Below, piece after piece: positions 1-45,304 of a stretch of 45,304 nt of DNA; within the stretch, counting starts at the first letter, position 1, and the number at the start of each line of letters is the position of its first letter. The notes under the pieces were generated by a model. The model was not told the origin of the DNA and made no database searches. It saw only the letters and a list, made by a program, of their open reading frames with translations. This DNA is from Mucispirillum schaedleri. Its GTDB lineage: Bacteria; Chrysiogenota; Deferribacteres; Deferribacterales; Mucispirillaceae. Position numbers and translations under genes: made by a program. Location of the stretch: assembly GCA_949287985.1 (NCBI GenBank), contig CASEIN010000060.1, positions 1-45,304 on the forward strand, given 5' to 3'.

Positions 1-372
1 GTCGATTTCTTCTTTTAATTGGTCTACTTCAAGTTGAAGCATTGCACGGTCATTTGTAGTATAAGCTGGGTCACCTGCTTGAACTGCAAGCTCTCTTATA
101 CGTTGAACCATAGAAGTCATAGAACCCATTGCACCTTCTGCAGTTTGTAACATAGAGATAGCATCTTGAGCGTTTGTAGCCGCTTTTGAAAGACCAGATA
201 TCTGAGCTCTTAATTTTTCAGATACTGCCAAGCCTGATGCATCATCTGCTGCTGTATTAATTCTTAAGCCTGTTGAAAGTGCTTTTATTGTTTTTGTTAA
301 ACTGTTATTAGCATTATTTACGCTACCTTGAGCGCCAATTGCTGTTGAGTTATTTACTATTGAAAGAGCCAT
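1..372 (-). CDS. Flagellin, N-terminal part (3' end beyond the window)
   Basis: This is a flagellar filament protein whose first 124 codons lie in the window, starting at the ATG whose complement is 370-372 and open to base 1. The product begins MALSIVNNSTAIGAQ and carries the conserved D0/D1 flagellin N-terminus (LSTGLRINTAADDASGLAVSEKLR, given here only as the hallmark: RINTAADDASGLA). It differs from the flagellin at 4028 by only about ten residues over this stretch, so the two are recent paralogs in opposite orientation. A good Shine-Dalgarno (GGAGG, complement of 381-385) precedes the start, in the context CACGGAGG shared by all three flagellins here. Tandem sigma-28 promoters lie about 780 bp upstream. 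The central domain and C-terminus are not visible. Confidence 0.95.
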   Translation of the reverse strand, partial: MALSIVNNSTAIGAQGSVNNANNSLTKTIKALSTGLRINTAADDASGLAVSEKLRAQISGLSKAATNAQDAISMLQTAEGAMGSMTSMVQRIRELAVQAGDPAYTTNDRAMLQLEVDQLKEEID

Positions 373-976
373 AATTTTATCCTCCGTGAAAATTGCTTAA
401 TCATTATCCTTCCTGACTATAATGAAATAAGCCTACAAGAACATCCGTGTTCTCATACTTTCATCTTATTTAATTTTAAATTTGCCAATAATATGGCAGT
501 CCCTGCCTATAAACAGTAGTTATTATCATATACCTAAACCTATAATGGCATGTTTATTATTATAATTTTCAAGCCACATGAAGGTATACGAATATTCTTC
601 CACTGCCTTTTCAGCAAAAAACATAAATCCTTGCACTAGTTTTTTAGGTAAACCTTTAACCTTGTAAAATAAAATTAATAAATCTTAACTTTAATTTAAT
701 TTACACCTCACTAATATAGTTTTGTCCCTATACTTCATATTTCGCGCAAGTGGTATTAAATACCTAAATATGATACCTAGGAGTAATATATTATGCTCAT
801 TAATATTTTTGCAGCTAACTTATAAATGCAAGTCCACTGCTAAACTTTGCCTATATGGCTGCTCACACCATATAAGCTATGCTCAAACAGGAATAAAGCT
901 GGACTAGTAACACTTATGACAAATAATCCATGCCAATAAAACTGTTATAAAGCCTGCATATTCCTTAAAACAAAAT

Positions 977-1018
977 AAGCCGACTATTTGATTACTCAAA
1001 AGCCGGCTTAATTATTTT
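977..1018. terminator. Bulged hairpin in the flagellin 1 leader, terminator-like
   Basis: Arms 977-991 and 996-1009 pair along nearly their whole length with one bulge and one mismatch around loop TTAC. AAGCCG at the base pairs with CGGCTT. On the minus (flagellin) strand the stem is followed by TATTTTGTTTTA, the same tail that follows the second hairpin in the leader of the flagellin at 4028. It could act as a terminator or attenuator. The U-run is interrupted, so termination would be partial. Confidence 0.5.
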
Positions 1019-1060
1019 AATACCTTTAAATATTTAGTTAATGCGAAACAAAGTTTTTGG

Positions 1061-1098
1061 TAAAAAAAAGAGCCGATAAAGTTATTCTTTATCGGCTC
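1061..1098 (-). terminator. Intrinsic terminator just downstream of sigma-28 promoters
   Basis: A perfect 12-bp inverted repeat (GAGCCGATAAAG / CTTTATCGGCTC, arms 1070-1081 and 1087-1098) with a 5-nt loop is followed on the minus strand by an uninterrupted run of eight T (complement of 1062-1069). This is a textbook rho-independent terminator. It sits only about 45-80 nt downstream of the expected start site of the proximal sigma-28 promoter, before the flagellin gene, so it would either end a short RNA or serve as an attenuator. Confidence 0.75.
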
Positions 1099-1148
1099 AA
1101 GTATTTTGATACCATATTAAATTTTATTCTACTTTCTTTCACATTTTA

Positions 1149-1178
1149 CATATCGGTAAGTTCTAAAATTTACTTTAG
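1149..1178 (-). promoter_or_regulatory. Sigma-28 (FliA) promoter, proximal copy, flagellin 1
   Basis: Read on the minus strand the site is CTAAAGTAA, a 12-nt spacer, then ACCGATAT, close to the FliA consensus TAAAGTTT-N11-GCCGATAA but one base longer. It points towards the flagellin at 1-372. An equivalent N15/N16 pair lies upstream of the flagellin at 5961-8381 with the same 83-bp spacing, which strengthens the call. The start site would be near 1143. Confidence 0.65.
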
Positions 1179-1232
1179 ATTTTTTTTATTTTTTTTATTT
1201 TAAATTTTCTAACTTACCCTTTCATGATTTTG

Positions 1233-1260
1233 TTATCGGTAATATAAAAAATTACTTTAG
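1233..1260 (-). promoter_or_regulatory. Sigma-28 (FliA) promoter, distal copy, flagellin 1
   Basis: On the minus strand this reads TAAAGTAA-N11-ACCGATAA, matching the FliA consensus in both boxes and in spacing. It lies 83 bp upstream of the proximal copy. Both point towards the flagellin at 1-372. Confidence 0.75.
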
Positions 1261-1297
1261 AAAAAATTTACCGTAACAGAAAAATTTTACAAATAAA

Positions 1298-1326
1298 TTG
1301 ACAATAGTATATAAGTAATATATTTT
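1298..1326 (+). promoter_or_regulatory. Sigma-70-like promoter of the Panacea-domain gene
   Basis: A consensus TTGACA at 1298-1303 is followed after 17 bases by TATTTT (1321-1326) in a very AT-rich stretch, about 50 bases before the gene starting at 1376. The -10 box is weak. The -35 box and spacing are good. Confidence 0.5.
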
Positions 1327-1375
1327 ATATAGTATAAGGGAATAAAGAATTTAAAAAATATTACAGGGTAACAAT

Positions 1376-1906
1376 ATGAATTACAATAAATACACTTTCA
1401 AACAAATAGTATTATATATAATAAACAAAATCAATAAACAAGAATTAGGAAATGTTAAACTTAATAAAATATTATGGTTTTCTGATTTAGAAAAATGTAA
1501 AAATGAAGCATACACAATTACAGGTGAAACATACATTAAACAAAATTATGGACCAGTTGCAAAACATTTACCATCAATTTTAAGAGAACTTGAGAAAATA
1601 GATAAAGCAATAACAATAGAAAGAGAAACACCAGACAGTATGCTTTTATATACACCAGTTAAAAAAGCAGATACTAATTTATTTAAAAATGATATTAAGT
1701 ATATTGATGAAACAATAGAAAAATTAAGACATATGAAGTCAAAAGATATTAGCAAATTAACACATACAAAACTATGGGAAAGTTTAAATATTGGTGAAGT
1801 TATGCCAGTAGATGTTGAAGCATTAGAATATTTTGTAGATAATGAAACAAAGGATAGTGATATACAATGGGAAAAAGAAAATAATAATTTAAAAAATGTT
1901 GGATAG
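1376..1906 (+). CDS. Panacea-domain (DUF4065/SocA-like) putative antitoxin
   Basis: The 176-residue product has the Panacea (formerly DUF4065, SocA/GepA-like) pattern: a KLNKILWFSD stretch at residues 28-37, then ITGETYIKQNYGPV at about 48-61, matching the family's helix and (I/V)xGxxYxxxxYGPV signature. Panacea proteins are mostly antitoxins or accessory factors next to small toxin genes, often on phages and mobile DNA. Here the start follows a weak Shine-Dalgarno (CAGGG). Six bases after the stop comes the start of a small frameshifted gene that may be the partner. The gene stands alone between two flagellins, beside repeats, and looks like an accessory insertion. The domain call is fairly sure. 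The antitoxin role is inferred from the family. Confidence 0.75.
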   Translation: MNYNKYTFKQIVLYIINKINKQELGNVKLNKILWFSDLEKCKNEAYTITGETYIKQNYGPVAKHLPSILRELEKIDKAITIERETPDSMLLYTPVKKADTNLFKNDIKYIDETIEKLRHMKSKDISKLTHTKLWESLNIGEVMPVDVEALEYFVDNETKDSDIQWEKENNNLKNVG

Positions 1907-1911
1907 TCTTA

Positions 1912-2182
1912 ATGTATAACATTACAAATATATCATATTTTTAATAATAAAGTAAAAAATACTTATGCATATAAAAACAGTATTGAAGTTCGTTATCGGA
2001 TAAGAGCATTTATAAAATCATTAGAAATTAACCCAATTAAAAATTTTGTATGCAGTAGTCCATTAACATATAATTTTATTGTAACTATTCCATTTAATCA
2101 AGATAATTATAAATTAATAGCTAAATATATAATAGAACAAAATAATATAATAATAAAAGATGTTTTATTTTACAAATTATAA
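1912..2182 (+). pseudogene. Frameshifted small gene after the Panacea gene (possible toxin remnant)
   Basis: An ATG at 1912, six bases after the Panacea stop, opens MYNITNISYF and hits a stop straight after a T5 run at 1938-1942. Removing one T joins it to a long open frame that continues to the TAA at 2180-2182, giving an 89-residue basic protein (EVRYRIRAFIKSLEINPIK in the middle, ending VLFYKL). Position and coupling suggest the partner toxin of the Panacea gene, inactivated by a one-base change. I recognise no toxin family, so the function is unknown. Its last 26 codons form the first copy of an 82-bp direct repeat (2105-2186 and 2825-2906). A sequencing error in the T run is the alternative. 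Confidence 0.5.
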
Positions 2183-2186
2183 ATAA
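2105..2186 (+). repeat. 82-bp direct repeat, copy 1
   Basis: These 82 bases, covering the 3' end of the small frameshifted gene and its stop, recur without a mismatch at 2825-2906, exactly 720 bp downstream. The two copies border a 638-bp segment. Confidence 0.9.
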
Positions 2187-2263
2187 CTTTCACCCCCATT
2201 TTTTATTAAAAAATGCTATAACTACTTGATAATATATGTAAAAATAGAAATAATTGTAATAAC

Positions 2264-2303
2264 TGTCATTCTGAGCCTACGATAGTAGGCGAAGCAGTTT
2301 CTT
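2264..2303 (+). repeat. REP-like palindromic repeat
   Basis: The sequence TGTCATTCTGAG, hairpin GCCTAC-GATA-GTAGGC, then GAAGCAG resembles the widespread GTCATTCTGAGCG...GCGAAG(AATCT) palindromic repeats found between genes in many bacteria. Hairpin arms are 2275-2280 and 2285-2290. Only one full copy is in the window, so repetition in the genome is inferred from the resemblance. Confidence 0.5.
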
Positions 2304-2781
2304 TTAACCTTTTTAATTGTATAGGGTTGTAATATTATTAATAGATTATTGATATTACTACTGTGTAATATTGAGCGTAAGAAAATGAAATTGTAAACTT
2401 GAAAAATATAACAGTTTTAGATATATTAAAATTAAGTATAATCTATTAATATCTTACTGCCATATTTTTACCTTTCCATATCTTTACGCCGAAAATCTCA
2501 GAAACGTGTAGAAATGTTATATTATCCCTTCGTCTCCAAATTCCATAACCACTCCGTGTTTTTTTCTCCATATGAAATTTGAACTCGCATTACTAATAAA
2601 AAACATTAGTAATACTCAAACAAAAATTCCATAACCATTACGCAAAAAACACTGCGTATGAAATAAGTCGCTCAGTGATAATATAACTTTAGCTCCTAAA
2701 TATGGATAAAAACTATTAATATTTTACTAACTTTCGCATTCGCTTATAATGGCTTATGAGTATGTGAATAGTTTTCTTTTA

Positions 2782-2824
2782 CTGCTTCACCCCCATTTTT
2801 TATTAAAAAATGGGGGTGAAGCAG
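2782..2824. repeat. 43-nt near-perfect palindrome
   Basis: The left arm CTGCTTCACCCCCATTTTTT is exactly complementary to the right arm, with only ATT between them. Its left part plus centre (27 bp, 2786-2812) is also found at 2189-2215. It sits directly against the second 82-bp direct repeat, as expected for the end of a mobile or REP-like element. It could also act as a bidirectional terminator. Confidence 0.75.
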
Positions 2825-2906
2825 AATTATAAATTAATAGCTAAATATATAATAGAACAAAATAATATAATAATAAAAGATGTTTTATTTTACAAATTAT
2901 AAATAA
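2825..2906 (+). repeat. 82-bp direct repeat, copy 2
   Basis: An exact copy of 2105-2186, here without the rest of the gene upstream. It begins right after the 43-nt palindrome. From 2907 to about 3130 there is AT-rich sequence with no feature I can support. Confidence 0.9.
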
Positions 2907-3130
2907 AACTATAAAATAGTATATTCTATAATCAAATCTTTATTGCTTATGGCAAAATAACGTTTTGTTATATTTAAAAATATTCTTTTTAATCTCTAGT
3001 ATATTCAAGTGTTATACTATCATCATTATTAAAAAAAATATTTTATAAGTAATGAGTTTTAACAACTACTTTTTTTATTTAATTTTTCGCAATCGTTTTT
3101 AGAATTTACTAAATTTTATTTTTTTTAAAA

Positions 3131-3162
3131 AATTACTTGATTTATTTATTTTATTGTATAAT
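3131..3162 (+). promoter_or_regulatory. Sigma-70-like promoter of the structured RNA candidate
   Basis: A consensus -10 TATAAT at 3157-3162 lies 17-18 bases after a weak -35 in ATTACTTGA (3132-3140). Transcription would start near 3168-3170, at the edge of the hairpin-rich segment. No sigma-28 -10 (CCGATAA) occurs on the plus strand upstream of the flagellin at 4028, unlike the other two flagellins. Confidence 0.5.
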
Positions 3163-3167
3163 ATTAT

Positions 3168-3422
3168 AAGTAGGAAGTGTGCTTTTGTGCGAGAAGTATT
3201 CTTCCCATAAATAAAGCTGCTTATGTGCGTGAAAAAAAGTGGCTTTAGTTGTAATAGGAGCGAAAGGGTGCCTGCCAGTGAAATCAGGGGGTGCTTATCG
3301 CTAAGTTTGTTTGGACAGCTTAGCATTGTAAGTTATAAGTGAGTGTGTAACTTATATGACATTTTAATATGGTATCAAATATATTGAGCCGTGGGTAGAT
3401 TGCATCTACTTACGGCTTTTTT
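3168..3422 (+). ncRNA. Candidate structured small RNA or leader RNA
   Basis: A promoter-like TATAAT precedes, and a strong terminator ends, a stretch of about 250 nt without a credible ORF but with a chain of inverted repeats: GGAAG/CTTCC (3173-3206), TAAAGC/GCTTTA (about 3212-3247), AGCGA/TCGCT (3259-3302), GCTAAG/CTTAGC (3300-3324) and TAAGTTA/TAACTTA (about 3329-3354). The third and fourth stems share bases 3300-3302 and so compete, which would suit a switch. Local GC is higher than in the surroundings. It matches none of the RNA families I can recall (not RNase P, tmRNA, SRP or a standard c-di-GMP riboswitch). It may be an independent RNA or the start of the flagellin leader. Confidence 0.4.
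3387..3422 (+). terminator. Intrinsic terminator before flagellin 2
   Basis: Arms 3387-3400 and 3404-3417 (AGCCGTGGGTAGAT / ATCTACTTACGGCT) form a long stem with a 3-nt loop, followed by six T. The 17 bases at 3363-3379 (TTTAATATGGTATCAAA) just before it are identical to the sequence before the terminator in the flagellin 1 leader (complement of 1105-1121), so the two leader segments are homologous. Confidence 0.75.
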
Positions 3423-4027
3423 GTTTTATAAACACAGTGCATGAATGCGCCATGCCTGTTTGTTTGCAGTATAAAACAAGCCAATATATTTGCGGGCTGT
3501 TGAAACATACGAATATTTTTTTAGTTAAAATAATATTATAATGTATGTATCAACACAATTGAGCCACATTAGTAATACTAGTGTGGCTTATTTTGTTTAT
3601 ACGTAAGGAGCGAAAAAAATGCGAATATCAAAGCCCTTTATTTAAGGTAGTCAAAAATTAAAAAATTAAAACTGAATACTGGTGTGTGCTTATGTAATTA
3701 GGTGCAGTGTTTTTGCACGCACTTACTACACAATTATATAATTGACTTATAATTAATATAGTTGCACGTGCTGTTTTTTAAGGTGATGATGCCTTGTTGG
3801 GTATAATTGATATTTGTAAATTATAAATTTGTTGCTATTTTTTGGAGGTGTTGGAAAACTTTAACCATAATTTATGTTTAAGTTTGATATTACTATAAAT
3901 ATCAGTGCAAGGAAAATTAAGTATTTTAACGTTATATTTGGCGGTATGACGTTTAAATGTAAATTAATAATACAGTAAGGATACTGTAAATAAAAAATAA
4001 TTAATAATATTCACGGAGGATATTAAT
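3423..4027 (+). other. Non-coding leader of flagellin 2
   Basis: About 600 bases between the first terminator and the flagellin start contain no credible ORF. They hold the second hairpin (3562-3597) and a Shine-Dalgarno in the context CACGGAGG (4012-4019), the same as at the other flagellins. I found no sigma-28 or clear sigma-54 promoter close to the gene. Confidence 0.4.
3562..3597 (+). terminator. Second terminator-like hairpin in the flagellin 2 leader
   Basis: Arms 3562-3573 and 3577-3588 (AGCCACATTAGT / ACTAGTGTGGCT) pair fully with one wobble and are followed by TATTTTGTTTA. The same tail follows the second hairpin upstream of flagellin 1. Both hairpins are introduced by TTGAGCC or a close relative. 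Confidence 0.55.
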
Positions 4028-5509
4028 ATGGCTCTTTCAATAGTAAATAACTCAACAGCAATTGGCGCTCAAGGAAGTGTTAATAATGCAAATAATGCTC
4101 TTACAAAAACAATTAAAGCACTTTCTACTGGTTTAAGAATTAACTCTGCAGCAGATGATGCTTCAGGTTTAGCAGTTTCTGAAAAATTAAGAGGACAGAT
4201 TTCTGGTCTTGCAAAAGCTGCATCTAACGCACAAGATGCAATTTCTATGCTGCAAACTGCAGAAGGTGCAATGGGTTCTATGACTTCTATGGTTCAACGT
4301 ATAAGAGAACTTGCAATTCAAGCAGGTAACCCAGCTTACACTACAAGCGACCGTGCAGTTTTACAACTTGAGGTTGACCAGTTAAGAGAAGAAATTGACA
4401 GGGTTTCAAATACTACTGAATTTAACACTAAAAAATTATTAAATGGTGATGCTTCAGGCTACTGGTCTGCAAATACTGATAAACTTGAAGCAATATTAAC
4501 AGGTTCTGTTGAAGATGGAAGCTATGTTGTAAGTGCAACTATTTCTGTATCTGGAACAGCTTCAGTTTATCAATCAGCAGCATTTAATCGTGTAAATTCA
4601 GCAGGTGCAACAGTTACTGCAAGTGGTGGTGCCAGCCTTTCTGCTGTTACATCTTTCATTGATGCTACAAGTGGCAGTTTTATATTACAAAACACACAGG
4701 AACTTACTATTTATGCCAATGGTAAATCAGCATCTGTGTTCTTAGGTCAAGGTGATACTATTAGTTCTGCTGTTACAAAATTAAATGATGCTATGATTGA
4801 ACTTGGACTTGTAGCTGCAGGAAGCTCAGGTGTTACTTATTCAAATGGTATAACATTTACACCTACTGCTGTAAAAGGTGAACAATCAGAAATGACATTT
4901 GTGGGCAGTGAAAGTTTAATTAAAGCATTAGAAATTAAACAAACTACTAAAGGCACAAATGATACAGTAACAGTTAATGTTTTATCTTCTGCTGGCGGCA
5001 CAAATTTAGGTTCATATACAACAAAAGATGGTATAGCTAGAAATATTTTAGATGGAGTTGACTTAAAAGTTAGCAAGCTTACAGGTAATTCTACATTTAA
5101 TCTCTCCATTAAAAATAACGCTACAAAAGCAATTATTGGTGCTAATGAAGGTCAAACATTAGATATTTCTATCGGCAGAGTTGATACTGTTTCTTTAGGC
5201 ATTGATAATATTAATATTACAAATATTCAAGGGGCAGAAAAAGCAACTGGTAAACTTGATTTAGCACTTGAAAAAATAAATAAAGCACGCTCTACTATGG
5301 GTGCTCAAATGAACAGGCTTGAATATACTGTTAACAACTTAAATATTACAAGAGAAAATATGATAGCTTCTGAAAGCCGTATCCGTGACTTAGATATTGC
5401 TCAGGCTTCAAGTGATTTAGCTTCTCAGCAAGTTGTTCTTCAGTCTGCAACAGCCATGCTTGCTCAAGCTAACTTAATACCAACTTATGCTATGACACTG
5501 CTGCAATAA
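4028..5509 (+). CDS. Flagellin, 493 aa
   Basis: This is a flagellar filament subunit, exported by the flagellar type III system and polymerised outside the cell. Residues 1-140 form the D0/D1 N-terminus (LSTGLRINSAADDASGLA at about 32-49, then the LQTAEGAM helix and a region ending EFNTKKLL). Residues about 400-493 form the conserved C-terminus (MGAQMNRLEYTVNNL, then ESRIRDLDIA and a final LLQ). The central 145-400 is a variable, Ser/Thr-rich domain that would be surface exposed and is a plausible target for O-linked glycans. The start has an excellent Shine-Dalgarno (GGAGG, spacing 9). It is nearly identical at the N-terminus to the partial flagellin at 1-372 but faces the other way and lacks a recognisable sigma-28 promoter. 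Confidence 0.97.
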   Translation: MALSIVNNSTAIGAQGSVNNANNALTKTIKALSTGLRINSAADDASGLAVSEKLRGQISGLAKAASNAQDAISMLQTAEGAMGSMTSMVQRIRELAIQAGNPAYTTSDRAVLQLEVDQLREEIDRVSNTTEFNTKKLLNGDASGYWSANTDKLEAILTGSVEDGSYVVSATISVSGTASVYQSAAFNRVNSAGATVTASGGASLSAVTSFIDATSGSFILQNTQELTIYANGKSASVFLGQGDTISSAVTKLNDAMIELGLVAAGSSGVTYSNGITFTPTAVKGEQSEMTFVGSESLIKALEIKQTTKGTNDTVTVNVLSSAGGTNLGSYTTKDGIARNILDGVDLKVSKLTGNSTFNLSIKNNATKAIIGANEGQTLDISIGRVDTVSLGIDNINITNIQGAEKATGKLDLALEKINKARSTMGAQMNRLEYTVNNLNITRENMIASESRIRDLDIAQASSDLASQQVVLQSATAMLAQANLIPTYAMTLLQ

Positions 5510-5545
5510 GCTGGCAGCTTATAGCCTATTGTGGCAAGGACGGGT

Positions 5546-5872
5546 ATGCTTATGGATAATATCAATAAAGTATCACGTATTGATACTAATTTAAGTGATT
5601 CTTCATACCGCGGAACTCAAGATGAGAAAAAGTTGGATAAAACTAAAGCGACTAAAACAAGCTTTAGTGATATTTATGACATAAGGCTTTTATCTGCACA
5701 GATAAATAAAAGCTCCAGTGAGTTTAGGCTTGAAAGTGTGGAAGAAGTCAATAGAGAGTTAAAAAACGTTATTTCAGAACTGCAGGGTGAAAAAACTGAT
5801 AATGTGGTACAGTCTTTTCCATCAGAAGATATTTTAGCCCTTGCAAAAATGATGTGGAAAAACTCTAATTAA
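5546..5872 (+). CDS. Small hypothetical protein downstream of flagellin
   Basis: This is a 108-residue hydrophilic protein (113 if the GTG at 5531 is used). ATG 5546 is preferred because AAGGACGGG ends just before it. ATG 5552 is also possible. It has no signal peptide or membrane segment. The middle (SFSDIYDIRLLSAQINKSS) and the Glu/Lys-rich segment after it look helical. It follows flagellin by 36 bases and precedes a strong terminator, so it is probably co-transcribed. Its size and place suggest a flagellar accessory factor (a chaperone, FlaG-like or rod/hook-related), but I see no motif for any of these. Function unknown. Confidence 0.7.
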   Translation: MLMDNINKVSRIDTNLSDSSYRGTQDEKKLDKTKATKTSFSDIYDIRLLSAQINKSSSEFRLESVEEVNRELKNVISELQGEKTDNVVQSFPSEDILALAKMMWKNSN

Positions 5873-5920
5873 AGCAGTATAATATCAATATACCAATGAT
5901 GACGGTATAAGTATTAAAAT

Positions 5921-5956
5921 AAAGCCTTCCTCTAGTTATTGAGGAAGGCTTTTTAT
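5921..5956. terminator. Bidirectional terminator between convergent flagellin operons
   Basis: Arms AAGCCTTCCTC (5922-5932) and GAGGAAGGCTT (5941-5951) form a perfect 11-bp stem with an 8-nt loop, followed by TTTT on the plus strand and by an AT-rich TTATTTTAAT tail on the minus strand. It ends both the operon at 4028-5872 and the convergent flagellin at 5961-8381. Confidence 0.9.
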
Positions 5957-5960
5957 ATTA

Positions 5961-8381
5961 TTAACCTATTGTTTGAAGTAATGCTAAAGCTTGTTGTGGG
6001 ATTTTATTAGCCTGAGCAACCATAGCTGTAGCAGACTGAACTAATACTTGGTTTTTAGTAAGGTTAGTTGTTTCTTCTGCTATATCTAAATCTCTAATAC
6101 GGCTTTCAGCAGCTGTTAAGTTTTCTCTTGCAGTTTCTAAATTATTAATAGTGTACTCTAATCTATTCATTTGAGCACCAACAGTAGCCCTTGTTGCTGT
6201 TAATATTTCAAGTGCTCTGTCTATTTTTGTTATAGACCTTTGAGATAATTCTAAATCCATAACATATACATCATCAATTTCAAGCCCAGTCGTGTCAAGC
6301 TGGCTTACAGATATATTTAAAGTTTGACCTTCATTAGCACCAATTTGAAGTTCAGTGCGGTTATCAACCACGTGAAGGTAAGCTGTAGATACTTCATTTG
6401 TTGCTCTAAATTCAAATGATTTAGTGCTGTCATTCCATATTGGTTCAATACCTGCATCTTGTTCTATTGTTATATCCATACCATTAATAATGTTTCTTGC
6501 TTTGCCATCATTTACATTATCATTACCTATAAATTTACCAGTGTGCGCATCAGTTACTGTTACATCAATACTTGAGTTTTCACCTTTTTGAATAGTATTT
6601 AACCCTAATGCATTCATAATATTTTGGTCTGCTGTGAAAACAAGTTCGCTGTCTCTACCTAAAGCTGCAGACTGGATTACAAATGTTCCTGGAACAGATT
6701 CGTTAGTTCCTGCAGTTGCTTTATTTGCACCACTATTTGCAACACCTTCTTTAGATACATATCTTACTAAACTTTCGTTTACTATTTGACCATTTACTGT
6801 AGTTGTATCTGCACCTAAACCAAGCTCCATTAATGCTGCAGTTAATTTTTTATCAAAGTCTTCAATAGTATCATCTTGTTCTATGTAAATTGTTGTAGAT
6901 TTACCCATGTTATATATTGTAATATCTTGTGTATTTGCAAGTAAATTTACACCATCAGCATTTGTAAACTGAGTAAGGTCTGCAAGTTTTGTATCTTTTG
7001 TAGCTGGTCCTGAGTCCCTTACATTTACAGTAGTTGTTCCAGATATTAAAACACCTGCTGTTTGAGTTGCAGCTCCCGGAGTGCCTTCTCTAAATTCAGC
7101 TGTAATGCTGCCATAGCTTACAACACCAGTTTTAGGGTCTAAATTTGCCATGTGGTATTTCACTTTATTAAAATCTATAACCTGGTCACCATTGTCTGCT
7201 TTTACAAGGCTGCCTGCTGCAGAGAATGTAAGAACTGGGCCATTATCAATTTGAAGTGAACCAGAACCACTTGCTGCACCATTAAATGCATTTGAAGCTG
7301 CATCAAATACTGATACTATTTTATCTCCAGGTTGAATTGTAGCGCCACCACCAGGCATTTTTAATGTCATTACTGCTGTATTTGGATTTGCACCACCTAA
7401 ATTTAATGTAATTGTAGCTGTAGTATCTGCAGCTGCTGTTGCTTCTACCCATGAGCTTAATTCGCCAGTTTTACTGTCCATGTAACGATAGCGATATGTA
7501 AAACCACCAGTTACTGTGCCATTAGTTGTGCTTACAATTTCAAGCTCATAATAACCACTTGTTAAGTTACCGTTATTAGTAAATGTTGCAGAAGAAATTC
7601 TCCAGTTAGTTTGAGCACCTTCTGCACCATGGTATGTTTGCATTGCTGATAATGTATGTTCTGCATTTGTATCATTATCAATAGTATCTGTTTGACCTTT
7701 TACTGTGATAGTCATACCTGCAGAATCTGTAGTTAATATGTTTTCTGGGTCTCTTACACTTGTAACTGAAGCGCTTTGTGTAGTATTAGTTACTTCTGCT
7801 ACTAACACACCATCTTTAACCTGCATAATTTGTGATTTATATACATCATTTAATCCAGGTTTAATAGAGCTGTCCACTTTATAGTTACCTTCTGCTACTT
7901 CAGGTCCTTTAACTACTGCACCAAGGTAATCTTCAGTTGCTGACCATAAAGCTGTGCCACTGCCATCAAGAAGTTTTTTAGTGTTAAATTCTGAAGTTCT
8001 AGAAATTCTGTTTATTTCTTCTTTTAACTGGTCTACTTCAAGCTGAAGCATTTCCCTATCATTTGTTGTATATATACCGTTACCAGCTTGAACTGCAAGC
8101 TCACGCATACGCTGAAGCATGCTTGTAACAGAACCCATTGCACCTTCTGCAGTTTGTAAATAAGAGATACCATCTTGAGCGTTCATACTTGCTCTTTTCA
8201 TACCACTTATTTGACCACGTAATTTTTCAGATATTGCAAGCCCTGATGCATCATCAGCTGCTGTATTTATTCTTAATCCAGAAGACAATCTTTGTAAAGA
8301 TTTTGTCTGCATATTACTTGCTATGTTTAAATATTTTTGTGCACCTATGCTTGGTACATTGTTATAAATTGATAAAGCCAT
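5961..8381 (-). CDS. Large flagellin, 806 aa
   Basis: This flagellin has standard ends but an unusually long middle. Residues 1-140 (MALSIYNNVPSIGAQ, RINTAADDASGLAISEKLR) and about 715-806 (GAQMNRLEYTINNLE, ESRIRDLDIAEE, ending ALLQTIG) are the D0/D1 domains. The roughly 570 residues between them are Thr/Ser/Gly/Ala-rich and low in charge, as in surface-exposed D2/D3 domains, including repeated NTTQ/TTATIT-like stretches. Most bacterial flagellins are 250-550 aa. The start has the shared CACGGAGG Shine-Dalgarno (complement of about 8390-8397). Two tandem sigma-28 promoters lie 380-490 bp upstream, and a bidirectional terminator follows. It probably makes a thicker or decorated filament segment or a separate filament layer. 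Confidence 0.96.
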   Translation of the reverse strand: MALSIYNNVPSIGAQKYLNIASNMQTKSLQRLSSGLRINTAADDASGLAISEKLRGQISGMKRASMNAQDGISYLQTAEGAMGSVTSMLQRMRELAVQAGNGIYTTNDREMLQLEVDQLKEEINRISRTSEFNTKKLLDGSGTALWSATEDYLGAVVKGPEVAEGNYKVDSSIKPGLNDVYKSQIMQVKDGVLVAEVTNTTQSASVTSVRDPENILTTDSAGMTITVKGQTDTIDNDTNAEHTLSAMQTYHGAEGAQTNWRISSATFTNNGNLTSGYYELEIVSTTNGTVTGGFTYRYRYMDSKTGELSSWVEATAAADTTATITLNLGGANPNTAVMTLKMPGGGATIQPGDKIVSVFDAASNAFNGAASGSGSLQIDNGPVLTFSAAGSLVKADNGDQVIDFNKVKYHMANLDPKTGVVSYGSITAEFREGTPGAATQTAGVLISGTTTVNVRDSGPATKDTKLADLTQFTNADGVNLLANTQDITIYNMGKSTTIYIEQDDTIEDFDKKLTAALMELGLGADTTTVNGQIVNESLVRYVSKEGVANSGANKATAGTNESVPGTFVIQSAALGRDSELVFTADQNIMNALGLNTIQKGENSSIDVTVTDAHTGKFIGNDNVNDGKARNIINGMDITIEQDAGIEPIWNDSTKSFEFRATNEVSTAYLHVVDNRTELQIGANEGQTLNISVSQLDTTGLEIDDVYVMDLELSQRSITKIDRALEILTATRATVGAQMNRLEYTINNLETARENLTAAESRIRDLDIAEETTNLTKNQVLVQSATAMVAQANKIPQQALALLQTIG

Positions 8382-8756
8382 GACCTACCTCCGTGTAAGT
8401 GCTTTACTGCGGGGCTTCCCTGCCCATGATTTCTCATGTTTTTTAGTTTTTTTAATTTTTTTTAGTTTTAGTTTTTTAAAAAATTGTCCTTGCAAAAAAT
8501 TGGTCGGTTTGTGATTTCTTTATCAACTTTATATAGAAATCTTGTAAATCGCTTTTTTCATAATGTCTTCTCCTAAAGGCTTATGCCTTTTGCCGACACG
8601 CGATTTAAAAGATTATTTGATTTGCTTTTCGTCATGCCGACCTGATTGTTTCAGTATCTTCTTTTTTAATTCTTGTAAGGTGCTCTCTAAAACCTGCCAG
8701 TGCCCTTGGGGGTCAAAGGCGGCTTTGTTATATGAGAAAACTACCTTACAAGATAT
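8382..8756 (-). other. Long leader of the large flagellin
   Basis: About 375 bases lie between the proximal sigma-28 promoter and the flagellin start. The ORFs crossing it (including one at 8563-8769 on the plus strand) show no family resemblance. It contains an 83-nt element closed by an 11-bp inverted repeat at its 5' end (8671-8753), a small AAAGGC-TTAT-GCCTTT hairpin at 8574-8589, and a T/A-rich tract at about 8438-8480. Confidence 0.45.
8671..8753 (-). promoter_or_regulatory. 83-nt structured element closed by an 11-bp inverted repeat
   Basis: TCTTGTAAGGT (8671-8681) and ACCTTACAAGA (8743-8753) are perfect complements and enclose 61 nt, in which GCC-TT/AA-GGC type pairing is possible around 8702-8720. 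The element begins right at the expected start of transcription from the proximal sigma-28 promoter, so it would be the first folded domain of the flagellin leader. Part of its plus strand (CCTGCCAGTG, then GGGGGT) also occurs in the RNA candidate at 3270-3292. It could be a riboswitch-like or protein-binding domain, or a small mobile repeat. I do not recognise the family. Confidence 0.4.
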
Positions 8757-8785
8757 TTATCGGAAATAATTTCATATTACTTTAG
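8757..8785 (-). promoter_or_regulatory. Sigma-28 (FliA) promoter, proximal copy, large flagellin
   Basis: On the minus strand the site reads CTAAAGTAA, then TCCGATAA with TAAA to the -10 box separated by 16 bases, one more than consensus. This is the same deviation as in the proximal copy upstream of flagellin 1. Confidence 0.65.
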
Positions 8786-8839
8786 AAAAAATTTTATATT
8801 TTTTCATTTTTTATGAAATTACCTGTTTTCTTACCTTTA

Positions 8840-8867
8840 TTATCGGATAATATTTAGATTACTTTAG
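8840..8867 (-). promoter_or_regulatory. Sigma-28 (FliA) promoter, distal copy, large flagellin
   Basis: On the minus strand it reads TAAAGTAA-N11-TCCGATAA, with consensus spacing, 83 bp upstream of the proximal copy. The pair reproduces the arrangement at 1149-1260. Confidence 0.75.
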
Positions 8868-8891
8868 AAAAATTTATTATACTAATATAAC

Positions 8892-8920
8892 TTGACTTTT
8901 TAAGTATATATGGTAGTATT
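8892..8920 (+). promoter_or_regulatory. Possible promoter of the acyl-carrier cluster
   Basis: TTGACT at 8892-8897 is followed after 17 bases by AGTATT (8915-8920). It would place the transcript start near 8927, before the preferred ATG at 8946 and after the upstream ATG at 8910, which supports the shorter protein. The -10 box is weak. Confidence 0.35.
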
Positions 8921-8945
8921 ACTAAAATATAAATTCGGTGTATAT

Positions 8946-9890
8946 ATGATTAAACATTCAATATATCTTCCTCTAAATAAAATTGAAAATGACCACTTTG
9001 CTTCTATATATGATGATTGGGATTCAGAACGCTTTTTTAGTCAAACAGGAATAAAATCAAGATATTATGCTAGCCCAAATGAAACATCTGGCAGTATGGC
9101 TGCAGCGGCACTTTCAAATTTAATAGATAAATATAATATAGATAAAAATTGTATTGATTTTATCGTATGTGTAACAGAAACCCCAGATAATCTTCTTCCA
9201 GCAACAGCTTATAAGGTGCACCAAATAGTAGGGCTGTCAAATAAATGTGGTGCATATGATATTAATCATGGATGTTCAGGCTTTACATATGGAATAATGA
9301 ATGCATGCAATCTTATTAATTCTGGAATGGCTAATAATGTTGCACTGTTAAATACTGATACTCTATCTCACTATCTTGATAAAAACGATAGAGGCATAAC
9401 CACAATTGTTGGCGATGCTGCATCTGCTTTTTTAATAGATAAAGCTACATGCAGTAATATAATGAACTTTGTATATGGAACAGATAGCTCAGGGTATGAT
9501 AAGCTACTTATTAAACCAAAAGACGATGATAAAAGTAAAGAACAATATCTTTATATGGACGGAATGGATGTTTTTTATTTTGCAATAAATAATGTACCTA
9601 ATATTATCAAAGAAATTCTACAAGCTAATAATTTATCTATTGATGATATTGATTTTATAGTCTTACATCAAGCAAATAAAACCATACTGGAATATGTAAA
9701 AAAAAGGCTGAAAATTAAAGATGAAAAATTTTATATTAATTTAGAAGAAACTGGTAATACAGCAAGTGTAACAATTCCTATAGCAATAAATAATTTAGTT
9801 AAAAATGGAGATTTAAAAGATAATATGAATATTCTAATTTTGGGATTTGGTGTTGGATATTCATGGTGTGGGACCGTTATAAGGTGGTAA
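8946..9890 (+). CDS. FabH-like 3-oxoacyl-ACP synthase III
   Basis: This thiolase-fold condensing enzyme joins an acyl-CoA or acyl-ACP to a malonyl-type extender. Start 8946 gives 314 aa opening MIKHSIYLP, as in FabH proteins; the ATG at 8910 would add 12 unrelated residues. The Cys-His-Asn triad is visible: C110 in INHGCSGF, H241 in LHQAN, N271 in TGNTAS. The C-terminal GFGVGYSWC matches the family's GFGxGxxW. An acyl carrier protein starts one base after the stop, followed by an SDR reductase, so this is a dedicated short acyl-building set rather than the housekeeping fab operon. C. jejuni has a comparable fabH2 (Cj1303) in its flagellin-glycan locus. The true substrate is unknown. Confidence 0.9.
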   Translation: MIKHSIYLPLNKIENDHFASIYDDWDSERFFSQTGIKSRYYASPNETSGSMAAAALSNLIDKYNIDKNCIDFIVCVTETPDNLLPATAYKVHQIVGLSNKCGAYDINHGCSGFTYGIMNACNLINSGMANNVALLNTDTLSHYLDKNDRGITTIVGDAASAFLIDKATCSNIMNFVYGTDSSGYDKLLIKPKDDDKSKEQYLYMDGMDVFYFAINNVPNIIKEILQANNLSIDDIDFIVLHQANKTILEYVKKRLKIKDEKFYINLEETGNTASVTIPIAINNLVKNGDLKDNMNILILGFGVGYSWCGTVIRW

Positions 9891-9891
9891 T

Positions 9892-10113
9892 ATGACTTTT
9901 GAAGAAAAAATGAAAATATTTAAAGAAACTTTCCTTATTGATGAAAGTATAGAGTTAAGTGGCAATACTATTCTTAATACTTTGGATAATTGGGATTCTA
10001 TGTCTAAGTTATCATTAATTGTTATTTTTAAAGATTATTGTAATAAAAAATTAACATTTGATATGTTAAACAGCTTTTCTTCAATACAAGATATATTTGA
10101 TGCTATGGATTAA
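9892..10113 (+). CDS. Acyl carrier protein 1
   Basis: This 73-residue acidic carrier protein has the phosphopantetheine attachment motif at DSM (D35-S36-M37 in NWDSMSKL). It should be converted to the holo form by a phosphopantetheinyl transferase encoded elsewhere and hold the acyl intermediate for the neighbouring FabH-like and SDR enzymes. Its sequence is far from housekeeping AcpP (no DSLDTVE), matching a specialised role. It lies one base after the synthase gene and three bases before the reductase gene. Confidence 0.88.
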   Translation: MTFEEKMKIFKETFLIDESIELSGNTILNTLDNWDSMSKLSLIVIFKDYCNKKLTFDMLNSFSSIQDIFDAMD

Positions 10114-10116
10114 AAA

Positions 10117-10860
10117 ATGAGTATAACTAATAACACATATTTAATAATTGGAGCAACAGGTGGGATAGGTATAGATTTAGCCCATACACTAGCAAAACAA
10201 AAAGCAAATATAATAATTTCTGGCTCAAATAATAGCAAACTAGATAAGTTATATAATGAACTTCAAAAAATTTCTAACTGTGACCATAGTAGAGAACAAC
10301 TAGATTTAAATAATATAAATGATATTGAACATGTATTTAATAAACTACGGACAAAATACAAACGAATTGATGGATTAATATACTGTGCTGGTATTGCACC
10401 ATTATGTCCATCTTTCCTAACTAAATATAACGATATGATAAAAACTTTTAATATTAATTATTTTGCATTTGTAGAATTTGCTAGATTATTTGCAAAACAA
10501 ACTTTCACCAAAGATAATATGGGACATATTATAGCTATATCATCAATATCATCAACACTGAATGAAAAAGGAAGGTTATCATACTCATCATCAAAAATTG
10601 CACTTGAAACATCTGTTAAATTATTTGCAAAAGAACTAATTGCAAGAAATATTTGTGTTAATGCTATTAGACCTGCAATAGTTAATACCGAATTAGGTCA
10701 AAACTATCTTGAGATAATAGGTGAAAACAATATTAATCATATACAGCCTCTTGGATATATTGAGACAAATGAAATAAATGAACTTATTCTTTATATTATA
10801 TCACAAAAAAGACCAAAAACAACTGGTACCATATTTGATATAAATGGAGGAATTTTATAA
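10117..10860 (+). CDS. SDR-family oxidoreductase (FabG-like)
   Basis: A 247-residue short-chain dehydrogenase/reductase. The nucleotide-binding GATGGIG is at residues 12-18, the CAG (NAG-type) motif at about 90-92, a catalytic serine lies in ISSISS at about 141-146, and the YSSSK motif gives Y156 and K160. Length and layout are those of 3-oxoacyl-ACP reductases, so it probably reduces the product of the upstream condensing enzyme on the carrier protein. It ends IFDINGGIL like FabG. Its stop overlaps the start of the next gene by one base (TAATG), suggesting coupled translation. Confidence 0.87.
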   Translation: MSITNNTYLIIGATGGIGIDLAHTLAKQKANIIISGSNNSKLDKLYNELQKISNCDHSREQLDLNNINDIEHVFNKLRTKYKRIDGLIYCAGIAPLCPSFLTKYNDMIKTFNINYFAFVEFARLFAKQTFTKDNMGHIIAISSISSTLNEKGRLSYSSSKIALETSVKLFAKELIARNICVNAIRPAIVNTELGQNYLEIIGENNINHIQPLGYIETNEINELILYIISQKRPKTTGTIFDINGGIL

Positions 10861-12950
10861 TGTTCGTTCATTATCTCAAATTCGTTGAAAAGCTCAATAT
10901 TTCCAGTGGGAATATTATCTTTATAGCTTCAGATATTTCTAAACTCGCTTATGAAGCACAAGAGAACGATATTGTTTTTAATATTAATGAATTTATAGAT
11001 GCGATTACAAATAAAATTGGTAACGAAGGAACATTAATCTTACCTGTCTATAATTGGGATTTTTGTAAAAACATACCTTTTGACTATAATAAAACAATAG
11101 GTAAAACTGGTTATTTAGGTAACGCTGCTCTCAAGCGCAATGATTTTATCAGAACAAAGCATCCTATTTATTCATTTGCAGTATGGGGAAAAGATAAACA
11201 TTACCTTGCTTCCATTGATAATATACATGCATTTGGTAAAAATACTGTTTACCAGTATCTAATAGATAATCACGCCACAAATATTGCTATTAATGTTAAT
11301 TTTAATGACCATTACACAATTTGTCATCAGATAGAACAACTTGTTGGTGTGCCATATCGATATAACAAATATTTTAAAGGTGATTATATTGATGTGAATA
11401 ATAATATATCAAAAAAAACATATTCAATGAGTGTTCGTTATCTCGAATTATCTCTTTCTGGTGATGCTGTTGAACTCTATAATGAGATGTTAGACAAGAA
11501 AATTGCATATGAGCAGAAGATAGGTAGTCATACAGTATCATATATAGATATTGCAAAATCAGTTGCAGTTATTGAAAATGATATTTTACATAACAATGCC
11601 CTTAAACAGATTCAATATAATCATAATAAAGCTAGATTATTCCATCAAAAATTACAATTAAAGGAAATAATTACCGATATATTTTCTATAACACGCTCCA
11701 TTTCTGGTAATGGTAATAGACAGACATTAAAATATTTAAAAGAAAACTATCTTGGAGAACTTAAAATACTTGAATATTCTATTGCTGATAACCCAACAAT
11801 TTTTGACTGGGAAACACCATATGAATGGAATATTGATGAAGCTTACATTGAAGATGAAAACGGAAATAAAATAATAGATTTTAAAAACAATAACCTGCAT
11901 ATTTTAGGCTATTCTGAACCTGTGGATATTACAATACCATTTTCAGAACTTGATAATCACTTATATTCACTAGAAGATGATATTGATGCTATACCATATG
12001 TTACATCATATTATAAAACACGCTGGGGGTTCTGTATTACCCACAGGCAGAGAGAAGAGTTGCGTAAAAACCCTAAACAATTATACCATGTAGTTATTAA
12101 ATCGACACTTAATAAAAACGGCTCTATTACATATGGTGAGCTTATTATTAATGGCTATGAAGATGATGAAATATTAATATCTACATACATATGCCATCCA
12201 TCAATGGCTAATGATAACCTATCAGGCATAGCTGTTGCAACTAAAATTGCAAAATATATATATGCACTGCCAGAAAGAAAATATACATATCGCATTATTT
12301 TTATTCCAGAAACTATTGGTGCTTTAATTTATTTAAAAGAAAATATAACACACCTGCAAAAGTATGTAAAGGCAGGATTTGTGCTTTCTTGTATTGGCGA
12401 TGACGGTGATTATTCCTGCGTCCATACTCCATATAATAATACATATACAGATAAAATAGTTACCCATGTTTTAAAACATATTACAGATGAGCCTAAAGAA
12501 TATTCATTTTTAGAGCGTGGAAGTGATGAAAGGCAGTTTTGTGCTCCTAATGTAAACTTACCAATATGCACACTTTCACGCACCAAGTTTGGCAAATTTA
12601 AAAAGTATCACACATCAAATGATAACCTTGATTTTGTTACTGAAAAAGGCTTGCAAGGTGGTTTTGAGTATGTAAAAAAATGTATTGATATATTAGAAAA
12701 CAATAATATATATAAAATAAAAACAGTTGGTGAGCCTCAGCTTGGAAAATATGGTTTATACCCTACTATCAGCCAAAAAGGAAGTGCTGACTATACAAGA
12801 CGCCTTACAAATATTATTGCATACCTTAACGGTGAAAACTCTATACTTGATATTGCAGAAATATTAAATGTACCTTTTAATGAGGTATTAGAAATTATTA
12901 ATCAATTAATAGAAACAAATTTAATAAATATGGCTGGAAAAGATATATGA
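10860..12950 (+). CDS. AAC(3)-family acyltransferase fused to DUF4910 aminopeptidase-like protein
   Basis: A 696-residue fusion. Residues 1-about 245 match the aminoglycoside 3-N-acetyltransferase family (GTLILPVYNWDFCK at 57-70, RTKHPIYSFAVWG at 98-110, DHYTICHQIEQ at 150-160). Residues about 265-615 match DUF4910/DUF2172, a zinc-peptidase-like fold, with candidate ligands H446 and D452 (CHPSMANDNLSG), E484 (PET), D556 (GSDERQF) and H584 (KYHTSNDN). Residues about 640-690 look like the small winged-helix tail seen in such proteins. In C. jejuni the two parts are separate neighbours: Cj1296/Cj1297 (AAC(3)-like) and Cj1295, which is needed for a dimethylglyceric-acid-type change of the flagellin glycan. 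I infer transfer or processing of an acyl group on a sugar, not antibiotic resistance. It overlaps the next gene by four bases. Confidence 0.85.
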   Translation: MFVHYLKFVEKLNISSGNIIFIASDISKLAYEAQENDIVFNINEFIDAITNKIGNEGTLILPVYNWDFCKNIPFDYNKTIGKTGYLGNAALKRNDFIRTKHPIYSFAVWGKDKHYLASIDNIHAFGKNTVYQYLIDNHATNIAINVNFNDHYTICHQIEQLVGVPYRYNKYFKGDYIDVNNNISKKTYSMSVRYLELSLSGDAVELYNEMLDKKIAYEQKIGSHTVSYIDIAKSVAVIENDILHNNALKQIQYNHNKARLFHQKLQLKEIITDIFSITRSISGNGNRQTLKYLKENYLGELKILEYSIADNPTIFDWETPYEWNIDEAYIEDENGNKIIDFKNNNLHILGYSEPVDITIPFSELDNHLYSLEDDIDAIPYVTSYYKTRWGFCITHRQREELRKNPKQLYHVVIKSTLNKNGSITYGELIINGYEDDEILISTYICHPSMANDNLSGIAVATKIAKYIYALPERKYTYRIIFIPETIGALIYLKENITHLQKYVKAGFVLSCIGDDGDYSCVHTPYNNTYTDKIVTHVLKHITDEPKEYSFLERGSDERQFCAPNVNLPICTLSRTKFGKFKKYHTSNDNLDFVTEKGLQGGFEYVKKCIDILENNNIYKIKTVGEPQLGKYGLYPTISQKGSADYTRRLTNIIAYLNGENSILDIAEILNVPFNEVLEIINQLIETNLINMAGKDI

Positions 12951-13696
12951 ATGAAAACATAAAATTAACAGAGCAGGAAAAACTATACTGGGAAAAAATC
13001 TTTAATACAGAATTTATTTTTGAAAAAGGCTGTTACAGCACATGTAACAGCCACTGCTGTAGGTGGGATACTCCTGATTTACCACTAACAATTATACCAA
13101 AAGGTGGTACTCTTTTTTATCTACCTAAAGAATATGCATATATTTCTAAATATGGAAAAATAACTGAAATACCACCCTATAAAATGAAAACAAAATTATT
13201 TGATAAAGAACTTTTTATATACTATAAACATTGTAATGATGATGCCAATTGTAATATTAAGTTTTCACGTTCACTTTATTGTAAGCTCTATCCTTTTATA
13301 CCTGTTTTTGATATAGAGGGAAATCTGTTGGATTTAAAATTTATTTCAATATATGATGTTACATATGATTTTATAGGACAAAAATCACCCTGCTATGTAA
13401 AAGATTTGAAAGATAAATACATGGATTTATGGAAGCAAAAAGATTCTAATATACATTTGCTGAAAAATCCGTACACATTATTTTATTTAATGGTTGGTAA
13501 CTTAATACACGATAATTATGTGGAGACATTAAAATCAAATAATAAATTAATTAATTTACAAGGTAAAGAATTCTGGAAAAAATGGGAAAAATTATACCTT
13601 GCAGGCAGACTTATAAATAAAAATAAACTTGAAAAAGATATTGAAAAACTTTATAATGACTTCAATATAAAATATAATTTTTCTCTTGAGGATTAA
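12947..13696 (+). CDS. Cysteine-cluster protein (YkgJ-like metal-binding?)
   Basis: A 249-residue soluble protein with a CxxxCxxxCC cluster near the N-terminus (C29, C33, C37, C38 in GCYSTCNSHCCRW) and three later cysteines in HCNDDANCN and LYCKLYPF. The pattern recalls YkgJ/CxxCxxCC proteins, which are thought to bind zinc or iron-sulfur. The rest is rich in Lys, Tyr and Asn and I do not recognise it. ATGA overlap with the upstream fusion gene and immediate abutment with the second carrier-protein gene place it firmly in the operon. A hydroxylase or redox role on the carrier-bound group is possible but only a guess. Confidence 0.6.
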   Translation: MNENIKLTEQEKLYWEKIFNTEFIFEKGCYSTCNSHCCRWDTPDLPLTIIPKGGTLFYLPKEYAYISKYGKITEIPPYKMKTKLFDKELFIYYKHCNDDANCNIKFSRSLYCKLYPFIPVFDIEGNLLDLKFISIYDVTYDFIGQKSPCYVKDLKDKYMDLWKQKDSNIHLLKNPYTLFYLMVGNLIHDNYVETLKSNNKLINLQGKEFWKKWEKLYLAGRLINKNKLEKDIEKLYNDFNIKYNFSLED

Positions 13697-13930
13697 ATGG
13701 ATACAATAAGACAAAAAATAGTTGATATTTTTGCAAATAACAGTATAGATGTCTTGTCAGTAGATGAGAATAAATCATTAATTGAATCAGGTATAGTAGA
13801 TTCTATGACATTTGTAAATATTCTATTAGAAATAGAAGAATCTCTTAACATTGAAATAGATTTTGAAAAAGTTGATTTCATATCTATTGTATCATTAAAA
13901 GGGCTTTACTCCCATATTGTTGCATTATAG
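13697..13930 (+). CDS. Acyl/peptidyl carrier protein 2
   Basis: A 77-residue carrier protein with the attachment motif in GIVDSMTFV (D35-S36-M37). It begins directly after the preceding stop. It resembles the D-alanyl/aminoacyl carrier type (DltC-like GIVDS) more than AcpP, and an adenylation enzyme is encoded nearby at 14719, so it is likely charged with an amino acid. C. jejuni has a similar pair (Cj1307 adenylation, Cj1308 carrier). Its last six bases overlap the end of the convergent methyltransferase frame. Confidence 0.85.
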   Translation: MDTIRQKIVDIFANNSIDVLSVDENKSLIESGIVDSMTFVNILLEIEESLNIEIDFEKVDFISIVSLKGLYSHIVAL

Positions 13931-14655
13931 CTTTTCAATAAACATATGGTACATACTTTGATTTTTTTCTGATTTAATATATGAATTATCATCTGATATT
14001 TCATATGTTATTCTGTCATTTCTTCTTAGAAAAACTATTTTAAACCTATTATCTAAAATATTGATTACACCATATAAGCCTATATTATTTATATATATAC
14101 TTTCACCTTTAAAAGATTTACTAGCACTATAATCATCTTTAAAAAGTCTTATATTCTTGGTACATATTTCTCCCTGTGGTGTTAATAAAGCAATCCCCCC
14201 CCCCCGACTAAAACTCTATGTACTTCATCAATTGCTTTTTTATATATTTCTTCATTCACACACACTAATACACCATGGTCTATTACTATATGAAAAAAAG
14301 TATCTTTAAATGGCATATTATCAACTGATGCTACCTGAATATTACCATACAGACCAGTAGAATCAAATGATTTTATACAATAATCAACAGCTGTTTGGGA
14401 GATATCTATACCATATACATTATACCCAAGAGATGCTGCATATTTTATATTTGCCCCACTGCCGCAACCTATTTCTAAAATATTTATATTTTCAGGTTTA
14501 CTTTCAGGATATTTTTTTTCAAAAAAATTTAATAATTCTATAACAATAGGAAATGGAAACTTCATCATAGCTTTATCGCCCGTTGTTTGATATAAATTTT
14601 CCCATAAATTACTCAAGGTACACCCCAAGAAATCATATTTACACTCACATATCAT
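13925..14655 (-). CDS. SAM methyltransferase with a G11 tract, phase OFF
   Basis: The open frame starts at ATG 14655 and shows SAM-binding motif I (ILEIGCGSGANI, residues 59-70), with GIDIS and DHGVLV as later Rossmann strands. At residue 151 it enters 11 G (complement of 14195-14205) and stops at TAA 14182, giving 157 residues. If the run were 9 or 12 G, the frame would stay open through ALLTPQGEIC, RRNDRITYEIS and FIEKL to a TAA at 13925 (242 residues with G9). The clean 89-codon continuation argues against a chance ORF. So this is a class I methyltransferase whose C-terminal third is switched off by slipped-strand mispairing, as in the phase-variable C. jejuni flagellin-glycan genes. It lies opposite its neighbours and converges on carrier protein 2. 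A base-count error is possible. Confidence 0.8.
14195..14205. repeat. Homopolymeric C11/G11 tract (contingency tract)
   Basis: Eleven consecutive C on the plus strand in otherwise highly AT-rich DNA, inside the reading frame of the methyltransferase. Tracts of this kind mutate by slippage and switch genes on and off. Confidence 0.9.
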
Positions 14656-14718
14656 ATTCTACTTTTATTTTCAAGTTAATTATAATATAATATGATGAAT
14701 CAATAGTCGGAGTAAAAT

Positions 14719-16257
14719 ATGAATATTCAAAAAATATTATTTCAATCTTTAAATAATTTTAGTGAAAATAATGCACTATATATAGATGATAAATATTATA
14801 CATACAGCTTTTTAAAACAGTTTTCAGTAAAAACAGCTAAAAGTATTTTAAATATTGAAAATAAAAAACAATCAGTTATTATTATGGGCTCAAGAAGTTT
14901 TTATACATATGCAGGTATTTTAGGAACTATTATATCTGGTTCATATTACACTCCTTTAAATGAGACCTTTCCCATAGAAAGAAATATTAATATAATAAAA
15001 ATTTCTCAAGCAAAAACTATAGTATTAGATATAGAAGATTTTAAAAATTATGAAACAATTTTAGATAACTTAGAAAATTATAATATTATATGCCTTAATG
15101 GTGATATTAATGATTTAAAGAAACGTTTTCCTAAACATAATTTTGATTATAAAGATAATAACCTTGAAAATATTGAAGTATGTGATGATGATACTATATA
15201 TATGCTTTTTACTTCAGGGAGTACAGGTGTTCCTAAGGGTATTAAAATATCACATTATAATATATATAACTATATTCATGCTTTTATTAAAAGAAATCCT
15301 ATTTATAGTGATGATAGATTTATACAAATGAATGATTTAACATTTGATTTATCAGTTCATTCTTTATTTTTATCTATTTTGCATGGTGCATGCTTATATA
15401 TACCTAGTAGAAGCGAAAGAATAAACCCAGTAAAATTTATTAATGACTACAGTATTACAAATATTCTAATGGTTCCATCATCTATAGCGTTTATGAAAAA
15501 AATGAGAGTATTAAAAGATAATTCACTTATGTCCGTTAAATATTTATCATTTTGTGGTGAAACATTACCTTTTGATAATGCAATATTAATGGCCAAAGCA
15601 GCACCTAATGCAAAGCTTGAAAATTTATATGGTCCTACAGAGGCTACTATTGCATGTACATATTTTGAATTTGATAAAAATACCGAAGAATTAATAGAAT
15701 ATTCTGGCTCTATGCCTATAGGAAATGCTTATGATGGAATGAATGTGGAACTTTTTGATAATAATCTAAATAAAATCATTGATAATAGTATCGGGCAAAT
15801 TGTATTATCTGGTAAACAACTTACTACAGGTTATGTTAATAATAAAGAACAAACAAAAGAAAAATTTATAATGATAGATAATAAACTTCACTATATTACT
15901 GGAGATTTAGGTAGAGTTATCAATAATAAACTAGTATTTCTTGGTAGAAATGATTCTCAAGTGCAGATAAAAGGTTATAGAGTGGAAATTTTTGAAATAG
16001 AACATGCAATATCCAAAATTAATGGCATTATTAGTAATGCTGTAATACCAACCCCTGTTGGTGCTGTTACATATGAAAATACCACTGCGTTCATAACATG
16101 TAACACAAATATTGATTTAATAAAAATAAAAGAAGAATTAAGTAAAAAATTACCAAATTATATGGTTCCTAATAACATTATCATACTTGATAATATGCCA
16201 TTAAACTCCAATGGTAAAATTGATAGAAATCAGTTAAAGAAAATATTACAACCATAA
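14719..16257 (+). CDS. Adenylation enzyme (NRPS A-domain / DltA-like)
   Basis: This 512-residue stand-alone AMP-forming enzyme activates a carboxylate, probably an amino acid. Visible motifs: TSGSTGVPKG (165-174), FDLSVHSL with the Asp (D210) that binds the amino group in amino-acid-activating enzymes, LYGPTEAT (303-310), TGDLGR (394-399), GRNDSQVQIKGYRVE (409-423) and the catalytic Lys in NGKIDR (K500). It has no attached carrier or condensation domain, so it would load a free carrier, most likely the one at 13697. Cj1307 in the C. jejuni flagellar locus is comparable. Start ATG follows CGGAG at good spacing. Its gene diverges from the phase-variable methyltransferase across 63 bases. Confidence 0.9.
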   Translation: MNIQKILFQSLNNFSENNALYIDDKYYTYSFLKQFSVKTAKSILNIENKKQSVIIMGSRSFYTYAGILGTIISGSYYTPLNETFPIERNINIIKISQAKTIVLDIEDFKNYETILDNLENYNIICLNGDINDLKKRFPKHNFDYKDNNLENIEVCDDDTIYMLFTSGSTGVPKGIKISHYNIYNYIHAFIKRNPIYSDDRFIQMNDLTFDLSVHSLFLSILHGACLYIPSRSERINPVKFINDYSITNILMVPSSIAFMKKMRVLKDNSLMSVKYLSFCGETLPFDNAILMAKAAPNAKLENLYGPTEATIACTYFEFDKNTEELIEYSGSMPIGNAYDGMNVELFDNNLNKIIDNSIGQIVLSGKQLTTGYVNNKEQTKEKFIMIDNKLHYITGDLGRVINNKLVFLGRNDSQVQIKGYRVEIFEIEHAISKINGIISNAVIPTPVGAVTYENTTAFITCNTNIDLIKIKEELSKKLPNYMVPNNIIILDNMPLNSNGKIDRNQLKKILQP

Positions 16258-16281
16258 TTACTCTTTTTTCTAGAATATTTT

Positions 16282-16303
16282 TTGCATATGGTATATAATA
16301 TGC
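16282..16303 (+). promoter_or_regulatory. Palindrome with -10-like box before glmU
   Basis: TGCATAT (16283-16289) and ATATGCA (16297-16303) form an inverted repeat overlapping a consensus TATAAT at 16294-16299. No good -35 is seen 17 bases upstream (TAGAAT). The symmetry could be an operator on the glmU promoter. Both readings are tentative. Confidence 0.35.
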
Positions 16304-16335
16304 AGGCATATATTTATATATTTTTGAGGTGTTAG

Positions 16336-17703
16336 ATGTTATCAGTAATTATTTTAGCTGCAGGCAAAGGCACAAGAATGAAATCAGAAACTCCAAAAGT
16401 GCTTTTTCATACAGCTGGTAAGCCTATGATAGATTATACTGTTGAATTAAGTAAATCATTAAATCCTGAAAAAATTGTAGTAGTAACTGGCAATATGGCT
16501 GAAGCTGTGCAGGAACACTTACAAGATTATTCTGTAGAATTTGCACTGCAAAAACAGCAGCGTGGAACAGCAGATGCTGTTATGGCAGCTATAAACCAAA
16601 TAGATGATAATGGTAAGGTTCTAATATTATGTGGTGATATGCCATTAATTAAATTTGAAACTATTGATAATTTCATAAAAAATGTTACTGAAAAAATAGC
16701 TTTTATCAGTGTAAAAATGCAGCAGCCTAAAGGATATGGCAGAGTTGTGCGTTCTTCTGATAATAATGTAATAAAAATAGTAGAAGAAAAAGATGCTAAT
16801 GAATATGAAAAACGTATTAATGAAGTAAATACTGGTGTTTACTTATGTGATGGAAAAGAACTTAAAAAGCGTCTTTCATCAATTGATGATAATAATGCAC
16901 AAAAAGAATTTTATTTAACTGATATTGTTTGCGATGGTGCAGAGGCTTACCTAGCAGAAGATGAAAGTGAATTTATGGGCGTAAATGATAGAATACAGCT
17001 TTGCACTGCTTCTAAAATATTATATAAAAACCGTGCTGAAAAATATATGGTAGATGGTGTATCAATTATTGACCCAGAATCCTGCTATATTGATGAAGGG
17101 GTTGTAATAGGCAGAGATACTGTAATATACCCTAATGTATTTATTGAAAATGGCTCTAAAATTGATAAAAATGTTATTATACGTTCTGGCTGCCGCTTAA
17201 ATAAAGCAATAGTTGAAGAAAATGTAGAAATAAAAGATAACAGCTTAATTGAAGACTCATTTATCGGCTCTGGCTCATCAGTTGGTCCAATGGCTCATTT
17301 ACGACCTGGCTCATATCTTGAAAAAGATAATAAAGTTGGTAACTTTGTAGAACTTAAAAAAGCAAGAATGGGTGAAGGCTCAAAAGCAAGTCACCTTACA
17401 TATTTAGGTGATGCAGAAATCGGTAAAAATGTAAATATAGGCTGCGGCACAATTACATGTAATTATGATGGGTATAATAAATATAAAACTATTATTGATG
17501 ATAATGTATTTATAGGCAGTGATACTCAGCTTGTTGCACCTGTAAAAATTGGTAAAAATGTGCTTGTTGCAGCAGGCAGCACTGTTACAAAAGATGTTGA
17601 TGATAATGCCCTTGCCATATCACGCACTCCACAAAAAAATTTGGAAAATAAAGGCAAGGAAATAATGGACATTAATAAAGCTAAAAAGGAAAGTAAAAAG
17701 TAG
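16336..17703 (+). CDS. glmU: Bifunctional UDP-GlcNAc pyrophosphorylase / GlcN-1-P acetyltransferase
   Basis: This enzyme makes UDP-N-acetylglucosamine, the precursor of peptidoglycan, lipid A and many surface sugars. It acetylates glucosamine-1-phosphate (C-terminal domain) and then transfers UMP (N-terminal domain). The uridyltransferase signature LAAGKGTRMKSETPKVL is at residues 7-23, followed by LCGDMPL and EVNTGVY. From about residue 250 the left-handed beta-helix hexapeptide repeats appear, with RPGSYL, NFVELKKARMGEGSK, HLTYLGDAEIG and GCGTITCNYDG. At 455 residues it has the usual length. The start follows GAGGTG. Its product also feeds pseudaminic and legionaminic type sugars, fitting the neighbouring cluster. 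Confidence 0.97.
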   Translation: MLSVIILAAGKGTRMKSETPKVLFHTAGKPMIDYTVELSKSLNPEKIVVVTGNMAEAVQEHLQDYSVEFALQKQQRGTADAVMAAINQIDDNGKVLILCGDMPLIKFETIDNFIKNVTEKIAFISVKMQQPKGYGRVVRSSDNNVIKIVEEKDANEYEKRINEVNTGVYLCDGKELKKRLSSIDDNNAQKEFYLTDIVCDGAEAYLAEDESEFMGVNDRIQLCTASKILYKNRAEKYMVDGVSIIDPESCYIDEGVVIGRDTVIYPNVFIENGSKIDKNVIIRSGCRLNKAIVEENVEIKDNSLIEDSFIGSGSSVGPMAHLRPGSYLEKDNKVGNFVELKKARMGEGSKASHLTYLGDAEIGKNVNIGCGTITCNYDGYNKYKTIIDDNVFIGSDTQLVAPVKIGKNVLVAAGSTVTKDVDDNALAISRTPQKNLENKGKEIMDINKAKKESKK

Positions 17704-17713
17704 GTTATATAAA

Positions 17714-19468
17714 TTGAAATTAGTAAATTTCATACGCTTAAAATTTAGTTACCTTATTACTAAATATGAAGATGTTGTAATTATTACAGTGGCAGTTGCC
17801 ATAGGTGTAGCTGCAGGGCTTGGAAATATTGTATTTCGCAGCCTTATACATTTTCTACAAAATACTTTATATGGTATTGAAAGTGAAGTTATGCTCTATA
17901 ATCTGCAGGATACTTCTAACTGGAAAATTGTTGTTATACCTGCTTTAGGTGGCTTGGCTGTTGGTATAATCACTACTGTTTTTAAATCTAACGTTCATTC
18001 TGTGGCAGATGTTATAAAAGCCATATCACTTCATAGAACATTATCACCTGTTACTGCCGTTTTAAAAACTATTACTTCAGCTATTACACTAGGCACTGGT
18101 GGTTCTGCAGGCAGGGAAGGACCAATTATAATGATTGGAGCATCTCTTGGCTCTGCTGTTGGCCAATTTTTTAAATTTTCTCATGTTAGAATGAGCTCTG
18201 CCACTGCCTGTGGTGCTGCAGGTGGTATTGCTGCCACATTTAATGCACCTATGGGTGGAGCAATGTTTGCTGCTGAAGTGCTGCTTGGTAAATATGGTGT
18301 TAGAACATTCAGCCCGTTAATAGTTTCTGCTGTTACTGCGACAGTTGTAAGCCGTGCATATTTTGGAGATGAAATAACTATACATGCTCCAGAATATGTG
18401 TTAAAAAGCCCGCTGGAATTACCACTTTATGCTTTAATGGGAGTATTCATTGCTTTTATTAGTGTATTTTTTATTAGGTTTTATTATAAAGTATCTGATG
18501 CTTTTAAGGAAATGGAGATACCAAAATTTTTAAAACCTGCTATTGGTGGGCTGTTCATGGGTATTATTGCCATATTCTGCATTAATATTATGGGTGTAGG
18601 CTATGGCACAATTATAGAAATATTACAAAATAAAATTCCATGGTATATATTAATCGTCTTCGTATTTTTAAAAATTGTAGCCACATCACTTACATTAGGT
18701 TCTGGCGGCTCTGGTGGTCAGCTTGTTCCAAGCCTTTTTATTGGTGCTTCTGCTGGCGGTTTTTTTGGTGGTGTATTACATTATTTATTTCCCGGGTTTG
18801 CTGGAAACCCAGAAACTTATGCTCTTGTGGGCATGGGAGCTATGCTTGCTGCTGTTATAAGAGCACCTATTACTTCCATACTAATACTTTTTGAAATAAC
18901 TCAAAGCTACCATATTGTGCTGCCTGTTATGGTAACATGTATTATAGCTAACTTAATTTCTTCTCGTATTGAAAAGGACAGCATGTTTACATACAGCTTA
19001 AGCCGTGCAGGGTTTAATATTGACCATGGGGTAGAAAAAAGCATACTAGAATCCATAAAAGTAAAAAATATTATGTTAACTGATATTATTGCCTTTAATG
19101 ATAATACGCCGCTTGTGGAAATTAAAAAATCCATAGAGAAAAAACCACATGCTTATTTCCCAGTTATTGATGATAACGGGTATTTAACAGGTGTTATATC
19201 ATTAAATGACTTAAAAGAAGAAATCTTTAGCGGCAAAAATATGGAAACTACTTTGGCGAAAGATTTTGGTGCAAGAAAGAATATAATAACAGTATCACCT
19301 GAAGAAACACTAGAACAGGCAATGCGTGATTTTGGTATTAAAGAAGTGGGCGATTTACCAGTTGTGGAAATGGAAGAAAACGGCATGAAGTTAGTTGGTC
19401 TTTTAAGAAGAAGTGATATAATTATAGCATATAATAAAAAAGTGGTGGATTTTGAACCAGATAAATAA
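17714..19468 (+). CDS. ClC-family chloride channel/transporter with CBS domains
   Basis: A 584-residue inner-membrane protein. The ClC selectivity motifs are visible: GTGGSAGREGP at about 131-141 (GREGP contains the residue corresponding to the gating glutamate), GSGGSGGQLVPSLFIG, and a series of glycine-rich hydrophobic helices through residue about 430. Residues about 450-580 form two CBS modules, which often bind adenine nucleotides. Start is a TTG 10 bases after the glmU stop with little Shine-Dalgarno; no in-frame ATG precedes the first helix. Whether it is a channel or an H+/Cl- antiporter cannot be settled here. Confidence 0.93.
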   Translation: MKLVNFIRLKFSYLITKYEDVVIITVAVAIGVAAGLGNIVFRSLIHFLQNTLYGIESEVMLYNLQDTSNWKIVVIPALGGLAVGIITTVFKSNVHSVADVIKAISLHRTLSPVTAVLKTITSAITLGTGGSAGREGPIIMIGASLGSAVGQFFKFSHVRMSSATACGAAGGIAATFNAPMGGAMFAAEVLLGKYGVRTFSPLIVSAVTATVVSRAYFGDEITIHAPEYVLKSPLELPLYALMGVFIAFISVFFIRFYYKVSDAFKEMEIPKFLKPAIGGLFMGIIAIFCINIMGVGYGTIIEILQNKIPWYILIVFVFLKIVATSLTLGSGGSGGQLVPSLFIGASAGGFFGGVLHYLFPGFAGNPETYALVGMGAMLAAVIRAPITSILILFEITQSYHIVLPVMVTCIIANLISSRIEKDSMFTYSLSRAGFNIDHGVEKSILESIKVKNIMLTDIIAFNDNTPLVEIKKSIEKKPHAYFPVIDDNGYLTGVISLNDLKEEIFSGKNMETTLAKDFGARKNIITVSPEETLEQAMRDFGIKEVGDLPVVEMEENGMKLVGLLRRSDIIIAYNKKVVDFEPDK

Positions 19469-19479
19469 GGGGGCAGGCT

Positions 19480-21633
19480 ATTTTTAACGTAGATGAAGAT
19501 TTAAATAAAAGACAGGCAGAAGCTGTTAAAGAAACAGAAGGCCCAGTTTTAGTTTTAGCAGGGGCAGGCACTGGAAAAACTCGTGTTATTACATACAGAA
19601 TAGCCCATTTAATAGTTAATAAAAATGTATCTTCCGGTAATATTTTAGCAGTAACATTTACAAATAAAGCAGCAGAAGAAATGAAAAGCAGGCTGCAAGG
19701 ACTAATAGGACAGCTTTCTAATGCTGTATGGATGGGAACATTCCATTCTATTTGCTTAAATATCCTGCGTAATGAATCAGAATATGTAGGGCTTTCAAAA
19801 TCATTTTCTGTTATAGACCAGGAAGACAGGCTTGCTTTAATTCGCCAGATTACTAAAAGCTTAAATATTGACCCAAAACAGTTTCCACCAAAAGCATATC
19901 TGCATGCTATAAGTGCTTATAAAAATACAGAAAATTACGCTAGAAATGAAGAAATTGAAGAAAACTATCATTTACTAAAAACAGTATTTCAAGCATACCA
20001 AAAAGAATTAGAACTTCAAAGGCTTGTAGATTTTGATGATATGATATCATTATGTGTGCGTCTTTTTAATAGCTTCCCTAATGTGCTTGAAAAATATAAA
20101 GACTTATATAAATACATATTAGTTGATGAATATCAGGATACAAATGCCGTGCAGTTTAGGCTTTTATACATGCTTGCTGGAGATGATGGCAATTTATGTG
20201 TTGTTGGTGATGATGACCAGTCCATATACGGCTGGCGTGGTGCTGAAGTTAGAAATATACTAGAGTTTGATAAAGTATTTAAAAATGTAAAAGAAATAAA
20301 GCTAGAAGGTAATTATAGAAGTGGTAAAAGTATATTATCTATTGCAAATAGACTAATAGAAAATAATACATACAGACGTGGTAAAACTTTAGAAGCAAGC
20401 TCTGAAAAAGAAGCAGATGTTAGAAAGTTTGAGTTTAACAATGAATATGAAGAAGCAGAATTTGCAGCCAGCACAATTTTGAAAAAAATAGAAGAAGATG
20501 GCATAAACCCTGCTGATATTGCTATACTTTATAGGACTAATGCCCAGTCATTAAATTTTGAGCGAGCATTAAAAATGGCAAATATAGCCCATAAAGTTGT
20601 GGGAAATATAGGGTTTTACCAAAGAAAAGAAGTAAAGGATATTTTATCCTACCTAAAATTTTCCAGTAATAAACGTGATGCTCAAGCATTTATGAGAAGC
20701 ATTATTACACCAAAACGTGGTATAGGTAATTCTTCTATTGATAAGATTATATCATATGCTGAAGATAACGATATTGATATAATGCAGGCTTTAAATGCTG
20801 ATTTAAAATTTTTAGCAAAGCACAGGCAGGCAGTAGAAAGGTATATTTCACTTATTAAAAATATTGAAGATATTGAAAGTATCCACAAAAAAATTGAGTA
20901 TATTATTGATGCTGTAAATTATAAAGAGATTTTAAAAAGCAGTGGTGAAGAAGCCGATGTAATTGATAGGAAAATGGAAAACCTAGATGAGCTTATATCT
21001 GATGCTGTTCGTTTTGAAGAATCCAGTGGCTATTCTTTAGCTGACTTTTTAGCAAGTGCTGCCCTTGTAACATCAAGTGATGAAGATGCAGAACATTCTG
21101 TAAAATTAATGACAATGCATGCAGCTAAAGGGCTTGAATTTAAAATAGTATTTCTTACAGGTCTTGAAGAAGGGCTTTTCCCTTTAGGCAATGAAGAAGG
21201 TGATGCAAATATTGAAGAAGAACGCAGGCTTTGCTATGTTGGTGTTACTCGTGCTATGGAAATACTATATATTACAAGAGCAGTAAACAGAATGAGAAAA
21301 GGCAGGCATAACCACAGCATAGCTTCAAGGTTTTTAGGGGAGCTGCAGTTTGGTGCTGCTTTTAAATTTAATAAAGGTAAAACACAAAATACTTTTACAA
21401 ATATTAATGGAAATTATGCAGATTATATAAAAAATACTACCAATTCTCAAAAGAAAGAGTATAATAATGATAATAGTGCTGCTTTTTCTTCATCTACAAA
21501 AGTAAGACATTCAGTTTTTGGTGAAGGTGTTGTGCTTTTTAGTGAAGGAAGTGGAGAAAATGAAAAAGTTACAGTTCATTTTAAAAAGGCAGGTATAAAG
21601 AAAATTATTGCTAAATTTTTAGAGCCTGCATAG
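19480..21633 (+). CDS. pcrA: UvrD/PcrA-type DNA helicase (ATT start)
   Basis: A superfamily 1A 3'-5' DNA helicase for repair and replication. The first ATG in frame (19681) lies after the Walker A motif, so the frame must start earlier. From ATT 19480, preceded by AAGGGGG with good spacing, it reads MFNVDEDLNKRQAEAV, then VLVLAGAGTGKTRVIT and LAVTFTNKAAEEM, exactly the helicase N-terminus. No ATG, GTG or TTG lies in frame between the upstream TAA and Walker A. Later motifs: ILVDEYQDTN, VVGDDDQSIYGWRGA, GNYRS, MTMHAAKGLEFK, EERRLCYVGVTRA. The 717-residue length is normal for PcrA. The C-terminal segment (SVFGEGVV...KKIIAKFLEP) is the usual DUF3553-like tail. Confidence 0.93.
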   Translation: MFNVDEDLNKRQAEAVKETEGPVLVLAGAGTGKTRVITYRIAHLIVNKNVSSGNILAVTFTNKAAEEMKSRLQGLIGQLSNAVWMGTFHSICLNILRNESEYVGLSKSFSVIDQEDRLALIRQITKSLNIDPKQFPPKAYLHAISAYKNTENYARNEEIEENYHLLKTVFQAYQKELELQRLVDFDDMISLCVRLFNSFPNVLEKYKDLYKYILVDEYQDTNAVQFRLLYMLAGDDGNLCVVGDDDQSIYGWRGAEVRNILEFDKVFKNVKEIKLEGNYRSGKSILSIANRLIENNTYRRGKTLEASSEKEADVRKFEFNNEYEEAEFAASTILKKIEEDGINPADIAILYRTNAQSLNFERALKMANIAHKVVGNIGFYQRKEVKDILSYLKFSSNKRDAQAFMRSIITPKRGIGNSSIDKIISYAEDNDIDIMQALNADLKFLAKHRQAVERYISLIKNIEDIESIHKKIEYIIDAVNYKEILKSSGEEADVIDRKMENLDELISDAVRFEESSGYSLADFLASAALVTSSDEDAEHSVKLMTMHAAKGLEFKIVFLTGLEEGLFPLGNEEGDANIEEERRLCYVGVTRAMEILYITRAVNRMRKGRHNHSIASRFLGELQFGAAFKFNKGKTQNTFTNINGNYADYIKNTTNSQKKEYNNDNSAAFSSSTKVRHSVFGEGVVLFSEGSGENEKVTVHFKKAGIKKIIAKFLEPA

Positions 21634-21678
21634 ATTTTATAAAAAACATAATTAATTATGTATTAAATGGAGGATAAT

Positions 21679-22083
21679 ATGTTACTGAAAAAAATTGACC
21701 ACATAGGCGTTGCTGTTAAATCAATTGAAGCTGCATTGCCATTTTACAAAGCTATGGGGGCTGATGTAAACCATATTGAAGAAGTTCCAAGCCAAAAAGT
21801 AAAAACTGCTTTTATTAAAATAGGTGAAACTACTATTGAGCTTGTAGAAGCTACATCACCAGAAAGCCCTATTGCAAAATATTTAGAAAAAAATAGAGAA
21901 GGTCTTCACCACATATGCTATGAAGTAGATGATGTGGCTGCATGCTTAAATGAACTTAAAGCTGATAATATACCATTAATTGATAATGAACCAAAAGTTG
22001 GTGCTCACAATATGCTTGTGGCATTTGTTCACCCAAAAGGTAATAATGGTGTATTAACTGAACTTGCTCAACATCAACATTAA
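21679..22083 (+). CDS. mce: Methylmalonyl-CoA epimerase
   Basis: A 134-residue glyoxalase/VOC-fold metalloenzyme that interconverts (R)- and (S)-methylmalonyl-CoA in propionate metabolism. Start 21679 is chosen because GGAGG (21669-21673) lies upstream of it; the ATG at 21667 overlaps the Shine-Dalgarno. The protein opens LLKKIDHIGVAVKSIEAALPFY with the first metal His, has GLHHICYEVDDV in the middle and ends GVLTELAQ with the last metal Glu, all typical of the family. It is the last of the glmU-clc-pcrA-mce run and is followed by a palindromic terminator. Confidence 0.93.
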   Translation: MLLKKIDHIGVAVKSIEAALPFYKAMGADVNHIEEVPSQKVKTAFIKIGETTIELVEATSPESPIAKYLEKNREGLHHICYEVDDVAACLNELKADNIPLIDNEPKVGAHNMLVAFVHPKGNNGVLTELAQHQH

Positions 22084-22094
22084 TATAAAATTAA

Positions 22095-22114
22095 AGGGGC
22101 TTTTAAAAGCCCCT
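22095..22114 (+). terminator. Palindromic hairpin after mce
   Basis: AGGGGCTTTTAAAAGCCCCT is a perfect 20-nt palindrome 11 bases after the mce stop. It lacks a run of T, so it may terminate poorly or depend on other factors. Confidence 0.55.
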
Positions 22115-22182
22115 CTACCAATAATAAGTATATTCACAAGCATATTTATGATGCTTGGAATAATAAATAATTTGAGGACTAT

Positions 22183-22374
22183 ATGAAAAAAAAATTAATA
22201 CTTTTTCTTTTATTATTTCTTTTTGTTTCCACAATTAATGATGCTTATGCATATATTAGACCAGGTGCTGGTAATGATTTAATACAAATTATAATTTCTG
22301 CTGTTGCAGGTATTGGTGCTTTTTTTAAAAATATAATTAATAAAATAAAAGGTATTTTTGGTGGTAAAAAATAA
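22183..22374 (+). CDS. Small secreted AYIxPGAG-type protein
   Basis: A 63-residue protein with a signal peptide (MKKKLILFLLLFLFVSTINDAYA), then AYIRPGAGNDLIQ, a hydrophobic segment and a lysine-rich end. Short proteins with an AYIGPGAG-like sequence after the signal peptide are often found next to membrane sulfatase-like enzymes in surface-polysaccharide loci, and such a gene follows here after three bases. The role of the peptide is not known. Confidence 0.7.
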   Translation: MKKKLILFLLLFLFVSTINDAYAYIRPGAGNDLIQIIISAVAGIGAFFKNIINKIKGIFGGKK

Positions 22375-22377
22375 AAA

Positions 22378-23886
22378 ATGATTGCACAAATTTTATATCC
22401 ATTACTGTTTTCACTTATTCCTATATTTGTATTTTTATCGTGCAATATTAAGGAAATAGATAAAAAAAGTATATTGTTAATATTTTTATCAAATATAATT
22501 ATTGTACTAGGATTATGGAGCATTTTTACATATATAATTAAATTGGATGGAAATATAAGCTCTGGTATTTTATTTTATCTTATTATCTGTTTTTATACTC
22601 CGTGGTATAAGCTAAGTAGATTTAAATCTAGATATGCCTATCAATATATCATTAAATACATTTTGTATGGATTATTGGTTTGTGCTGTTGTTTATATTAG
22701 TTTTATGCCCCTAATATTAACATTTATATTTGCTGCTATAATTGTTCTAAATATTATCTATATTTTATCTAATATATCAAAAATCAGTAGTGAATACATA
22801 AAACATGATATAGTTGATATAAATGTAGACAGTAAAGATAAACCAGATATTTATCATATTATTTTAGACGGTTACCTAGGAAGAGAGGCCTTAAAAGATT
22901 TTACGGGATTTTATAATGATGATTTTTACAATAAATTGAAAACAATGGGTTTTGAAACTCATAACAACGTATATTCTAACTATAATCACACAGTTTATTC
23001 TATTCCATCAATCTTAAATATGGACTATTTTCATAACTATATGTCTAGCGAAGAACTAGCCAGTGAAATGTATTCAAAAGATAAACTTTCTTATGGGTTT
23101 TTCAGAGCAATTCATTCTAAAGTAGTATTCTCTTTGAAAAAAGCCGGATATAAAATCATTATTCGTGGTGAAACTATATTCTCTGAAGGCATTCAAAACC
23201 TTTGTAATACACTTGTTGATATGCAGAGTAGTCAAAGTTATGCTATCAATGCCAATGCAACAATTATTACATTTTTGAAAACAACAATTATAAGCAAATT
23301 TTTTATGATAAGCAGAAAGGCAAGTAGAGATCATGCAGCTTATCTAAAGAGAGTTTTTCTTGAATTGGGAAAAGACCATAAAATGCAATCTCCTGCCTAC
23401 TCACTTTTTCATATTTTAGCACCACACCCACCTTTTTGTTTTAATAGTGATGGTTCTATAAATGAAAAATATAGCAGTATGGTTGAATACCCTGCTTATG
23501 ATAAAGATGGCCTTGAAGCCTATAAAAACCATATGTTATGTATTAATGATTTTACAATAGATGCTGTAAAAAAATTAATAGAAGAAATTAAAGTTAAAAA
23601 TCGTAAAGCTGTTATTTTAATTCATAGCGACCATGGGTTATTGATGACTAATCCTTCAAAAGCTGGGTATAATACTCTACTTGCATTATATAAATATAAG
23701 TTTGACGATAATAAGGAAATATTTAAAGAAAATATGACAATGGTAAATATTATGCCACTATTATTTAATTATCTATTCCACACAAATATTAATCTTAATG
23801 AAGATAAATTTTATTATTGTGATATTATGAAAGGAAATTTTATTAATACAGATATTACTGATGAAATAATTAAATTTATAAAATAG
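22378..23886 (+). CDS. Membrane sulfatase-fold enzyme (alkaline phosphatase superfamily)
   Basis: A 502-residue inner-membrane protein with about four or five helices in residues 1-135 and a periplasmic sulfatase/phosphotransferase-like domain from about 150. Visible hallmarks: YHIILDGYLGRE with a metal Asp (D164), YNHTVYSIPSILN with the probable nucleophile T205, FHILAPHPPF (H350) and HSDHGLL (D418, H419). This layout resembles enzymes that add or remove phosphoethanolamine, glycerophosphate or sulfate groups on surface glycans. It is probably a transferase acting on LPS or a glycan. The substrate is unknown. Only three bases separate it from the small secreted-protein gene. Confidence 0.8.
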   Translation: MIAQILYPLLFSLIPIFVFLSCNIKEIDKKSILLIFLSNIIIVLGLWSIFTYIIKLDGNISSGILFYLIICFYTPWYKLSRFKSRYAYQYIIKYILYGLLVCAVVYISFMPLILTFIFAAIIVLNIIYILSNISKISSEYIKHDIVDINVDSKDKPDIYHIILDGYLGREALKDFTGFYNDDFYNKLKTMGFETHNNVYSNYNHTVYSIPSILNMDYFHNYMSSEELASEMYSKDKLSYGFFRAIHSKVVFSLKKAGYKIIIRGETIFSEGIQNLCNTLVDMQSSQSYAINANATIITFLKTTIISKFFMISRKASRDHAAYLKRVFLELGKDHKMQSPAYSLFHILAPHPPFCFNSDGSINEKYSSMVEYPAYDKDGLEAYKNHMLCINDFTIDAVKKLIEEIKVKNRKAVILIHSDHGLLMTNPSKAGYNTLLALYKYKFDDNKEIFKENMTMVNIMPLLFNYLFHTNINLNEDKFYYCDIMKGNFINTDITDEIIKFIK

Positions 23887-23896
23887 GTTATAAAAT

Positions 23897-24274
23897 ATGA
23901 TTAAAAAATTCTTAAATAAAAAAATTATTATTTTTGGCACAAGTGTAGAAGGTATGTTTACGCTAGATATTTTAAAAAACTATAATATTACACCATTATG
24001 TTATATTGATAATCATAAACAAAAAATTAATACTATGTATAACAATATAATTATAAAACCAGTTGATTATTTATATGAGCTTAAAAATGATGAGTATATT
24101 GTTTTGATACCATCACTTTACTATGATGCAATGTATAATCAACTAATGGATATGAAAATACCAAAAAATAATATTGCAAATATTGAGATTTATTACAAAC
24201 CTTTAAGTTTATTTGACATACCATATAAAATTAAATTTTATTTCTTTATGCATAAATATTTTATAAAAAAATAG
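23897..24274 (+). CDS. Small Rossmann-like protein (sugar-modification associated)
   Basis: A 125-residue protein starting with a nucleotide-binding-like strand-turn-helix, KKIIIFGTSVEGMFTLDILK, then PLCYIDNHKQK and a second strand YIVLIPSLYYDAM. This recalls the N-terminal domain found in PglD-type acetyltransferases and in many glycan-locus methyltransferases, without a catalytic domain. It lies ten bases after the sulfatase-fold gene and converges on the G9-tract methyltransferase. It may bind a nucleotide sugar. I cannot name its function. Confidence 0.6.
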   Translation: MIKKFLNKKIIIFGTSVEGMFTLDILKNYNITPLCYIDNHKQKINTMYNNIIIKPVDYLYELKNDEYIVLIPSLYYDAMYNQLMDMKIPKNNIANIEIYYKPLSLFDIPYKIKFYFFMHKYFIKK

Positions 24275-24278
24275 CTGA

Positions 24279-25688
24279 CTATTTCAATTTCATTAGATAA
24301 ATAGTTCTTTTAGTATTTTCTATGGCAACCTTTTCTAATATAACAAAATGTCTCCCAAAAGCTTGTTCAAAGTTTTCACTAGTGTAGTAAGAATAATCTC
24401 CAATTTTTTCATCTAATATTTTCATTGTTTGAGAATCATCTTTTGGAACCCATTCAATTATTAAATATTTTGTAAAAGAAGCAAAAAACTCAGCAAATTT
24501 ATTAAAAGGGACATTATTTGTAATAGTTATATGATGAATTAATGCAAGTGCTAAAGTAATATCACTATTTTTTATTCTCTCTATAAAAGAATCTCGTTCT
24601 GTATTAGCCCAACCAATACTTGCTGCAGGATTTGTTAAATCCGTAATCACAGGATATATATTTTTATATTTCTCATCACTTTGGATTAACTTGTAATTTT
24701 CATCAACAGCATGGTAATCTAAATCTGATGAAATAATAATACTTTCTGGATACTGATGGCTGACAATCCTTGAAAAATGACCATTATTTGCTCCTAAATC
24801 TACTACCTTATATTTACTGTCACACTTATTAATAAACTCTAGCAATAGATTTTCTTTCGTATGAAAAGCTTCCTTATCATAGTTTGTAAAGCTGTAATAA
24901 CCATTCCAGTTACTTTGTCCCTTACTAGTATTATAATGAATATTTGATACAGTATTTATTAAATTTTCAATTAAATTTAATAAACTCTGTTTTTTTAGGT
25001 GCAGCTGTTTATGATTTCCACTATCTTTTACTGCTTTTTGATGTATTTTTGAGTTTAAATGTAAATGCATTAAAAGCCCCCCCCCAGCTTTAAATATAGT
25101 TTTTAAAGGAAGTAATTTTGATGCATAATCAAGCGGAATACCATCAAGGAAATTAATACTAAGATTATACATTCTGTAATCACAATAGGCTATTAATGCA
25201 AGTGGTGCTAAAAAATGCCTGCAAAATTGACTATATGCCTGCCATACACTACCTTCATTATATTTTTCAAATGAAAGCGTATCAATAAAAATTGGTCTGC
25301 CTTTATAAAATTGTATATTAAAAGCAGTTGCATCCTTTAATATCATATTGTATTTTAAAGCTTCAAGAAGCACTTTTAAAGTTAGTAATGCAGCATCTTT
25401 TAATTGATGAAAACTCCATTCATATGGGTATGAAATATATGGAAGCTGAATAGGCTTAATTATCTTATATACATCGTCACTAAACATATTAAATTGCTCT
25501 ATATTAGAAATTTCCTCATGAGATACCAATATTTCATCCATTACTAATTTATCATATAATCCAGATGAAATTAAAAAATCATAATTTTCTTTATACGCCT
25601 TATTGATACATCTGTATACAATATTGTCATGCTTAAATACGTATCCACCAGCATATATATCACGAAAAGATGAATTTAGAACTTGCAT
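24279..25688 (-). CDS. SAM-dependent methyltransferase with an in-frame G9 tract
   Basis: A 469-residue class I methyltransferase. Residues 1-about 200 match the N-terminal part of a NoeA-like family (FRDIYAGGYVFKHDNIVYRCINKAYKENYDFL and SSGLYDKLV). SAM-binding motif I, KVVDLGANNGHFSR, is at about residue 295-308, with IIISSDLD after it, IIEWVPKDD near the end and RTIYLMKLK as the C-terminus. A run of nine G (complement of 25077-25085) encodes G202-G204 and keeps the frame open. One base more or less would truncate it before the catalytic domain. It is therefore a likely phase-variable gene in the ON state. It converges with the sulfatase-fold group, and its target is probably a surface glycan. 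Confidence 0.85.
   Translation of the reverse strand: MQVLNSSFRDIYAGGYVFKHDNIVYRCINKAYKENYDFLISSGLYDKLVMDEILVSHEEISNIEQFNMFSDDVYKIIKPIQLPYISYPYEWSFHQLKDAALLTLKVLLEALKYNMILKDATAFNIQFYKGRPIFIDTLSFEKYNEGSVWQAYSQFCRHFLAPLALIAYCDYRMYNLSINFLDGIPLDYASKLLPLKTIFKAGGGLLMHLHLNSKIHQKAVKDSGNHKQLHLKKQSLLNLIENLINTVSNIHYNTSKGQSNWNGYYSFTNYDKEAFHTKENLLLEFINKCDSKYKVVDLGANNGHFSRIVSHQYPESIIISSDLDYHAVDENYKLIQSDEKYKNIYPVITDLTNPAASIGWANTERDSFIERIKNSDITLALALIHHITITNNVPFNKFAEFFASFTKYLIIEWVPKDDSQTMKILDEKIGDYSYYTSENFEQAFGRHFVILEKVAIENTKRTIYLMKLK
25077..25085. repeat. Homopolymeric C9/G9 tract (contingency tract)
   Basis: Nine consecutive C on the plus strand within the methyltransferase frame. It is the second long C/G run in this AT-rich window, and both lie in methyltransferases. 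Confidence 0.85.
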
Positions 25689-25711
25689 AATCTACTATAC
25701 CTCCTTTTTTA

Positions 25712-26899
25712 TTAATCTTCCTGCCACTCTTTATAATTTTCATCAATTATTTTTGCAATATCTTTATAATACTGTTCTGTCAGTTCCATAAAACAGTATT
25801 CCATATTACGCATATCATCTGTATCTATATGATTATTTTCAAAATAATCTAGTGCATAATCAGCAATATCATCATAATACTGACCGACTATACCTTCATC
25901 TGGGTTATTTAAGCAGTATGATTCTATAAAATCTATAATATCATCATTTAATATTTCATACCTTAATGTTCCAATAAGCTTATCTATAATAAAAGTTCTT
26001 AAATCAATACTTTCTGGTGATGATTTTACAGTATTTATTTCATCACTATACTTTGATACAAATTCATCAGACATCATGTCATGCTCTATTAACCACCTTA
26101 AAAGTATAGCCATATGGTTAAATGCATTTAATTCCCCAGACTGCTGCACAATATTTTCTTTATAAAGAGGCAGCAAATGAAGCATGCCATCATCAAAAAT
26201 ATTTTCATAATCATATAAATATCTATCTTGATATATAATAAAGTTGTGGAAAATAAGTTTATGAAAAATAAGATTTCTGTTAAGGTTTGCAGCGCGTTCT
26301 ATTTCATTTGTTGAAATAGGCATAATCTGTAAAAATCCTACTTTTTGCCCATCAGGAAGTGTGCATATTTGCCCTTCTTCTGTTGTATATGCTGGAAACA
26401 TTAATATACCGCCAGAATCATGAGTGCTTTCTGAAAACGGTGTTTCATCGTCCATAATATTGCCCATTACAAAATAACTTTCATTATTAACAGGTGCTTG
26501 AGCTAAATTTTTTAATATTTGTATAGGGTAATTCCATTGTGCATTAATATTACCTAAAAGTGGTGTAACTGAACCATCTATAATCAAACCAGTAGTTGAA
26601 CCAGATGATTGTTTAAAAGCACCATCTATATCCCAGTTTGAACCTAAATATATTAAAAGCTCTATTCTATCCACATTACCGTCTTTAAAATCATCAGGTA
26701 TATCCATTTGATATGCTCCCATACCTGAAGTTATAACAGTATAAAAATCCCTTTCTTTTGTTGGCTCAATTACATAAAGCTTTAAATCAAGGCTTTCACA
26801 CTCTTTAACCGTAACTGTTCTTGAAATATTACCATAATGCTCTATAATATGGTCTTGAATAGTTTGTGCCTCATAGGGAGTATAAGAATAATCTGCCAT
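25712..26899 (-). CDS. SUFU (suppressor of fused) domain protein
   Basis: A 395-residue soluble protein. Residues about 50-200 match the bacterial SUFU domain (FYTVITSGMGAYQMDIP, RIELLIYLGSNWDI, then ESTHDSGGILMFPAY and VGFLQIMPISTNEIE). In bacteria such domains are often found in immunity proteins of polymorphic toxin systems. The C-terminal half is acidic and Tyr/Asp-rich, without a match I know. No toxin gene is visible beside it. The next gene downstream starts 23 bases away (25688) and is the methyltransferase, which it may co-transcribe with. Confidence 0.7.
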   Translation of the reverse strand: MADYSYTPYEAQTIQDHIIEHYGNISRTVTVKECESLDLKLYVIEPTKERDFYTVITSGMGAYQMDIPDDFKDGNVDRIELLIYLGSNWDIDGAFKQSSGSTTGLIIDGSVTPLLGNINAQWNYPIQILKNLAQAPVNNESYFVMGNIMDDETPFSESTHDSGGILMFPAYTTEEGQICTLPDGQKVGFLQIMPISTNEIERAANLNRNLIFHKLIFHNFIIYQDRYLYDYENIFDDGMLHLLPLYKENIVQQSGELNAFNHMAILLRWLIEHDMMSDEFVSKYSDEINTVKSSPESIDLRTFIIDKLIGTLRYEILNDDIIDFIESYCLNNPDEGIVGQYYDDIADYALDYFENNHIDTDDMRNMEYCFMELTEQYYKDIAKIIDENYKEWQED

Positions 26900-27017
26900 A
26901 AAATCACCTTATATATTGCTTATATCTATAAATTACCCACTTACAAATAATTTTTACAACTTACTTTTAAAATTTATAAATTATAGATATATCTTTATGC
27001 GTTAAGACGTATTTATT

Positions 27018-28145
27018 TTATTCTATTTCATCATTTTTTAAAGCTTCAAGCTTATTTATAGATGATTCAAGTTTATTATTTCTTGTAGTCCTAAGGCTGT
27101 CATATTCTGAAGAAACTTTGCCAATTAAGTCCCCAAGCTTTGAAAAGCCGTCGGAATATTTTATCCACTCTTTTCTAAAAAGCCCCATAGCCTCCATTAA
27201 TTCCTTAGCTTTTTTCTCCATTACAAAATTTTCAGCAGCCTGCCTGATAACTGCTAAAACTGATATAGTCGTAACAGGTGAACAAATCATAATACCCTTT
27301 TTGGCTGCCTCATCTAAAAGCGATGGCTCTGTATCAAAAATAAAAGAGTATATGGCTTCATTAGGTATAAACATAATAGCACAGTTTACAGTGCCATTTT
27401 CTGTATCTATATATTCCCGCGTTGCAATAGCTTTTATATGGTTTTTTACATCTTTTATAAATTCTTTTTTATAATATGGCTTTTCCTGCTCCCCTGATTC
27501 CATATATCTTCTATAATTATCATAAGGAAATTTAACATCCATATTTAAAACAGTGCCATTAGGTAGTAAAAATGTAAAATCAGGGCGGTTGCCACTTCCT
27601 TCACTTTTTTTCTGGCGTATGTAGTTTATGCCTTCTTTAAGCCCTGCATAATTTAAAACATCATCTGCCATACGCTCTGCCCACTGGCCTCTACCCTGTT
27701 TAGATGATAATGTTTGCCTTAAACCGTTTGTAACATTATATAATTCATTTGTACGCACCCTGCTGTCATCAATTATACTTTTTAATTCACCCATTTGCAT
27801 ATTACGGGAAGTTTCCATATTATTTATAAGCCCTGTTAATTTTAAAAGCTCATTATTAAGTGTTTCTATGCGTTTTTCTATTACCTCTTTTTGTCCACTT
27901 AATTCTTTAGAAGATATTTCACGCTCACTTTGAAGCCTGCCTGAAAGCATATCTGTTGTTTTACTTAATGTATCAAGAGAAATTTCTGCAAAGTTACTTT
28001 TCAAAAGATTAGTTGCTTCGTCCATTACTGCATTAAATTTATCATCGCTTTTTTTTGCCATTATCCTGTATATTAATGCAACAACAACAGCTCCAAAAAT
28101 AACTCCAGATATGAAAATAAGAATAATATATAAATGTTCTGCCAT
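27018..28145 (-). CDS. rmuC: DNA recombination protein RmuC family
   Basis: A 375-residue protein with an N-terminal membrane helix (residues 5-27, LYIILIFISGVIFGAVVVALIYRI), a coiled coil to about 150, and the RmuC nuclease-like core (GRGQWAERMADDVLNYAG, RPDFTFLLPNGTVLNMDVKFPYDNY, MFIPNEAIYSFIF, ICSPVTTISVLAVIRQ). RmuC limits inversions at short repeats in E. coli and resembles restriction-type PD-(D/E)XK enzymes: D in RPDFTF and D-x-K in MDVKFP are visible. It starts four bases after the smc stop, so the two are one operon. Confidence 0.93.
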   Translation of the reverse strand: MAEHLYIILIFISGVIFGAVVVALIYRIMAKKSDDKFNAVMDEATNLLKSNFAEISLDTLSKTTDMLSGRLQSEREISSKELSGQKEVIEKRIETLNNELLKLTGLINNMETSRNMQMGELKSIIDDSRVRTNELYNVTNGLRQTLSSKQGRGQWAERMADDVLNYAGLKEGINYIRQKKSEGSGNRPDFTFLLPNGTVLNMDVKFPYDNYRRYMESGEQEKPYYKKEFIKDVKNHIKAIATREYIDTENGTVNCAIMFIPNEAIYSFIFDTEPSLLDEAAKKGIMICSPVTTISVLAVIRQAAENFVMEKKAKELMEAMGLFRKEWIKYSDGFSKLGDLIGKVSSEYDSLRTTRNNKLESSINKLEALKNDEIE

Positions 28146-28149
28146 AGGA

Positions 28150-31100
28150 CTACCTGCCTGCTCGTGCTACCTGCTCCAGTGTTACCGATAATATAGTAGA
28201 TACACCATATTCCTGCATAGCAACACCATAAATTGAATCTGCAATACTCATAGTATTATGGTTATGAGTAATAAGTATAAACTGAGTTTTATCTGATAAT
28301 GCTTTAACCATACCCACATACCTTTCCACATTGGCATCATCAAGTGGAGCATCTACCTCATCAAGAAAGCAAAATGGTGTTGGCTTTTGTAAAAATAATG
28401 CAAATAATAATGTCATAGCAGTAAGTGCTTTTTCTCCACCTGATAAAAGCCCCATATGCTGCAATTTCTTACCCGGTGGCTGAATATATATCTCTACACC
28501 ACTTGTAAGCATATTATCAGGGTCCGTAAGTTTTAACTCCGCCTCACCATTACCAAATAATATATGGAAAACTTCCACAAACTTACCTTTTACAGAATTA
28601 AATGTTTCTTCAAACATTCTAACGGTAGCTTCATCTGTTTCATTAATAAATGAATTTATATCGTCAATAGAGCCTTCTAAATCACTTCTTTGTTCTGTTA
28701 AAAATTTATAACGTTCTTCTGCCTCTTTATAATCATTCATAGCATTTAAGTTAATAGGCCCAAGCTCATCAAGTTTGTTTTCTATTCTATTCATTTCCTC
28801 TTTAATACGTCTTGGTTCCTTATCTTTTTCTGCATGGCTTAAATAATCAGCAGATATATCTATGCCGTATTTATCCATATATGTTACGGCACTTGTTTCT
28901 AAAACAGATGTAACACCTGCTAAATCAAGCTCATATTTTCTAACTTCATCATCTAATTCTTTAATACTGCTGTTTACATTTTCTGCATTTTTACGAAGTT
29001 CATCAATTCTATCCCGCATTTCCTCAAGTTTTACAGCAGCATTTTTTACTTCCTCTTCACAAGTTAATGTATCTTTAGTTATTTCATTTAATTTTTCTTT
29101 TAATGCTGCTAACTCATTATTCCAATTTAATGCATCTACCGTTAAAAGCTGTTCTAACCTTTGTTCTAATGTATTTAAATTTTTTGTAATACTTTCTTTA
29201 CTATTTCGTTTACTTTCTAAATCTTTCTTTAAAAACTGGGCTTTTTCGTCCTTTTGTGCAAACTGGATTTTTACTTCCATTTGTTCAGACTTTTTATCAT
29301 CAAGGTTATCTTTTAAGGTTTCAAGTTTTTCTTCAAGAATACTGCGTTTATCTTCTAATTCTACCTGCTGACTGCTGATTATTTCTATATCTTCTTTTAT
29401 TCTATTAATTTTTTCTGCATTATCATTTATATTTTTACTAGCTAACTCTATTTCTTTATCTATTATATCTTTTCGTTTAATAATACGCTCTTCTTCCAGT
29501 AATATACTTTTAAATTCTGTTTCTTTTTTTAAGTAATTATCTCGCGATGTATTATATAAGTTTTGCATTTCTTCTTGATGCTGTTTACTTTTTTCAAGAT
29601 TATTTTGGATATAGCCCATTATTTTTTCTATCTCAAATACTTCAAGCCCTGCTTTATCCTTACTGGTTTCTGCCTGTAATATATTATCTTTTAACGATAC
29701 TATTTGGTAACCCTTATCTTCCTGACCTGCCTTTTTATAAATATTTTTACTTAAAAAAATATTTTCAAAAACTTCGTCTACTTGAGTATTTAAAAGATAA
29801 TACCTTATTTTCTCTACATCAGACCTAAAAGCAAACCTAACAGACGATTTTAAAGTGGATACTTTTTCAAATATCTCATCTTTATTCTCATCACTAAAAA
29901 TAAAAACATCGCCAATATCTATTAAAAGCTTATGTTCCAAATCTGCAATAAAATCAATTAACAAACCCTGCATATAAGGTTTTAAAATAAGAGTTTCTTC
30001 ATTAAATGATGAGGCAGCCTCAAGCTGTTCCTGAAAAAATATAATACTATTTTCTAAACTTTTTATTTCTGCCTGCAAGCTTATTAATTTATCCTGCTCT
30101 TTATTATACTGCTCAAGATATTCTGCAACCTTATCTTTAGCATTTTTTAAATTTTCTTCATCTTGAACCATGCTAAACTGCAGCCCGTCAAGTTCCTGTT
30201 GAAATACATTTTTTCTCTCTTGTAAATCTTTGATAGATTTCTCTAAATTAGCCTGCTCATATTCCAACCGTTTCATATCCTGTAAAGCATGTTCATGGGC
30301 AGATTCTATTCTTATAAGCTCGTTACGTTTATTTGTGATTATACCAGTTGATTCAATATATTGCTCATCAGTTTCTTGAAATTCTTCTTCCACAGATTCT
30401 TTTTGGTTAATCATCTCATCAATAGCATCATTTAATTCATCTAACTTTTCTTCTACAAATTCTAATGCATCTCTTGCAGTATCAAGCTCATCAGTAAGAG
30501 TTTCTATTTCATTTGTTACTATCTCAAGCTTTTCTTTTTCCTGCTGTATATTTTGTGCTAAATCTGCCTTTATATCATCACTTGATAATATTTTTGTTTC
30601 TAAAGCCTTAATATCACCTTCTATATTAGCTTTTTCCGTAGCTTTAAATATACGCTTTTCCTGTAATTTTTCATATTCTTCCTGACTGGCTTTATATTCG
30701 TTGTTAGATAAATTTTCCACACGGACAATATCAGCATATTCTGTAAGCATACTTTCTAATCTTTTCTTTTGCTCTATAAGTTTTGATTTTATTTTAGATG
30801 CATCTTCTGCTTTTAAATAGTAGGAAGTGCATAAGTATGATTGCTCCAGCCTTTTAAAATTAGTCTGCAATTCTTCATATATTATAAGTTGTTCCACTTG
30901 AGATGATAAAGACTGCATTTGGGTAACTATTTCTTCTATAATATCTGTAACACGGTCAAGATTATCCCTTGTTTGCTGCAGCCTTCTTTCTGCTTCCCTT
31001 TTTTTATCTTTAAATTTAGTAACACCTGCTGTTTCTTCTAGGAAAAACCGTAACTCTTCAGGGCTTGCATTAATAATTTTATCTACCTTGCCTTGCTCAA

Positions 31101-31530
31101 TAATAGATATACTTCTTGCACCAAGCCCCGTATCCATAAATATATCTTTAATATCTTTAAGACGGCATTTTCTATTATTAATATAATATTCACGTTCACC
31201 AGTTTTATAGAATTTACGGGTAATGGTAATTTCAGAAAATGTGCCATATTTTGCAGCAACTGCCTCATCAATATCAGATAAAGTAAGCCCAACTTCAGCA
31301 AAACCTGCAGGCTTACGCTTTTGAGAGCCGTTAAAGACAATATCTTCCATATCAGCCCCACGCAGTTCCTTTGCGTTCTGCTCTCCAAATACCCACCTGA
31401 CAGCGTCCATAATATTACTTTTACCACTGCCATTAGGGCCAACAATAGCCGTTATTCCATCTGGAAAATCTACCGTTGTCTTATCTACAAATGATTTAAA
31501 TCCGTGAAGGTATAATTTATTAAATTTCAT
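28150..31530 (-). CDS. smc: Chromosome segregation/condensation ATPase SMC
   Basis: A 1126-residue SMC protein. Walker A GPNGSGKSN is at residues 31-39, with DAVRWVFGEQNAKELRG next, then long coiled coils to about 500 and from about 625 to 950. The C-terminal head has the LLSGGEKALTAM signature and FCFLDEVDAPLDD Walker B. With ScpA/ScpB it would organise the chromosome. The hinge region (about residues 508-625) is short and lacks the usual glycine-rich dimer motif; it starts LKPYMQGLLIDFI. At 1126 residues it is somewhat shorter than typical bacterial SMC (about 1170-1190). It is divergent from the lipoprotein gene at 31737 and leads the rmuC operon. Confidence 0.96.
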   Translation of the reverse strand: MKFNKLYLHGFKSFVDKTTVDFPDGITAIVGPNGSGKSNIMDAVRWVFGEQNAKELRGADMEDIVFNGSQKRKPAGFAEVGLTLSDIDEAVAAKYGTFSEITITRKFYKTGEREYYINNRKCRLKDIKDIFMDTGLGARSISIIEQGKVDKIINASPEELRFFLEETAGVTKFKDKKREAERRLQQTRDNLDRVTDIIEEIVTQMQSLSSQVEQLIIYEELQTNFKRLEQSYLCTSYYLKAEDASKIKSKLIEQKKRLESMLTEYADIVRVENLSNNEYKASQEEYEKLQEKRIFKATEKANIEGDIKALETKILSSDDIKADLAQNIQQEKEKLEIVTNEIETLTDELDTARDALEFVEEKLDELNDAIDEMINQKESVEEEFQETDEQYIESTGIITNKRNELIRIESAHEHALQDMKRLEYEQANLEKSIKDLQERKNVFQQELDGLQFSMVQDEENLKNAKDKVAEYLEQYNKEQDKLISLQAEIKSLENSIIFFQEQLEAASSFNEETLILKPYMQGLLIDFIADLEHKLLIDIGDVFIFSDENKDEIFEKVSTLKSSVRFAFRSDVEKIRYYLLNTQVDEVFENIFLSKNIYKKAGQEDKGYQIVSLKDNILQAETSKDKAGLEVFEIEKIMGYIQNNLEKSKQHQEEMQNLYNTSRDNYLKKETEFKSILLEEERIIKRKDIIDKEIELASKNINDNAEKINRIKEDIEIISSQQVELEDKRSILEEKLETLKDNLDDKKSEQMEVKIQFAQKDEKAQFLKKDLESKRNSKESITKNLNTLEQRLEQLLTVDALNWNNELAALKEKLNEITKDTLTCEEEVKNAAVKLEEMRDRIDELRKNAENVNSSIKELDDEVRKYELDLAGVTSVLETSAVTYMDKYGIDISADYLSHAEKDKEPRRIKEEMNRIENKLDELGPINLNAMNDYKEAEERYKFLTEQRSDLEGSIDDINSFINETDEATVRMFEETFNSVKGKFVEVFHILFGNGEAELKLTDPDNMLTSGVEIYIQPPGKKLQHMGLLSGGEKALTAMTLLFALFLQKPTPFCFLDEVDAPLDDANVERYVGMVKALSDKTQFILITHNHNTMSIADSIYGVAMQEYGVSTILSVTLEQVARAGR

Positions 31531-31650
31531 GACTTTATATAATGCTTGATTTTAATATATTTTTCAACAGTTATTTTTATTTATTTTCGATTTAAATTTT
31601 TATAAATATAATATACCTTTAAGTATAATAAGTTACATTATTACAATAAA

Positions 31651-31700
31651 TGTATTTTTAAAAATACAAATTGTACTATACTTTTTTATGAATATAGTAT
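31651..31700 (+). promoter_or_regulatory. Promoter with adjacent 18-bp palindrome
   Basis: TGTATTTTTAAAAATACA (31651-31668) is a perfect 18-bp palindrome directly before a possible -35 TTGTAC (31671-31676), with TAGTAT 18 bases further on (31695-31700). It lies in the divergent smc/lipoprotein interval, about 40 bases before the lipoprotein start. A regulator binding site is plausible. Confidence 0.4.
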
Positions 31701-31736
31701 ATATTGCAAATACATTATTTTAAGGAGAAAATAAAA

Positions 31737-32579
31737 ATGCGAAATATTTTTATGATTTTAACAACTTTACTTTTTTTAACAGCATGTGCTGATGATCCTT
31801 CAAACAAAGGAAGTAGTATAGATACTACACCACCACCTACAACTACTACACCTACATTTTCAGTTCAATCATATGTATCAATTATACGCAATACAAATAA
31901 TAGTCATGGAGATTATTGTATAAATGGTGTTTCTAAAGCTGCTGGTGATACAGTTACTCTTACTTTCCAAAATCCTGCAGATGAATCAACATATAGAATA
32001 ACAAAAGGGTATGTTTTTGATAACAGTTACTGCTTTTCAATAACATCTGATCTGAAAGATGTTAGTATGACAGCACTTAATGCAAAAGTAACTAATAGAA
32101 ATGGCACAGTAATATTTGATAATAATCAAATATTATTATTAACTATTTACAAATATTTTCCATATGATCCAGCAAAACAAATACCACTTCCAAATCTTTT
32201 TGATTTTTCAACAACAAAAACACAAGTTATTGTTTTAAATCAATTAGAAAACGAATATTTCAATACATATGGTGATAATTCATGGTCTACATCATTTGAA
32301 GCTAATTCTGCTTCTATTAGATCATATAGTTTTACAAGCACTCCATCTGGTAATTTAGATAATAGTAATACAGACGGTAATTTTACAGTAGATAATACAA
32401 CAGCAACATTTATGGTTGGTTCAACATCTTACCCAAACTGCCTTGTGTCAAAAACTAAAACTCCATGTGCCATAAGTGTAACTCATAGTGGCACAGGTGC
32501 TGCAAATGCATCTTTTTACATTCGTTTAAATAGATCAACTACTTATCCAGATACTAGATTAGTTTTTTTTAGTAAGTAA
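31737..32579 (+). CDS. Putative lipoprotein, paralog 1
   Basis: A 280-residue exported lipoprotein of unknown function. ATG 31737 is preferred: AAGGAG lies 9 bases before it, and it opens directly into the signal peptide MRNIFMILTTLLFLTAC with lipobox LTAC. A Pro/Thr-rich linker (TTPPPTTTTPTF) follows. The body (SVQSYVSIIRNTNNS to the end) shares a pattern with the lipoprotein at 32701: an NTNNS/NDNNS start, a VTLTFQNP or INITFQEP strand, and a closing NCLVSKTKTPCAI...ASFYIRLN with two conserved cysteines. The shared domain looks like a beta-sandwich. A perfect hairpin terminator follows. Confidence 0.8.
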   Translation: MRNIFMILTTLLFLTACADDPSNKGSSIDTTPPPTTTTPTFSVQSYVSIIRNTNNSHGDYCINGVSKAAGDTVTLTFQNPADESTYRITKGYVFDNSYCFSITSDLKDVSMTALNAKVTNRNGTVIFDNNQILLLTIYKYFPYDPAKQIPLPNLFDFSTTKTQVIVLNQLENEYFNTYGDNSWSTSFEANSASIRSYSFTSTPSGNLDNSNTDGNFTVDNTTATFMVGSTSYPNCLVSKTKTPCAISVTHSGTGAANASFYIRLNRSTTYPDTRLVFFSK

Positions 32580-32595
32580 TTAATTAATTACACAT

Positions 32596-32626
32596 ATCCC
32601 CACATATTATATGTGGGGATTTTTTA
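32596..32626 (+). terminator. Intrinsic terminator after lipoprotein 1
   Basis: Arms ATCCCCACATA (32596-32606) and TATGTGGGGAT (32610-32620) pair perfectly with loop TTA, followed by T5. Confidence 0.9.
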
Positions 32627-32643
32627 TTTTTTAAAATCATTTC

Positions 32644-32671
32644 TTGACAAATTTTTATATATTTCTATTTT
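32644..32671 (+). promoter_or_regulatory. Sigma-70-like promoter of lipoprotein 2
   Basis: A perfect TTGACA at 32644-32649 is followed after 16 bases by TATTTT (32666-32671), with TATAAT at 32671-32676 just beyond. It lies about 25-30 bases before ATG 32701. Confidence 0.5.
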
Positions 32672-32700
32672 ATAATGATTATGTTTTAAATGGAGATATT

Positions 32701-33531
32701 ATGAAAAAATTAATCCTTATCCCTGCTTTAATATTAATCTTTGCTGCATGCAATAAAGAAGAAAAGAAAATGGAAAAAGTAGGAAAAGTAAAAACTGCTG
32801 CCCCAGCTTTATCTGTAACTTCAAATATTACAGTATTAAAAAATGATAATAATTCCAATGCTGTATTTTTTATTTCTGATATAGCTGATGATGATACTAT
32901 AAATATTACATTTCAAGAACCATATACAGAAAAAGATTTTATTGTTTCAAAAGATTACCCTATGGATAGTGCATATGGAATATCTATAAAACCAGTTAGC
33001 AAATCTACTAATGCTTATGCTTTTACTGTTCAGGTAAAAAATGCTGAAAATAAAGAAGTGTTAAATGAATATGTTTACTTTTTTGCATTAAAAAAGCTTT
33101 ATCCTGCTTATGCTGATAGTAATAATACACCTATGCTTGATGATGATGTGATTATATTTAATAAAAATAATAGAGAACAGTTTATTATTATAAACCAAAT
33201 AGAAGAAGAAAATTATACTGTTATTGAAAATAAAATTTATCAGGATAATGTTTATAGAAATATTTATCCTATTACAGAATATGGTTTTTCAAATAAATTT
33301 ACTGGCTCATTAAAAGAAAATACAAACGGTATTTATTCTATCAATAACCAGGACAAAGAATTTTTAATAAATAATAAGCCTTATAATAACTGCCTTGTAA
33401 GTGATAATTTCCATGCCACATATCCTTGTGCTTTAAAAATAACAAGTAATGGCGAAAAAAGTGAGGCTTCATTTTATTTAAGATTAAATGATAAATATAT
33501 TGATACAAAAATTAACCTAAAAACAGAATAG
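32701..33531 (+). CDS. Putative lipoprotein, paralog 2
   Basis: A 276-residue lipoprotein of unknown function. The start at 32701 follows GGAGATATT and opens into MKKLILIPALILIFAAC (lipobox FAAC); the longer frame from 32644 would overlap the promoter. A Lys-rich linker (NKEEKKMEKVGKVK) follows. The mature domain parallels the preceding lipoprotein, including NITFQEPYTEKDFIVSKDYPMDSAYGISI and a final NNCLVSDNFHATYPCALKI...ASFYLRLND, so the pair arose by duplication. It has its own promoter and terminator. Confidence 0.8.
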   Translation: MKKLILIPALILIFAACNKEEKKMEKVGKVKTAAPALSVTSNITVLKNDNNSNAVFFISDIADDDTINITFQEPYTEKDFIVSKDYPMDSAYGISIKPVSKSTNAYAFTVQVKNAENKEVLNEYVYFFALKKLYPAYADSNNTPMLDDDVIIFNKNNREQFIIINQIEEENYTVIENKIYQDNVYRNIYPITEYGFSNKFTGSLKENTNGIYSINNQDKEFLINNKPYNNCLVSDNFHATYPCALKITSNGEKSEASFYLRLNDKYIDTKINLKTE

Positions 33532-33542
33532 ATATTATCTAC

Positions 33543-33575
33543 ACCCCCAAAATATATAATGGGGGTATTTATTTT
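33543..33575. terminator. Bidirectional terminator at a convergent junction
   Basis: ACCCCC (33543-33548) and GGGGGT (33561-33566) form a short G/C stem with a 12-nt AT-rich loop, followed by ATTTATTTTTT. It separates the lipoprotein at 32701 from the convergent gene ending at 33569. Confidence 0.65.
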
Positions 33576-34462
33576 TTAAAAATGGCAGATTTTTTCTTAT
33601 ATATATATTTAGATTTGCCGTAACCTCTATAAGTAGGTGAACCATCTCTATCTGTTTTCTCTATTCTTGTTTCAAGTTTCATTACTAGTTTTTTCTTATT
33701 TTTTTTGATACTTCTAACAATTGTATAATATGTAGGTCCATATATTACATCATCACTAAACATATCCCTATCCACCAGTGTATAAATATATATTACAGGA
33801 TTATATATGCCTTCATCTATTAAAGGGTAGTCATATAATATAAAATCTGAATCAACCATAGGATATCTGGGATTTCCTTTTTTTCTATGTATTTTCCGAG
33901 TAACAAATCCATTAACACTGTCGCTTATATCTGATTTATTATGTTCGTAAAACAAAGAATAATAATTTGACTCACTGTCTGATAAATAAGACTTTTCATT
34001 TACACTACTGCTGTAAGGGAAAAATAAAAATCTGTCATAAAATCTTTTTTTAGTAATAAGCTCATCTTTTTCATTATAAACATATAAGTCATTTCCCTGC
34101 CTTACTTCTTTTCTTATAAATGTTTTATCATTATTTTTTTCATTAATTTCTACAGTATAATTAAATAAATCAGTAAATTCTGTATAATTAAATTCCAGTT
34201 CTATATTATTTTCTTTATCTTCTATAATGTAATTTGTTAAAAGCCAAACATCACCATCTTTTTTCACGGTTGTATTTTTGAGTTTTTCCTGCAACTTATC
34301 ATAATCATAATAATTATCTGTAAAAATAAAATATGATAACATCTCACTAATAACAGCATATAAGAAAGCAGTTGAAAATATTATAACAGCTACAAATATT
34401 ACATTACGCTTTCTATTATATTTATATTCTTTGTATACATCATCTTGAAATAAATCTGCCAT
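33569..34462 (-). CDS. Single-pass membrane protein of unknown function
   Basis: A 297-residue protein with a cytoplasmic Lys/Arg/Tyr-rich N-terminus (residues 1-22), one transmembrane helix (VIFVAVIIFSTAFLYAVISEML, about 25-46) and a mostly beta, Tyr/Asp/Lys-rich domain outside. The layout, N-terminal helix then KLQEKLKNTTVKKDGDVW, loosely recalls outer-membrane lipoprotein sorting-type domains, but I see no clear family. It starts two bases from the stop of the SH3b gene at 34464-36125, so it is the last gene of that operon. Confidence 0.65.
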   Translation of the reverse strand: MADLFQDDVYKEYKYNRKRNVIFVAVIIFSTAFLYAVISEMLSYFIFTDNYYDYDKLQEKLKNTTVKKDGDVWLLTNYIIEDKENNIELEFNYTEFTDLFNYTVEINEKNNDKTFIRKEVRQGNDLYVYNEKDELITKKRFYDRFLFFPYSSSVNEKSYLSDSESNYYSLFYEHNKSDISDSVNGFVTRKIHRKKGNPRYPMVDSDFILYDYPLIDEGIYNPVIYIYTLVDRDMFSDDVIYGPTYYTIVRSIKKNKKKLVMKLETRIEKTDRDGSPTYRGYGKSKYIYKKKSAIFKK

Positions 34463-34463
34463 A

Positions 34464-36125
34464 TTAATATTCGTTTAAATACTCCTTGCTGCTTCTAATT
34501 TTTTCCATTTGTGATGAATGGATATAACCTATTACTGCATCATCTATTTTATATGTATTTTTAGGAAAATATACCACCTTATACCAGTTGCCTGCATTCA
34601 TACCCTGCATATTTAATAATTTTTTTATTTTATTATAGTAATGGTTATATGATTTTGATGAACTTTTTTCATTATATGGATAGTATGCTAAATCTTTAAA
34701 CTTATAAAGTCCTTTATAATAGTATACTATATAATCTCCAGAAGAATTAAGATTTATTTTTTTTATAACTTTACCATTTGGGCTTTTTCTTACATTAACA
34801 TAACCATCACTGCTTGTAAGTTTATATGTATCTATATTATGTCTTTCATCTTTATATTCGTTTTTATAATATTTTACACTGCTTATAATTTTATTTAACT
34901 TTACTTCATCTACATATATATCAATACGATTTTCGTCTGGGTTTCTGCTTAACATAATTTTATCACTAGGTTTTATTGTGATTTCTGCATCAAAATTAAC
35001 TTCACCTAATATACCAAGAGATAATATATTTGGGTATATATTACTGCCATATGTAATCTTTCTTGGACTTATAGACATACCCATTAATTCAAAATTTTTA
35101 TCATATGAAAAAAATTCTGTTTTAGGTAAATATTTATTTAGATATTTACTGTCACTGGTATACACATTATTATTAATATTTGATAATGTAAAAATACCGT
35201 TTAATTTTAATGGAGTTTTTAGTTTATATACATATGTAACATCAGCATCTTCATGATGAATTTCCATACCACTTTCAAGCATAATCATGCGTTTAAAATC
35301 ACTATAATAATCATTATTCACAACTGGTGGCAGCTTAATATACTTTGATATAGATTGTGCAAGTTTAGGATAATTTTCTGTTAATGTATTATAGTAATAC
35401 ATTTTAGTATATTTTTGTATAACACTATCTTTTATATCTACTTTATAATATTTATCTAAAAATTCAATTGTAGGTATATATTTTAAACCACTTTCAACTA
35501 CCACATTTTTTAAATATTGCAGTTCATTATATACTTGTTTTTCATAAATTTTTATATCTTTATTTATTTTTAAGCTGATTTTTTTCATATCTTCATTGCT
35601 TATTTTTTCTCGCAGTATATCTAATATTTTATAGGATTTTGGATTTATAATATATGCGTTACTTGTTATATAATTGCAATATGTTTTTATATCTGATTGA
35701 TTTAATTGATTATAAAATATTTTAAGAGAATTTTCCTCATTATACCATAGGTAATATTCTTTAGCATTTTGTCTATTTATAAAAAAATAGCGATAATATT
35801 TTCTTATTAATTTACTATAGTTATCTTCTATGATTTTATTAAAATATATATTATCTATGCCTCTGCCATTTATAATGCAGCCATTTACAAAACCATATAC
35901 TTCTTCATCTGTTCCCGAAGACATAAGTATATTATAATATCTATCTATATATGATGATTTTGTTGTTTCTTGAAAATCAATACAATAGCTTTTGAAATAA
36001 TTTTTAAAATCTACATCATTATATTCACCTAGTTTTTTTTCAATTTTTCTTGCATCACTTGATGCTGCAAATGTATATACGCTGGAAAATAATATAACAA
36101 ATAATATTAATAATATTTTTTTCAT
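34464..36125 (-). CDS. Exported SH3b-domain protein, paralog A
   Basis: A 553-residue protein. ATG 36125 is chosen since AGAGGAG precedes it and the product opens into the signal peptide MKKILLILFVILFSSVYTFA; upstream in-frame codons overlap the preceding gene. Residues 1-250 are helical and Tyr/Lys-rich. A middle domain (INGIFTLSNINNN to VYVDEVKLNKIISSVKYYKN-like strands; LPKTEFFSYDKNFEL, YPNILSLGILGEVNFDAEITI) is shared with the gene at 36145. The C-terminal SH3b-like domain is at about 433-553 (SSDGYVNVRKSPNGKVI, VIGYIHSSQ). Such proteins often bind cell-wall glycans. Its function is unknown. Confidence 0.75.
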   Translation of the reverse strand: MKKILLILFVILFSSVYTFAASSDARKIEKKLGEYNDVDFKNYFKSYCIDFQETTKSSYIDRYYNILMSSGTDEEVYGFVNGCIINGRGIDNIYFNKIIEDNYSKLIRKYYRYFFINRQNAKEYYLWYNEENSLKIFYNQLNQSDIKTYCNYITSNAYIINPKSYKILDILREKISNEDMKKISLKINKDIKIYEKQVYNELQYLKNVVVESGLKYIPTIEFLDKYYKVDIKDSVIQKYTKMYYYNTLTENYPKLAQSISKYIKLPPVVNNDYYSDFKRMIMLESGMEIHHEDADVTYVYKLKTPLKLNGIFTLSNINNNVYTSDSKYLNKYLPKTEFFSYDKNFELMGMSISPRKITYGSNIYPNILSLGILGEVNFDAEITIKPSDKIMLSRNPDENRIDIYVDEVKLNKIISSVKYYKNEYKDERHNIDTYKLTSSDGYVNVRKSPNGKVIKKINLNSSGDYIVYYYKGLYKFKDLAYYPYNEKSSSKSYNHYYNKIKKLLNMQGMNAGNWYKVVYFPKNTYKIDDAVIGYIHSSQMEKIRSSKEYLNEY

Positions 36126-36144
36126 AGAACTTATACTCCTCTGG

Positions 36145-37527
36145 CTATTTCTTCTCATATAAATTTGAATAAAAAATAACATTCGAATAATCAGGTTTCT
36201 CATTCACTAATTTTAGCTGTGATGAATCAATATATCCTGTAGTATTATCGTGAAAAACCATAATCCACTGACCAACTTTAGTTTCTTTCACATTTAAAAG
36301 CTGTTTGATTTTAGGATAATACCCTCTAAATTTATTATTAAATTTTTCATCATTAGTTTGAGAAAAAATTTCAGATTCTTCATATTTTTCAAAAGGATAT
36401 AAGTAATATGTATTAGTAATAGTTTCTTTCGCTGGAAACTTACCTATTATTTCACCATTTGGTGCATTTCTTATATACGCATAACCATCATCGCTATTTA
36501 CTGTATAAACATCTTTTGTTATTTCCAAATCTAGACTTCTAGTGCTATGAGCATCATATTTTGATAAATATTCAACACTGTTTAATACTTTATTTATTTT
36601 TACTTCATCTACACTTATAAATGCTGTGTTATTAAAACCATTTCTATATAAAAATATACTGCTGTCTGCACTTAAAGTTATTTCTGCATCAAAATTCACT
36701 TCCCCAAGCTTTCCTTCAGATAATATATTAGGGTATATATTATTACCATATGTAAATTTTTTAGGTCTAATAGATAAATTTTTTAATTCAAAACTTTTAT
36801 CATATGATGTAAAATTTGTTTTAGGTAAATATCTATTTATATATCTTCCGTCACTACTCCATTCTTCTGTAAACTTAGCATCATTTTTTATATTTGATAA
36901 TGTAAATATTCCTTTTATTTTTACGGTATTACTTCCTTTATATTTTAAGCATAGAATAACATCAAAACCATGCTCTTCTGATTCTTCGCTTTCACTTTCA
37001 TCTTCACTATGTGCATGTAACTGCATTAAACCAAATAACTTTTCTTCATACTGTTTATCATCTTTGGGAGCTGCAGGGGCAAGGCTTACATATTTACCTA
37101 TAACTGATGCAAGCTCTGGATAATCTTCTTTTAGCCATTCATTATGGTAGTCTTTAGCAGATATTTTAATATAATCTGTTTCAATTTCAGGCATAAAATA
37201 CTTATCTATTGTTTCAGTAGTATATATTGACCGAATACCACTATAGTAAAATTCTTCCATAGCATAATTATGTGTTTCTTTGAGTTTGTTTGCTGCATAT
37301 CTTTCTATATCGTTTTTATATTTAAGGCTTAATGCCCTCATTTGTTTCTCATTTAATGATTTATAGATATTATTCATATCATTAAAGTTTTCATCATCTA
37401 TAATATAATTTTTATCTATAAGTTTATTATATACATCTATATAATTTATATTCTCCTTTGTTTCAGCATAAATATTAGTATTTGAAAATAATATTATAAA
37501 TACTATTAATAAATATTTTTTAAACAT
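36145..37527 (-). CDS. Exported SH3b-domain protein, paralog B
   Basis: A 460-residue relative of the gene at 34464. ATG 37527 follows AGGAGG and opens into MFKKYLLIVFIILFSNTNIYA, a signal peptide; an earlier ATG (37566) would overlap the neighbouring gene. It shares the middle domain (VKIKGIFTLSNIKNDAKF, LPKTNFTSYDKSFELKNL, YPNILSEGKLGEVNFDAEITL, DEVKINKVLNSVEYL) and an SH3b-like C-terminus (NSDDGYAYIRNAPNGEII, TTGYIDSSQLKL). It has a shorter N-terminal part than paralog A and an acidic patch (HSEDESESEESEEHG). The two genes are 19 bases apart. Confidence 0.75.
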   Translation of the reverse strand: MFKKYLLIVFIILFSNTNIYAETKENINYIDVYNKLIDKNYIIDDENFNDMNNIYKSLNEKQMRALSLKYKNDIERYAANKLKETHNYAMEEFYYSGIRSIYTTETIDKYFMPEIETDYIKISAKDYHNEWLKEDYPELASVIGKYVSLAPAAPKDDKQYEEKLFGLMQLHAHSEDESESEESEEHGFDVILCLKYKGSNTVKIKGIFTLSNIKNDAKFTEEWSSDGRYINRYLPKTNFTSYDKSFELKNLSIRPKKFTYGNNIYPNILSEGKLGEVNFDAEITLSADSSIFLYRNGFNNTAFISVDEVKINKVLNSVEYLSKYDAHSTRSLDLEITKDVYTVNSDDGYAYIRNAPNGEIIGKFPAKETITNTYYLYPFEKYEESEIFSQTNDEKFNNKFRGYYPKIKQLLNVKETKVGQWIMVFHDNTTGYIDSSQLKLVNEKPDYSNVIFYSNLYEKK

Positions 37528-37552
37528 ATGCCCGCCTCCTAAAAAAAGATTA

Positions 37553-38539
37553 TTAATGTATGTCAACTGGTACTACTATATTTTCATCATCCTGTATATG
37601 CTTATGAATAATATATTCAATGGTTTTCTCTGCCTTTACTTCTTCATCTTCACCATATTCCACATCTATAAATAAAATTTTAACTGTATTATCATCAATT
37701 GTTTCTATATCTTTTAAATATTTGCTGTTGCTGCTTAAAATATTATTATCTTCATAATAATCAGTATTATAAAGTGAAGTTATAAATACACCTTCATAAT
37801 AATAATCTTCATACTCTGTATGGCTTACAAGTTTATTATCTATATATTTATTTTCTAATACTTTATTATCTGGAACTATTTGTACCACATTAGTACTATC
37901 ATCTGTTTTATTATATATTTCTAAAACTGTTGCCCCACCTAAATATTCTCTATTTTGCAGTTTTACTATACTTTCTTTTCCTTTATCATTTAACGGCATT
38001 TTATCATAACCAATAACTGTATTTGTTTTATCGTGATACATTATTTGGTTTTTAATATATAATTTATTAACTTCCTGACCTTTACTAAATACTCTAATAA
38101 ACTGCTCCTGCCTATCTCTCTGCCTTATACTATCAACTAAAGTGTAATTATCTTGTGGCGTACTTATTACATAATTCATAGAATAATCAGTATTATCTTT
38201 ATACATCAGCCAGTTATATTTTGTTTGCTCTATAATATCACCATTCATATTATATATTTTCATCTCTACTGGTAAAAAAATAGATTTGCCATATGGTAAT
38301 ACTGCCTGCGTTTGCTTATTTTCTGCCTGCTCCTGATTTTGAGGTTGAGTTTCTTCATTTTTAACCACTTCTTCCCTTACAATTTGATGAGCCGTTTTAT
38401 TTTGAACTATAACTTTATTTTCAAAATTTTTGATTAAAAGAAATATAATTGCAATAACTGCTGCTATTAAAATAACTATTAATATTCCTGCAATCAGTAA
38501 TGCGCCTTTGCTTGATTTTTTAGGTATATTATTAACCAT
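37553..38539 (-). CDS. Single-TM protein of a three-member family, member 1
   Basis: A 328-residue protein with a short cytoplasmic Lys-rich end, one TM helix (ALLIAGILIVILIAAVIAIIFLL, about 13-35), a Gln/Glu-rich linker and an external domain. The domain ends YIIHKHIQDDENIVVPVDIH. It shares with the genes at 38587 and 39602 the pattern ITSLYNTDYYEDN / VTALYDVEYYQDN / IAYLINMIYYINE, and a final Pro-(V/I)-(D/E) after a ValPro or ThrPro. The family looks lineage specific. The gene is 25 bases upstream of the SH3b gene and probably in its operon. Confidence 0.7.
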   Translation of the reverse strand: MVNNIPKKSSKGALLIAGILIVILIAAVIAIIFLLIKNFENKVIVQNKTAHQIVREEVVKNEETQPQNQEQAENKQTQAVLPYGKSIFLPVEMKIYNMNGDIIEQTKYNWLMYKDNTDYSMNYVISTPQDNYTLVDSIRQRDRQEQFIRVFSKGQEVNKLYIKNQIMYHDKTNTVIGYDKMPLNDKGKESIVKLQNREYLGGATVLEIYNKTDDSTNVVQIVPDNKVLENKYIDNKLVSHTEYEDYYYEGVFITSLYNTDYYEDNNILSSNSKYLKDIETIDDNTVKILFIDVEYGEDEEVKAEKTIEYIIHKHIQDDENIVVPVDIH

Positions 38540-38586
38540 ACTTTTCTAACCTTATTTAAAAAAAACTACATAGTTATAAAATAAGC

Positions 38587-39543
38587 TTATTCTTCCATAT
38601 CAATAGGTGTAACTGTGCTATCATTTTCAACTATATATTTTTCCAAACCGTATTCAATGGTAAATTCTTTTATTTTTTTCCCATTTATTTCACTTTCACG
38701 AACCAGTGTAATTTTAACATTATTTTCATCTACTACTTCTTCTTTTTCCACTTTATATGAAGCTGTAGAATAAAGTTTATTATCTTGATAATATTCTACA
38801 TCATAAAGAGCTGTTACCAATACTCCATTATAATAATAATTTCTATATTCTCTTAAACTGCCAAGTTCATTATCTTCATATAATCTTTCTGTTATTACTC
38901 CATTAGGATTGATTTGTATCTTTTTTAACGTATTTGTTGAATTATCAAGAAGCTCAAGCATTATTAAATTGCCAACTTTTTGATTTTTTACCACTTCGAT
39001 AGTATTTGGAACTTGTTCACCATTTAATTTTGTTGTTTCCTGATTTAATATAATGGAAGTATTATCAAAGTATTCTATAGTGCTGTTAGATGAAAAATCT
39101 TCTTTTAGCTTATTATTTATATAAAAATTTGTGCTGGATTTTAATTTATTACCTTTTCTTTCCATAGTGGTTTCACTATACATTTGTTGCATGCCTGCTT
39201 CTATATTCAAAAATTTATAATCTGTTGGACTTTTATAATACTCCCAGCCAAATAATGACTCTTTTGTAAGCTTACCATTTAAATCATATGTTTTTTCTAC
39301 AGTTGGTAAAAATATATATTTTACATCTATATTTTCTTCATTATTTTGAGAAGTATTCTTCTTATTTTGGCTTACTGTTTCACTTTGTTCATTATTTTTA
39401 GATTGTGCTGTTTCTTTATGACTGCTATTTTTTGCCATTAAAAAAATTATGGCTGCTATAACTATAACTAATAAAGTAATAATTATTCCTGCAAAAATTA
39501 ATGCTTTTTTACTAGATATTTTTTTAGGTTGTTTTTCAAACAT
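38587..39543 (-). CDS. Single-TM protein of a three-member family, member 2
   Basis: A 318-residue paralog of the preceding gene (37553). N-terminus MFEKQPKKISSKKALIFAGIIITLLVIVIAAIIFL carries the TM helix after a basic start. A Ser/Asn/Gln-rich linker follows, then an external domain including KYIFLPTVEKTYDLNGKLTKESLFGWEYYKSPTDYKF. In member 1 the same part reads KSIFLPVEMKIYNMNGDIIEQTKYNW. It ends TIEYGLEKYIVENDSTVTPIDMEE. Unknown function. Confidence 0.7.
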   Translation of the reverse strand: MFEKQPKKISSKKALIFAGIIITLLVIVIAAIIFLMAKNSSHKETAQSKNNEQSETVSQNKKNTSQNNEENIDVKYIFLPTVEKTYDLNGKLTKESLFGWEYYKSPTDYKFLNIEAGMQQMYSETTMERKGNKLKSSTNFYINNKLKEDFSSNSTIEYFDNTSIILNQETTKLNGEQVPNTIEVVKNQKVGNLIMLELLDNSTNTLKKIQINPNGVITERLYEDNELGSLREYRNYYYNGVLVTALYDVEYYQDNKLYSTASYKVEKEEVVDENNVKITLVRESEINGKKIKEFTIEYGLEKYIVENDSTVTPIDMEE

Positions 39544-39601
39544 TTGTTTCTCCCTCTTTTAAGTTATTTGATTATATTGCTTTTAAAAAATTATTATATT
39601 A

Positions 39602-40342
39602 TTAATCTACCTCAACAGGTGTAACACTACCATCTTTTGCCTGAATATATTTTTTTAATATATACTCTGTAACAGTTTCATCACCATATGTTTTCTCTTC
39701 CTGCACTATGGTAACAAGTGCTGTATTTTCATCAATCATATCTTCGCTTTCCACATACATTTCTGTTTCCATATTTGTTGTTTCATTAATATAATATATC
39801 ATGTTAATTAAATATGCTATAAGGGCATTTTGAAAATAACATTCCTGCTGGCTGCTTTCTTCAATTTTTATATTATTTGCATATTTTTCTGATTTTATTA
39901 CATTATCTGGGTATATATAATATTTCATTAAAACATTTTCATTTTTATATAATACTTCAAGATATGTAACATCATCTTTTACTTCTTCTTTTTGCAGAAC
40001 TATTTCTTTTTCATATTCCTTTCCATCACTAGATATAGTCTTTTCTTTTAAAAGAATATTAGTATTTTTATACATTTCAGAATGTATAATACTTGATTCT
40101 ACACAAGTATTATCTCCAAGAAAACCATTGGAAGTGCTTCTTACTGTTTGCCCCTTTCTATCTGTTTCTATATCATATACTACTTCCGTATTTTCAGTGT
40201 CTACCATTCTACATATATTCTTAAAATCATCTTTACCAATATACCGCTCCCATTTGTAACCTGTCATAGCTGTATAATCATCGTCCATATACTGCTTCAT
40301 TGCAACAACAAGCCATATAATATTATTTTCATGCTCACTCAT
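39602..40342 (-). CDS. Member 3 of the same family, without the TM helix
   Basis: A 246-residue relative of the genes at 37553 and 38587 that lacks the N-terminal TM helix and linker, starting directly in the domain (MSEHENNIIWLVVAMKQYMDDDYTAMTGYKWERY). It has the closing EYILKKYIQAKDGSVTPVEVD. The first residues may be derived from a truncation of a membrane-anchored relative; a cytoplasmic product is likely. Unknown function. Confidence 0.7.
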   Translation of the reverse strand: MSEHENNIIWLVVAMKQYMDDDYTAMTGYKWERYIGKDDFKNICRMVDTENTEVVYDIETDRKGQTVRSTSNGFLGDNTCVESSIIHSEMYKNTNILLKEKTISSDGKEYEKEIVLQKEEVKDDVTYLEVLYKNENVLMKYYIYPDNVIKSEKYANNIKIEESSQQECYFQNALIAYLINMIYYINETTNMETEMYVESEDMIDENTALVTIVQEEKTYGDETVTEYILKKYIQAKDGSVTPVEVD

Positions 40343-40360
40343 TAAAAATCACCTGTTATT

Positions 40361-41377
40361 TTATTTATAACATGGAAAATACATTTCAAAATCTTCCCTT
40401 TCACCCGGGTCATATTCCAATATTTTATCCCATATAGAAGAATGTTCCATACAGTAATATATAAATGGTTTTTTCCAATTAGCCCTTATTCTATTTGTAG
40501 CAAACTCTATCATTTTTATACGTTCTGCTTTAAAATATCTAGTTTTGCCATCTATCCCCTTTATAAAATCCCCTTTTGTTAAAATTGAAGGTTTTTTTCG
40601 CTGCCTTATAATATTCATAAGCTCAGCAGGGCATCTAAAAGTAGATATGCTTATATATTCCACCATATTTTCATCTATTTGGCTTGTAAGCTCATCTATT
40701 AATTCACCATAAAGACGGGCAAAGTTTTCCGTCATTATTAATGGGTCAAAATGAAAGCCCACTTTATAGCCATAACTTGAAACTTCTTTTGCAGCTGCAA
40801 GCCGTCTTTTAAGGCTTGCTGTAAATGGTTCTTCCTGCTCTATAATACTAGCAGGGTTTAAGCTCCATGAAACCATAACATTTTTTGGGTTTAGGTTTAG
40901 AAGGTTTTCTATAACATCTGATTTTGTTTTAAACTCAAATAATATATTATCCTGCTTATTTACAAAAGGCACTATTATTTTTGAAAGGGGGATAGTTTTA
41001 TCCATTGCTAAACTGTCACTTAATTCCCCACTTCCTATTCGCCTTTTTGTATCTTTTATGGAAAGTGCAATATCTTCAAGCACATTATCAGTATTTCCTG
41101 CAACACGTATATGCTTATGTGGTAAATAAAGCTGTAATATACAGTATGCACAGTCAAAAGGGCAGCCCTGCATAATATCTACCACATGGTAATTACAGCA
41201 CCTGTATATATTTGTAGCAGGGCATCTATGGACAAAATTATCTTTATGGTTTGATATTACCACATTACTTTTTTTATCTTCAATTTCTGCCCCGTCATCT
41301 ATCACTTCTATATTATTATCCTTTGCCACCATTTGAGTAAGTGGTAAAGACTGGGCTGATTTTTCTACATATATCAT
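40361..41377 (-). CDS. Spore photoproduct lyase-like radical SAM protein
   Basis: A 338-residue radical SAM enzyme of the SplB family. The cluster motif CPFDCAYC gives C72, C76 and C79, and NIYRCCNYHVVDIMQGCPFDCAYC matches the family context. The size (about 340 aa) equals B. subtilis SplB. In spore-formers SplB reverts a thymine photodimer. Nothing else here suggests sporulation, and SplB-like proteins occur in many non-spore-formers, so it may repair DNA damage or act on another substrate. It starts 15 bases after the preceding gene's stop. Confidence 0.85.
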   Translation of the reverse strand: MIYVEKSAQSLPLTQMVAKDNNIEVIDDGAEIEDKKSNVVISNHKDNFVHRCPATNIYRCCNYHVVDIMQGCPFDCAYCILQLYLPHKHIRVAGNTDNVLEDIALSIKDTKRRIGSGELSDSLAMDKTIPLSKIIVPFVNKQDNILFEFKTKSDVIENLLNLNPKNVMVSWSLNPASIIEQEEPFTASLKRRLAAAKEVSSYGYKVGFHFDPLIMTENFARLYGELIDELTSQIDENMVEYISISTFRCPAELMNIIRQRKKPSILTKGDFIKGIDGKTRYFKAERIKMIEFATNRIRANWKKPFIYYCMEHSSIWDKILEYDPGEREDFEMYFPCYK

Positions 41378-41392
41378 CTATTACCTAACTAA

Positions 41393-43630
41393 TTAATATT
41401 TAAAAACATTTTCATAACTTAATATGGCTTCCATACATTCATCATAGCTGTTATTATTACTGCATTTGTCATCTAACATACTACCAAAATTCGCATAAAT
41501 ATCTTCTAAAGAATCATGAATATATGCTGGATAATGCATTGTGCTATTTTTTTCTATTTTTCTTTCATAAAGAGCTTTAATATAAGCAACAGCAGATAAT
41601 AATGAACGGTCTGAACATATTAGGCTGTTACTATATAAATCACTATCACATGCAATACCAGCTTTTTGTTCAAGTTTCTCATTAGATTCTAATAAATAGT
41701 CCTCTATAAAGTAATTTTCGGTTTTCTTTTCATCTTTATAATCATAAATTGGAAAGCTGTTATAACCTGCTTTACCGTCTACAATATTTACTACAAAAAT
41801 ATTATTATCACCGTGTATATAGCCTATATAAATTCCATTATCTGTTTTATTAACTATTGCTTGCTTATGCCTCCAACCTAATGAATCCATTAATGGCTTT
41901 ACAAGTTTTTTATCTATAATTTTTAAGTTTTTACCAACTACAGGAAATAAATATTCTATATGGTTTACATCACAATATAGAGCAGCCAAAAATACAGGCT
42001 CATCTTCTTTTATAGATATATCATAAAAATATAATTCACTTGTCTCTGAGAAAGGTGTATCAGCTATCTCTCTTAAATAATATATATAGTCAACAATTGC
42101 TTCCTTAGTTTTTTCATCATTTTTTTTATCAAACTTTGAAATATTATAACGAGCTTTCATATCCTGTGGCATTATTTTTTCACCACGCATATCTGTTATT
42201 TTTCCCACATCACCAAGTGGAGACATAGGCTCTTTTGTTATTTTATTTTCATATATTATTCCATTCATTTGAGACTTATTACCATATGAAAATGTTCCCA
42301 TATTTGATACCTGATGAAGCACAAGATTTTTATTTAATGCTTGCGTATCGCCACCTGCTTTGTTAATTAAAGGGTCAATAGTATAATTATTACCATAATC
42401 TGTATTAAAAAATGCAGGGGTGCGGGCTTCTATTTTCACTATTTTATCATCTACCCTTGATGTGTTTAATATATATACAACACCATTATATGGTAATATG
42501 TGTAAATTACCAGTATAAACATTATCTGTGCAGTGTAATGGTTTGTAGTCTAATGTATCACTTTTACTAGAAGGTTCATTTATTAATTTATAAAGGCGTG
42601 GATATAAGTTGCTGTATTTACTATCCGGCACTAATTCTAAAATATTTAATATAGAATATTCATTGAATTTATCTATTTGCACCATTTCGTAAACACCGTC
42701 GTTGTAAATATCAAAATATCCTTTTGTAAATGCTATATAATCAAATGATATTTTATATTCTACACCTAATTTTAGTGCATTAACAAATTCTTGCACAGTA
42801 TCGAATTCTTGTCCTATTGTTATTATATGCAATAATAAATCTGTTTCCTTTGGATATAAGGTCGCAAGCTCAAAATATTGTAGGAAATCTAATAAAGAGC
42901 TCAGATTTATTTGTCCATCTTCTTCTAATCTAGTAATTTGTTCTATTATGTATTTATTGTTATAAAAGCCAGACATAGCAAATTCTGATAACGCTAAAAA
43001 AAGTATATTTTCTTTATACAGCTCAACTAACTCCCCGTCAAAATCTGAATCAATAACATTAGATAAGCTTATATCTATAATATGCTGTGCTTTTTTTAAT
43101 GCTCTATTTCTAAAAGCATAATAACTTGTATTTGCTACTTCTTCTATATATTTATCTCTGCCTAGTTCTTCATATATTTTACCTTTTATCAAAACATCAG
43201 AACAGGAAAGAGGTGGAGTTTTAGTTTTATCATAACTATAGCCCATTTTACTAATATCATATAATGGTTTTGACCTATTCTGCCTAAAAATATCGATTAA
43301 TGCTTTAATAACTATAATTTTTGCATCATCTGCTGTTACTTTTTCTGCTTTTAAAAATTTATAGTAGTCATTTTCCTGCATTTTTCCTCTTACAACATAA
43401 GGACCATAATTTAAACCACTTAAATATTTATTGTTATCTTCTATTGTTATATAGTCTTCTTCTCTAGGCTCAGCAAATTCAAAAGTAACCTCATTATTAT
43501 CTTTATCAATAAATGTGGCTTTACCGCCTGTAACTCTTTTTATTGATATATTAAATTCTTCTTCATCAGCATAAGCTAAAGTGCTGCATAGCAATGTTAT
43601 AAGTAAAAATGAAACAATATACCTAACCAT
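41393..43630 (-). CDS. Large exported protein of unknown function, family C member 1
   Basis: A 745-residue protein with a signal peptide (MVRYIVSFLLITLLCSTLAYA). The mature part is Asp/Tyr/Lys-rich with a helical N-terminal half and a region shared with the gene at 43630: HILPYNGVVYIL...KIVKIEARTPAFFNTDY here, YILPLNGVVYIL...PLKVEFLNPAYYDTSY there. It has cysteines clustered near the end (CDSDLYSNSLICS, CSNNNSYDEC), perhaps disulfide-bonded. The start overlaps the upstream stop by one base (TAATG), suggesting coupled translation. I do not recognise the family. Confidence 0.7.
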   Translation of the reverse strand: MVRYIVSFLLITLLCSTLAYADEEEFNISIKRVTGGKATFIDKDNNEVTFEFAEPREEDYITIEDNNKYLSGLNYGPYVVRGKMQENDYYKFLKAEKVTADDAKIIVIKALIDIFRQNRSKPLYDISKMGYSYDKTKTPPLSCSDVLIKGKIYEELGRDKYIEEVANTSYYAFRNRALKKAQHIIDISLSNVIDSDFDGELVELYKENILFLALSEFAMSGFYNNKYIIEQITRLEEDGQINLSSLLDFLQYFELATLYPKETDLLLHIITIGQEFDTVQEFVNALKLGVEYKISFDYIAFTKGYFDIYNDGVYEMVQIDKFNEYSILNILELVPDSKYSNLYPRLYKLINEPSSKSDTLDYKPLHCTDNVYTGNLHILPYNGVVYILNTSRVDDKIVKIEARTPAFFNTDYGNNYTIDPLINKAGGDTQALNKNLVLHQVSNMGTFSYGNKSQMNGIIYENKITKEPMSPLGDVGKITDMRGEKIMPQDMKARYNISKFDKKNDEKTKEAIVDYIYYLREIADTPFSETSELYFYDISIKEDEPVFLAALYCDVNHIEYLFPVVGKNLKIIDKKLVKPLMDSLGWRHKQAIVNKTDNGIYIGYIHGDNNIFVVNIVDGKAGYNSFPIYDYKDEKKTENYFIEDYLLESNEKLEQKAGIACDSDLYSNSLICSDRSLLSAVAYIKALYERKIEKNSTMHYPAYIHDSLEDIYANFGSMLDDKCSNNNSYDECMEAILSYENVFKY

Positions 43631-45105
43631 TAGTAATCCCCTCTTTTTATCATGTCATCTACTGTCATAAAGCAGTTTTCTTTATTTCTACATTTGTAAT
43701 TATCATGTTCATATTTTGCCCTAATCAGCCTTCCTCTGTTAGAGCAGAAATCTATTAACCTTTCATCATTCCCATGAAGGCAGTCCATAACATTTCTTAG
43801 TTTGAAAAGTTTTGATTTATCTGGCTGCTGGTCCTTTATATTACCATTCCATACAAATTCGCCGCTGCCTTTTTCATAAGAAATATAATCTCTTTGCAGC
43901 ATGTCATAACCGTAATCGTTTACTATAATAGGTTTCATAGTTTCATCACGGAAATAGCTTGTATCATAATAAGCAGGGTTTAAAAATTCTACTTTTAATG
44001 GTTTATTATCTTTCATCTCTAGTATATAAACAACCCCATTAAGTGGTAAAATATATAATTGATTATTATATAATCTATCTAAATTATTCTGCACATTATA
44101 ACTTGAAACATCTATTGGTTTTTCTGGTTTTACAAGTAACGGAAATGTGCTAAACACCTTTTGCTCATCATGGTAAACTGTAAAAAACGGGTTAATGGCA
44201 TATTGATTTTCATCACGTTTTACAATAGATACAGGCAGGTAAAAATCATCATTTAAGTAATTATATACTCCACCTAATGATACAACTTGGTTTATAAACC
44301 CTTTTTCAATACCATCTTTTAAAAGTTCTATAACACCAGTATTTTCATTATATGCTACATATTTTAATAATTCATTTAATTCTTTATTTGTTTCTTTTGA
44401 AAAAATCTCAACAGTTTGGCCGCCTAATTCTTTCCAAAGGGCAGCATGTTTTTTCACTTCTAATATTTGGTATAGTTCATCTTGAGCAAGGTAAGATATG
44501 GCAATTAAAAGATGAGCATCTGCACGCACTTTATCACTTTCTTCTTTTAACTGGTTTTCTATGGCATATTTTAGCATATTTCTAGCTTTTAAAAGCCCTA
44601 AATTTGCTTTTCTATATAACTCTGCACCTATTTCATATCCTTGATAACATGTTTGAAGCTTATCTTTAAATACATCACTGCCAGCAAAATCATAATAAGG
44701 AAAACAATAGCTTCCAAATTTTGATATTTCTAATAATTTCCCTTTATTTACATACATATTACCAATAAAGCTATATGCACTTGCAACAGAGTTACCATTA
44801 TTTATAAAATCATCTATTGTTTTTTCAAGTTCAGATTTTTCATATTCAGATACATTATCAACATACTTTTTATAAAAATATTTTTCAAAATCTGCCTCTT
44901 TTGAAATATCCAGTAAAAAGGCAGCCTCTTTTGTATAATCATAGGTGGAAAGCCCTGCATTTTTAATATCTAATTTATCAGATAAATTTTCAAACAGCAC
45001 ATAATCTTCTGGTGCATCAATAGATACAGTATTGCTTCCTTCTTTTCCTTTACAGCCTGTAAGGATTACTAATAAAATTAATAAAATAGTATATTTTTTC
45101 ATCAT
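43630..45105 (-). CDS. Lipoprotein of unknown function, family C member 2
   Basis: A 491-residue lipoprotein with signal peptide MMKKYTILLILLVILTGC (lipobox LTGC). ATG 45105 is preferred: GGGGG lies upstream of it, while the ATG at 45120 has no Shine-Dalgarno and precedes the signal peptide. A helical N-terminal half with TPR-like character (GAELYRKANLGLLKARNML, RADAHLLIAISYLAQDELYQIL) is followed by the domain shared with the 41393 gene (YILPLNGVVYILEMKDNKPLKVEFLNPAYYDTSYF). Four cysteines near the C-terminus (CLHGNDERLIDFCSN, CRNKENCFM). Probably a cell-envelope protein; its role is unknown. Confidence 0.72.
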   Translation of the reverse strand: MMKKYTILLILLVILTGCKGKEGSNTVSIDAPEDYVLFENLSDKLDIKNAGLSTYDYTKEAAFLLDISKEADFEKYFYKKYVDNVSEYEKSELEKTIDDFINNGNSVASAYSFIGNMYVNKGKLLEISKFGSYCFPYYDFAGSDVFKDKLQTCYQGYEIGAELYRKANLGLLKARNMLKYAIENQLKEESDKVRADAHLLIAISYLAQDELYQILEVKKHAALWKELGGQTVEIFSKETNKELNELLKYVAYNENTGVIELLKDGIEKGFINQVVSLGGVYNYLNDDFYLPVSIVKRDENQYAINPFFTVYHDEQKVFSTFPLLVKPEKPIDVSSYNVQNNLDRLYNNQLYILPLNGVVYILEMKDNKPLKVEFLNPAYYDTSYFRDETMKPIIVNDYGYDMLQRDYISYEKGSGEFVWNGNIKDQQPDKSKLFKLRNVMDCLHGNDERLIDFCSNRGRLIRAKYEHDNYKCRNKENCFMTVDDMIKRGDY

Positions 45106-45182
45106 ATTTAAAACCCCCATAGGATAATATCATACTTTATCAATAAAAACAAGCAACTAACTCACTGGTGGTACCCCATTTT

Positions 45183-45304
45183 TTATACCCATATCAAATC
45201 GTCCTTATCTTTTGGTAAAAAATCCTCAATCGAAAGTATTTTTTTGATATTCTTCTTCTTTTTAATAGAATAATTAACAACAATATAGTTTAATATTTTT
45301 TTTA
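45183..45304 (-). CDS. C-terminal fragment of an unidentified protein
   Basis: An open frame enters from the right edge and runs 39 codons to TAA (complement of 45183-45185). It reads KKILNYIVVNYSIKKKKN, then ILSIEDFLPKDKDDLIWV. The codon use is AT-rich like the rest, and the spacing to the next gene (about 78 bases) is natural. Too short to name. Confidence 0.45.
   Translation of the reverse strand, partial: KKILNYIVVNYSIKKKKNIKKILSIEDFLPKDKDDLIWV

Follow-up and report, generated by a model that had tools for sequence, protein, structure and literature searches.

The fused gene and its operon

The window, by which we mean the whole stretch of 45,304 nucleotides of the Mucispirillum schaedleri contig CASEIN010000060.1 (GCA_949287985.1), carries at 10860-12950 of the + strand an open reading frame that encodes a protein of 696 amino acids in a single frame without a stop. 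The first part of this protein is an AAC(3)-type acyltransferase and the second belongs to the DUF4910 family. The Antibiotic_NAT / AAC(3) domain (PF02522; E 2.9e-21, 76.6 bits against a cut-off of 25) occupies residues 43-239 (10986-11576, +) and is connected through a linker at about residues 246-266 (11595-11657, +) to the M28-like DUF4910 domain at residues 269-615 (11664-12704, +; E 9.5e-88); both domains were assigned from Pfam, alignment and fold search. A DUF2172 insert lies within DUF4910 at residues 322-416 (11823-12107, +; E 8.3e-35). The protein ends in an HTH_47 winged-helix tail, residues 619-690 (12714-12929, +; E 1.1e-19), which is intact as originally described. All of these Pfam-A matches are above cut-off, and the order DUF4910, DUF2172, HTH_47 is the one expected for a protein of the DUF4910 / PIRSF015244 type.

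The fused gene overlaps the upstream SDR gene (TAATG) and has a 4-bp overlap with the next reading frame. Full-length fusions with 60-81% identity to the window protein are present in six relatives, namely five genomes of the same genus (G002, G003, G005, G007 and G009) and one of the sister genus (G011), and no fusion match was found in G006, a further complete genome of the same genus. Because of the overlaps with the neighbours and the full-length recurrence in six relatives, the fusion is not an assembly error. The joining of an acyltransferase and DUF4910 in one 696-residue Mucispirillum chain, which the original prediction had read from the sequence, is therefore real, and its recurrence in the same and the sister genus indicates that it is old within this Deferribacterota family.

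The genes from 8910 to 13930 are closely packed. They comprise KASIII (beta-ketoacyl-ACP synthase III; 8910-9890, +) with its Cys-His-Asn motifs visible in the sequence, a probable acyl carrier protein recognized by eye from its DSM motif and without a Pfam match (ACP1; 9892-10113, +), an SDR / FabG-like reductase (10117-10860, +), the fused gene, a 249-residue protein with clustered cysteines (C-x3-C-x3-CC; 12947-13696, +) and a PP-binding, DltC-like carrier protein (ACP2; 13697-13930, +). The cysteine protein has no Pfam or NCBIfam match; at least three relatives (L033, L034, L035) and the sister genus (L038) keep it in the operon. Beyond ACP2 lie a SAM methyltransferase gene on the opposite strand (14182-14655, -) and a gene for a DltA-like AMP-forming ligase (14719-16257, +), and two flagellin-type genes are located directly upstream of the operon.

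On another contig than the window, the same genome holds a pseudaminic acid (Pse) cluster in which PseB, PseC, PseH and PseI score above their NCBIfam cut-offs, alongside a CMP-transferase-like gene and a flagellin transferase of the Maf type. From this gene content, the genome is predicted to make Pse and a flagellin Maf transferase. In the sister genus (G011), the Pse/Maf cluster and the fusion share one contig. A formyltransferase-like domain is fused to PseH in the genome's own Pse cluster (L133:12065-13141), which may mean N-formyl sugar variants.

Predicted structure and conserved residues

Structure modelling had been suggested as a check on the original prediction. In an AlphaFold2 model built from an 82-row alignment (mean pLDDT 93, pTM 0.90), both halves are predicted to fold confidently, and the model is poor only at the linker, with pLDDT below 50 at residues 256-263. 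The modelled DUF4910 half (residues 264-692) superposes on PDB 3k9t with a Z of 49.1 and an rmsd of 1.5 A over 406 residues, and on M28 aminopeptidases with Z 23-28, which places it in the M28 fold; the transferrin receptor is also among the fold-search matches. The AAC(3) half matches AAC(3) enzymes (6mn1, 3sma, 6bbr and BA2930) with a Z of about 24 at only 11-19% identity, and FrbF in Foldseek with an E of about 1e-14. Its matches to PDB entries by sequence are only marginal, and the assignment of the AAC(3) fold therefore rests on the fold search. Conserved positions in this half are R98, T99, S105, H156, E159, Y166-R167 and R193, among which R98, T99, S105 and R193 are near-invariant in the alignment. 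H156 is present in 55 of 58 rows and E159 in 57 of 59, and the equivalence of H156 with H183 of BA2930 is read from a partial alignment only.

Five candidate zinc ligands had been proposed in the DUF4910 half, namely H446 (12195-12197, +), D452 (12213-12215, +), E484 (12306-12311 together with P483, +), D556 (12525-12527, +) and H584 (12609-12611, +). H446, D452 and H584 align with the zinc ligands H189, D195 and H324 of 3k9t and make up a predicted metal site, while E484 and D556 are conserved and are not reported as ligands in that structure. A catalytic Asp and a catalytic Glu are needed by every M28 peptidase. The position of the Asp is taken here by S448 (55 of 57 rows have Ser, L057 has Asp and L108 has Gln), and that of the general-base Glu by P483, with Pro in all 58 rows. 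Because both residues are absent, the DUF4910 half is not a classical peptidase. The catalytic residues on which the original prediction had depended are thus missing from this half in nearly all of the relatives examined, and the 'peptidase site' is not intact.

Other positions of the DUF4910 half are strongly kept: for C445, C511, E484, D514 and D556, the residue is the same in 57 of the rows covering the position (57 of 57 for C445 and C511). D452 is replaced by Asn in 49 of 57 rows, with Glu adjoining. At residues 452-453, the first of which is the metal-bridging Asp, Asp-Asn is confined to the fused Deferribacterota rows and 3k9t; L093 has Asp-Gln, and the remaining 49 rows have Asn-Glu. 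With two types of metal site in the family, the Mucispirillum fusion differs in metal-site type from the Lachnospiraceae fusions.

Distribution and origin of the fusion

A total of 84,980 species genomes were scanned with two motifs of the acyltransferase half, DUF4910 not being required. The best 80 of 104 confirmed places by full-length score were kept, a choice which favours loci carrying both halves. Among these 80 loci the two halves are fused in 32, adjacent (within 120 bp on one strand) in 27 and both present further apart in 14, and the remaining 7 are without DUF4910. The acyltransferase gene comes first in 21 of the 27 adjacent pairs and second in 6. Fused genes are found in Deferribacterota, Lachnospiraceae, Erysipelotrichaceae and Gastranaerophilales, and no match was found in phage records. 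A fusion private to the Mucispirillum genome is ruled out by the relatives together with the motif scan, and the architecture, a search for which had been suggested as a check, proves fairly widespread. Gene fusions of this family were mentioned in 2014, without details in the main text (PMC4000134). A less biased sample is given by the 299 genomes of the family of one fused Lachnospiraceae genome, where 17 strong DUF4910 genes occur in 16 genomes; two of the 17 lie in frames of about 695 residues, and the fusion is therefore a minority form in that family.

Outside Deferribacterota there are 26 fused loci, of which 21 contain an ACP and 21 a MaoC hydratase. In one Lachnospiraceae locus (L061:5971-8457), acyltransferase, DUF4910 and MaoC (E 7.7e-17) are joined in a three-part chain of 829 residues. 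In 24 of these 26 loci there is no PseI homologue closer than about 6 kb. PseI/NeuB-type genes are present inside the locus in 12 of the 27 adjacent cases and in 7 of the 14 in which the genes lie further apart. On a plasmid of Tritonibacter mobilis the gene order is pseB-pseC-...-DUF4910-AAC(3)-flmD-...-pseI-pseF, with DUF4910 and AAC(3) overlapping by 4 bp. Two variant genes were also seen. One is a divergent second fusion of 616 residues that combines Antibiotic_NAT with DUF2172 and immediately precedes an intact DUF4910 gene (L041:7077-8924). The other is a 457-residue acyltransferase to which no more than a piece of DUF4910 is attached, and it resembles a shrunken fusion (L048:4418-5788).

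Over the DUF4910 tree, fused and unfused states alternate with 6-8 changes, a count that does not separate gain from loss. A single fused clade is rejected on this tree (difference of 175 log-likelihood units, p-AU 5e-63), which counts against one origin of all fusions. Both trees unite the fused Deferribacterota rows in a single group with good support, and in the DUF4910 tree two unfused genes of the same genus fall inside it. It is possible that several separate fusions occurred, or that an early fusion was followed by several splits. Because of the two metal-site types, separate fusions for Mucispirillum and Lachnospiraceae are the simpler reading.

Probable exchange of the acyltransferase half and homopolymer tracts

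Comparison of the window with the DNA of a close relative (L033) points to an exchanged segment at 9880-11680 (+) that holds ACP1, the SDR and the AAC(3) half. Identity is 97-100% from 8381 to about 9880 and only about 53-86% over ACP1 and everything up to and including the acyltransferase half; it is back at 85-100% from 11681, which is codon 274 at the edge of DUF4910. Synonymous differences per site are 0.01 in KASIII, 0.67 in the first half of the fused gene and 0.22-0.23 in the second, and L033 is without most of the SDR. This pattern fits an exchange of the acyl cassette while the DUF4910 half stays in place. Another pair, L034/L035 (the same as L055/L118), shows no difference between KASIII and about codon 375, beyond which there are about 0.2-0.6 differences per synonymous site. 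Since L034 starts at a contig end, that pattern is possibly an assembly chimera, and the pair of the window and L033 is therefore the main evidence for exchange. Swapping of the AAC(3) half as a general habit of all fused lineages was also considered; the one close pair from Lachnospiraceae (L083/L087) shows no sign of it, with synonymous differences of 0.19 and 0.32.

The methyltransferase gene at the end of the operon is cut short at a poly-C tract, C11 at 14195-14205 (G11 on the coding strand). In L033 the tract has ten G and the frame is open over 229 residues, and the gene in the window is probably phase-variable and in the OFF state. Runs of eight or more are expected about 0.01 times per 45 kb at the composition of the window. 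A G9 tract is located at codon 599 of the fused gene in three loci (L034:3222-3230, L035:8791-8799 and L038:9630-9638), in the unfused DUF4910 gene of L040 (L040:3990-3998), and in three Gastranaerophilales fusions, L069, L070 (codon 15) and L077 (codon 23). Elsewhere in the window, a C9 run at 25077-25085 lies inside a reading frame at 24279-25688 (-), and such runs are very rare at 29% G+C. In Campylobacter jejuni, the gene Cj1295 is phase variable through a poly-G/C tract (PMC3068675).

Both families, the phenotype of DUF4910 and the mention of fusions were known already, and the fusion is real and recurrent. What is new here is the apparent exchange of the acyltransferase half between close relatives, with its breakpoint at the domain border as judged from DNA comparison, and the presence of poly-G9 tracts in several fused genes, at two positions in two lineages. 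We tentatively propose, with somewhat less than even confidence, that the fusion is a specificity-swapping module, in which the AAC(3) half and the genes for carrier protein and reductase would be exchanged between species at the domain border, the sugar-facing DUF4910 would stay constant and poly-G tracts would switch the fused gene, so that acylation of the flagellar sugar would be varied in two ways.

Possible function of the fused protein

Repeated fusion and frequent adjacency strongly argue that the two halves act together, as the original prediction had proposed. The data suggest that the joined or neighbouring halves cooperate in altering the acyl group of a flagellar sugar. Pse takes its C5 N-acetyl group from GlcNAc. 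A different acyl group at C5 needs removal of the acetyl and re-acylation, and a different one at C7 needs only a replacement of PseH. We give about an even chance to the hypothesis that the fusion is a two-domain enzyme which changes the N-acyl group on the Pse of flagellin. The data show the fusion and its recurrence, the predicted folds, the acyl-ACP operon, the Pse and Maf genes of the same genome and the loss of the M28 residues; the substrate, the C5 position, the N-deacylation and the identity of the acyl group are what we infer. The operon would build a short acyl group on a carrier, using the AMP ligase with ACP2, KASIII with ACP1 and the SDR, and the methyltransferase. The DUF4910 half would remove or take over the C5 N-acetyl of Pse, the AAC(3) half would load the acyl group from acyl-ACP onto the freed amine, and a Maf protein would transfer the modified sugar to flagellin. 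Such a division of labour, with DUF4910 freeing the amine and the acyltransferase reloading it, would account for the adjacency, for either gene order and for the fusions.

In C. jejuni, a Cj1295 mutant loses dimethylglyceroyl-Pse, for which its authors propose C5 N-deacylation (PMC3068675), and C5 is where the Cj1295-dependent acyl group is attached (PMC3068675, citing Logan et al. 2009). DUF4910 thus had a genetic phenotype already and was less poorly understood than supposed, but the fusion does make its role directly testable. In Table 1 of Hitchen et al. (PMC3068675), neither variant has Cj1296/7 in frame and the presence of the dimethylglyceroyl sugar follows Cj1295, and the AAC(3) partner is therefore apparently not needed for that group. 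The parallel drawn at the outset with C. jejuni stands in that a DUF4910-type gene and an acyltransferase gene are separate neighbours there, and is weakened by Cj1296/7 being off in both variants. This behaviour of the partner during modification counts against an acyl swap, as does Asn for D452 in 49 of 57 rows. With Pro for the M28 base in every row and Ser for the Asp in nearly all, hydrolysis would need other residues. The scarcity of PseI around fused loci outside Deferribacterota, and the location of the Mucispirillum Pse cluster on another contig, also weigh on this side.

It is unlikely, in our view, that the AAC(3) half alone is enzymatic, acting like PseH on the amine of a UDP-4-amino sugar (later C7), with DUF4910 as a non-catalytic module for scaffolding, oligomerisation or carrier docking. 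Such a role would suit a domain that has lost its M28 catalytic residues, and M28-fold pseudo-enzymes such as the transferrin receptor exist. Moreover, 3k9t is a trimer partly held together by its winged helix (PMC4000134). Against this reading, an invariant surface is kept around the metal site (C445, H446, P483, E484, C511, D514, D556 and H584), the genome has a PseH of its own already, and one C. jejuni modification requires Cj1295 alone, Cj1296/7 being off (PMC3068675).

A direct transfer of the acyl group by the DUF4910 half (transamidation), perhaps via C445 or C511 and with the amide bound at the metal, appears rather improbable. We know of no acyl-enzyme for DUF4910, which speaks against it. 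In its favour, both cysteines are invariant and lie beside a metal ligand and close to the strand that usually bears M28 ligands, and transacylation has been suggested (PMC4000134).

There is a small chance that the pair acts on another amino sugar of a surface glycan, of the viosamine or bacillosamine type, and that the link to Pse is incidental. The 3-hydroxybutyryl-viosamine of Pseudomonas flagellin is likewise built by KASIII, ACP, SDR and methyltransferase, and Pse genes are absent nearby in most fused Lachnospiraceae loci. The flagellin neighbours and the Pse/Maf cluster of the genome, on the same contig in G011, argue for Pse instead, together with the PseI-type neighbours of many unfused loci and the Tritonibacter Pse cluster. 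An aminoglycoside resistance enzyme fused to a true peptidase is hardly credible, as only the Pfam names favour it, while AAC(3)-IV, the only NCBIfam resistance model listed, scores 23.6 bits against a cut-off of 420, the M28 catalytic residues are missing, and the gene context is one of sugar and acyl-ACP genes.

The first structure of DUF4910 dates from 2009 and its Campylobacter phenotype from 2010. Its repeated fusion to an acyltransferase, once with MaoC in addition, narrows the question of its reaction to whether an amine is freed and then loaded from a carrier protein, and provides a single polypeptide for assay. Gut bacteria may vary their flagellar sugars in the manner seen in these loci.

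Comparison with known systems

CA_C2195 of Clostridium acetobutylicum (3k9t) has the same DUF4910, DUF2172 and HTH_47 domains as the window protein, the same H/D/H site and, instead of the M28 Asp and Glu, likewise Ser and Pro. Unlike the window protein it is without an acyltransferase domain. Enzymes of the AAC(3) / FrbF fold may share with the AAC(3) half of that protein the conserved His and Glu of its T-x-x-H-x-x-E stretch, but this half, in contrast to the drug-resistance relatives of this fold, belongs to a subfamily with acyl-ACP neighbours. Among acyl-assembly operons of the MaoC / ACP kind, most Lachnospiraceae loci have an ACP and MaoC after the fused gene, whereas the window operon has KASIII and an SDR and no MaoC. 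Cj1295, which is DUF4910-type by literature description, resides in the flagellin glycosylation locus of C. jejuni and is needed for dimethylglyceroyl-Pse; unlike the window gene it stands alone, with the acyltransferase Cj1296/7 as a separate neighbour.

Follow-up and report, generated by a model that had tools for sequence, protein, structure and literature searches.

A G11 tract in a methyltransferase gene of a flagellin-linked carrier-protein cluster: probable poly-G phase variation in Mucispirillum schaedleri

The window analysed here, a stretch of 45,304 nucleotides from a genome of Mucispirillum schaedleri, carries two flagellin genes recognised by Pfam (4028-5509 on the plus strand, and a second, larger one at 5961-8381 on the minus strand) and, beside them, a cluster of genes for carrier proteins and associated enzymes. 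On the plus strand the cluster contains a FabH-type ketoacyl-ACP synthase III (8910-9890; Pfam and NCBIfam); a small acidic protein without a Pfam match (9892-10113) that is probably a second carrier protein, judging from its position and its LDNWDSMSKLSL motif; a short-chain dehydrogenase / ketoreductase (10117-10860; Pfam and NCBIfam); a fusion of an Antibiotic_NAT acyltransferase with a DUF2172/DUF4910 domain of the Cj1295 type and HTH_47 (10860-12950; Pfam matches to PF16254 at 294 bits, PF09940 and PF02522); a conserved cysteine-rich protein of 249 aa without a Pfam or NCBIfam match (12947-13696); a DltC-like carrier protein (13697-13930; Pfam PF00550, the NCBIfam DltC-like match being below its cut-off); and a DltA-like, AMP-binding amino-acid/acyl adenylation enzyme (14719-16257; Pfam and NCBIfam). 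That this is a carrier-protein cluster beside flagellin had been proposed from the DNA letters and open reading frames alone (hereafter the sequence-only reading), and the domain matches and the two flagellins bear it out; the cluster also adjoins flagellin genes in two other Mucispirillum species, G003 and G008. Elsewhere the genome encodes a nonulosonate pathway and a Maf-type protein, with PseI at 478 bits (cut-off 340) and Maf PF01973 at 134 bits (cut-off 34.6), both of which exceed their cut-offs in ten of ten Mucispirillum species.

Between the last two of these cluster genes, on the minus strand, lies a gene for a class I SAM methyltransferase (13925-14616), convergent to the DltC-like carrier protein and divergent from the adenylation enzyme, and identified through Pfam, a profile of orthologs and the ortholog of the species G005. 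It is interrupted by a run of eleven G at 14195-14205, found by pattern search and shared as a site with G005 and G006, which throws the two halves of the gene out of frame; the minus-strand sequence around it reads GAGTTTTAGTC-G11-ATTGCTTTATTAACACC. The part before the tract has a SAM-binding motif and scores 64 bits against Methyltransf_25 PF13649 (cut-off 27) and 63 bits against Methyltransf_11 PF08241 (cut-off 21.2), and the structural model is of the Rossmann type. The frame opened at the ATG at 14655 runs through the tract and terminates at 14182, ending in ...RVLVGGGGLLY, so that the premature end of this OFF frame (LLY and the stop codon, 14182-14194) comes three residues past the tract. 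In another frame, from 14194 down to the stop codon at 13925-13927, there are 89 open codons that encode the C-terminal strands of the methyltransferase fold; the stop codon of this ON frame overlaps the convergent carrier-protein gene (13697-13930) by six bases. In a first-order Markov simulation, the probability of an open frame of this length in one or other of the two alternative frames came to about 0.002, and a chance origin, judged unlikely already in the sequence-only reading, becomes far less likely still because the frame is conserved as protein. For poly-G contingency genes we looked for a homopolymer of about eight or more bases inside a reading frame, a length that G11 exceeds.

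The ON product had been predicted at 242 aa. An in-frame ortholog was indeed found, but the length and the start probably do not hold: the true start is probably the TTG at 14616, the ATG at 14655 being too early, since the ortholog starts align at the TTG and the resulting ON protein of 229 aa equals that of G005 in length. As assembled, the product lacks a complete fold, which is found only in the ON frame of relatives. In a structural model of an ON ortholog (confident to about residue 145, with a C-terminal third of low confidence) the tract, at about residues 137-140, falls at the start of the strand at 136-144, and everything from that strand onward is absent from the OFF frame. Many class I methyltransferases have a conserved Lys-Pro-Gly-Gly in the loop before strand 5; the tract lies at this loop, where runs of glycine codons can therefore arise harmlessly.

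Conservation extends across the tract. A profile built from five ON orthologs of other species, with the window sequence left out, matches before the tract (model positions 3-147 at 14179-14613, E=1e-67) and again after it (136-230 at 13931-14212, E=7e-32), and the two matches occupy different frames that meet at the G tract. Compared with the G005 ortholog, the upstream part is 69% identical (dN 0.24, dS 0.68) and the downstream part 67% identical (dN 0.25, dS 1.92, dN/dS about 0.13, rough values at a dS this high); the out-of-frame part has no internal stops and no other indels. The profile and the purifying selection together indicate that a change in tract length brings two open segments of a single conserved protein into one frame, and the frameshift by G11 with an intact continuation of 89 codons, as well as the conservation of that continuation as protein, thus agree with what the sequence-only reading had claimed. 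The downstream half is, by its substitution pattern, still under purifying selection as protein although it is out of frame, which favours a recent or reversible OFF state.

Seven of the ten Mucispirillum species examined carry the gene (G001, G002 and G009 are without it), and its tract and reading frame vary among them. The in-frame relatives that had been called for were found in G005, with G10 at the same site and a protein of 229 aa, and in G006, with G9 at the same site; the ortholog of G008 is intact and free of tracts, and that of G007 has an in-frame run of C9 near its C-terminus. G003 has no G tract in the gene, but an A run that differs by one base (A8, versus A9 in G006; L033 at about 7220) disrupts the reading frame, and poly-A runs may thus also switch or break this gene. 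G004 has two tandem copies, the first intact and the second out of frame with a G9 near its N-terminus. ON and OFF lengths (G10 and G9 ON, G11 OFF) hence both occur among relatives, as differences between species: the orthologs are about 42-69% identical and come from one genome per species. Three different tract positions are found within this one gene family, while 0.066 tracts would be expected over its eight copies at the genome's own tract density; the probability of at least two tracts beyond the one first noticed is about 0.002, an indicative value only, since the copies share ancestry and the test was devised once the data had been seen. As a separate observation, the G004 tandem copies (L035 8887-10367, minus strand) are identical in protein after the tract, one being ON and the other OFF, and may represent a recent duplication or gene conversion.

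The presence of broken copies raises the question of decay. If the gene were a decaying pseudogene, with a fixed frameshift and a tract that merely marks where it broke, its OFF state in the window, the break in the A run of G003 and the OFF state of the second G004 copy would all be accounted for; but the downstream frame is under purifying selection like the upstream one, without stops or other indels, the breaks are located at repeats, and five intact copies exist in five other species, all of which make decay highly improbable. We consider it very likely, instead, that the methyltransferase gene is a contingency gene subject to poly-G translational phase variation.

Such tracts are widespread in the genome. 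In the source genome, runs of at least nine G number 29 (24 G9, four G10 and a single G11, the longest, in the methyltransferase gene), where base composition would lead one to expect 0.11 and a first-order model 0.45. Eight of nine other Mucispirillum genomes yield 16-55 nine-base matches, the ninth (G007, a genome only 57% complete) yielding two; elsewhere in the phylum most families show between zero and nine, the exceptions being families f7 and f9 and two genomes of the same family. A catalogue of tracts, built from the pattern search and fetched stretches, places about ten interior tracts of the source genome in frame and six out of frame, the rest being intergenic, at gene ends or unclear. 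The genes concerned have mostly glycan, acyl-transfer, surface and DNA-methylase functions, and include GT2 and GT8 glycosyltransferases, GtrII, an FdtA-like protein, a sulfatase-type membrane enzyme and an MBOAT O-acyltransferase gene whose tract is out of frame.

These counts bear on the exact length of the tract. The strain's gene might really be in frame and the length of eleven a product of sequencing or assembly, as the assembly is in 79 contigs, the closest named relatives are metagenome bins, and G11 is the longest run of the genome in a class of sequence where indel errors rise with length. This we regard as unlikely: about six of 16 interior tracts are out of frame, as phase variation predicts, and an in-frame tract would remain hypermutable, so that the switch would stand in either case. 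The tract and its two conserved halves stand even if the exact length of 11 is an assembly error.

Under phase variation, slipped-strand mispairing at the G tract would alter its length: lengths divisible by three would give the methyltransferase of 229 aa (or near), while other lengths, such as G11, would lead to a stop right past the tract and a product without beta-strand 5 onward. By its fold, that OFF product is almost certainly inactive, since the remainder of the sheet would be missing. A run of 11 G is in principle long enough for transcript slippage, by which RNA polymerase, or alternatively the ribosome, would obtain some full-length protein from the G11 allele. The frameshifting that PMC3068675 cites for G/C tracts in maf genes of Campylobacter lends this some substance, yet the length and position of the tract vary between species, unlike a programmed signal, and slippage seems to us quite improbable. 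Switching by tract length remains the preferred reading.

What the enzyme would modify is suggested by the neighbouring genes. Most likely, it methylates a small acyl or aminoacyl group held on the carrier proteins of the cluster, or the sugar bearing that group, before its attachment to the flagellin glycan by the NAT/DUF4910 protein or its partners; under switching, a population would then contain both methylated and unmethylated flagella. Direct searches for a substrate gave generic answers: for the part before the tract, the NCBIfam matches scored far below their cut-offs (the pseudaminic acid biosynthesis-associated methylase TIGR03587 at 29.5 bits, cut-off 112), and a PDB sequence search and Foldseek returned only generic small-molecule methyltransferases. 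With matches this general, and with many other tract genes being glycan genes, it is possible, if rather doubtful, that the gene is phase variable but acts on a surface glycan other than that of flagellin, or on a secreted molecule, made by the same carrier-protein cluster. Against this, the cluster adjoins flagellins in the window, in G003 and in G008, and its DUF2172/DUF4910 partner is of the Campylobacter flagellin-glycan type, Cj1295. On balance we favour the decoration of flagellin glycan as the target of the methyltransferase.

The best-known cases of poly-G phase variation come from Campylobacter, Helicobacter and Neisseria. The sequence-only reading had drawn a parallel to C. jejuni, and the parallel proves closer than it supposed, the DUF2172/DUF4910 protein of the window being of the Cj1295 type (PMC3068675, PMC6321876), joined to an acyltransferase and located near the flagellins at 4028-5509 and 5961-8381. 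In C. jejuni, Cj1295 is a DUF2172 gene switched by poly-G that was experimentally tested and is needed for di-O-methylglyceroyl-pseudaminic acid on flagellin (PMC3068675). Both systems would thus share a poly-G translational switch, a setting of flagellin modification and an acyl decoration that bears methyl groups; in addition, the DUF2172/DUF4910 domain is fused to an N-acetyltransferase domain in the window, and the C. jejuni neighbour Cj1296/7 is an N-acetyltransferase. They differ in phylum and in the identity of the switched gene, which in the window is the methyltransferase and not the DUF2172 protein: the NAT+DUF4910 fusion has an in-frame G9 only in G003, G006 and G009, with GGCTTGCAAGGTGGT in its place in the window; the resemblance of the two clusters is one of gene content and domain type. 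Outside the window, a second DUF2172/DUF4910 gene of the source genome (L069, G000:C5:106432-106440) has a G9 tract that puts it out of frame, which resembles the OFF state of Cj1295; and a formyltransferase/GNAT gene that adjoins PseI near Maf (L076, G000:C46, tract at 28575-28583) has an in-frame G9.

SAM methyltransferases, namely the UbiE_3 group with Cj0170, also belong to the core phasomes of Campylobacter (PMC6321876); their genes contain G tracts of 7-13 bases, as does that of the window's SAM methyltransferase, a likeness by family type. The matches found outside Mucispirillum by an alignment-based scan of contigs are distant, with at most 36% identity over more than 100 residues (a single-protein query against the genome contigs gave no match, whereas the alignment-based scan did). 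A third comparison is offered by sfmD of Shewanella oneidensis, a methyltransferase in a flagellin-modification operon, where the glycan varies by methylation steps of 14 Da (PMC3765264); in the parts of that paper available to us, the operon is similar in combining methyltransferase and ACP-reductase genes, and differs in its other enzymes and in that those parts describe no homopolymer switch.

Mucispirillum is a mucus-dwelling gut genus of the Deferribacterota. A search of the literature, restricted to open-access papers and so weak as evidence, turned up no account of phase variation in Mucispirillum or the Deferribacterota. The poly-G switch is well supported and ordinary in kind, stands within a sizeable phasome, and is apparently unreported in this phylum. 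We think it somewhat more probable than the contrary that Mucispirillum runs a multi-locus poly-G switching of its own, similar to that of Campylobacter, with tens of tracts and two DNA methylases, and that its flagellin-decoration methyltransferase gained a switch more than once. The switch is not universal (three species lack the gene, and G008 has it tract-free). A repeated gain at different places within the gene would point to selection for the switching function itself. That tracts occur at dozens of positions in a commensal of the gut from a different phylum, and that a flagellin-linked methyltransferase is switched at different places in different species, suggests that mucus as a habitat repeatedly favours random switching of flagellar decoration. 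Gnotobiotic mice could offer a way to follow related switches, because a defined mouse consortium in wide use counts M. schaedleri among its eight species (PMC5285517).

Convergence on the carrier gene had also led to the suggestion that switching affects antisense transcription into the operon, and this antisense control found no support. Promoter-like sites are no more frequent than chance predicts (18 against 18.1 expected), and the overlap of the methyltransferase gene with the carrier gene, kept in G005, is absent in G006. A terminator-like hairpin at 13052-13028 on the minus strand lies inside the cysteine-rich gene, where it is formed by the codons, including cysteine codons, of a GCYSTCNS motif, and it is probably a coincidence. 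An Rfam scan of the window gave no match, and a 32-base DNA match on contig C39 was treated as chance.

Further tracts were observed in other genes. Two DNA methylases of the PF01555 family carry them in the source genome, one in frame at G9 (L082, G000:C57, 2-1777) and one out of frame at G10 (L079, G000:C52, 3-2018), and are possible phase-variable epigenetic regulators. In the window, exactly one other G/C run of at least seven bases is present, a G9 at 25077-25085, located in frame in a minus-strand gene (24279-25688) for a protein of 469 aa that has a SAM-binding-like motif, VVDLGANNGHFS, and no Pfam match; its ortholog in G004 likewise has an in-frame G9 at this position, and that in G005 has no tract there.
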